Origin: Apostichopus japonicus
Taxonomy: Eukaryota > Echinodermata > Holothuroidea > Aspidochirotida > Stichopodidae
Direction of reading: 5' to 3'
Length of the DNA stretch: 64,000 nt
NCBI RefSeq assembly: GCF_037975245.1
Contig: NC_092567.1
Location: forward strand, 25,774,376 to 25,838,375
Shown: positions 1-64,000 of the stretch, one piece after another
Layout: every line of letters begins with the position of its first letter
Numbering within the stretch: the first letter of the stretch is position 1
Notes under the pieces: model-generated
Databases searched by the model: none
The model's input: the letters and a program-made list of their open reading frames with translations, nothing else
What the model was told of the DNA's origin: nothing
Made by a program: the position numbers and the translations under genes

Positions 1-500
1 AAATGTTAGTAGATCGAATGAAAAGCAAATGAAACAATTAAGTTATTAAGAGTAAACAAACGACAGATCAAATACATATACAATACGCACAAATGATTTG
101 GAATGTATTGTAAATTAGGAGGAAATGTACCTGTAATATAAAAAAAAGTCGCTCCGCGAAAAACATATCAAACGTCTTCCACGTTGTTGATGCGAATGTT
201 TAACTTGAGAAAAATATGAACAGAATAATACAGTTATATTATGAACATAGTGAGTTGAGTTTTGTTAACTGGGTACAACCGGACCCACCTGATTCAATGT
301 TAACTCCCGCACTGGCCTTACTATTCATGCTGCAGTATTTTAGCTATGTCAGTTTTCTGCATTGCCTCTATATGCTTGAGAGTGGAACCGCCGCAGATCT
401 GCAGGTAGGACATATCTGTGGTGAGGATCCTAATCCAGCACTCATCGTTGCATGAAAAAGATCGCTACTCGTTTTGCCATGTTTGCCGCACACTTTGCCG

Positions 501-1118
501 TCTATAACTGATGACCAAGCACTGTCAAATGTCTGACTTCATTAGTTTGGGATTCAAATCTCTTCTTGACCTGTTTTACATATTGTACTTAACCAAGTTA
601 TGCAATGTATCAATGTACACGTTCTCCAGACGTCTGTAGGTCAAAGGTCAAATGTCAAACACAGGGGACACAATTGCGAAACGCTATCTCACCCTCTGTC
701 ATTAATCATAACGATATCTTTAGTTGGAATGTGACATCAATTTCTATAACTGATGACCAAGCACTGTCAAATGTCTGACTTCATTAGTTTGGGGTTCAAA
801 TCTCTTCTTGACCTGTTTTACATATTGTACTTAACCAAGTTATGCAATGTATCAATGTACACGTTCTCCAGACGTCTGTAGGTCAAAGGTCAAATGTTAA
901 ACACAGGGGACACAATTGTGAAACGCTATCTCACCCTCTGTCATTAATCATAACGATATCTTTAGTTGGAATGTGACATCAATTTCAAAAGCTTCGTTTC
1001 GCTTCGGATGGGTGTATGTGTGTGCGTGTGCGTCAAAGTGTTCCATACGCTGCTCGTGCGTGAAAGGTCAAAGGTCAAGTATAGGAGACGCAGTAGTGAA
1101 ACGCTAATGCATACGCTG
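501..1118 (-). pseudogene. Decayed tandem copies of the sulfotransferase last exon
   Basis: Two nearly identical 242-bp direct repeats (501-742 and 743-984) and a more diverged third partial copy (about 985-1118) lie directly beyond the stop codon of the sulfotransferase. Read on the minus strand they match the C-terminal part of that gene's last exon. The third copy still reads YLTFDLSRTSS where the gene has YLTFDPYTPEQ, and the 242-bp copies keep LTFD plus a YIA after an in-frame stop. Stops and extra bases show they are not coding. Copies 1 and 2 differ at only a few positions, so that step is recent, while the split from the functional exon is old. Confidence 0.75.
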
Positions 1119-4100
1119 TCATTCATAATGGTATCTATATTTTGGAAGGGGACGTCCATTACGAGCTACTAAAACTTCGTTCACTTCTGCAATGTATGCA
1201 TCTAAATGTGCACGCTGTTCGGGCGTGTATGGGTCAAAGGTCAAATAAGTATGATTTAAATCTGGAGGGTATAATTGTAAAGAGCACCTTATTCGATCTA
1301 TTTTGATTGGTTGCTTTAGAAACTGCAACATTCTTGATAATTCATACATCGGATTTTGCTCAAGGTCTTCGTAGAATACAACCAACAGCCGTTTACAATG
1401 TTTTATCCAATTTAGATTCGTTTCTCTCCAGAATCCGGACTGGTTGGGGAAGTAGCCATTTTTCCATCGTGCTATAAAAGAGAAAGAACACATCCAATCA
1501 GATGTGTGTACTGTCGTTTTATTTGATTATACTCGTTATATACTTTTTTATTAATAAAACCCTTGCTAATAAGAGGGCAATGCTCTCTCAATTGTATAAC
1601 ACTACGGTAGAAAATATATGATGATAAATAGTTATGAAAACTGTTTAGCTAAATATGGTGATTACGAAGTGGTCAATATGAGAATGAAGTAAGAATTTAG
1701 GAACAACTTTAAACTAGTCATTCATTGTTGATTTGTCCTTCTATTTTTTTATACCACATTTAAGTTTTGAAATATATCACCTTACTCCTTTCATCGGTCC
1801 CAGCTCTTCCCTGGAAAGCAAAGTCACCAAATCAAATAACCTAAGATTAAGGTATTTTATACGGTGTTTTGTAATGTGTCCAAAGTTCTATACTTACGCT
1901 CTGCTAGAATAGCCTTGGCGGTGTCCTCTTTGGTACGATTTCCATCGAAAACAAGCTCTCGGAAGAATTCTGACACTAAAGAGAAATATGGATTCCGAAG
2001 TAGAAGAATAGCGCCATCAGTAAAGAGTTCAACGTGTTCTTTGGAGTACATATGGGTTTTAACACAGACGCCTGTCCTGTGACGGAAGTCTTCAGTGCCA
2101 GCCCTGAAAGCTGAGGGTTCAAAAAGGAATCATGGAAAATAAATAAATAAACAAACAAATAAATCATATATTTCATATCTGTTTAACAATTTTTCCGAAC
2201 CTGCCAAGTGTAATTCACTTGAAGATTGCACTAGTGATCAAACCAGGACACCAAGTGTAGAAAGCTCATGGGACTTATGAATGAATTTGATGCGATTCTT
2301 AATATAACTTATAGCCCAAACTCTTTCTTAAATTAATATTAGACGATTTAATTTAGACACTCAATTTTCCTTTCTTGGTCTATAACATATCAAGATAAAA
2401 AAAACTGCCTGAGGTCAATCTTTAATTTTATGTAAATAAGTCATTTAGTACATCTCACATTAGTTAACCTAATGTCATTTGACTTATTGTCATGCTATTG
2501 GTCATGCTAATGAGCTACATTGTTAAGAAGTCTAAATATTCATTGGTCATGCTAATGAGCTACATTGTTAAGAAGTCTGAATATTCATTGACCATGCTAA
2601 TGAGCTACATTGTTAAGAAGTCTGAATATTCATTGTCATGCTAATGAGCTACATTGTTAAGAAATCTGAATATAGTGTCGAAAAAAATTATAAATCAAGT
2701 CAAACTCTGTTGGAAAGTTTTTTCATCAACATTACGTGATTGTTGAAATAAAAGTAAAAGGAATCCATATGATTCTTGTTAGCCTGAGTTGCACCGTAAA
2801 ATGATAAAACAAGGACGAGCTTGCTGCACCAATATCAGAACATTCGGTCACATTCAGTTTATTCCTTGCCTAAACTGCTTTAGAGTAAACCATTGTAACA
2901 TACTTCTCTTATTAAAATCGTATTTTTGTTCTGTCTCCCAGTAAACACTTCCGGTTGAAACTTTGGATGCTACTTGAAGTAACAGCCGTGTCCACGTGTT
3001 TCCAGATCGAGGGAAGCTAGCTAAGGCTACCAGTGCCATGCTGCCTTGCGGGGCCACCTCGATATCTTCTAACATACTTGGACAAATCGTTGGATCTGTT
3101 GAAAACAAAGTTTAAGCGATAGTGAATATTTTAAGCGTTGTATACGGGCGTTGTATTTCACCACAAATGCGAAATACCATTTATATTGTATATACACTCA
3201 CTAGAAATTTAATATGTAAAAAGCATGCCACAGCATATTAAGCCAAGAATCCCACTTAAAAGATCTACCCCTGAAAACCTAACCCCCTAAAAGAACCTTA
3301 CCCCCTTAAAGGACCAACCCCCCTAAGGGGCATACTCACTAATGGACCTACCCCTAAAGGACCTACCCCAAAGGACCTACCCTCTAAAGGGCCTACCCCC
3401 TAAAGGACCTACCTCCTAACGGACCTACCCCCTAAAGGACCAACCCCTTAAATTACCTACCCCCTAAAGGACCATCTGGTACAACGACGACAGCATTTTC
3501 GACATCAGGCATCGTAAAATCTTCTTGAATATCCGCTTAGAAAAGATGAGAGAGTGAAAAGAATAATATATTATGAACATGTTTTGATAGGTATAACAAG
3601 ACTTACGTTCACTAAATCCATGGCAGTTACATTGTCCGTCCCCAACAAAATGATTGAACACCGGTTCAGACCATTATGAAATATTAAGAAATTTCGCCTG
3701 TACAATGATAATATTTGAACAGAGTCTCCAATAGCGTTTGTATTGTTGTGGTATACACTCGAAATTAGTATGCGATAAAAAAAATTAGTATTAGCATACA
3801 GTTTATTAACAGAAATGAACCAAAGGGAATGCTCACAAAGAGAGGAATGAACGTCTATTTAAAGATTGGCTGACGTAAAACAAAAACAACATTGAAAACA
3901 GAAATGAAACGAGTAAACACTCTTATCCAATCCCTTACCTCGCCAACGCCAACCCTCCCTCAACCACGGTAACGCCAAAACCCTAATAACTTCAACCCTC
4001 CCCCAACCACGGGAACGCCAACCATCCCTCAACCCTCCCTCAACCACGGTAACGCCAACACTAATACCTCCAACCATCCCTCAACCACGAGAACGCCAAC

Positions 4101-5255
4101 CATCTCTCAAACACGGGAACGCCAACACCCTAAGAACTCAAACCATCCTTCAACCACGGGAACGCCAACCCTCCCTCAATCACGGTAACGCCAACACTAA
4201 GACCTCCAACCCTCCCTTAACCACGAGAACGCCAAACATCCCTCAACCACGGGAACGCCAACACCCTAAGAACTCAAACCATCCCTCAACCACGAGAACG
4301 CCAAACATCCCTCAACGACGGTAACGCCAACACCAAGGGCGTAGGAACCGGGGGGCTGGGGGCGCCAGCCCCCCCCCCCGGTGAAAAATATGGAGGGCGG
4401 AAGTATCATTCCGCCCCCCGCTTCGCAAGTCAGAAAACCCCTTTTTCATTTCCAAATGAAAAAAAAAATCTCATTTGGAGCACCAAATTGCATCTAAGGC
4501 CAGGTGAAAATGCAAAATTATATACAAAATGGAATGGGTGAGTTGAAGTGTGCTATATTGCACCAAATTGCATCTGAGGCCACCTGGAAATGCAAAAAAA
4601 ATCCAAAGGGGAGGGGGACATCCCCTCCCCTTAAACCCCTCCCCCAGGCCGGTCATCAGTCTTCAGCCCCCCCCCACTCAAAAGTACCTTCCTACGCCAC
4701 TGGCCAACACTAAGACCTCCAACCATCCCCCAACCACGAGAACGCCAACCCTCCCTCAGCCACGGGAACGCCAACCCTCTCCCAACCACGGGGACGCCAA
4801 CCCTCCCTCAACCACGGGAACGTCAAGCTTTACTCGTACCCATCACACAAACACACGCACACACTCATAAGTAATGTTCAGGTTTTCACGGGCCTCTGTA
4901 TTTTTTAGACACTCAGCAGTACATTACATACTTCGAATTTAAAACCAGAAGCGTGAATGTGTTCGTTGCCATGCCTACCTGTTTGAATATGGGGCGCTTC
5001 ATCAATTTGTTGTCTCATCTCTACCTGGCGTTCGTCGTCTGCTACATGCTGAACAAGGTCGGTCTCGTCGATTGTTTCCAGAGGTTTATCTATTTGGGAG
5101 CTAGTGACGAAGTAGAGTAGAGCAACTGATAGGAGAGTTAACATGATCTGCACAGGACGCCGCCATCGTCGGGAAACGTCAAAACACAATTCCATGTTGA
5201 AATTTTGTTTACGATTATTTTCTGATGTCATCACACTCTGTTCTGTTGTTACCAT
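1119..5255 (-). CDS. Type II membrane sulfotransferase (P-loop, WSCD-like catalytic domain)
   Basis: Predicted Golgi enzyme moving sulfate from PAPS to a glycan or other acceptor. Exons on the minus strand: 5255-4979, 3095-2904, 2110-1898 and 1471-1119. All junctions are GT-AG and phase 1, giving 344 residues. Residues 35-53 are a signal anchor after a basic stretch (RRWRRP). The 5'-phosphosulfate loop ASFPRSGNTWTR is at about 118-129, VKTH at about 173-176, and the 3'-phosphate motif RNP with its Ser eight residues on is at 195-203. The motifs resemble the sulfotransferase domain of the WSCD1/2 family (established knowledge), but I see no WSC domains. An extra 75-nt phase-1 exon could lie at 3535-3461; it reads IQEDFTMPDVENAVVVVPDG and ends in GTAGGT, but sits in a minisatellite, so it is uncertain. 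The start is the first of three in-frame Met codons in exon 1. The acceptor substrate is unknown. Confidence 0.85.
2501..2680. repeat. Short tandem repeat, about 45 bp x 4
   Basis: Four head-to-tail units starting with CATGCTAATGAGCTACATTG at about 45-bp steps, in the intron between sulfotransferase exons 2 and 3. No coding potential. Confidence 0.85.
3265..3475. repeat. C-rich minisatellite (CCCCCTAAAGGACCTAC-type)
   Basis: About a dozen imperfect 14-18 bp units in the first sulfotransferase intron. The right edge abuts the uncertain extra exon proposed at 3461-3535. Confidence 0.8.
3935..4830. repeat. Minisatellite of about 27 bp, interrupted by a MITE
   Basis: Units of the type CCCTCCCTCAACCACGGGAA followed by CGCCAAC repeat irregularly from 3935 to 4333 and resume from 4703 to about 4830. 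The break is a transposon insertion whose target duplication is itself part of the repeat unit. The tract lies in the first sulfotransferase intron. Confidence 0.85.
4334..4702 (-). mobile_element. hAT-like MITE, family A, with 8-bp target duplication
   Basis: A 369-bp non-coding element with imperfect terminal inverted repeats: CAAGGGCGTAGGAA at the left and the complement of CAGTGGCGTAGGAA at the right. It is flanked by a perfect 8-bp duplication GCCAACAC (4326-4333 and 4703-4710). A second copy lies at 55809-56181 in the opposite orientation. Eight-base duplications and CAG-type ends fit the hAT superfamily. It carries G/C homopolymers and no transposase. Confidence 0.9.
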
Positions 5256-6428
5256 AAAAAGTTAGCCAAATTACAATCTCTTCTTACTGTTGCAATTGTT
5301 TGGATTCATTTGTGTTGAAGACAACTGGCTCCGGAAAAGCATCGCACTGTACACATCACAAATGCAGTAAAAGCTGATTGGGTACCTGTCAAAAAAAGGA
5401 GGAAAGAATTGAGTGTAACTAGGCTGCATTTATGTACAAAACGTAATGTAACAAAGGCAAAATTGGGAATAACCAAAAAGTGAGCTATAGTTACAACTTC
5501 TGTTGTGATATGTTGAAGACTGTTGTAATACACTGAAATCGGTCCAGGTTCTATTTCATCATACGATTTTTTTTTTTTTTTAATAGCCTTTTAAACATTT
5601 GGAATTCATGAATTGAAATGGCTGGCCCACTAAGGCTAACACAAAGACCATTATGTCGGCTCTTTACAACGGCTCCACAAATGTTTCAAGGACAAATCGT
5701 GTTGAATGTTGTCCAACGATACTTTGTTGTTCATGTGCTATTAAAAAACATGTTTTGGTTAAATAATTACAAATGATGAAACAATGGCTTACCATTTACA
5801 TTAACATGTACAGCACGCACTGCACTGAGTTATTAAGCACTCAAACGCTCCCCCTTTCTTTAAACTATGGTATATCCGTTTATTAAATTCAGGCTAGAAC
5901 CACGCTTCAAGTAGATGGTTACTTTTGCTGTATTAGTTTTTCACAACTAATGCTGGAACAGAATTTATACTGCCTTAGCCACTTACATTAATGTTGTAAC
6001 ATATGCCAGTACTTACAACATTGAAAGAACCATTTTTGTATCATATATCATTGTGCATGACAATCCTATTGACTGCCTTATAACGATCGGGCGGAAGTCG
6101 TTGTCGTCTGCCAGTGTAAACATTTCTAACTGTTCATTGGATTTATATGGAGTAGAAGGGAGTTCGATTGCGGAAATGATACCAGCTATTCTCGTGCACC
6201 TTATCTTCAGAGTTTACATTATATTTCTTTGTTATCGTGTGTCTAACATTGTCAGTCCTCAAGTCTCCAAGACATAACAAGACTTAACAACATGAGTGCA
6301 CCACAATACTTGGAAAATAATATGCACATATATGACATCACGGTCACACTATACGTGTACTGAAAACAAAACGTTTACAAGTATTTCATTAAAAACAGCT
6401 GAAAACTCCGAATCAGACTTGTAGTGAG
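5256..6428. other. Upstream flank of the sulfotransferase gene; no gene seen
   Basis: This probably holds the 5' untranslated region and promoter, but no convincing TATA element or upstream exon could be picked out. About 5500-5650 shares a diverged interspersed repeat with about 26690-26880; both contain a poly-T or T-rich run followed by ACATTTGGA and TTGAA(A/G)TGGCTGG. Confidence 0.5.
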
Positions 6429-6872
6429 CATGCGCGTAGAAGCCCGATATGATTGGGAGGAGGGAGGGGGGGGGGGGGTTGTACCGATTTCCACGAAAAA
6501 TGTAACCAATATGGACGAGAATACTGGTGAGATCCGCCGCACCTTTGAAATTCGAGTTCGTTATAAGGAATGCCATCAGTAATACATATCATAACATCGT
6601 CTTGCGAACTATGTCAAAGCCCCACAACATCAATGTCAGCATAGTCGGGCAAGCTTAGAACGTTAGTCTAATTACCTGATGCTGAGTTTTTTACGGAACT
6701 ACTGACTCTCGTCAACACAAGATTATTGCAGTTTATTTCATTTTGTTTTTGCAGTGCCGGAAACAATATCAGTATATTGCCCGACTTTTGACGGAAATAT
6801 ATTTTCTTGAGGTGTGGGGGGGGGGGGGGTCGGGCTGAAGCCCGCTCCACCCACCCGCCTCTTACGTCTATG
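6429..6872 (+). mobile_element. hAT-like MITE, family B, with 8-bp target duplication
   Basis: A 444-bp element flanked by a perfect 8-bp duplication GTAGTGAG (6421-6428 and 6873-6880). The right end is the complement of CATAGACGTAAGAG; the left end (CATGCGCGTAGAAG) is diverged. Long G runs sit inside each end. It is related to the copies at 31117-31508 and 57507-57953, the latter inverted with respect to this one. Short open frames inside are fortuitous. Confidence 0.85.
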
Positions 6873-6880
6873 GTAGTGAG

Positions 6881-7784
6881 TTCTTGCTTCATATTTTTTT
6901 TAATATGATCGTTAAGGGTTGCTTAATTCAGAGTTCCTCTTGAATTGAATATAACTATATTCATAACATACTTTTTGATCTGCATTAGACAATCTTGACT
7001 TTTGGCATAACATTATAAATATGTTAACTTAATGTCGATATGGTCAAATACAATTACATGGGCCCTAGTGGATGTAGTTTGGTTAGTGACAGCCATGTGA
7101 ATACAGAGCGTGGGCGTGTTCCTTGTACCAATTAAACAGGTACATTATAACCATAATTCAAGGTTTGGTGTCGCTACGAACAGTGAACGTTGCCTAACAC
7201 AGTCAACAATCGCAATGTTTATTGTAGGCCTAAGCTGGGTGTAAACGTCATGCACTTGATATCAGCGTGACGAGTGTAGGCTAACCTATCCTATCACAGA
7301 GGTCAAGGGTAAATATGCGGCATGTGCGGTATGTATTATATTGGTATACTACATGTCATTAATCAAATTGATGGCTTTCCTGTATTTTGGACCTGATTAT
7401 TTCATTAACCTACATTATACGTTTCATTGCAGGTCAGTGGGTCTGGGGTTTTGTTTTTGTTTGGGGGGGGGGGGGTTGTGATCGATCAGTATTAACACTG
7501 AATAGGTTGTTTATTCTTCTGTCTTCCAAGGAAATCTGGCGACTGATTTGTGATGACTCTATCACGTTTAAAGCAATTTCTGTGGTTGGCGACTGGATGT
7601 TTCAAGTTCACAAGGATTTTGACAAAACTTTTACCAATATTTGCATGCAAAGTTGTATAAAATATCTAATATTAGCTTTCACAGCCAGTTTACATGAAAG
7701 GTTCCCTTACAAGCTTAATTGTAATGATAATAATGAGGATATATATAGGGCAGACATATGCACGAATAACGGTGCTCAAGGCGC
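6881..7784. other. Intergenic; no feature seen
   Basis: There is a G homopolymer at about 7466-7476 and an unsupported open frame at 7387-7905 that runs into the SINE at 7785. No protein family is recognisable. Confidence 0.4.
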
Positions 7785-8027
7785 ATCACAATATTACCCT
7801 GCATGGTCAACGATAGCCTGTCAAACATTTAGACAATCCCTACACAGGGCAGCAGCTACTGATAGTTTATCTCACAGGTCCCCATTTATACACCATAGTG
7901 GTTGAAGAGAGGCGACGGAGATAAAGTGCCTTGCCAAAGGACACAACATAATGATCTGGCCAGGACTAGCACCTGCAGGCAAGCCTTAGATCACAAGTCC
8001 ACTGCCATTACCAAATGATCACAACGC
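7785..8027 (-). mobile_element. tRNA-derived SINE, family 1 (diverged copy)
   Basis: On the minus strand the head at 8027 is tRNA-like (GTGATCATTTGGTAATGGCA as a decayed A box, then a damaged B box). It is followed by the sequence around CCTTTGGCAAGGCACTTTAT. It matches the better-preserved copy at 18570-18852. The inner edge is approximate. Confidence 0.75.
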
Positions 8028-9393
8028 ATTAATACAGTATGGTTGTTCAATGCAAGCCACAATGGCTACTATCACTACTTTAAATGTCTTCAGGTTTGCC
8101 CGACCCTAACTATGCTAGAAATTTAGATAGAATTCAACCATGCAAACAATTTCAATTTTTTTGTAATGCTACACTTTTTTTAATTAATTATTAATTAATT
8201 ATCCGAGATATGTAATTGTCTGTATATGGTTACCGTTTCTCGGTGTCTAGGATTGAATGATCAGAGCCTTTTAGCAAGATACATTTGAGAAACGTTTAGC
8301 ACTTTCTAGTGTGCTGAAAGTTGGGACCAATGCTGTCAAGTGACTGACTTTACTGTTTCGGAGTTAATAAGAAATATTAAGGTACATTTGGTTTACAAAC
8401 CGACAAAGAAACAAAACAAGCCTTCAAATTACTTTAAAGAATCATATTATGATATAACTTAACAAGAGATCTACAAAAACTAATAAATTAAACTGCCACG
8501 TACATTTCATTTACTAATACTACTACTACTATAAAAATGAAAAAAAATAAAAAAAGCATAACCAGCACTTAAACATATGCATCATGTTTTGTGAAAGTTA
8601 AATATGATAAAATATATCTACTCACGTTCAATGAAACCCCTAATGTTCGATTTCTCTTGCTGTTGCTGCCGTCAAGTTTATTTAGCGCGCAATGGATACG
8701 TTGCGTAGGTTACCACGTACCGCATACACTACTGTAGTAGGCTATGGTCGGTTTCAACCTGCAATTAACAATAAATTGAGTCCGTTGTCTGTATTATATT
8801 TCGACGTATATTATACAGCATATACAGATAACGACACCCACATTTATGCGATCAACGAAAACTGTAAAACACATTACCTGTATATACCGTGGCTCGGATC
8901 ACTTTACAATAAAAGAATATATGATTACTTCCGGTATTGTGACCTAAAGAGGTCAGGCCTACTGACAGGGTAGGTGTAATGTTGGGTGAAACTAATAAAC
9001 AGGCGTTTTAGAGCGTTTGATTGACCGGACTGACATATTTTTCATGTCGTAGAATGAAACGAGTTGGATTGATTTATTCAAAAGACGACATAGGTTAGCA
9101 ATTTGTGGGTAAAAGTGCTTGATTTCTGTGATTCGGATTTTGTTCCTTGGTTATACAAAACGTGCATAACACATGAGTTACATAGCGGTGGACGACTAGG
9201 GAAGCAGAGAAGTTACTATTGTCAGACAAAACCACGTGCTTGATTTGCACATTCTTTTACAATTATACCCTTCATTTTAGAAGTTTACAGACGTTTTGCC
9301 TGGTGAGTTATTGTGTATAGTTTATTACTTGGGGCCTAGCTGTGACATGGGATGAGGGATCTTGGATCAGGGAATGGGATAGGGACACCCAAT
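8028..9393. other. Intergenic; no gene supported
   Basis: AT-rich sequence with a short CTA repeat near 8518-8532. An open frame of 93 codons at 8692-8973 has no recognisable domain and no splice or poly(A) context, so it is not called. Confidence 0.4.
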
Positions 9394-10281
<888 letters not shown>

Positions 10282-13237
10282 TACTTTTGCTTGTCATTCA
10301 ACGCGAAAAAGCAATACCGACTTTAATTGAATCTGAGAACACACATTCCCACAAACCTAGAATACTATGTTAATATTGGTCAGAAATCAAGAACCGAAGA
10401 ATACCTTTAAAGGTTTTTAAGTATTGTATTCGTTGTACCATATTTAGCAATATCAGAAAGTTTGCGTCACTTCATACCATGGCACAAATGGTATTTTCTA
10501 CATTTGGACGTGCCGCAAAGAATCGTATACCTAAGTTGAGGTGTAACGCGGAGCTAGTAGTGTAAGAAGACATGAAAGAATATGTTAGAACTGGCTATCT
10601 TTGCTCACTGTTTAGTGCAGCAGAGACTTCATTTTTCAGGAAATGTCATATATACCTTCTCATTCAAATATCAATTAATTTATTTGTCTGGCCATTACGA
10701 TACAGCGTAAGACTAATCTGCTGGCCTCCCTTCCTTTCTGCAACAGACCGCATTTCCTGACTTCAGTAACCTGTGGCAACGGCTGGTAAGTTTAATTACC
10801 ACTGTTGATGCCATCAGCTGCATGTGTTCGTCAATAGCGCACCAGCTAAAAGGTGTATAACTCAGAAAAAACAATGAAAATATTCGGTAGCGGGTCTAAC
10901 AAACATGGCGACTGTTATGACCAAGCCATGCAGTCAGTCCCCAACGAGCGAAATAATGAGCTCAGAGTTCAGTTTCTTGTAGCCCGCCCTCAACATTTCG
11001 TCAGACGTACGAAATTTAGCGAAACTGCTTGAGCCATACCCCTCAGGTTTAAATGTTTGAATAACGCAAAAGAAGGCGTCGCTAGCCACTATGACGCGGT
11101 AAGTTGAATCTTACAACATTTATTGTTCGTAATAAAACAGTGAACATTTCTATTTTTGTCGTACTTTCTGATAAATCCCCATTGAATTTGGCCCCTTTTT
11201 TCATGGCTACAAAAAGTGCCGTTTAATTTGCCGTAAACTTTACTTCGTTACTGAGGAGAGAAACGCACATGTTTAGTAAAATTGGCTAGATTAGATTATG
11301 CTCTATTTATTGATAAAAATTCGTGATTGGAAATGCACTATAGTCTTGTCAATAATCAACGTATTACGGCTAAAGACAGCGTTGTGTAATACAGATGTTA
11401 TGACTTTGTTTTGGCTCTGTGTGTACATGTAATGATGTACATTGCTTTAGTTTGTGGGAATGCCCATGTCAAACTATAAAAAACACAACTCATAGTCATT
11501 ATATTTCTACAGCCCTGAAAGGTAGGAGCAGAAAATGCTCATCTTCTTTCAACACATTATGCAAGCTCCGAAGATGACGTGTAGCCTAGGAAAATATTAC
11601 CTCACATTAACCACGGCAAAATGCCACTATATCCATGGTAAACTGTGATACATAACCACAATTTGACTTGGACATTTTGGTCCTATGGATGCAGTATACG
11701 ACAATTTTAACATAGTACCATGCCACATTTTACCATGGTTTATCACTTTCTATTTCATCTTCACCATGGTTTTATCTCAAATTTACCCTATATGTACCAT
11801 GGCATTGCCATAGTTTTACCCTAATTAACCACGATTTTACCCTATAGCCGTACCAAAGTTTACCCTAATGGTAACATGGTTTTACCCTAATTGTACGACA
11901 GTTTTACCCTAAATTTACCAGAGTTGTATCCCAATTGCACAGCTGTTTTCCCTACTTGTCTTAATTAAAATCAGTACACCACAAATAACATTAAATTTCA
12001 CCCATTGGTGAATTTTATCATTAATCGGGCTAGTTGAAATGTAACTGATATTACTATTTATTTCATGATGTCGTATGTATATAATGGCATACTAATTTGT
12101 ATGCACCAGATTTTTTGCTGGGAGTACATATAAAAATGTTCTTATATCTTATATAGGGTGAAAATGATAAGTTTTACCGAATTATATATTAATTAGGTGT
12201 GACGTCATGAAACGTCGTGAATATTCTACAAGAAAAGAAAGTACTTTTTCTCACCCTACGGGACTGACTGTATGAAAGGGCCACAGCAATGTAAGAGTAT
12301 GGTGGCGCTACTAACATTTTGCTTTGCTTAAACTTCAACAAAACGTTACACTGCCACCTTTTGATCACCTGTTGCTCTCTGAGACATGTTGTAATTGTCT
12401 AATTGAACTCTTCGCTTGGAATTTTGAGCATGCTAATTGGTGGCGCTATTAGTATTTTTCTCAAATTGACCAATTATATTTGTAACCAATTTCCTTTTTA
12501 AAAATTGTAGTCGAAGTTTCGAGCATGGAGCTTCTCTGTTGGTTATACTTCATGCAGTGGTGGTAGACAGTTGAATTAGTTTTCAAATACGTTTCCGGTT
12601 AGTTTTCTCGAGTCAGAAGAGGGACATAAAAGTACAGCTGTTCCAGAACCCTGGGGTTAATAAACGAAGTTCACTGCGGGATCTAAAGATTACCTAAACA
12701 TATACCTAATAAGCCCTGCAAACATTTGAACAAAAGATCATGTGCTCCTATTTCTGCGAACTTGAGGTTGCCCTAATAAGGATTCCGTTAAGCTTGCAAC
12801 TGGGAGTTGCTTTTCAAACTCAATACTTTAACCTACTTCCTGCACTATCAGACTCAGCGAGGTCTGAGGACCACCTGTGGGTGTGGATTCGGGGAAAAGT
12901 AACAAACAACTCCCTGGATAATAAAGCATCGAACAGATGTAAAAGTCATAAACAATTTATCAACATCCAGGGTTTCCCCTGAGGTCATTATCAGTAGGTC
13001 ATGGGCACACACTCTCAAAACTAGACTATATCTCTTTAGCATGTGTGTAACACAAAGCTACCAACCGAGCTCGTTCCATGACTGAGCCTTACTTTACTTT
13101 CTCCAAGCAGCCAGGACACACCTTGTAACACAAGTTATCGATCCGACCTGAATGTGCAAGAGTTTCACCTCCCTGGTTTCACAGTTTTTCGGATTATTGT
13201 TGCTTGTTTTTGTTTAGTTTCATTTACCAAACTCATC
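10282..13237. other. Upstream region of the fibrinogen-related gene; degenerate repeats only
   Basis: No coding exon recognised. From about 11590 to 11960 there is a degenerate tandem pattern of TTTACCCTAATTGTAC / ACCATGGT-like units of about 30 bp. About 12300-12470 is a diverged direct repeat of sequence at about 17100-17215, on the far side of exon 1 and the 84-bp array. The promoter of the downstream gene should lie near 13100-13237 but no core element is clear. Confidence 0.5.
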
Positions 13238-16200
13238 ATGAAGCTTAGTTTAGTTCTTGTTTTCGTCGTTGGTTCCATTTTCGTGTCGCACTTAGGAACT
13301 TCTTCTAGTAAGTCAATGGAAGCGAGGCAGGATGTAAGTATACACCATAATAATATATACGTCATAACTCAGTTTAAAGATCATCAGTGTTGTAAGTCAA
13401 TGACAGAGGTGCCAGATGTAAGTATACACCATAATAATATATACGTCATAACTCAGTTTAAAGATCATCAGTGTTGTAAGTCAATGACAGAGGTGCCAGA
13501 TGTAAGTATACACCATAATAATATATACGTCATAACTCAGTTTAAAGATCATCAGTGTTGTAAGTAAATGGCAGAGGTGCCAGATGTAAGTATACAATAT
13601 AATAATATATACGTCATAACTCAGTTTAAAGATCATCAGTGTTGTAAGTAAATGGCAGAGGTGCCAGATGTAAGTATACAATATAGTAATATATACGTCA
13701 TAACTCAGTTTAAAGATCATCAGTGTTGTAAGTCAATGACAGAGGTGCCAGATGTAAGTATACACCATAATAATATATACGTCATAACTCAGTTTAAAGA
13801 TCATCAGTGTTGTAAGTAAATGGCAGAGGTGCCAGATGTAAGTATACAATATAGTAATATATACGTCATAACTCAGTTTAAAGATCATCAGTGTTGTAAG
13901 TCAATGGCAGAGGTGCCAGATGTAAGTATACAATATAATAATATATACGTCATAACTCAGTTTAAAGATCATCAGTGTTGTAAGTCAATGACAGAGGTGC
14001 CAGATGTAAGTATACACCATAATAATATATACGTCATAACTCAGTTTAAAGATCATCAGTGTTGTAAGTCAATGACAGAGGTGCCAGATGTAAGTATACA
14101 CCATAATAATATATACGTCATAACTCAGTTTAAAGATCATCAGTGTTGTAAGTAAATGGCAGAGGTGCCAGATGTAAGTATACAATATAATAATATATAC
14201 GTCATAACTCAGTTTAAAGATCATCAGTGTTGTAAGTAAATGGCAGAGGTGCCAGATGTAAGTATACAATATAGTAATATATACGTCATAACTCAGTTTA
14301 AAGATCATCAGTGTTGTAAGTCAATGACAGAGGTGCCAGATGTAAGTATACACCATAATAATATATACGTCATAACTCAGTTTAAAGATCATCAGTGTTG
14401 TAAGTAAATGGCAGAGGTGCCAGATGTAAGTATACAATATAGTAATATATACGTCATAACTCAGTTTAAAGATCATCAGTGTTGTAAGTAAATGGCAGAG
14501 GTGCCAGATGTAAGTATACAATATAGTAATATATACGTCATAACTCAGTTTAAAGATCATCAGTGTTGTAAGTCAATGACAGAGGTGCCAGATGTAAGTA
14601 TACACCATAATAATATATACGTCATAACTCAGTTTAAAGATCATCAGTGTTGTAAGTAAATGGCAGAGGTGCCAGATGTAAGTATACAATATAGTAATAT
14701 ATACGTCATAACTCAGTTTAAAGATCATCAGTGTTGTAAGTAAATGGCAGAGGTGCCAGATGTAAGTATACAATATAATAATATATACGTCATAACTCAG
14801 TTTAAAGATCATCAGTGTTGTAAGTCAATGACAGAGGTGCCAGATGTAAGTATACACCATAATAATATGTACGTCATAACTCAGTTTAAAGATCATCAGT
14901 GTTGTAAGTCAATGACAGAGGTGCCAGATGTAAGTATACACCATAATAATATATACGTCATAACTCAGTTTAAAGATCATCAGTGTTGTAAGTAAATGGC
15001 AGAGGTGCCAGATGTAAGTATACAATATAGTAATATATACGTCATAACTCAGTTTAAAGATCATCAGTGTTGTAAGTCAATGACAGAGGTGCCAGATGTA
15101 AGTATACACCATAATAATATATACGTCATAACTCAGTTTAAAGATCATCAGTGTTGTAAGTAAATGGCAGAGGTGCCAGATGTAAGTATACAATATAGTA
15201 ATATATACGTCATAACTCAGTTTAAAGATCATCAGTGTTGTAAGTCAATGGCAGAGGTGCCAGATGTAAGTATACAATATAATAATATATACGTCATAAC
15301 TCAGTTTAAAGATCATCAGTGTTGTAAGTCAATGACAGAGGTGCCAGATGTAAGTATACACCATAATAATATATACGTCATAACTCAGTTTAAAGATCAT
15401 CAGTGTTGTAAGTCAATGACAGAGGTGCCAGATGTAAGTATACACCATAATAATATATACGTCATAACTCAGTTTAAAGATCATCAGTGTTGTAAGTAAA
15501 TGGCAGAGGTGCCAGATGTAAGTATACAATATAATAATATATACGTCATAACTCAGTTTAAAGATCATCAGTGTTGTAAGTAAATGGCAGAGGTGCCAGA
15601 TGTAAGTATACAATATAGTAATATATACGTCATAACTCAGTTTAAAGATCATCAGTGTTGTAAGTCAATGACAGAGGTGCCAGATGTAAGTATACACCAT
15701 AATAATATATACGTCATAACTCAGTTTAAAGATCATCAGTGTTGTAAGTAAATGGCAGAGGTGCCAGATGTAAGTATACAATATAGTAATATATACGTCA
15801 TAACTCAGTTTAAAGATCATCAGTGTTGTAAGTAAATGGCAGAGGTGCCAGATGTAAGTATACAATATAGTAATATATACGTCATAACTCAGTTTAAAGA
15901 TCATCAGTGTTGTAAGTCAATGACAGAGGTGCCAGATGTAAGTATACACCATAATAATATATACGTCATAACTCAGTTTAAAGATCATCAGTGTTGTAAG
16001 TAAATGGCAGAGGTGCCAGATGTAAGTATACAATATAGTAATATATACGTCATAACTCAGTTTAAAGATCATCAGTGTTGTAAGTAAATGGCAGAGGTGC
16101 CAGATGTAAGTATACAATATAATAATATATACGTCATAACTCAGTTTAAAGATCATCAGTGTTGTAAGTCAATGACAGAGGTGCCAGATGTAAGTATACA

Positions 16201-19200
16201 CCATAATAATATGTACGTCATAACTCAGTTTAAAGATCATCAGTGTTGTAAGTCAATGACAGAGGTGCCAGATGTAAGTATACACCATAATAATATATAC
16301 GTCATAACTCAGTTTAAAGATCATCAGTGTTGTAAGTAAATGGCAGAGGTGCCAGATGTAAGTATACAATATAGTAATATATACGTCATAACTCAGTTTA
16401 AAGATCATCAGTGTTGTAAGTCAATGGCAGAGGTGCCAGATGTAAGTATACAATATAATAATATATACGTCATAACTCAGTTTAAAGATCATCAGTGTTG
16501 TAAGTCAATGACAGAGGTGCCAGATGTAAGTATACACCATAATAATATATACGTCATAACTCAGTTTAAAGATCATCAGTGTTGTAAGTCAATGACAGAG
16601 GTGCCAGATGTAAGTATACACCATAATAATATATACGTCATAACTCAGTTTAAAGATCATCAGTGTTGTAAGTAAATGGCAGAGGTGCCAGATGTAAGTA
16701 TACAATATAATAATATATACGTCATAACTCAGTTTAAAGATCATCAGTGTTGTAAGTCAATGACAGAGGTGCCAGATGTAAGTATACACCATAATAATAT
16801 ATACGTCATAACTCAGTTTAAAGATCATCAGTGTTGTAAGTCAATGACAGAGGTGCCAGATGTAAGTATACACCATAATAATATATACGTCATAACTCAG
16901 TTTAAAGATCATCAGTGTTGTAAGTAAATGGCAGAGGTGCCAGATGTAAGTATACAATATAGTAATATATACGTCATAACTCAGTTTAAAGATCATCAGT
17001 GTTGTAAGTCAATGGCAGAGGTGCCTGATGTAAGTATACACCATAATAATATATACGTCATAACTCAGTTTAAAGATCATAAGTGTTGGCCGTAAATATG
17101 CTAGAATGTCTAATAATGGTCACTCATGTTCAAAACTTCAACAAACATGAACTGACCACCTTTCGATAATCTGTTGTTCTTTCAGACATTTAATTGAACT
17201 AATAGACTAATAGAATCGAAATTGAAATATAAATTAGTATATGATATATTTTATCCCCAGCACATCGATGAAGTAGATCATGTACAACCCATTTCAGTTT
17301 CTACTTCAACAGGTATGTTTAGCTCCTATATAAAGGTGATTGGCCTTCTCCTCACACAACGGGACCACCGTAACTTTCTCATTTATAAGAGTCATCTATC
17401 AGCCATTTATTACGCTTCCGTAATTTATAACTTAAGGCCAAGTAACGTCAACGTACTGTAGAATTTGTTTTTCCAGGAAATGCAATAAGATAGATCGCCA
17501 GCTGTTTCACGATATAAAACTAAAAAAATATCAGTGGGTCAGGAAAAACAAATCTCTGAAGGGACTGAGATCGGTCATAAATGTAAGAATTAAGTAGAAC
17601 CCAAAATTTAAGCTTTTATTGTCGTTTTGAGCAATATGTTTACGCGTCTTCTCCACCCACCCTCCCCCCCCCCGACACCCGCCAGGTCTTCTGTCCCCAC
17701 GAATCTTAAGGAAAATGTGAAACGTATCCCCATTCTATGAACTGTAAGATCAATGTATGACGTAGCTTCGTGTGGATCTTAAGCAAGAATATATAAAACC
17801 TTTGGCATTAAATGGCCATAATCATTTTGGTATTTCATAATTCCGATATTTTGGTTCAATCATTATAGATACTGGCTATTGTCACTCATCTCGGTCTGAA
17901 TATCGGAGAGATTGTCGAGAAATCTATGAGAAATGTGATAATTTCGAAGGACGATCTGGCACTTACATGATACAACCAAGTGGTTCACCAGAACCATTCC
18001 AAGTATATTGTAACAATTCCATTGATGGAGGTAGCTGGACGGTACGTAGTTTTATGTTATACTAAATGTAATAAAATGCTACATTGCGTGTTATATTTGG
18101 TTAATATCATCTGGGGAGTAGATAGACTTTGTTATTGATTTATTTATCATTACCATTGATGAGGGGGGGGGGGCAGATGCTTTTCTAGGGGGCAGTCGAA
18201 ATATATTTTCTAAATTATTGTTTCAGACAATTTTATGTATTTCTTGGGTGGGGGTGGGGGGCTAGACAAATATTCGTAGGGGCTAGCCTCCCTCCCCTCC
18301 GTGGCTACACCGGTGAATTTGTTTTTAAGTTAAATATGTCAATTCTTAAGATACAATATGACATGCACTGTCCCTTCCTCTTCCATCGACTAACCCCTCC
18401 CTCCCCCCTCACCACCGATATGACCGCCAGGGACGAGACACATTCAGACTTATTAGCGTCAAATAATTGGGGATATTTCCTGCAGATAGCATAAATTATA
18501 AAGTTGAAGGACGAAGGTTTCCATGCACACATGTTTGAGGCCAAGGTCTCCTCTCACGACTTAACAACTTAACCCCTGGTCAATGGTTACTTGCCACACC
18601 AACACACCATGTGCACTATTCAAACAATCCCTCCTGTGTTACTACAGTGCACCATATCTACGTACGGTCCCCTATACTGGACTTTCCATAAGGTACAGCG
18701 ACAAACCGACAAACCCATTTACATACCTGGGTGAAGAGAGGCAATGTAGATAAAGTGCCTTGCCCAAGGACACAACGTAATGATATGGCCAGGACTCGAA
18801 CCTGCAATCCTTAGATCACAAGTCCACTGCCTTAACCATTTGACCACAACGCTCTCTCCAAATTATACCTTAAAGAAAAACATTTCGTGATACCTCTACT
18901 TATTACCATCATTTTTAACTTATTATCTTTTGGCAGGTAATTCAGCGTCGATTGGATGGCTCGGTGGACTTTTATCGTACCTGGAGCGAGTACAAGAAAG
19001 GATTTGGCTTTCTGGAAAGAGACTTTTGGCTTGGCAACGATAAATTATCCTTCCTGACCAGTCAAAAGGACTACGAATTGCGCATTGACATGAATAACCA
19101 CGAAGGTGTTTCATATGTTGTTAAATATAGTCTCTTTCGTGTTAGCGACGAATGGAGCAAGTACAAGTTGATCCTCGGTGATTATTTAGCTGAGAGCACT

Positions 19201-20304
19201 GCAGGTAAATTAACGTAACAGCGAAGAAAAAAAATTATCCTTCTAGATTCAGTTACATCATTCTGAACATGAGCTAAAGGCATAAAGGCCTTATATACAA
19301 ATGATGCCTAATATCATTTTCATCTAGAAATGTCCCTAAAACCTAATGGATTTTGAGTGATATAAACTCTGACATCTCACAATTATTGTATGTGTGTCAT
19401 TGCGCAACGTAATCATGAAATTTGGTATTCTACATTATTAAGGCCCTTAGCAAAGAACTATGAGTTGGGGGCTATGGGGGTGTGGGGGGGGTGGTCACAA
19501 ACAACTTAAAGGAGGGCAACAATATGTGTGTACACATGATGTAGGCACGACAGAGGATAAGGAGGAACATTAGCTAACACGAGGGCCAGAGATCTGTGCC
19601 ACAGCAAGAAGCTATTCCGGAAGTTGTTAAATGACGGCTCTCTGGTTTGATCTATTCCTGTACACCGAGAGGATAAGATAAAGTGACCAACCCTAGATCT
19701 TAACTAGGGGTATAGTCCGTATGAGCTGTACTGTGCCTCTAATTAATATGTTTCTGATCAATCGATTAAGCATCTTCTCTATGTTTGGTTTGGTTTAAGA
19801 TTTGCGATAATAATTAATGCAAATTCACAAAGCTTAATTTGTCATAATTATAAAAAAAAGTAGAATTTTTCGTATTTCGCGAATACGAAGCACAATAGCG
19901 GTGTAAGTTCAGTTGCATGGAATTTCAGATCAAAAGTATGATGCATTTATGATGTATTTCTCTATATTCCCCTCGTTCTGATGAATAGCCCTTTAATGTT
20001 TAAAAAAAATTGATAACACCACACACACACATCTTATTTTTCCCTTTTCTTGTATATAGAAAGTGACTCTTTGTCGTATCACAGTAACATGGCATTCAGT
20101 ACCTACGACCGGGACAACGATCTCAACGGAGGTAACTGCCCCATCTTACACGGTAGTGCTTGGTGGTACAATTCCTGTGATTATTCTGATCTCAACGCTG
20201 ACTATTTCGCTGCCGATGGAGTAGATCAAAGCATCGAATGGACGGGCCTACCAGGGGGAAGTTACAACCTCAAGTTTGTAGAAATGAAAGTGAGAGCTCT
20301 GTAG
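13238..20304 (+). CDS. Secreted fibrinogen-related protein (FReD lectin)
   Basis: Exons 13238-13333, 17261-17312, 17869-18041, 18937-19204 and 20060-20304 join in frame (junction phases 0, 1, 0, 1) into 277 residues. Residues 1-20 or so are a signal peptide (MKLSLVLVFVVGSIFVSHLG). About 63-277 form one fibrinogen C-terminal domain. It shows the cysteine pair C65/C97, the block DGSVDFYRTWSEYKKGFG, the calcium-site motif STYDRDNDL (Asp213, Asp215), C223/C236 around AWWYNSC, and a final KFVEMKVRAL. In ficolins, tenascins and invertebrate FREPs this domain binds acetylated or other glycans, so a secreted recognition lectin is likely. There is no collagen or coiled-coil region; the 30-residue linker is short. 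Intron 1 is occupied by the 84-bp array. A possible poly(A) signal is at 20934. Confidence 0.9.
13331..17090 (+). repeat. 84-bp satellite array, 45 units, seeded at a splice donor
   Basis: Units start with GATGTAAGTATACA at 13331 and recur at exactly 84-bp steps to the last at 17027 (44 steps, no indel seen). The first unit begins at the 3' edge of exon 1 of the fibrinogen-related gene. The tail of each unit (TTGTAAGTCAATGACAGAGG...) is a diverged copy of the end of that exon, 20 of 28 positions matching by eye. Variants are CACCATAATAAT, CAATATAATAAT or CAATATAGTAAT in the front half, and TCAATG or TAAATG in the linker. Each unit carries two GTAAGT motifs. Since 84 is divisible by three, open frames appear but TAAATG units stop them. 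Confidence 0.95.
18130..18310. other. G-rich and C-rich tract in intron 3, possible MITE remnant
   Basis: A run of 12 G's (18161-18172), internal G tracts and a C-rich right side ending CTCCGTGGCTACACC look like the other poly-G MITEs in this window. No matching target duplication was found. Confidence 0.3.
18570..18852 (-). mobile_element. tRNA-derived SINE, family 1
   Basis: On the minus strand it begins near 18852 with a tRNA-like head: A box TGGTCAAATGGTTAAGGCA and an intact B box GGTTCGAGTCC. This is followed by GTGTCCTTGGGCAAGGCACT, which resembles the conserved central domains shared between SINE families of many marine animals (from memory). It sits in intron 3 of the fibrinogen-related gene, antisense to it. 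The second copy is at 7785-8027. Confidence 0.85.
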
Positions 20305-21191
20305 GTAAAAGCCTATACAGCAACGTGTCGATTGGCGATTGGTCAGCAGCGACTAAACTACACGCGTAGCATATTTAGCAGGACTATAGTCAGTTTAAAG
20401 GTCTATATACATCACTCGTTTCGTGACGTCATTAATCACATAAATAACGACAAGTGCTACCAAATTCCGCATAATTGTGGAAAACTATATAGGCCCACTG
20501 AAAGACTAAGAACTTAAGCGACTTAACGCATAATAATTTTAAATTTGTCACTCTAGTCAGATCTGATATTTGGAGTCTTGTCGTGTATTGCACACTCCCG
20601 TGAACCATCATAGATAACGCATTACCATATCAATTTAGGCGTATAGATCACTATACTTTTATTAACGTATTTTCATTATCACAAATTTATAAAAAAAAAA
20701 CTTAGCTCCAAAAAATATACACATTACTTGTAAAGTACTTGTTAAGTTACCTTAACACTCTTAAATCGTATCATCCCCGTAACATGATTTGCTCATTTCT
20801 TCATTACGTAGTGAATACCGTACATATTCGCATTTCGCGTAACATATCTGTTTTCTCTCAGCGCTAGAAAAAAAAAGATTTACATTAAGAGCAGCTAAAC
20901 GCATTATGGTTCAACAATACAGCCTGGCTTAAAAATAAAGTTTTATTTTACAATATTGTTAGTCGAAATGTATTTTTGTTCCTCTGATTTTTTATTAATT
21001 AATTAAAAGTAATACCACACAAAATTGTCTGGTCGATTAATTGTTGAGACTCGAATTTTGCTTAATTTTTGTAAACTTTTCTGCTCATATTTATGTGAGT
21101 GCTCTTTCCGTTAGCAAAAAATAAAAGTCATTTCTCGATATGTTCCAGGGTCCTTATCTTTGGTCTGCTGTGGTAGTATAACACATGTCCT
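20305..21191. other. 3' flank of the fibrinogen-related gene
   Basis: Presumed 3' untranslated region followed by AT-rich intergenic DNA. AATAAA at 20934-20939, followed by a T-rich stretch, is the best poly(A) signal candidate. No other gene is visible. Confidence 0.5.
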
Positions 21192-21774
21192 TTAAAGGAT
21201 TGGTTCAGGTGTCTGACATGTCTATCTTCTATGAAAGAGCTCAAAAAGGCAAACTGAAAAGTGAAGAAATTTAACTACCATGATAGCATGCTCTGGTTAG
21301 GAGATATCACACTTTGAAGATATAAAAATTTCTTTGAAAATGACTGGTGTAGAAAGACTAACTGTGAGGGTGTGATGTCACATCCTCACTTTCTTAACAT
21401 GTGGGAATATATTTCAATAAAAATTAATTACATTTTTTTCACAAATCTAAAAAATATAATAACAAATTCTTCAGATGTTAAATCTCTGATACTTCCCTTA
21501 ACAAAAATGATATCCACATGACATATCTTTTGGTTGTAAGTCATAAAATCTCACAAAACATTTTAATAAAATAACAAAGACTTTTCAGAAATGTGAGGAT
21601 GTGACATCACAGCTAGTCTGATTTCAGCAGTTTCTACACAATCAGATAGAACTTTAAACTTGAATATCTCCTAAACGGAATAAGATATTTGAACAGTTTC
21701 TTCATCATTGTGTTTCTTTTATTGTCTTCTAACATATAAGATAAACATGTTTGACACCTGAACGAATCCTTTAA
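21192..21774. mobile_element. Foldback element with TTAA-flanked inverted repeats
   Basis: The ends are TTAAAGGATTGGTTCAGGTG at 21192 and the near-complement ending ...CACCTGAACGAATCCTTTAA at 21774. Similarity between arms continues inward: TGTGATGTCACATCCTCAC in the left arm matches GTGAGGATGTGACATCACA in the right arm. TTAA at both outer edges suggests a piggyBac-type non-autonomous element; an IR-mediated hairpin of another class is possible. No protein is encoded. Confidence 0.75.
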
Positions 21775-22845
21775 AGGAGCCTTTTTTTTAGACATAACGA
21801 AAGAAGAACCATATGGTCTAAGCATCCTGGTGGAATTTGCATAATAATTACATTCATCGTTTTGAAATAAAAACATCTGAATTTGTTGTTTTGAATCACA
21901 AAGGTAGACTTGAAGCAAGCAGGTATGATGTCATTGATACTATACAAGTTGCGACAATTGTGAAAATTTCAATTTTTATCATATCGAAAACATAAAGTAT
22001 ATAGAAATGAATTATCAGCACGGTGCTTTGTCAAAATAAATTTAACTCAGTCTGCATGGACTATTGTTTTAATCCTTTCAAAAATGTCTCCCTTTAACTT
22101 TCTTAGGACTTCACATCTAGCGCCAACACTGTTATATTCTCCATACCCAGACTTTATATGTAATTGCTCACGAAAAGAAATCTACAAAACGTGGTGACTA
22201 AATTGCAATCACACTGTCTATGTTATTGTGCTTGTGTGATCGAGTGGCGTAGTTTGGAAAGACGGTGCATTTGCTCTTGTAGTTTATATGTTGTTAATGG
22301 AGATTGATACCATGTGTTATTTAGTAAATAATGTACTTGCCACTAAACTTCTCCGAACTAGAAGGGTTGATCCCCACGTTAACGGGTCCTAGCCTGCGCT
22401 GTTATTAGAGGAATCAACATTAGCCTATATAGTGCTCGCAAGCGGCCTTTGTAGTGACTGAAAGATATTTCCACTTATAATTTACAAGATAAATTTATGA
22501 CATCGTGTCTGTGATTAAGACAATGTTCTAAAACATAGCTGGCAGATAGAAATGGACTTCGAGGTTCGGAAATATGATAATCTATTAGCTCCGAAACTGT
22601 CGATATTTTGGGCCGTCTGCAAAAGGCCCCTGACTCACCGTGTTATTGAAAGACCCACTTTTGGGTGGTGATACCTAGAGTGCGGATCATTGGTGTAGAC
22701 AAAACTGTGAAATTGACGAGAAAAGCATGAATTCGCCGGATTGTTGGTGAAATTCGACGCCTTAAAAATGTGACATGAACCGCATTTCAGTCTTTTCATA
22801 TGTTGACATGCGCATGCATTGTAGTGAAATAAAATTCTTTAATAC

Positions 22846-22883
<38 letters not shown>

Positions 22884-25690
22884 ATATATATATATTGATA
22901 TATATATATATATAGGCCTATAATATATATATATATATATATTGATATTATATCTCGTATGGCACATTGTACGTTTTCGTAGTGTTTGATATGCACACTT
23001 TTAGTCTTTCTTCCTGAATTTGGACGTAGACACGCGTTGTTTCGTTAGCTGGAATAGTCTTCTTCCGTATAAAAAAAATAATAATCATAAATCATCTTTG
23101 TCAATAGCGTTAGAAATATGTCTTGCATTTATTAAACCACAACACGAGCGAAAAGTGTTACCTTTGATTATAGACTGTGCGTATGATCAGGTTAATTTAA
23201 CGTACATCGCTAACAAATACAAGACTTCATTCACTATATCATAAACCAACATGCAACACCAGTACCACGTCAATATAATACAAATGATTTCACGTTTGAT
23301 TTACGTTTTAGTCTTAACTTACCGTTTCCCACTATTTTAAAGTCATTTGCCAAGAAAACCAGGTCAGCAAACAAATGGAAACTTAAAGTATTAAAACATA
23401 AGTACAGGTACATGAATACATTATAATAAAACAAATTAAATTCATTTCCTCTAAATTATGGGAAATATTACAAACACCTCTGAAACGGGGATTTTTCATT
23501 TTCTTTTTGTAAATTAAAAAGCGGTTTACGGAACTTTATTATTCCCCAAAGAATGAATAAATATGAATACAGAAATATAACTGTGATGCTAAACGATGAT
23601 AGATAATAGCTTCCACACTATATATAAAGACCATTCTCTACCAGTGACTTCACCTTTGAAATATGTATTACTCGGTTCAATATACCGCTTTAAGCCTCAT
23701 CAGCAAAATGAATTTGACGCTTGCCTTTTTTGTGGCTAATTTATTTTCTTGTCGGCCAATCAAACCTCTTTTGATCGCTGTCTACTGTAGATGAGATTGT
23801 AATACGGTACAGACGTGAACGTAAAATAACTTACCATCGAGGGACCGAAGAACAAGTTTGTTGGCACTGAAATTGATCAGAATCGAGGTGAGTAGGCTAA
23901 TTTCATCTATAATATGTTCGTTTGTATGTTTGTAAGTTTACAGTTTGTTGTTTAGAAACTAATTGCATTGACATAAGAATTACACAAATCGCGTGTATAA
24001 TTGGAAGATCATTGGTTAGTTTTCTTCACTTGTATGGTATCGTAGTCTGTATTTGATCGTAGTCTTTAGGATGTTCTAATCAGCCGGTTGATCCATTGAT
24101 TAAGGTTTTACTTCGATTTATTCCCTTAAAACGTAAAAAACGCGATGTTTCCTTACAACCAATTTTGTAAAATTTACCAAAAGCAAACATTAAAAAGTTT
24201 TAACTCTATAGTGTTCTCTTGATATGTAAAGTTTCATCATCATAAATTGTAATTTAATACAAAATGAAGCAAAATGTAATCAAATTAAAGATTTTTTTTT
24301 AAAGAGAATAGGAAAATGTAATATATCAAAGAGAAATGTAATAAACTGAAGAATAATTAGTCTTATTTCCATCCAGGTGTTACAATATTGCGTTCTTGTA
24401 ATTTGATAACCCAAAAATTAACTTCCATAATTTTTAATCATATGTTACTATAACTTGTTGCCTTGATAAGTTTCATTACAAGCAATTATAATTTAATAAA
24501 AACAAATCAAAAGATTATCAAACTGAGAAATAAATCAGAAAGCAACTATCTTCATTTCTATTTTAAGTATAAATATATATATGTATAATACGTTTTTTAT
24601 ACTGTGTTCTCTTTATATGTAAGGTTTTATTGTAAACAGTTGTAATTACTTTTTTTGGTCAGGTTTCGCTATATAATCATACGTCGTGTTTCAATATAAA
24701 AATTTAGTAAGTTTCATAAAAACAAACGTATATTTTAGTATTAACCTTTTTATCAGATTTCATGTTAATAATATTACCTCATGGAAATGTTTAATAGAAA
24801 CAATTAAGAAAAAAGATTGTCAATCTTTAGTTTTAACTATATAATTATAAGTAAGTTTTTCATTATAACTATTTTTACTATAAGTTTATTAAAATCAAAA
24901 TACTTAATAACATCTCACTGATCCGTATACAAAAAAAATGTGGACTTGCTCCTGAGTGGATAAAAATTGTATTGTAACATTATGAAAGGAAACTATAAAA
25001 AATCAGATAGATTGTTCTGATCACTTCAATTCTTCGGCTGTTACCAGATGCAATCGCTAAATTTCACCAAGATTTAAACATTTATATTTTCAAGAAAAAA
25101 AATGGTATTTTGTGTACTTTTAACCTAGAAAATATTGCCAGCATTTTAGTTTTCAACGAAGCGAGAACTTCTGAAGCTCTAAATAAACCAAAGGAATTGA
25201 TAAATGCTTAGTTAGATAGCTAATTATATTAGTAAGATCAGGGAGCTGTTGCAAATATTCTTAGTGTGGCCGCCACTACTTTTCGACATTCTATGAAACT
25301 TTGGGGGGCAATGAACCGATTATTTGTAATCTTTGGTTATCAGTTTGCACAGCGCAGAGAGTACACACTTTATATCACTGGCATGTTTCAAGTGTACAAC
25401 TAATCAAAATTAAAATGATAGCCTATCCCATCTACTTACCGTTGATATAGTTCCAATGTGAAATTTAAGCCAGCTATCGTGTTCCTGTACCCTTACTGTA
25501 CAACCTAAGTGATATTCCTACATTCCCGACGGCTATAGTTGCTTTCATTCGGTTGTCACGTTCAATTTTACAAAGAATTTTGCTGGTGCCTAAAAGCTAT
25601 TACCATCGATATATATATATATATATATAAACATACATATATATATATATATATATATACATACATACATATACATATACATATATATAT

Positions 25691-25760
<70 letters not shown>

Positions 25761-28430
25761 CTCTATACAAAACACTTTATGCACTTAAGTGTTGTCGTGT
25801 TGTCTTTTTTCTTCCCCCAATCATGTTAAAATTATTAACATTACTGATATGCATTTATGACATTAAAATATAAAAAAGACTGAAATCCAAAGTCAACATC
25901 TATTAAAGTTATCATCAATACTTATCATTGTTTAATGAAATACACGTCCTCATGTTCTTGTTGTATATTTAAATTTCCTATATAGTCTGTCATCCGCTTA
26001 AACTAAAAGAGGAGAAAGTTCTCGTTGTTGAGAGCGCATAATCGACAAGGGAAGAGAGAGAGATTCGTTCGTCTCATTAACGTAGAATATAGCTGGCCAA
26101 AAATAACTGAATAGCAAAACCTGAAAATGCATGTTTGACAATAAATTCAATGAATTTTGTTTTTAGCTTATGCCCTTTTGGTTTGATAGTGTAAAAGTGT
26201 TGCTATAACATCAGCAACTAGAACTGCTAGTTTTGACGGCGTCAACAATTGAGCTTAACAAAGTTTTCCATTTTGGGATTTCTTGAGCACTAAGCGATTC
26301 AAAACTTTGGTCAACATTGCTTACCAAACAAAGGTCCAAGAAAAGATTTAGCTTGACAGAATTTTCGTTTTTTCATTCCTTAATAACCAGATCAAAAGTC
26401 CAACCTGTATGTGCAAGTTATCGACATAGTTAACTGATGTAGTAAAATGTCTCCAATACTCTTTAATGAAAGCTTTTTCGATGTAGTGAGTTCTTCTGTT
26501 CCTTCCTAATTGTTCATGTTTTGTGCTCAGATATTGAAACACTTACTTAGGTTGCGACAACAATTGTTTCTACGCGGTTTGTCGGGAAATTAACCTTACT
26601 TGTAACATTTCTCCTTTAACTTAACTTTTGTGATCTCCTCTATGTCGTTGAGTAACTAAAAGGTGACATTAGGAACAAAATCCATCTTAACATATTGTAG
26701 AGTGTTGTAAAACACTGCTATCCAGATTATATTTCATTATACCATGTTTAATTTTTGAGGAATGGCTTATTTAACATTTGGAGTTCACCAATTGAAGTGG
26801 CTGGGCTACTTGGTTTAACATACAGAAAATTAGATCAGTTGCTAAGATGCAACACAAAACCCCATAGCAAAAAAACATTAGATTGTTTACGTCTTGAGGT
26901 AACCCTCATATTAAAATATCAAAATGTTAACCAAAAGCATTAAGCTTTTCTATTAAATTTTGATATTTCTGCACATATGTGGGTTGTCGAGGTTTTTACC
27001 TTACATATAAATGTCTGGAATACCCCTTTAATGGAGCGGTCTATGCTGACGTCATCAAATTCTATTAAGAATTTGAAAGGCGCGATGTAAGAGTGACGTT
27101 AACTATAAAGACAAGCAAAAACATGTAAGACAACTGTCTGTCCATAAAAAAACATTGTGTGTAGACAGTTTGAAATTATCGTCACATGTATTGCTCAGTC
27201 TCTTGGCGTTGAGCTGCCAATAAATTTATCAACTGATGCAGGCAACTGACATTTTCTACCAATAAAAATGTCACCAATTTTCATGGATATCCTTTTTTTT
27301 TTATAGGTTCTTGACGAGACTTTGACGTTCAGAGGTGATATTAGCCCTGTATAAGAGTTGCTCTAAAATTGTAACTTGTACATTTTTTATTACAAATCTT
27401 ATTCGCAAAAAAATACATCAATAATGAAAGAAATATGTAGATGAACTTAACAACATCCTTGACAAGCAACGAAGGGGACATTCATAATTCATACGTTTCG
27501 TTTTTACTTTAACCTTTGTTTTAATCTAGTGTTATTATGAATAATCATTGGAATACCATGTGTCCAACAAAATTGCGTCAATCGCGGATAAAATATGCAT
27601 AAATTATGCATAAAACGTAAAAGTGACGGGACACAAATATTTCTGACTGTTTTGGCATGGGTCACGCCGTTCCGTCATTAAAATTGGAAAATTGTCTTAT
27701 TAATCATATAGACCCAGTCGCGGGGGACTCAGCCAAAATATGAGAGGTCAAAGAACCCGTGGGGTTGGAGAGAAGGCTGGTCCTATAATTTTATTATTCT
27801 ATGTCCAATTTTCTACTTTCTTAAACTCTATCATTATTTCATCGAAATAATGATTTGCCTCAAAATTTCGGAAATAAGATGTAGCATATAGAGCAAATGG
27901 AATTAAATTTAATAATAATGGAATGCCTGAACAACGGCCCCTGTTGGCCCCTCCTGTTCCTAACCCTGTGAGTCTTCATAGGTGGGGGACCATACAACTA
28001 TTTGTGGGTATTATCTGGTTTAGTCACAGCGTCAATCTAACGCAAAATTATAGCGTCAAAGAAGAGCTCTTCAGATCGTCTGATGTTTTTCTTTATATCT
28101 ACTTCTATGCTCTTTTGAAGCAGTTTGTTCTGTTATATGGCAGGTTTAATGACAGGCCGGGTGAACACGACTGTTAACTGCCTATTCTTGGAAAGCTTAA
28201 CGTCATATTTTGATTTTTTAGTTTATACATCATACAAGTAGCTGCCACACAGTAATCGATATGATATTACATATTATCTATGATATGTTAAATCAAACAG
28301 AAACCTCTGTGTATTATATATGCAGACATCCAATCAGGCAGCAAGTCTTGTTGCGAACCATCTGTTCGTTTTCAGAGTGCAATTGTAAATACTGCGCATG
28401 CATGAATATAACTTATATGTATAAATACAT

Positions 28431-28490
<60 letters not shown>

Positions 28491-28904
28491 GATGAATGTG
28501 TAGCAACTTTTATGACAGATTATATTAAGTTATCTTTATTAATATCTTATGTTTATTAATATAAAGACATTGATTGAGACTGATCACATACACAGACAAA
28601 CACAAAAGCCTGTCGATGAATATTGTTTCCATCTGGTTGTGTTTATTACATTAAAAGCATTACATTACCATATGTATGGCAAGTGGCATTACACAGTTAA
28701 TCATAACGGTCAGTTGAATTCTCAATATTTTTTTTCAATGTTAAAGGGATATTAAGGTAGCAGAAAATGTGATGTCCTTATATAGAAGAGAAAGTTTGTC
28801 CGAATGTAAACTATTTTCTAAAGATAATACATTCCTTACTCGAGTAAACGGATCATAAGTTATAATAGTCGGTGTTGTCAGCGTGCAGGCAGATGGGCTT
28901 CAAA
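21775..28904. other. Gene-poor AT-rich region with TA microsatellites
   Basis: No gene is recognised in 7 kb. TA or TATA/CATA microsatellites lie at about 22852-22943, 25610-25759 and 28427-28488. About 24170-24900 is AT-rich with loosely repeated blocks (GTGTTCTCTT...ATGTAA, TAATTTAATA). About 26690-26880 is a diverged copy of the interspersed repeat at about 5500-5650. Short open frames are consistent with chance. Confidence 0.55.
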
Positions 28905-29425
28905 GGTTTTACTTTTCTATTATAATTTGTTGTTGAATTAGATGTTGAATATTCAAAGAGTTTGTTGAGGTTGGATGTTGAATATTCAAAGGGTTTACTT
29001 TTCTATTATAATGTATTGTTGATTTGGAGTTAAATATTCAAATGGTTACTTTTCTATTATATTGTGTTGTTGAATTGGTTGTTGAATATTCAAAGGGTTT
29101 ACTTTTCTATTATAATGTGTTGTTGATTTGGAGTTGAATATTCAAATGGTTTACTTTTCTATTATAATGTGTTGTTCAATTGGATGTTGAATATTCGTTT
29201 TCCTTGCATTTATAATTTGTTATTGAATATTCGTTTTCACTTCATTTATAATTTGTTGTTGGATATTCGTTTTTCTTTCATTTATAATTTGTTGTTTAAC
29301 CTTCGCATTTATAATTTGTCATTGAATTTTAATTTCCCTGCATTTATAATTTTTGAATATTTATTTTCCCTGCATTTATAATTTGTTATTGAATATTCGT
29401 TTTCCCCGCATTTGTAATTTGTAAA
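28905..29425. repeat. Two adjoining tandem repeats (about 60 bp, then about 40 bp)
   Basis: From 28905 to about 29185, units built on GAATATTCAAAGGGTTTACT plus TTTCTATTATAATGTGTTGTTG recur about five times. From about 29186 to 29425 a related unit, TGAATATTCGTTTTCCTTGC plus ATTTATAATTTGTTA, recurs about seven times. Both share GTTGAATATTC, so one probably grew out of the other. Confidence 0.85.
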
Positions 29426-29663
29426 AAAATAAAAAATGATATTTCTTTTTGTTCGGTGAGGAGAACAAAGTAATTATGCTTTTGCTATGATTAGAATATT
29501 TACTTTCCCCCAAACATTATCTTTGTAGTAACACACCGCAGTATGTCCTCACAAGGTCACTTATTAAATCATAAATGTGTACTTTCTACTTACAGAAAAT
29601 GGAAAAAGAATATTTTATGGCCAAAAAGGACACTTTTTATTTATGAAAATATGCAATGGGTAT

Positions 29664-30037
29664 CAGGGATGTGCCCACGCTGGGCGGCACTGGGCGGCCC
29701 CGCCCAGCACTAAAAATTACCGCCCAGCACTGTCTTAAAAATCTTGAATCCCGCCCAGCACTATTATCATCTAAAATCCCGACATTCGTAACATTACAGT
29801 ATGTTCAACATAAATTGGGCCACATGTATCCTTGTTTCCCCCAATTGTCAAATTCATGTAAATACAGGTGCGGAGATATGGAGTAGGTGTGGTTTTAATC
29901 TGCAGCATGCAGTATCACACTACACTAGCTCTGTATATAACTTCAAAATCGAAAAATTATCACACCTCCCCTTAGACCCCTCCCCCAGGATGGCGATCAG
30001 TATACCCGGCACTCAGGAAATCCTGGGCACATCCCTG
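29664..30037. mobile_element. hAT-like MITE, family C (CAGGGATGTGCCCA ends)
   Basis: A 374-bp element with perfect 14-bp terminal inverted repeats, CAGGGATGTGCCCA (29664-29677) and TGGGCACATCCCTG (30024-30037). GGGTAT lies directly outside both ends (29658-29663 and 30038-30043), a 6-bp duplication that could be the remnant of an 8-bp one. The interior carries GCCCAGCAC repeats (about 29680-29760). It has no transposase. Confidence 0.85.
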
Positions 30038-31116
30038 GGGTATGTTCCCCTTGCGTTTCGGCTCCGCCACGCCACTCCATGCCACGCCACGCCACGCTTA
30101 AGTTCCTTATTGGTGATTCTTGAAGCCACATCACAGCCCTGATCCTTTTACATGCATAATAATTATCACTCCCTAACTAAAGCTCTCAAATTCAAAGTCA
30201 TTGTACTCTGTTCCAATTCTTTACACTTTTAATAATCGAGATCATCTTAAGACCTCGTTGTACATTAGGTCTTTGTCATGATTGCGTTTTATAACTTCTA
30301 TGTTAAATATTGTCCAGCTGATGCATTGAATCATTATCGATTCGGAAAAAGAAAATGATTCAAGTGTTTGCCACTAAACATTATCCATTAAGGTACCTTG
30401 ATGTTAGTTTGTAGACTATTTCATGATAAGTGATGACGTCATAGGAAGATAGAGTCCTTCTAAATTTCAGAAATGAATCGAATGTATGCAATTAGAACGA
30501 CATGTATGAGTTGAAAGGGGAGACATATGAACTCTCAGATGAAATGCGTGCACTAAGTTAACAACGTACAATGTTGACAATGTTATACTATACAATATAT
30601 TGTAATTGCTTTCGCTGCATATGAAATAGTACCGAGTGTAATTAAAGTAAAGGATAAATTAAAGCAACCTTATATAAATTTGCAGTCATATACACGGTTG
30701 GGGCAATTTTTCCAGTGCTAATACCACTCTATACTGTCTTCTCATATCATGCTTTAAAGCACTCGTATTGACAGTATGAGAAGCTCCTCTAATCTTTCTC
30801 TGATATAAATAATGATATTGATACTGTTTGTACTGTCAGTGATTCGAAGTGTGACATCAATACAGTACAGAAAAAAGCTGTTTTATTGTATTTACCATGA
30901 TTATGAGTATTAATTAACTGGTTAATATTTAATAGTGTGGCGTATTCGAAATGAGATCTTTTGATTTATTTCGTATAGTCAGATGTACAATATACCACAG
31001 ACGTATATTGAGTACTTACTATTAATCATATTTTAGCATAGTTGCCCATACTTGTACTCGTCATCAGATATAAGTACACTTACACTTATACTCGGGCAAT
31101 TTGTGATATAAATAGT
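30038..31116. other. Intergenic; nothing recognised
   Basis: A short CCACGCCACG repeat lies at about 30068-30098. The rest is AT-rich with no supported gene. Confidence 0.4.
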
Positions 31117-31508
31117 CATAGGCCTTGGGGCCTACTTTGATTTGGGGGGGGGGGGGGAGGCTGTAACGATTTGCCCAAAAAATATAACCAAAATTTTGCG
31201 CCCGCTCCGCACGCATAAATCATCATCTTAATGTTCATATCATATAGACATTCATCGGTTATAACATCACATGCGAATAACATACAATTATTTGCCGTGT
31301 TATTACCCTTCCATATTGGTTATAATTATTGAGGAAGTCGTTAAAATAATAATGATCATAATAATATCAGTTTAACGATTGAAAAACACATTGCAAATTA
31401 CTTTTCTTTCAGTAGGTGCCCGAAAAATTCTCAGCGTATTGCCCGAATTTTCACAAATATTTTTGGTTGGGGGCTGCAGCCCCCAGCCCCCCGCCTCCTA
31501 CGCCTATG
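31117..31508 (+). mobile_element. hAT-like MITE, family B, with 8-bp target duplication
   Basis: A 392-bp element ending in the complement of CATAGGCGTAGGAGGCGGGG at the right and CATAGGCCTTGGGGCC at the left. It is flanked by a perfect 8-bp duplication TAAATAGT (31109-31116 and 31509-31516). A long G run and TGTAACGATTTGCCC near the left end are shared with 57507-57953. Confidence 0.9.
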
Positions 31509-32068
31509 TAAATAGTACAATATTAGGTACTCATATACTCTCGCACAAAGACTTGTTTTTTGCACTCGCATTGGTATACCAAGAGGAATTTATACTTGTA
31601 CTCGAAACCCATGATGTTGCACTCTTATACCGCAATAATTACATATATCATATTATTGTACCCATTCATGCAAAAAGGTAAAGCGAAATTTTTTACTTAA
31701 TTACAATTAACTATTAACTAAATTACAAAAACTAACAATGCTTTGAATATTCTAACATAAATAGATGAAATGTACAGTAATTTTAACATGCAATAATCGA
31801 AACTTCAAAAGCAAAAATATTTATTAACACAAAATTCAATGACAAATTAAATAAATGCGAAAAGGAAAATAAAAAGCATCTTTAGATTCGTTTGACCGAT
31901 CCTCCTAAACCTCATATTCTGATAGATTAATTAATAACAAAACAATGTAAATATTTCATTGTTATCTCATTCATTGTCTTCTTTTATTCATTAATATTAA
32001 AACCATAGTATGGAGATGATACAACGCTTCTAGTTAACTTTTTTATTCTTTTCTTTTGTTGTTATAGC
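31509..32068. other. 5' flank of the nucleotidase gene
   Basis: AT-rich. A splice acceptor (TTGTTGTTATAG) ends at 32067, one base before the ATG, which implies an upstream untranslated exon not identified here. Confidence 0.45.
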
Positions 32069-40302
<8,234 letters not shown>

Positions 40303-40452
40303 TAAATGTGTGTGATTGTTAGTTATATGTTTCTTACTGTATGTTTGTATATCAACATGTTGACTTTTATTTCCGATGTTGTTTTTATATCCAACTTTTA
40401 AAAAAAAAGATGTTTCAAAGTTTTGACCATTTTATCTTTTGTTTTATATTAG

Positions 40453-40562
40453 CCATTGATAACTTACTGAAGGAAATCCGTTCACGACTCGGTCTACCAT
40501 TTCAAATACCCCACCCCCAATGTGACATCAACAAGTATGGGACAAACGTGAACTGCGCATGA
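40453..40562 (+). CDS. NT5E: Alternative terminal exon of the ecto-5'-nucleotidase
   Basis: An AG acceptor at 40451-40452 opens a 110-nt frame (36 codons including the stop) reading AIDNLLKEIRSRLG and PQCDINKYGTNVNCA. A donor inside exon 8 after 40255 (CTTG|GTATCA) is in the matching phase. Joining the two would replace the hydrophobic GPI-type tail with a hydrophilic, cysteine-containing tail, predicting a soluble or differently attached form. AATAAA at 40600 would serve this transcript, while AATAAA at 40301 serves the GPI form. It could be a chance frame; no expression evidence is available here. Confidence 0.5.
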
Positions 40563-40904
40563 CCGAAGCTAGGACTCCGTATGTGGTATAACGTGTTTTA
40601 ATAAAGGGTACATTTTTTTCTTTTTCTTCTTCTTACCGGAAGTATCGGAAGTTGTTAAACAGAATGCTCTGAGGATACAGACTTGAGGTATTCTGTGGTT
40701 TTCACCCAAAAATTAACGTCACATATCCCATAGACTGCCACTCGAAGTTTGCACCCCTTCAACCCCCCCCCCTCCCCTCCCATACCCCATCGACTGCCAC
40801 TCGAAGTTTGCACCCCTTCAACCCCCGCCCCCCTCCAATGTAGGCAGTTTGCTCAGTATGGAGGAATAAGGTCATGCTCAGTATCTGTGAACTGAGGTTG
40901 AGAG

Positions 40905-41310
40905 AGTATCATTTTTTTCTTCTTTGCGTTATGACATTAGGATGAAAATTGTGAATACTGAGTATGTGTTACACACCCTAGATAGTACTTCTTTCAGTGT
41001 AAGATGTCACGTAGCCCACGGTATTCATATAAAGGTACTTTCTAGTTTCTAGTGCTAAAAGCACACAAAGATATTTTCAAAAACATAACACACTTTTCAA
41101 CATTTCTTTGAAAGTTTGGGAATATGTTTGCTTTTATTCATAAGTTTGTGACAATATTTTGTTCACAAGTTTCCATGACGACGTAACCTAAGTAGAACAA
41201 AGCAAAAAAAAGCAACAAAAGAAAACTTGAATTATGGTTATGCCTAATCATCCAATCAACTCAACTTGTGGCTGCGTTTAACAGTTTCAAAATCTAATCC
41301 CGATATTTTA
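40905..41310 (+). repeat. Interspersed repeat E, copy 1
   Basis: Sequence from AGTATCATTTTTTTCTTCTT to about GTGGCTGCGTTTAACAGT matches 49318-49690 in the same orientation (GCGTTATGACAT, TGTAAGATGTCA, TGACAATATTTTGTTCACAA, AATTATGGTTATGCCTAAT). No protein is encoded. Immediately upstream, a 60-bp C-rich segment (about 40731-40830) is tandemly duplicated. Confidence 0.75.
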
Positions 41311-41931
41311 CGTTGTGCTGTCATAAAAAATTCCGAAGATCTCTATTTGCATATTTATAGCAAATTTGACGGCAATAGGTGTTATTTATTATTATTTTTG
41401 TTGTTGTTATATTCATTATTTACATCCAGTTTAACTAAAGATGAATCGTTTGCTAAAGTTATTGTCAGTTGTTATAGCCATGTACTGAACGTTGACAATG
41501 GACCTAATTTAATGTAAGGGTTCAGAATGATGACGATGCATTACAGCCAAAGAGCTAACATGCGTTGGCACACCATGTAAACCCGGAATCACATGCATGA
41601 CGTCACATATAATGCTATAGCCTCACACTAGATACCGTTTACAATCCGTGAAGTATACTACTAGCGCCGATAGAGATGGGGGTATTACCTGCAGAATAAC
41701 TATATATGAATTCAGCCAACTGCTACTTCAACTTCATTCTGTATAATCATTTCTAATGTCATGGGTACTAGTGAATATCATCTCTGCACTATCACTAAAC
41801 TTTACAAACGTGTGCATTGACGATATATACTACTAGCCTATACTGATCGGTAGTTTGGTACGTATACCTGGTAATGGTATAGTAGTAGGCTAGACATACA
41901 ACATGTAATTTTTTGACACTGCTGCGCTTTG

Positions 41932-42290
41932 AGGCATTGAGGACTCGCCCGAAACCGCGTGCAGCCATCTCAAAAAGTTAACTTTCTATTGCTTTGCAAG
42001 TGACGTTTTGTTCGTGTCGCTACAAAATGCAGACAAGAATGAAACGTGATACCTTGTAATCTTTAGCTGGACCTGAGATGTCCATCGCTGTATCGTTTAT
42101 ACACTGTGCTGTGGGTGTTGACCGCAGCTGTATGTACTGAGTGTACACTAGTACATTACCGACGGTAGCAAGCTGTGTGTGTATTTTCTAGGATCGATGG
42201 TAGTGTCTAACACTTCTATTACACCTCTTTCGAAACTAGGTCAGATTACCGGCATTAGACGTTTTTGCGCGAGTCTTCACACCCTTTAAC
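41932..42290 (+). repeat. Interspersed repeat D, copy 2
   Basis: The second copy of the element at 36990-37357, with the same ends and internal landmarks (TTTAGCTGGACCTGAGATGT, CCGCAGCTGTATGTACTGA). Confidence 0.75.
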
Positions 42291-43184
42291 GTATACCGGA
42301 CCAAACATTCGTGATGTCACGCTGTAGATGTGACGTCATACATTGGATTACGGGCTTATATGGTGTGCCCGCTCTAAGTTATAAATGGGAAACATTATGT
42401 TCCGAAGTGCATGTTTTGATACACATATACGATATACGGTATTATTGTATAGTTTATACTTATACTCGCAATATATTCTTTAAATGGAAATCTTATTTAT
42501 CCCAGTGTGGTCTCTTTTCCGGTGGAATGACAAGACAGTTACCTGAACAGCTGCATGTTGACAAAGTCGAATGTCATGTTCAGCAGTGGGCTCCAGAACG
42601 GTGATATGTCATCACCCCCTCACCCCCCCCCCCCTAATATATCTGGTGTTCCCGTGGCAGGTCTTGAAAGTGACGAGTATAGTGTGTGTCATTTAATTGT
42701 GGTGAGACACCATAAAGGTATCACACCACAATTAGAGTATTATACATCCGCCCGAAAGGTTAGCCATTGTCGGGGACAAAAGAGCTAAAACGACCTAATG
42801 TAATACTTGTTTATGCATATTATACGTTACCATCATTGCTTTTTTCTGCTTTTACATGAAAGAGCATAATATAAAGTACAGATAGTGTGAAAATAGGGAG
42901 GATTGAAGGTGATATAAACCATATTAGAAAATCTTTGGTTAATAAGTACTCCGAGCCAGCAAATGGTAGGGTTGGGGTTCAGTATGCTAAACTTGCTCCT
43001 CTTCTAGTTCAAAATCTAAACTTTCATGATATTAAAATTTCCAAGTGCCATGATAGGCCAAGATCTCACCTATCGTGTGGTGGGTAGGATATTCCAGTTG
43101 AAAACTTCTATCTATGCTTTAGCAGGTCTTGAAAGTGACGAGTTTAGTGTGTAAGCCAATGGAACAGATAATTGTGGTGCGACA
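42291..43184. other. Intergenic; short local repeat
   Basis: CAGGTCTTGAAAGTGACGAG occurs at 42659 and again at 43123, each followed by AATTGTGGTG(A/C)GACACC. This marks a small duplication just before the LRAT block. No gene is recognised. Confidence 0.5.
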
Positions 43185-43447
43185 CCTAAACACATCGCGT
43201 GACCTCTCGATGAACCCGGATAACATATAGCAGACCACTGTGTCGTTGGCTTTCGCATGAATATCGTGCAGACTTCTTGTATAAATAAACTCGGTGTAAA
43301 GATCAGACAATACACCACTTCTAATATGCATGCATGACTGTCATCACGTGTTGGGATCAGATACACGAACCTTTATTTGAGAAGTCAACCAGACAGAGAA
43401 TTTACCATTAAACGACGATCGAGTCGCGTTTTCTATATTGTTTTGCG
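43185..43447 (+). other. Conserved 5' exon candidate of the first LRAT gene
   Basis: Aligns with 54168-54408, including the donor (GCG|GTAAGTAA here, GAG|GTAAGTTA there). The open frame preserved in the second block is broken here by TAG a few codons after the ATG, so in this copy it can only be untranslated. It would splice to the acceptor ending at 47319. Confidence 0.4.
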
Positions 43448-43690
43448 GTAAGTAATCATCCATCATTACAGCAATACATTATTTGAGTGTGTGTATGTAT
43501 ACGGGGGAGGGGTGGGTGCAGGTTGGGAGGGGTGAGATTGGGGAGAAGTTTTACTGAAAAGGAGTGAAGGAAGCCTGGGGCGAATCGGGTTGCAGGTACT
43601 CAGTATAACGACCTACAGTAACATATTGGGATGGCATATTCAGCTTGTGTGGATTTAGGCTACTGTAGACTACAAGGCCTGGCGAGAGTG

Positions 43691-43930
43691 TACTTTGTAA
43701 TGTATTTTAGATCCTCCTGCAAGCAGGAACTCGCGAAGAAACCTCATTGGCTTATCAAAGCCGCAAGCTGACCGAAGTCAGTCTCTTACATTCATATTTA
43801 ACGTCCATGATTATGAATTGTCAATTGTCAACAACTCTGTAACTGGACGACATACATTAATCTTGGAGTGACTCGAACCGGGGGCCTTATGATTGGAAGG
43901 CACCGGCGTTAACCACCGAGCTAACACTCC
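43691..43930 (-). mobile_element. tRNA-derived SINE, family 2
   Basis: On the minus strand the head from 43930 reads GGAGTGTTAGCTCGGTGGTT (A-box region), then GGTTCGAGTC as B box. The body ends in AGGATCTAAAATACATTAC-type sequence. GCGAGAGTG and CGAGTGTG flank the element. The matching position of the second LRAT block (about 54639) lacks it, so insertion followed the duplication or was lost cleanly there. The head folds like a tRNA but with an oversized anticodon loop, so it is not called a tRNA gene. Confidence 0.85.
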
Positions 43931-44717
43931 ACGAGTGTGACGAGGGTCACGGAGTACATCCCTGCACTAGAGTTATGATAGTCGATGTATAGCTAATAGC
44001 CTACATAGACATCATCACACTTGTAAGAGATATTTTTAACATGCTATTGAAACCCCAACACCAATAATTATACACTGAGCCCCCCCCCCCACCCTGCTCC
44101 TTCCCAACACACCCCTTAATCGCCTTACGTCTCTGTGGCGTCACACAGGACTCTCCATTACTCTGGATACTGGTTGTTAATGTAAGAATCTCCATGCATG
44201 GCGCACCGTGAGAACTAATGGTTTCACATATTACTTTATCAGCTACCGTGGTTCGATACTTGCCAGCAGTTTGGTTTTACATGTAATAACAATTACACTT
44301 TAACCATGCAAGCAACACTGAAGTCCACGCTTACAAACCTGGTGGGTTATGTAATCATTACTGTTACTACGGAACATTCATCTGTGCCCCAATGTCAAGA
44401 GAAAACGTCAGAAATATCAAGACAGGTAAAATACGAGCATGTCATAAATAAATATGAGCATGTTAATATGATAAGTTCAGTGTTCTAATGTTCAATGAGA
44501 AGTCATATAAACATGTTATTACTCAAAATCAGCATGTGAAGAATAAAGTGGATATCTTTGCAATAGGTTGAGAGACATTTGAGTCATTAGTTTTAAGCCC
44601 TATAGACGTTAGTGGGCGGTGTTATTCGTTACACAATTTCAGAACTTATATCAACATGTGATCAGCGTGTTACAAATCATGAGCATGTCACTGTTGACAT
44701 TGATATGTTAATTACAT

Positions 44718-44934
44718 ATGGTCCCGACAAATGACATGAGGTCCCGAGTTCGAGTAACCCCAAGATTAATGTACGTCGTCCACTTACAAGGTTGTTGACA
44801 ATTGACAATTCATAATCATGGACGTTTAAATATGAATCTAAGAAACTGACTTCAGTCAGCTTGCGGCTTTAATAAGCCAATGGTGGCTTCTTCGTGAGTT
44901 CCTGCTTGTAGGAGGATCTAAAATACATACATAC
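44718..44934 (+). mobile_element. tRNA-derived SINE, family 2, 5'-truncated
   Basis: Carries the B-box region GAGTTCGAGTAACCCC, then the same body as 43691-43930 in the opposite orientation, ending GGATCTAAAATACATACATA. A perfect 8-bp duplication AATTACAT flanks it (44710-44717 and 44935-44942). The second LRAT block is uninterrupted at the corresponding site (about 54993). Confidence 0.9.
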
Positions 44935-46329
44935 AATTACATCAAAATACCATTTATGTCAGAAAACAATATCAGCATTTTAGACCTTGTTGATATCAGC
45001 GTGTCAGACAACTTTCTACGTGCTACTCGAACATTATACTGTAACATGCTGATATTTGTCCTGCTTAATTAATAAACTGCTATTTTCTCGTGACATTGTG
45101 AAACATATGGTGCTCCGTACGTAACCACAGTTTCTAGACTAAAAATAGGAACAAATAGGCCTATAAATGCCCACCACTGAACTACATGTATGTGGTTGTA
45201 GACCAAACTATACACTTGCAAATAGAAACCGCCCCAAGTAGGAACACAACAAAGGATCTGTCGCAAACATGACCTGGGTAAATAGCTGTGTCATTCCTCA
45301 GATCGTGTAAATAAAGTAAAGGCTGCTTAGCCTAACGCTGGTTTCGAGTTGCTGTGACTTGCTGTATAATCGACACAGACTTGTCAACTCTTCACTATGC
45401 TATTGACACTGAGTCTCAACTATAGACTGTTGGTAGCAATACAAAGCCTGTTTATAGCTTAGCCTCCTGTTAGCAGTGTTAATCTAAGATCATGGAAAGT
45501 CAATTTGTAAAATACATGGTTGTGTGGGCCTACCTTGGACGAACAGAACAGTGTAACCGCTTTAATTCAAGGATTTTTTATCCAAAAGTCAAGAAAAATT
45601 TCATCTTAAATTCCCAATGCATTGAACTCTATTCTAAACATAGAAAAGGTTGGGGGCTTGTTGTAAGTTTCAAATGTCATTTCCTCTCAACCTGTTAATC
45701 AGATATATTTGGTAAAGTGTTGTTTCTGGTTATGTATCATTTATATCCACAAAGTTGTTTGCACCTACACATGGTTCAAACGTTAATTTAGGAAGTATTG
45801 TGTTTACAAGGTTTTACAGATACTGTGGCCTATGTTGACATCAAATAAACTTTCTTTCACAGAACAACTGGATTCTTCATTTTTAATACTGCCTCAAATG
45901 AATCCACAAACCAAGCAAGAGTTCCACCTAAATTGAAGTCTAAAACAAGAGCGATGATTTTTTTTAAATTTATTACACTAAATCCAAATATTCTAAACAA
46001 AGTCCATCAAATTGCCTTTGATCTCTTTTTTTGGGGTTTTGTACTCACTAAGATGGATCCATATATGGAGTGCGGAGTTTATCCAACTTTTATTCATGTT
46101 TCCATATATTTTTGATATTTAATGATTGATATTTGTAATGCATTTATTTACATTTATATCTCAGTTGTGGGAGTAATAACAGACTGTTAAAAAGCGATGG
46201 CAACGAACTCGCTAGATGATGAACGACTACAGATAGAGCAGCATCACGTGAAGATAGGTTGCCATGGAAACATCCGAGAATACAAAGGTATCGAGTAACT
46301 AAAAATATACTGAATATCACGGGAAATGA

Positions 46330-46832
46330 ACGCATGGCAGAACCATTGACCCCTGTGACTAGAACCATTGACCCCGGTGGCGAGAACCATTGACCCCTGT
46401 GGCTTCAACCATTGACTCTGGTGGCTAGAACCGTTGACCATGTTGGCTAGAACCATTGACCCTGGTGGCTAGAACCATTGACCCTGGTGGCTAGGACGAT
46501 TGACCCTGATGGCTAGAACCATTGACCCCGGTGGAGAGAACCATTGACCCTGTGGCTAGAACCATTGACCCCTGTGGCAAGATTTACCCATGTGGCGAAG
46601 ACCATTGACCCTGGTGGCTAGAACCATTGACCCTGTTGGCTAGAACCATTGACCCTTGTGGCTAGAACCATTGACCCTGATGGCTAGGATCATTGACCCC
46701 GTGGGGAGAACCATTGACCCCGGTGGTGAGAACCATTGACCCCGGTATCGAAAACCATTGACCCCGGTGGCGAGAACCATTGATCCTGGTGGCTAGAACC
46801 ATTGACCTCTGTAGCTAGAACCATTGACTCGT
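46330..46832. repeat. Minisatellite, about 22-bp unit
   Basis: About 22 imperfect copies of AGAACCATTGACCCTGGTGG plus CT, with variants CCCCTGT, CCCGGT and GCGAG. It lies about 0.5 kb upstream of the first LRAT coding exon. Confidence 0.9.
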
Positions 46833-47456
46833 GTGGCCTGTGGTTGTACTGTGGTTGTCCTTGGTTGTACTCATGGGCTAGGACTTAACTCAGACTCGGA
46901 CCAGGTGGACTCAAACTCGGCTCGGACTCGGAATAAATGGACTCTATTCTGGGGAAAGAAGTCTGTGTTGTCTATTAACATCCATTGTCTTAGCTTTTCA
47001 ATATTTAGCAAATACCGGTCGAAACCTAACTTCGACAATGAAAAAGAAAGGAAAGTGTAGAACAAAAAAGGGTTAAAAAGAAATAACGAGCATATGTTAT
47101 GCATTAAGAAAACGTCTCTAGAAACGTTTGTTAAAGATGATGCTTGGTTCTTTATCTCTCTTGTTATTCATTAGGAACATACAATTATGAATAAGTCTCC
47201 TTGCTGTTTATATACATCTCTTATGGTTCTCCAAAGAAGCACACAATCATAAGAAGTCACGTTAGCTGTTATTTTTTGCGGTACCGATGAATATTAATCC
47301 CATTTTACTTTGTTCATAGATCGTGATGGAAACGTGAAGGGATATTTCTGTTCCCTTTGTAAGGAGGAATGGCTTGCACATACGGAGAACAGGAACCGAC
47401 TTGACATCGTTGGATGTCAACACGTTGCACACCATGTCGTACCGTCCTTCTGTTGT

Positions 47457-48368
47457 ATGCAGGTTTCCGACACGGGTAACTATATCCAGTGGAAGAATAT
47501 AAACGAAACGACTGGAGGGTTGAAACCAGGAGATCACGTGTCATGGTTGCGACCAATTATGGGGTACTGGCACCATGCCATCGTTGAGGAAGTCACAGAT
47601 GATTCTATTAAGGTGATAGAGTGGTCAAGAAGCATTCACAGGAATACCAGAAAGAAATGGAAACTGTTTGACAACTGTTGTTACAGTCCGATGTACAAGG
47701 CTTATTATCCCAAAGAAGTAGAACAGCTAAATCCTCCTGAAGTGGTTTTGATGAGAGCTAGAGCCCGCTTAGAAGACACTGGATATGGTCCATTCTCCGA
47801 TAATTGTGAACATTTCGCAACTTATTGTAAAACAGGTCTGCATCGCTGTAATCAGCTCCACCAACTGAAGATAACACTGCGTGCCTGGATCCGTAGGATT
47901 GTTTTAAGTGTCTTACATATGGCAATCGTCGTTTCATTCTCGGAAACGATAGAGGTGGTTGCAGGCAACAACAAACATTGGATCGGCGCCATATTATTGG
48001 TTGTTTCCGAGATTTTGTACCAGATTTTGGTGGTAGGTGTGATTTATTGCCGAGATTCTCGTAGGGAGGGATTTCGTATGAATGGAGACCCGAGAATGTC
48101 GCGCGCATGTAAATGCGCGTCGCTAAAGGCTGTCTTACAGTCTGTTCTGTTTGTGAGTTTTGCCATAGCCGCGAATGTCGCTCTGCTGGAAGCCTTGAAT
48201 GAAAAGTATGGACCATGGTCTGAAGCAAAGATAGCAGGTGCAGAGATTGGGCTCGGCATTGCTGGAGGAATGGTCGGTAACATTGTAGGATTCTTCCTCT
48301 TTGCATTCATTCCTTATCCTTGTTGTAGAAACGAAATACCAGTTTCAGAAGTAGCCGTTGTTACTTGA
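47457..48368 (+). CDS. LRAT-domain membrane protein, copy 1
   Basis: A 303-residue single coding exon from the Met of MQVSDTGNY. The LRAT/NlpC-P60-type domain covers about 20-135: LKPGDHVSWLRP, then YWHHAIVEEV with H39 in the catalytic His position, and DNCEHFATYC with C117 as the thiol nucleophile. Family members (LRAT, PLAAT/HRASLS) are acyltransferases or phospholipases A using a Cys-His centre. The usual second His after a VI(H) motif is Glu here (VIEWS). About four hydrophobic segments follow from residue 150, ending FFLFAFIPYPCCRN. The frame is open upstream to 47310 but contains no ATG. TTCTGTTGTATGCAG just before codon 3 could instead be a splice acceptor. The paralogue at 58556 has the same start. 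Confidence 0.85.
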   Translation: MQVSDTGNYIQWKNINETTGGLKPGDHVSWLRPIMGYWHHAIVEEVTDDSIKVIEWSRSIHRNTRKKWKLFDNCCYSPMYKAYYPKEVEQLNPPEVVLMRARARLEDTGYGPFSDNCEHFATYCKTGLHRCNQLHQLKITLRAWIRRIVLSVLHMAIVVSFSETIEVVAGNNKHWIGAILLVVSEILYQILVVGVIYCRDSRREGFRMNGDPRMSRACKCASLKAVLQSVLFVSFAIAANVALLEALNEKYGPWSEAKIAGAEIGLGIAGGMVGNIVGFFLFAFIPYPCCRNEIPVSEVAVVT

Positions 48369-49317
48369 TATGGAAAATGTATCATTTTCACATTTACTGT
48401 GTAGGCGGTTTGTGTATATACATATATGGGAGATAACCACCTCCATATGTACTTATGGTATAACTTATAGCTTACCCTGCTAATGATATATCATGCATGG
48501 CTTTGACACTGTTAACTGGAAATTAATTTACGTTAATGTTTCATACGGAGCATATAAGCTGCAGGACATATCCACTGAGAAATCAATAACACGTGTCTAG
48601 ATTTCGTCAAAGATTGGATTCAATATATTTATTTTTGATAGGTGGTTCCATATCGCCCAGTTGACGTGTTGTACATGGAGCACTCATGTACTAATTATCA
48701 ATTAGAAACAATAATGAATTTCTTGGCACCCACGTTGTCTGGAGAGGAGAGCTACATTTTTTATTCTTTTAAGAAAAGAATTCTCAAAATCCGTTACATT
48801 TTTTAGCTTCTATATTCGTACACCACGTTCCATTATAGTTTTATCATCATTACTTTTATATTAATCCATCTACGAAGGAACTGCTGTTAGATGTCGTATT
48901 TTACTGCCAGTATTATATCCATTCTTTCACGGAGGAGACGGATAAAGTCGTTTGAAATGATGGCAACACCTTTACAGCTTATTATTTTGTTATTAAATTT
49001 AATAACATTGGACTTCTGCCATACCATTTAAAAGCCCGGAGGAGAGAAACTCGTATTTACATCATCTGGAATAAGACTTCACAGCCTTCATGCGTGGGAC
49101 TACGAAATCATCGACGCTAACTTTATGTCAGGAGAAAGAAATTCTTTTAACTGTAAAACTAATTAGTTTAACTAATAATTGAAAATAGTTTGAATTCTGT
49201 TATCTGCTTGTTATATCATTTCATTAACGTTAATTTCAATGGATAGATTGATCAGTTCCTTGATACTTTTGCTGTTAATATCATAAATGTTTCACTCTTT
49301 ATATGACCGAAGAAAAA
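48369..49317. other. 3' flank of LRAT copy 1
   Basis: AT-rich presumed 3' untranslated and intergenic DNA. No gene is recognised. Confidence 0.4.
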
Positions 49318-49690
49318 GAGTATCATTTTTTTCTTCTTGCGTTATGACATCAGGATGAAATTTGTGAATTCCGAGTATGTTTTACACACCAAGGTTGTAC
49401 ATCTTCAAGTGTAAGATGTCATGTTGCCCATGGTATTCATGTAAAGGTACTTTATAGTGCTAAAAGCACTAAAAAGATAAGCAAAAAAAAAAAAATACCA
49501 CACTTTTCAAATTTTTGTTTTTAAGTTTGGGAACATGTTTGTTTTTATTCATAACTTTGTGACAATATTTTGTTCACAAGTTTCCAAGAAGAAGTAACCT
49601 AGACAGCACAAAGCAACAACAAAAAACTTAAATTATGGTTATGCCTAATAATCAAATGTACTCCTTGTGGCTTCATTTAACAGTCTCTTT
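49318..49690 (+). repeat. Interspersed repeat E, copy 2
   Basis: The second copy of the element at 40905-41310 in the same orientation. It has an A homopolymer where copy 1 reads ATATTTTCAAAAA. Confidence 0.75.
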
Positions 49691-51016
49691 AAATATCCCT
49701 GGTCTTAGTCGTTTAACCCTTCAAGGGAACTCAGTGTGTCTCACCCCCTCATTCCCCCCACTCCACCACACACACATACCAAATCGTGGCAAAACAAATC
49801 CAACAGTTAGAAATCTGCTGGTAATTATTCTTAATGTTGAAAATTCTGTCAACTTGCGACAAATCGGAAAGGAAATAAAAAAATTAAGTCATGGGTTTCA
49901 AATTTAACTTGATACTTCTGATAGACAATGGTCCGAAGGTGAAAAAAAGCCTCTAGGTTTTAAGTTTCGTGGTCCATATTTTGTGTATAAGATAAAACCT
50001 TCATAAATTGTTAGGCCAAAGTGATTAAAACAAGAAAAAAATGTTTCCAAGGTTTCCATATCTAAATTTTGAAAAAAATGCAGTAACGAAAATCAAAGAA
50101 AATAATTATCATGTGCCTCAAAATAGCATGTACGGTAAACGTCAACTCACTGTAGTGCCTTATAATTCATATTATGTAGCTAATGTATTAATGGCAAATA
50201 CGGTACACAATTTATGCAGGTGCTAATATACCACCAGGGGTCATGAGAGGCGGGGAATTGCCCCATCCCAAAGTTTTGTTTCTATAAGCCACAAAATGAC
50301 CAAACTCTATGTGAACTCTTTTAGCATAATTAGGTCAACATGCATTGACAGATGCTCTAAATCGATATGTATGACACGGCGCCCGTGTGATGTGTACCAT
50401 TTGGAGCCTGGGCACCCTTCCCCCATGTAGGCCACCGAAAATGTTTGTTTCATATTTTGGGGAAATATTTTATATAAAAAAAAGATACACAAAAAGACGA
50501 CACTGGTGTGTTGAAAGTGTTAGAAGTTGAACCATAAAACCCAAGCAAGCTGTAAAGCTGAATCGTAAAGACAAAATTCACACTGACTGTCCAAAGTAAA
50601 TTATGGATCTCGCTAACCACTATTCAAATATCGGTGAGAGTAAAACCCTAACCACTGACCCTAAAGTCCATGTAAACATACGACGGTTATTCCAAAGTGT
50701 TCCATAACTGAATAACAAATGTCATTCCAAGCCCGAGTGTTAAAGCTCAACCAACTCACACCGGATCAGTCTACCTCTAGTGTCACCCACCCCCCCCCCC
50801 CCGATCCTTTTCTCGATCCATATTTCTCTCTTAAAATTTATTCTCAGCTCTACGGCCCATGTAATATAGATGGTGTATCACCTACCCTACTATTCACTTT
50901 CACTAAAATTTGTAAATCGCAATAGATTTCCACAACCCAAAACTAATGACAAAATATATGGCGTACTGGCATTTATTCTAACCTCTGCATTTACAAGCAT
51001 TGCACATACATGTACA
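49691..51016. other. Intergenic; no gene seen
   Basis: Low-complexity C runs (about 50790-50802) and AT-rich DNA. The open frames carry no recognisable domain. Confidence 0.4.
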
Positions 51017-52502
51017 CAGGGGCGGGATTTGAGTTGTGAAAGTGGGGGGGCAAACCTGCCAGCAAGACTATCTAAGCGGAGCGCCACCATCGGTTGGCGC
51101 GTAGCGTACAAGAAATTTTTTGGCTTTACAAACCCTCCAGACAGCCGGAAACGGCACTTCCCGAGTGCTCTAAGCTGCATGTACCCATCCCTGAAATGTG
51201 GATCTCATGTCTGCAGTTGTATCTAGATAGTTAATTTTCGTTTAAAAATTTGAAGAGGATTGATAGTAAAACATATGGTCAAGATGGTGATGTACAACTT
51301 TTGTTATACGTCACTATCTAAGCGGAGCGCCATCATCGGTTGGCATGGAGCGTCGAAATTTTCGATGAAAGGTACCCTTAGATCGTAAAATCCGCTTTCC
51401 CCCTAAAATTATTAGTATATTGTGAATTGGACCGATCAAGAATATGTTCAGCACCCACTTCTTGGAGCACTTGGCAAATATTGGGAGCTGAACATACCTT
51501 TACCCCCCCCCCCCCCCTACCGAAACTGCCGAGTGCTGTATACTGTAACAATGGATTTAATGTGTTACTGTGTTAGTGCCAATTTGTAATTTACATTATT
51601 CGATTTGCATGCATCATTCCCAGTGGCGGAGCTAGGGATATCGGTCGGGGGGGGGGGCGAGAATGGTCTGTAGGGGCGCTTTTGACACTATCTAAGCGGA
51701 GTGCCACCACAGGTTGGCGCGGAGCGTACAGAAATTTTTTGAGTAAAGATACTCCCTAGATCGCCGGAAATGACCCTTTCCGGGCCTTGCTTATTTGCAG
51801 ATAAACGAAGAATAAATAGGTGTCATCGCCGAATTACACCAACAAAATGTGACAAATGTCAATAGGTAGATGAGAACGCAATAAAAAAAGTCAATAATAG
51901 CGAATAAGTAAAAAGTAAAAGAGTGCCAGCAGTCCACTGACTGTATGGACGCTCCGCCACTGATCATTCCAGGATTTCGAGCAGTAAAGAAATTACATCG
52001 GCATTGGTTGCCATTGCATATTGTTGAATGACACTGGGGGGGGGGGGGTTCATGTCTCAGTGTATTTAATTTAATTATTGATATATCCAATATGAAAATC
52101 TGGCTTTCGTAAATCGTTTCTCTGGATTTAGTTATTCAACGCATTCAGTAGAGCAGCAACGTTGAAAATCAATTCCTGAAGCTAGCACTGTAGCACATGC
52201 CGGGGATTCATTACATGCAGAATTGAATCGCTAGTTTGTTAGCTCCAGGATTCGTAACCTGTGCTGCGAACCATATCCTAGCTCCAGCTCCAGTTATTCT
52301 GCATGTTTCATGTTACGATGTTAAACACAAATTCGACTTAGATTCGAAACAAATAGGCCTATTTGATAAAGCTGTTGTGGGGGAATAATTCGATTAGGGT
52401 TGTGCACATTTGTCTGCAAAAACGACAAAAAAGTGAACTAAGGTCTGGGAAAAAGTGGGGGGGGCAAATGCCCCCTCTTGCCCCCCCGTAATCCCGCCCA
52501 TG
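51017..52502. mobile_element. hAT-like non-autonomous element, 1.49 kb, host of a nested element
   Basis: The ends are CAGGGGCGGGATTTGAG and the complement of CATGGGCGGGATTACGGG. They are flanked by a perfect 8-bp duplication CATGTACA (51009-51016 and 52503-52510). TATCTAAGCGGAGCGCCA(C/T)C occurs twice in the host (about 51069 and 51315), followed by ATCGGTTGGC. An insertion at 51621-51962 interrupts it; without that, the host is about 1.14 kb. No transposase frame is recognised. Confidence 0.85.
51621..51962. mobile_element. Nested hAT-like MITE (CAGTGGCGGAGC ends)
   Basis: A 342-bp element with ends CAGTGGCGGAGC and GCTCCGCCACTG, flanked by a perfect 8-bp duplication ATCATTCC (51613-51620 and 51963-51970), inside the element at 51017-52502. 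It carries its own TATCTAAGCGGAGTGCCACC motif (about 51689), so host and guest are related. Confidence 0.9.
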
Positions 52503-52510
52503 CATGTACA

Positions 52511-53040
52511 TGAAACACGTCATGAAAGTCATCGCAATGTAAGAATATTCCAAATAGCATTTAAACATATATGATTAGCCTAGACCCTATAGGCCTATAA
52601 CGTTTGCAAAACAATATTTCAAAAGTGAACTTAATCATGATGGAAAATAAATTATAATTCTCTTCTGAATGCAAAAATGGTTAGGCTTTCATATTAGTAC
52701 AGTGATTTGAATAGGTGCGCGAATTTAGGACGGTTGACGACAGGCCTAACGTTACGGCCTAGGCCTAACAATACATATGTCAAAACAATTGGCCGTGGTA
52801 CTCTTAAAGGATTAATTTGGATCCCTGCCAGTGTTGCCTTAAATAACGTATCCTAGCTTAAGGCTAGGACTGTTATGTTTTAAACTTCTTCCTGTTAGTT
52901 TTAACGTAACTGTTTGAATATTCATATAGCCACTGCATAGGCTAGCGGGCCTAACCGACGCATATTCTATTTCAGTACAATAATTTAATTTCGCAGAACT
53001 AGACCATACATATTTACAACTGTATATTTATTAACTGATT
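52511..53040. other. Intergenic; nothing recognised
   Basis: AT-rich with no coding signal or repeat noticed. Confidence 0.35.
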
Positions 53041-53545
53041 CTTGCCAAATCAAGCCGAAACATAAGCCGAATCACTAAGCTTAGGATTTTCGAGGCTTCA
53101 TTAAAGAGTATTTTATTGTACAATTGCGAACTGTGGGGCACAACGAAGGATATTGATCGCAAAATTGACACTTTTCAAAGGAGACTACTTCGTAATATTC
53201 TCATTAGATGGACCAATAACAATTGGTTATCAACAAACGATAAGCTCTACAATGAAACCAACCACACACCTTGGTCATCCATAGTCGCACATAGAAGATT
53301 GAGATTTTTCGGTCATGTAGCAAGACTCCAGGAGGACGCTCCAGCAAAGGTTGCTTTAAGAGAAGCATTGAGACATAATGCTAAACCAGTAGGAATGCCC
53401 GTGACTACCTAGCAATAAAGTCGCAATTTAAGGACGTTAACATTAACAATTTCGAGGAAGCAATAAACCTTGCACATGATCGTGATACGTTAGCGGAGGT
53501 TAATCACTGAGCATGTCGGATAGACGAGACTCAACTTACTACTAC
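53041..53545 (+). pseudogene. 5'-truncated non-LTR retrotransposon (LINE) ORF2 C-terminus
   Basis: Reads ...LLYNCELWGTT, then KIDTFQRRLLRNIL, RRLRFFGHVARLQ and APAKVALREALRHN. These are the motifs after the reverse-transcriptase domain in many LINE ORF2 proteins (YG(C)E.W plus H.RL...GH..R). Near 53398 the frame shifts, and the next frame continues RDYLAIKSQFKDVN to LAEVNH and a stop at about 53510. A short ACT repeat (53537-53549) may be the 3' tail. A dead insertion; the exact LINE clade was not determined. Confidence 0.75.
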
Positions 53546-54167
53546 TACTAAAGTCCCAATTTGGTGACGTCACGCCATTTGCATGTTTTGATTGGCCTAA
53601 TGCATCATCATGAGATGTACATTTTCTAAGTTGATACCGAATTACAATTTTATTAATTTCTTCAAATTTAGATAAATGAAACATGGAAATAATTTTTTAT
53701 TATGAATAATGTTTATTTTTCTCCATGCTTTAGTGAAGAGTTTATTTGATGCACAAAATGGGATTACGAAACAACACGATAGAGTCACTCGATCCATAGT
53801 CTATGATATTATCGTCGAAATAAGGTAACATTTCTAGCTGTTAAACTTTTGGCCCAACTCCAAATGCCTGCTGTTGAAAGAAACCTCCTACAGTCAAAAA
53901 TTGATATTTCTAACATAAACATTCATATCAATTCACTAGAGGAAGTCAGTTGATATAACATCCTCTTACATTTTGTAAATTTAGCCATCAAATCCATCAT
54001 TTGGAATTCAGCCAACTAACTCCCACTTCCTCTTGTCGATCATTCAGAAACCTTCAACTACGTCACTGAGCATGGGTTGTTTACGAACAATTTCCTTTGT
54101 TAATTTAATTTCGGGGTTCAAAGTGATTGTGGTTCAATTTGCTTATTGTTTGCCGCAACATTAAGTA

Positions 54168-54408
54168 CACACAACGCGTGACCTTTCGATGAGCCCGGAT
54201 AACAACCACGTGATAACTTTGGCGTTGGCTTTCGCATTTATATCGAGCACACTTCTTGTATGTTACATACATAGTGTGAAGATAAGACAGAATACCACTC
54301 CCAATATTGCTGTCATCAATGTCAGATTCACTGTACGTACCTTTGAGAAGTCAACCAGGCAGACATTTGAGTGTAAAACGACGAGTCGCGCTTTCTATTT
54401 TTGTTGAG
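54168..54408 (+). other. Conserved 5' exon candidate of the second LRAT gene
   Basis: The second copy of 43185-43447, with conserved donor GAG|GTAAGTTA at 54409. It holds a 72-codon frame from 54189 with a hydrophobic stretch (ITLALAFAFISSTLLVCYI) typical of a signal anchor, ending in TGA two bases before the donor. Because the frame stops before the splice and is dead in the first block, an untranslated exon is the simplest reading. A tiny separate membrane peptide cannot be excluded. Confidence 0.4.
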
Positions 54409-55808
54409 GTAAGTTATCCATGACCACAGCATATATGGCTACATTATTTGTGTATGTATGGGGGAGTGGGGGAGTGGGCGGTTGGGTGCAGATTGGGGAG
54501 GGGTTTTACTGAAAAGGAAGTTAAAAATGAGGTGAAAGGAGCCTGGGAACAGTATAACGACCGTTTCTCACAAGTTAAGATGCCTTTATTCAGCTTGTGT
54601 GGATATTAGGTAACTGTAGGCTACCAGGCCTGGCAAGAGTGGGACAAGGATCAGAGAGTACATCCTTGTGGCACTGACCCCCCCCCCTTCTCCCCACTCC
54701 AGTTAATCGCCTTAGGTCTCTGTGGCGTCTCACAGGACTCTCCATTACTCTTGTTACGGGTTGTTGATTTTAGAATCCCCATGCATGGCGCACCGTGAGA
54801 ACTAATTGTTTGACATATTTCTTTATCAGCTACCGGAGTTCGATATTTACAAACGAACATAATTTTAGAGAACCTAGTAAAGTTAGAGAGATGGTATCAA
54901 GTGGCTGTACGTCGTTGCTGTAACTTATAGTTATAAGGAACGACGGCAAGGGTTATACGCTCACTATGTCACTGTCGACATTAATGATGTTAAACTAAAA
55001 TACCATGTATGTCAGAAAACAATATCATCATTTTAGACCTTGTGGATATCAGCATGTCACACAACTTTCTACGTGCTATTCAAACATTATAATATGCTGA
55101 TATGTTTCCTGCTTAATTGATAAACTGCTATTTTTTCATGACATTGTGAAACATATGGTGTTCCGTACGTAACGACAGATTCTAGACTAAATTAGGAAAC
55201 GAGCAGGCCTATACATGCCCACCACTGAACTACATGTATGTGATTGTATACCAAACTATATACTTGCAAATAGAAATCGCCACAAGTAGGAACATATTTA
55301 TATGTATATATATACAAATAAAAATATAATGAAAGTCGTACCGTATTGTAAGGTAAATAAGTTCATTACTTCATTCAATTGCTGCACACAATTAGTCAAA
55401 GCTTTGAATTGTATGGCCCTTGTAAATCGTCCCCTCTTTTAACTGGTCAAAAATATCAGAAACCTAGAGAAAAATAAGTAAAATCATTGAACAATGACCT
55501 ACCGCATCGGATGCAGTCACACAATTGTTCTTGTCATTATCAGTTTGGAAGTGAATTGCGGCAAATATATGGCGTGTGCTACCTCTCATACTGTGGTGGT
55601 GACGCAGTCATCAGCAATCAATTGTTGGGGGAGCTTTAAAAACAGATGGAGCTAAAGTCCGAGTCTTAGGGTAAACACTTAGTCTTAAAGTAAACACCAC
55701 CTTAGAGTAAACAACACTATGAGTTTTAAAGGTTGTGGTCCAGGTGAACAGCCGTTATTCTCTGTCAATAGTGGGAAGCAATAAGTTCAAGCAACACTGC
55801 ATGCTTAT
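54409..55808. other. Second LRAT block, upstream part; no gene
   Basis: Segments at about 54430-54640, 54676-54850 and 54995-55300 align in order with about 43480-43690, 44080-44270 and 44940-45250. This is duplicated non-coding sequence. Confidence 0.6.
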
Positions 55809-56181
55809 CAGTGGCGTAGGAAGGTACTTTTGAGTGGGGGGGGGCTGAAGACTGATGGCCGGCCTGGGGGAGGGGTCTAAGGGGAGGGGGTATCCCCCTC
55901 CCCTTTGGAATTTTTTGCATTTCCAGGTGGCCTCAGATGCAATTTGGTGCAATATAGCACACTTCAACACCCACTCCATTTTGTAAACTTAATTTTGTAT
56001 TTTCACCTGGCCTTAGATGCAATTTGGTGCTCCAAATGAGATTTTTTTTCTCATTTGGAAATGAAAAAGGGGTTTTCTGACTTGCGGAGCGGGGGGGCGG
56101 AATGATACTTCCGCCCCTCCACATTTTTCACTGGGGGGCTGGCGCCCCCCCCCCCCCGGCCCCCCGGTTCCTACGCCCTTG
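55809..56181 (+). mobile_element. hAT-like MITE, family A, with 8-bp target duplication
   Basis: A 373-bp element, CAGTGGCGTAGGAA ... TTCCTACGCCCTTG, flanked by a perfect 8-bp duplication ATGCTTAT (55801-55808 and 56182-56189). It is the inverted counterpart of 4334-4702 and matches it over its whole length. Confidence 0.95.
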
Positions 56182-57506
56182 ATGCTTATCATATTCATGG
56201 ACGAAATATCAACCAATGTTGCCTCTGACGTCGAATTAAATCTGTACGTATCAGTTTTCTTTGTAAAATCTTCAATGATATTTTTATCTCAGCTAATTTT
56301 GTATGGTATCGTCTATTAGCTAGGATCATAAACCGTTCAAGTTCTCCAGGCAATACAAGAGTCTTTCTAGTTTGTATAGCTAAAAGTAAGTACCCGTGTG
56401 TGAACGCTCGCAAAAATATGTGTAAGGAACATGAAGTTTCACATTGATTTTGTTACAATCGTATTATTCCTTATTTCCTTATATTGTATTCTTCGCTTAT
56501 AAACTTCTACATAGCAACATAGAGTTTGACATTTGAGAACCACGCATATGGAACGCCCTACTGTCGAAACTTTCTCGTAAACCCACATTTGATTGATTAA
56601 TTTACTGAAAACTCATCTTTTTATCACGTAATTTAACAACTGATATGTTGTATTCTGTTTTACTAAAATTTCCTTAATTCATATACTATTGTATTTGTTG
56701 TGACTGTTTTATTACTTGATGTAGCTTGCATTTTCGTTTCTGGTTTTGAAGAATTTGTCCCACTTCTCGTGCAAAGTGCTGCGCAATATTCTGTAATGAA
56801 AAGTGCATAATGATAGTGATGATGACGATATTATTACGTAATTGACACTGACTGAGTAAAAACATGATTATGCTGTTCCTTGACAGATGAGCTATCGGTG
56901 AAGAAAACAAACATTAAACATGTTATTTAAATCAAATGAGAGGAGAATAATTTAATAATTGGGGGAAAGGAGGACTCAGAGAGCTGTGCCAGAGGGGGCT
57001 TGGACCTATTATAATTGTTAGGATATTGCTTCTACAGACAGTAGATTTCTCTTAGCTAAAGAACAAAACAAATCAATCTACATTACAACGTTACCAATTG
57101 GCACATTGTCAATGTCACATGTTAACAATTGTCACGTTTCGCTGTCACATGTTTAATAGTTAGATTGTTTTATTCTCAAGTTACAATATGTCGAGCACTT
57201 CACTGGTTGATGAACAAGTTGAATAAAATTCACCACCAAAAACTAGATGTTTGGAGGTGAAAATCAAACGATATAAAGGTATGGTGTATGTCTTTTGGTT
57301 AATCCCATGTGATCTTGTGTTTGATAGTGCAGATTATATCATTCACCACATTCTAACCAGTGAGGTGTAATTCGTCCGATCATATTGTCATTGCATCAAT
57401 GGGTAGAAACAAAATCAACATTACAGGCTTCAATAGACCTCAATACTTCGTTCTTTCTCCATCCCTATCACATCAATATTTTAATCAAGATCATATACAA
57501 TATCTA
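56182..57506. other. Intergenic / LRAT copy 2 intron; nothing recognised
   Basis: AT-rich; no exon with family resemblance was found. Confidence 0.4.
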
Positions 57507-57953
57507 CATATACGTAGGAGGGGGAGGAGAGGGTTTGGGGTGGGGGGGGGGGCTGCAGCCAACAACAAGATAGTTCTGTGAAAATTCGTGCAATATGTAG
57601 ATACTGTTTCGGGCACTGCAACAACAACAAAATAAGCAGCAATAATCATGTTTGATGAGAGTCAGTAGTTCCTTATAGAACTCAGCATCAGGTAATTAGA
57701 CTAATGTTCTGCTTGCCAGCCTAATCTGGTGGCACTATTATACAGAAACATAATGGCAGACTAACCTAAAAAGTGAAAATTCTTTGATATAAATTTACTT
57801 CCAATGGTATCACCATTATGAATTAAAGTACTCTTAATTGGGTTAAACAAATTCTCAAAGACGAGGGGTTCTCACCAGTACACTTTTCCATATCGGTTAC
57901 ATTTTCGGGCAGATCGTTACAGCCCCAATCTAATTGGGCTCCTACGCCCTATG
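57507..57953 (-). mobile_element. hAT-like MITE, family B, diverged target duplication
   Basis: Ends CATATACGTAGGAGG and the complement of CATAGGGCGTAGGAG. The outer 8-mers AATATCTA and AGTATGTA agree at 6 of 8 positions, so the insertion is older. The interior (ATCAGGTAATTAGACTAA, CGGGCAGATCGTTACAGCC) matches 6429-6872 and 31117-31508 in the inverse orientation. Confidence 0.75.
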
Positions 57954-58555
57954 AGTATGTATTCCCTGTCCAATAGACTCGTGATACTCACTTTACATAA
58001 CATTGTCATGATCACACGGTTACAGTCTCTGTGTAACGGGATTGGGGTTGAGAGTGGATCAAGTTATGTGGATTTCGTCCCCAGACTCTATCTTAGGTGA
58101 TTTTTCTTAACAAAGTCCGCTATCTGTTTCATACGGTGGTCCAGGCGAGGCATGCAAGATGAATTGTTACTATGTTACTGTATTCGTTATCCATCTCAAT
58201 TGTCAAATCATATTGATTTAGGGATATTTAACACTTATATTGACAACTGTCTACAATGAAGCTTATCGGTAAAAAGAACATTTTACTTCGGTAGCTAATT
58301 TAGCGTATATCTATTTAGGAACCATTGTGTACGGTGAGTATTTTGAGAGATATTGTCAGGTGTTTGTGACACCTAAATGGTGTGATATAGCTGATGTTAA
58401 CAAAATATTCAAAACTAAGCATAATTGAAGTTACATATTTGACCGTAAACAAATGAAATGTCTCATTTTCCCGCAGAAGGAGCAAATGTTAAAGGATATC
58501 ACTATTTCCACTTCAAGGAAGAATGGCTGTTGGAGACCTAACGTACTTCTGTTGT

Positions 58556-59437
58556 ATGCAGATTTCGGATACTGGTAGCTATATCAAGTGGAAGAATATA
58601 AACGAAGCGGCTGGAGGGTTGAAACCAGGAGATCACGTGGCATGGTTGAGACCATTTCTGGGATACTGGCACCATGCCATCGTTGAGGAAGTAACAGATG
58701 ATTATATTAACGTGATAGAGTGGTCGAGTGGCGTTCATTCATGTTGTAGCATTGTCAGAAGAACAAGAAAGGAATGGGATCTGTGTGGAAACTGTTGTTA
58801 CAGTCCGATGTACAAGGCTTATTATCCAAAAGAAGTAGAACAACAACATCCTCCTGAAGTGGTTTTGGAGAGAGCTAAAGCACGCTTACATGAAACTGAT
58901 TATAGTTTATTTTCCGATAATTGTGAGCATTTTGCATCTCACTGTAAGACCGGAATATCTCGCTCCAATCAAGTGTTTCAACTTAAAGTATCAGTGCAAG
59001 CCTGGATCCGTAAGATTGTGGCGATTTTTTTCCATGTGCTAATTGTAATGTCTATCTCGGAAGGGATCGAATCTGCTAGCAAAGGCAATAATTGGGTCGG
59101 TATTTTGTGCCTGGTCCTTTCTGAGTCGGCATATTTGATTATGGAAATCACTGTTATGTGGCGTCATGATTCCAAACAAACTGATTTCAATGACATAAAT
59201 CGAGCTTTGCGTTTTGCTGCACTTAAAGCTTCCGCACAGTCTGTAATGTTGGTGTTATTTGCTATTGCTGCAAGCGTTCCATTGATGAATCACGTACGGG
59301 GAAAAACAATATGGTCTGTAGCAAAGAACACATGGTTTGAGATTTTGTATGGATTAGCGGGTGGGATGATAGGGAACATATTAGGATTTTTCTTATTTTC
59401 ATTTTATCCCTATCCATGTTGCCGAAACACTGTTTAA
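58556..59437 (+). CDS. LRAT-domain membrane protein, copy 2
   Basis: A 293-residue paralogue of the gene at 47457. Conserved: LKPGDHVAWLRP, YWHHAIVEEV (H39), the Glu in VIEWS, CCYSPMYKAYYPKEVEQ, and SDNCEHFASHC (nucleophile C123). The C-terminal hydrophobic segments are followed by FFLFSFYPYPCCRN. It has a 6-residue insertion (around HSCCSIV) after the Glu and a shorter C-terminus. The start is the Met of MQISDTG, equivalent to copy 1; an in-frame ATG at 58523 is not conserved. A splice acceptor (CCCGCAG) at 58476 begins a conserved leader that is out of frame here, consistent with untranslated sequence. AATAAA at 59457 is a good poly(A) signal, 20 bp after the stop. Probably a membrane-anchored thiol acyltransferase-like enzyme; substrate unknown. 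Confidence 0.85.
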   Translation: MQISDTGSYIKWKNINEAAGGLKPGDHVAWLRPFLGYWHHAIVEEVTDDYINVIEWSSGVHSCCSIVRRTRKEWDLCGNCCYSPMYKAYYPKEVEQQHPPEVVLERAKARLHETDYSLFSDNCEHFASHCKTGISRSNQVFQLKVSVQAWIRKIVAIFFHVLIVMSISEGIESASKGNNWVGILCLVLSESAYLIMEITVMWRHDSKQTDFNDINRALRFAALKASAQSVMLVLFAIAASVPLMNHVRGKTIWSVAKNTWFEILYGLAGGMIGNILGFFLFSFYPYPCCRNTV

Positions 59438-62400
59438 AATATAGACAAATAATCACAATAAAATAATAATCAACCACTTCTTTACTTTATATGGTTACTG
59501 TAGTTTTTTAACACCTACAGTAACAGGTAACGCAAGTTTTCGTCAATGCAATGGGGGGGGGGGGGGGTGTCTGGCAGCGACGAAGCTGCTAGGTGTTAAC
59601 CCGCTATTGCCAATAAAGAATGCACTGTCCTATGTCCCCTAATTTGAAACCCCTTCCATATTTATTGATCCATAAATTACGTCCGGTATTGCCTATGACT
59701 ACGATGGGAAGGAGGATTGATCAACTCAAAGACACCGTCAAGTCATGTCACGTAGCATTTTCTATTTTCGGATTATTAATTTAAAGAGGTTATGAAATTG
59801 AAAAATGTTTTCTTTATCATTGTATTCTGCACACTCGTAGCATTCCAATGATACGCAATTTGTGTCAAACGAAGCTTCCATCCTCGAGGAATAAACGATC
59901 AAAATTCGAGGGTAATAAAAACTTTCTAAAAGTTGTTGTATTTACAGTAATGCGGCGTGACGTCAGTCGAGGAACTCAGCTCTCTTCCGTGACGCTATGT
60001 TTACATTCTTAAACGTCTAAGAAGACACAACATTACACTGTTGCAGTGCTCCGTAGTAACTGACATTTGGTGTTTGGAGTTTTGTTTCCACGTAACAGTC
60101 CACGGGCCGATATGTGGTTGCAGGTTGCTCCACCACAAGTAAAGACGGATTTCACCTGCACGCTTTTCCAAAAGATAACAGAAATTGAAGAATTTGAACA
60201 CGACTCGTTCAAAACACTACAAATAAACAACGTTACGAGTGCCTGTGGGCCTATACTATTGCCAAATTACTTGTTATTACCATAGACAAGGCCTCCTTGA
60301 TGCACAAAACTTAAATCCAGTTGGTTTTAGAGCAATCAATACTAGATCTGCAAGTTTTCTTTTGCGGTAAAACGCGTTTTGTTATGATTGAGAGGTGAAG
60401 AGTGTCACAAGGTCCCCCTAAACAGGGTCCTTGGAACAGGTGCAGGTCTGACACATAGAATCGATAAAAGAAGCGATACGAGTTTTAAACACAAAAATTT
60501 ACTTTATTAAATGGAACCATAAGTTACTTGAGGTCTCCTACAATAATACTTAGAAATACAAATGAATAATAATAATACGAATAATGCAGGTTAGGCTCGA
60601 AACGGCTTTCTCTCCAGTTCCAGGATAACGACTCTATCTCTGCCTCTCAGGCAATCGAAAGGAACATCGCATGTCGCCTCTCAGTCAATGCTTGACCTAA
60701 TTCTCAGGTCACAAGCTACCACCCTATGAATTAAAAAGGAAGAATTTGTCTAATCTCTAATTCCTTCGAACCCTATTCCAGTATTAACATTTTCATATAG
60801 TAATACGCATGACAGCACACTCTTTTTGAAGGATTAAAACATAAATACATATCGCAAAATTTCTGTTGCCGAATAACTTCCTAAAAATTAATTCACATGT
60901 TTAACGACAGGTTTTAAACTCGTTAATTTCTAATAACTTGAATTTACACATGTCAAGAGTTTAAATAACATTATACACATTTTATGTGAAAGAAGCCAAT
61001 TTTACTTTTATAAATTACTTTCTAAATTTGTCCCTTCCTTTTCGTTCGCAAATTTATTTTCTCATAAAGCAATTAACGCAAATTTTAATTTCCCTTGACT
61101 TTATAAACACGAAATATTTAATCCCCGGCAAATTGATATACACGAATTCTAATACCCCGTGACATAGTATAATAATTTATTAAACAAACTTACAGGTCAC
61201 AGCTCCAATCCAAAACCTGGTTCACGCAATGCGTTGACTCTCACAATACGTTGGCTTTACCAATACGTTGACTTTCACAATATACGTTGACTTCACTTTC
61301 AAAAATTATAACTTTTTTACTGTGCTGGTCCCCGACCAAATCGTCTCCCAATCTCTACAGCGGGATGTCAGTGAGCGAAGTGAGTATCTCTATGCTTAAT
61401 ATTCCACAGAGGCAACATTCCAAAAACCGCCCAAGGAATTTAAAGGTACGACTACTAATATTAAGTCTATTGTTACACACACATTTATGCAAATGAGATA
61501 CTGCAGTTACATAACTAGAGATTCCTTAAGTAGTACAACTAAGAGTGTTATTTTGATCGACCCCCTGACAAAGAGGTGAAGTCCCATTTCCTCGGAATCG
61601 GAAGATTCGGGAGACGACATTTTCAATTGATGAGAAGAGTCTTGTGATCGCATGTAGTAAACTGTATAACGCCGTATCGGTAAACAGCGGGGAGTGGGCT
61701 TTGGCTGTAATGTTCCTATGATGACGTCAGATGAACTGCGGTGGGCAGCTTTGAATTTTTTTCAAGTGGCAGCTTGAGAGGTCTCTAGGGAATACTTTGA
61801 CAGCGAATTTCTGGCGTTTGAAGCCGCATTTACGGAAAGTTGTGCATGGATGGTGTTTTTATAATGTAGAAAACCATTCCAAGACATAAAAATCCACCAC
61901 TACATAACCTCTTTAATTATGTAATTAGAGGGACCATCAACATAAATCTTTCACGTGATATCGAAGAAATGTTTGTTAGGTCACCATGTCATGATTCTCT
62001 AACAAGAAATCGCACCCTCCTCTCTTCTCCTCTCCTCCCTTTCAATAGACAGAAATTAACAACTTTCTCCTTTATCCCGTAGTAGTAGTTAGAGTAGTAT
62101 ATTGCAAGTAATTTCTTGGCTACACCTGAACGTACACAAATGTAAACCTATTACTTGTTTAAATAGTTTCTTTTTCTCGTGGGTGAGGAGGAGGAGGTGG
62201 TTTAATTATTATTATTATGATTATTATTATTATTTTTACTGTCTCACTTACGTTTACTTTTTTTTTTCTTGTTCTAGTATATTCTAGGGATTTTTCTCAC
62301 TTCCACTTGTACACTGCATGCTCCTACTAAACGATGTTTGTTAAGTTTTATGTAAAAACAAAACAAACAAACACCCCCCCCCCCCCTTAAATAAACTGAA

Positions 62401-63575
62401 CTGAACTTCATCTAGTTTCTAACCAAGACTGAGAGTGTAACCACCTAAAGTCAAGTTAACAAGAACTAAGACTCAAACTTTACTAAAAACCTGTAACCCT
62501 GTAATAATCATCATTTTCGAAACACAGACTGAAATCCAAACATCGCTCGTTAAATTCAGAAGTTTTTCTTCCTATTTTGAATATTTTCTCTGAAATATTT
62601 GTTAATTATTACGTGCACGTGCACAATTACGATTAAGAACTCATTTTGAAGCTAGTTACTGCACAGTTTCAGTATTAGTTTTATTATTTTTATTCATATT
62701 ACGTCATTTCGTGCAGTTTACCTTTTCTTTAGCTTGGGCTAAATTTTCAACATGAATGTAGAATTATTTACTTACATCTATTTACTGTAATATTTACATG
62801 ATGAACTTTGTCTAAGAAAAATAAAATTTTCGGAAACAGATTATTAGTAATACTGACATTAATAATGACCGCTTCGTCCAGTGTGTTATTTGTTTCATGG
62901 CATCAGTTTTTGACGAGGTCATGTTTATTTGATGTTACTTCTAGAAGCAGCAGCAACGCATACACAAATACGGTACCGTATATATCCAGTTGCTTCTGAA
63001 GGGAGATTCGAGTTGTAGAACTAAATAATTATTTCATTTGTATGTTTTGTCGAGTTGACGAGTATCGCCAATCTTACATTTTGACAAGGGTTGGATATTT
63101 CCCAGTTGCTGCTGCGTTGAACTGACTTTGGTAACATCTAAAAACATGATATTTTACATTACAGTAACTCCATTTATTGTAAGTGTTACAGATTGTACCT
63201 ACAGCGATCCATGGTATGTAACTCCTGTCGTGCAGTCAATCTGCTAGACGTTGCAGTTTATGCAAACTTTAAATGTATCTTATACATTTATGCTCTCTGT
63301 TGTATTTTATGCATGCTTTAAATGTCTATTATATATCTTTGGCATCTATTTTGTAAACGCCGGTAACATGGTAAGATAAGAGCTGACACACAATACGGAA
63401 TGCAATATACGGAGAACTTGTTCGGGAGCCAGGGGGGCAGCCTTGATGGAAGGTTACCAATTTCTATATACACAGCAATGGTCTGTGGGCATGTCCAAAT
63501 AAGGAAATGGATGTCTGCCGGGTTTGTTCGGGTCGGTGTTGTCAGGAGGGTTTTGAGAAAGAGGCCAAAAATTGA
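59438..63575. other. Gene-poor right flank
   Basis: A small inverted repeat (TTAACACCTA at 59508, TAGGTGTTAA at 59590) brackets a G run. About 61225-61295 has four short ACAATACGTTGACTTTC-like units. C and TTA simple repeats occur near 62200-62240 and 62374-62387. Open frames of 60-72 codons (for example 60067-60285 and 62808-62999) have no recognisable domain. No gene is supported. Confidence 0.5.
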
Positions 63576-64000
63576 TCTAGATTAGCTGGAGAGGTAACCT
63601 GAAGACACCTACTGGAAAATGTTCGGTAAAGTCACAGGTATCATGAATGGCCACTGTCAGACATTTTAAGTGGTGGGTTGTGAACGCCAGACCTATGTAA
63701 CTGGCACCCCAAAACTGAGCTAGATTAGCTGGAGGGGTAACCTGATGAAACCTACTGGAACATGTTCGGCCAAATCCCAGGTATCATGAATGACCCCTGC
63801 CAGACATTTTAAACTGGTTGGTTGTGTCTGCCAGACACCCCAAACCCACAATTGAGCTAGATTAGCTGGAGAGGTAACCTGACGAAACCTACTGGAAAAT
63901 GTTCGGCCAAGTCACAGGTATCATGAATGGCCACTGCCAGACATTTTAAGTGGTGGGTTGTGTCTGCCAGACACCCCAAAACACCCCAATCCCCACAATA
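63576..64000. repeat. Tandem repeat, about 135-bp unit, running off the window
   Basis: GATTAGCTGGAGAGGTAACC recurs at about 63590, 63723 and 63860, each followed by CCTACTGGAA(A/C)ATGTTCGG, ATCATGAATG and GCCAGACATTTTAA. About three copies are visible and the array continues past the right edge. Confidence 0.9.

Follow-up and report, generated by a model that had tools for sequence, protein, structure and literature searches.

An 84-bp minisatellite that includes the exon 1 splice donor of a predicted fibrinogen-domain gene in Apostichopus japonicus

Introduction

Minisatellites linked to a splice donor are a kind of repeat already known, since the human genes ABCA7 and IFI6 each carry one. 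The latter, 6-16/IFI6 (G1P3), is reportedly the gene behind a published account of such a repeat, an identification that fits the papers citing it. By its title, that account (Turri et al. 1995 NAR 23:1854) concerns an interferon-induced transcript in which a minisatellite gives multiple splice donors. In intron 18 of human ABCA7, according to the accessible part of the report, a 25-bp VNTR of about 12 to 427 units opens with a GT that is the exon 18 donor itself; retention of one unit via the donor of the next amounts to about 2% in the tissues tested and is unaffected by array length, and skipping of exon 19 rises with VNTR length (PMC5954066).

In A. japonicus, the fibrinogen-related family is described as expanded and as rising during visceral regeneration, in the part of that study drawn on here (PMC5638244). 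Here, we describe an array of 84-bp units that takes in the exon 1 donor of a predicted member of this family, and ask how it compares with the systems above.

Results

The window, i.e. the whole 64,000-nucleotide stretch of A. japonicus DNA that was analysed, lies at C7:25774376-25838375 and contains a predicted five-exon gene for a fibrinogen-domain protein, and it is this gene that bears the array. Its exons were called by eye from reading frame and splice motifs (slashes in motifs mark splice boundaries).

13238 to 13333, + strand: coding part of exon 1, 32 codons with a signal-peptide-like start (MKLSLVLVFVVGSIFVSHLG...) and a GAT end, phase 0
13334 to 13339, + strand: predicted exon 1 donor, GAT/GTAAGT, which gives the plain 277-aa frame among the 90 array donors tested
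17089 to 17260, + strand: rest of intron 1 between array and acceptor, 172 nt, not repeated (from the sequence)
17261 to 17312, + strand: exon 2 (frame and splice motifs)
17869 to 18041, + strand: exon 3 (frame and splice motifs)
18937 to 19204, + strand: exon 4 (frame and splice motifs)
20060 to 20304, + strand: exon 5 including the stop codon (frame and splice motifs)

When joined, the five exons encode 277 residues without an internal stop, and the Pfam Fibrinogen_C domain (PF00147) is matched at residues 62-275 of this protein (E = 5.9e-63). Among solved structures, ficolins are nearest by sequence to the product of exon 4. An Rfam scan over 12000-21000 returned one tRNA-like match.

The repeat begins within the first of these exons and continues into intron 1.

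13308 to 17088, + strand: 84-bp tandem array of 45 units, with seven distinct unit sequences and a 16-unit higher-order copy (TRF, unit cut in register and shift comparison)
13308 to 13333, + strand: exonic part of unit 1, 26 nt (register of the array)

Run on the window, TRF reported 13308-17088 with a period of 84, 45.0 copies, 96% matches and 0% indels, and a register-by-register cut likewise yielded 45 units with no indel, bearing out the array, period and copy number of the initial annotation. That annotation had placed the start of the array exactly at GAT/GTAAGT; instead, the 5′ edge of the repeat lies at 13308, 26 nt upstream of the donor and within exon 1. Likeness ends there, with the next 30 nt upstream matching the array at 8 of 30 positions, i.e. 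at chance level. The first unit spans 13334, and inclusion of the exon 1 donor in the array, as proposed before, thus holds.

The seven distinct unit sequences are present in 18, 14, 6, 3, 2, 1 and 1 copies. Six columns are variable in at least two of units 2-45, and two others differ in unit 45 alone. Compared with itself at an offset of 16 units, the array is identical over 1,484 consecutive bases, and the order of units recurs likewise, which argues for a recent block duplication within the array. The key type CGCCAA is confined to units 1 and 45, the two array edges; such sharing is usual where edge units escape homogenisation, and is as expected if both had escaped it here. The 12-mer GTAAGTCAATGG is common to exon 1, the last unit (45) and the inner units 8, 24 and 38. 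Genome-wide (671,581,487 bases on 35 contigs), an exact 31-base pattern of the unit has 20 matches, all of them within this array.

On the + strand of the window, GTAAGT occurs 90 times inside the array and 13 times outside it. The earlier figure of about 90 such motifs, two per unit, was therefore accurate. Of these, GTAAGT at 13308 lies within exon 1 and that at 13334 is the true donor, leaving 88 decoys. The extended true donor GATGTAAGTAT (-3 to +8) is found 45 times in the 45 units and nowhere else on the + strand of the window. Over this span all 45 GAT/GTAAGTAT sites are identical, so that the array does supply, as sequence, 44 extra copies of the true donor, in agreement with the decoy claim. 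These exact-match counts are independent of the human donor weights used for the rough scoring below. Each unit also contains AGGT (CAGAGGTGCC), which is distinct from the donor.

The last 26 nt of exon 1, compared in register with units 2-45, match at 19 of 26 positions in 40 of the 44 units and at 20 of 26 in the other four. As references for a control we took units 2 and 45: none of 120,368 other 26-mers from the window (both strands, array excluded) reached 19 matches to either, the maxima being 18 and 17, respectively. Free local alignment between the exon 1 end and the unit is weaker evidence than the in-register match, as it aligned the first 11 bases alone and its score was reached by 18 of 20,000 shuffles. 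The exon-like tail reported by the initial annotation is thus supported in register, where its likeness to units 2 and 45 is unmatched elsewhere in the window, and less firmly by free alignment; the accompanying count of 20 of 28 matches by eye gives way to the values above.

Unit 1 differs from the type-B unit (18 units, e.g. unit 2) by seven mismatches, all in the 26 exonic nt and none in the 58 intronic nt, a clustering with P = 1.5e-4 if mismatches were randomly placed; relative to unit types C to F there are one to three intronic differences besides. This pattern fits an intronic part that was homogenised and a coding part that was held apart. Alternatively, as judged by eye, the exon 1 mismatches could represent two offsetting indels plus fewer changes.

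Three positions bear on the consequences of using a donor within the array.

13418 to 13423, + strand: first decoy, same sequence as the true donor, adding 28 codons in frame if used
13502 to 13507, + strand: second in-frame decoy donor, adding 56 codons if used
13565 to 13567, + strand: first in-frame TAA, in unit 4 (from the sequence and the unit table)

When each GAT/GT site was joined to exon 2, those at 13334, 13418 and 13502 kept the frame, giving 277, 305 and 333 residues. The GAT/GT decoys from 13586 onward all lie beyond the TAA at 13565 to 13567, and the remaining 42 of the 44 look-alikes lead to a premature stop. So do all 45 donors of the second type (GTT/GT), including the one in exon 1 at 13308, the use of which shifts the frame and runs into a stop. 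In a rough calculation, the true donor and the first copy alike form a duplex with the U1 tail at -7.3 kcal/mol, and so, having the same letters, do the other GAT/GT copies; the second site of each unit is at -5.4 or -7.0 kcal/mol. In a rough scoring with human donor weights, the exon 1 donor was equalled or exceeded by 45 array sites and four GT beyond the array, out of 601 GT in the gene.

Donor-column conservation, frame outcomes and RNA folding revealed no mark of selection for the decoys. The probability that none of the eight variable columns falls among the 12 donor columns is 0.27. Column 7, which directly follows the weaker donor, has C in 24 of units 2-45 and A in the other 20. Three units folded together (252 nt) showed nothing unusual (z = 0.14), and the array was accordingly not taken for a structured RNA. 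Two further candidates were set aside. A pseudo-exon array, with a 30-nt exon CAG/TGTTGTAAG...CAGAT/GTAAGT in phase, is not favoured, its acceptor having 7 pyrimidines in 15 positions versus 9, 10, 11 and 12 in 15 for those of the gene. A coding repeat in place of an intron is not favoured beyond the first units, since the array contains 20 stops in the frame of exon 1.

Fibrinogen-domain exons are numerous in the genome (150 scored of 2,553 candidates), and most of those listed are on contig C9; the matches listed on C7, the contig of the array gene, are that gene's own exons. Within 20 kb beyond each window end (40 kb in total) no relatives were found, the best E values being 0.29 for the exon 1 protein, 0.34 for the whole protein and 0.058 for the 28-residue repeat peptide; the intron-tail DNA had one 20-base match there (E = 0.035). 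As a protein query against the whole genome, exon 1 returned a single scored candidate, the gene itself. The unit had no match at E = 0.05 in 39 of 51 loci (206,451 bases, some overlapping), the 12 loci of this gene being left out. Within the window, a 274-bp repeat at 33474 shows likeness to part of the unit with a score of 28, as compared to maxima of 22 in 500 shuffles and 23 in other window chunks. This likeness was chosen after the fact, and it is suggestive only; part of the unit may derive from a dispersed repeat.

Intron 4 of three near paralogs at 18.743-18.771 Mb of contig C9 contains further copies of the last ~75 nt of exon 4 together with the donor region: one in L044, three in L045 (two by tblastn and a shorter one by eye) and two in L046. 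GTAAGT is not kept in every one of these copies. The best 30 of the 150 loci comprise 26 paralogs in which an exon 4 tail was matched at E = 0.01, of which three have extra copies and 23 have none, plus three that are the array gene itself and one (L016) without a tail match. Given that L044, L045 and L046 are neighbours, the exon 4-end duplication may be one ancestral event. Exon 1 was searched for in eight paralog regions, and a signal exon scan in six of them gave one candidate in each of four and none in two; by eye, the four candidates bear no likeness to the 84-bp unit.

Discussion

We propose that the minisatellite probably originated in an 84-bp tandem duplication across the exon 1/intron 1 junction, followed by expansion and homogenisation in blocks, and that the array most likely expanded recently and in a largely neutral manner. 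The indel-free 84-bp register, the occurrence of just seven distinct units among 45 and the in-register exon tail support duplication across the junction, as do the 12-mer that exon 1 shares with units 8, 24, 38 and 45, the key type confined to the two edge units and the 1,484-bp exact match at the 16-unit offset. We also count in its favour that an event of this kind is seen at the exon 4 end in three paralogs, and that the next unit's donor in ABCA7 is used at about 2%. The initial segment would have consisted of 26 nt of exon, the donor and 58 nt of intron. The copy outside the coding exon would have been free to change, with exon 1 keeping or gaining its own sequence, and unequal exchange or replication slippage could then have enlarged the set of intronic copies and homogenised them blockwise. 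In the transcript, the donor at 13334, which is cap-proximal, would be expected to serve as the main site. U1 snRNP would presumably bind the copies to some degree, such that exon 2 might be spliced to a downstream unit in a small share of transcripts. Products from the first two decoys would be in frame, with 28 or 56 additional residues, and the rest would carry a stop and be removed by decay.

Neutral expansion had been the second option of the initial annotation, next to slowed or diversified splicing, and it is the one that better fits the donor-column statistics, the premature stops and the RNA folding. We regard it as rather unlikely that the decoy field is a regulatory device in which many U1 sites strengthen exon 1 definition or delay splicing and copy number sets the strength. 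Such a device would be in line with 45 donors identical from -3 to +8, with the capacity of U1 binding just downstream of a natural donor to enhance exon definition, as described in the available part of one report (PMC5933811), and with the more frequent skipping of the next exon in longer ABCA7 VNTR alleles as far as that source goes (PMC5954066). However, the donor columns are not conserved beyond chance, the C/A mix in column 7 means that the context of the weaker donor varies, and unit-donor use in ABCA7 did not change with array length in the same partial source. Premature stops from 42 of 44 GAT/GT look-alikes and from every second-type donor, together with the unremarkable folding, argue against an adapted function in general. 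Highly unlikely, too, is a role in providing optional N-terminal residues, whereby the first or second decoy would place one or two repeats of 28 residues behind the signal peptide. That 84 is divisible by three and that 13418 and 13502 lead to full-length products speaks for it, but just two of the 44 decoys do so, TAA occurs in that frame in 20 of the 44 units after unit 1, and every recurrent variable column, when inspected by hand, alters a residue or makes a stop, giving no sign of protein constraint.

Unlikely, too, is the reverse order of events, in which an intronic repeat array came before the present exon 1, which grew longer when its donor slid into the first unit, making the exon tail repeat-derived. 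In its favour, exon 1 is longer, at 96 nt, than the four candidate signal exons of paralogs (75, 81, 81 and 84 nt), and a GTAAGT is present within it, upstream of the donor and following the 70th coding base. Against this, use of 13308 shifts the frame and meets a stop, and the paralog exons are candidates from a motif scan. Moreover, the four share the phase 0 of 13334 at their ends, and the 75-nt candidate (in L044) has a donor that is not kept in an 89%-identical stretch of L046. As for the array being an artefact of assembly, which we consider extremely unlikely, its unit variants are ordered and include a 16-unit higher-order copy, and the assembly was likely built from HiFi reads with a mean of 14.7 kb, longer than the 3.8-kb array, going by the accessible portion of its description (PMC10344927). 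The broader idea that exon ends and donors have been repeatedly amplified in introns of this family (exon 1 here, exon 4 in three paralogs), with copy number tuning full-length mRNA and adding optional N-terminal repeats, seems to us very doubtful.

The locus, in which 44 copies match the one true donor from -3 to +8 on a strict 84-nt ladder, constitutes a natural experiment on how position guides the spliceosome's choice of donor at equal sequence. It also shows the end of an exon travelling with a minisatellite, which may represent an early stage in the extension of an exon or the making of a pseudo-exon.

The array covers the frame-fitting donor at 13334 and has the extended donor in every unit, which would place it among donor-spanning intronic VNTRs. 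It resembles the ABCA7 VNTR in being an intronic array that has the donor of the preceding exon in its first unit, but the ABCA7 array, as described in the accessible part of that report, opens with the donor as its first two nt, whereas the unit here takes in 26 nt of exon (PMC5954066). Retention of an ABCA7 unit breaks the frame because the unit is 25 bp long; the 84 bp of the present unit keep it. With the IFI6/6-16 (G1P3) minisatellite, judged by the title of its description, the locus shares repeat units that supply multiple donors. Polyubiquitin UBC, too, has a splice site in each tandem unit; in the consulted part of that work, however, AGGT acts there as both donor and acceptor and delimits coding monomers, whereas here a T/GT donor is paired with an acceptor 172 nt past the array (PMC10809524). 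The repeated donors here are GAT/GT and GTT/GT, and the frame-fitting acceptor at 17260 lies outside the array, which sets it apart from dual-specific sites of the UBC type. Intron gain by tandem genomic duplication is similar in that a duplication runs across splice-site-like sequence, and differs, as far as the available parts of these studies show, in that here an intron was lengthened and the acceptor is outside the repeat (PMC4974935, PMC3443670); a non-repeated 172 nt of intron follows the array, so that its two ends do not both fall within duplicated copies, as those of an intron created by tandem duplication would. Word matching in open-access PMC retrieved no paper on this array, and, as far as such matching shows, the details that the locus adds to these systems are a frame-keeping 84-bp unit that includes exon sequence and its setting in an echinoderm.

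Exon 4-end repeats in three paralogs

In three fibrinogen-domain paralogs of the gene that lie next to one another (L044, L045 and L046, at C9 18.743-18.771 Mb of the same genome), the 3′ end of exon 4 and its donor region recur as tandem extra copies within intron 4, and one L046 copy of the exon 4 end contains an in-frame stop. Each locus is numbered along its reverse complement, in the orientation of the gene:

L044:7710-7875, exon 4-end repeat, 1 extra copy
L045:7351-7810, exon 4-end repeat, 3 extra copies
L046:7349-7680, exon 4-end repeat, 2 extra copies

Repeats and possible repeats in the window

9394-10281, ATG-rich array of 888 bp (TRF: 6 bp × 148 copies, 83% matches)
18786-18848, − strand, weak tRNA-like match in intron 3 (29.5 bits; gathering threshold, 29)
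33474-34023, 274-bp tandem dimer

The ATG-rich array lies ~3 kb upstream of the gene. The dimer starts at 33474 with TATATAAACGTCATAACACA, similar to the intronic portion of the 84-bp unit that is tandemly repeated from the end of exon 1 into intron 1. The tRNA-like match is perhaps a SINE remnant. Within the non-repeated intron 1 tail, about 17133-17190 shares ~81% likeness over 59 aligned bases with a stretch upstream of the gene (12330-12387), a sequence resemblance for which a dispersed repeat may be the source.
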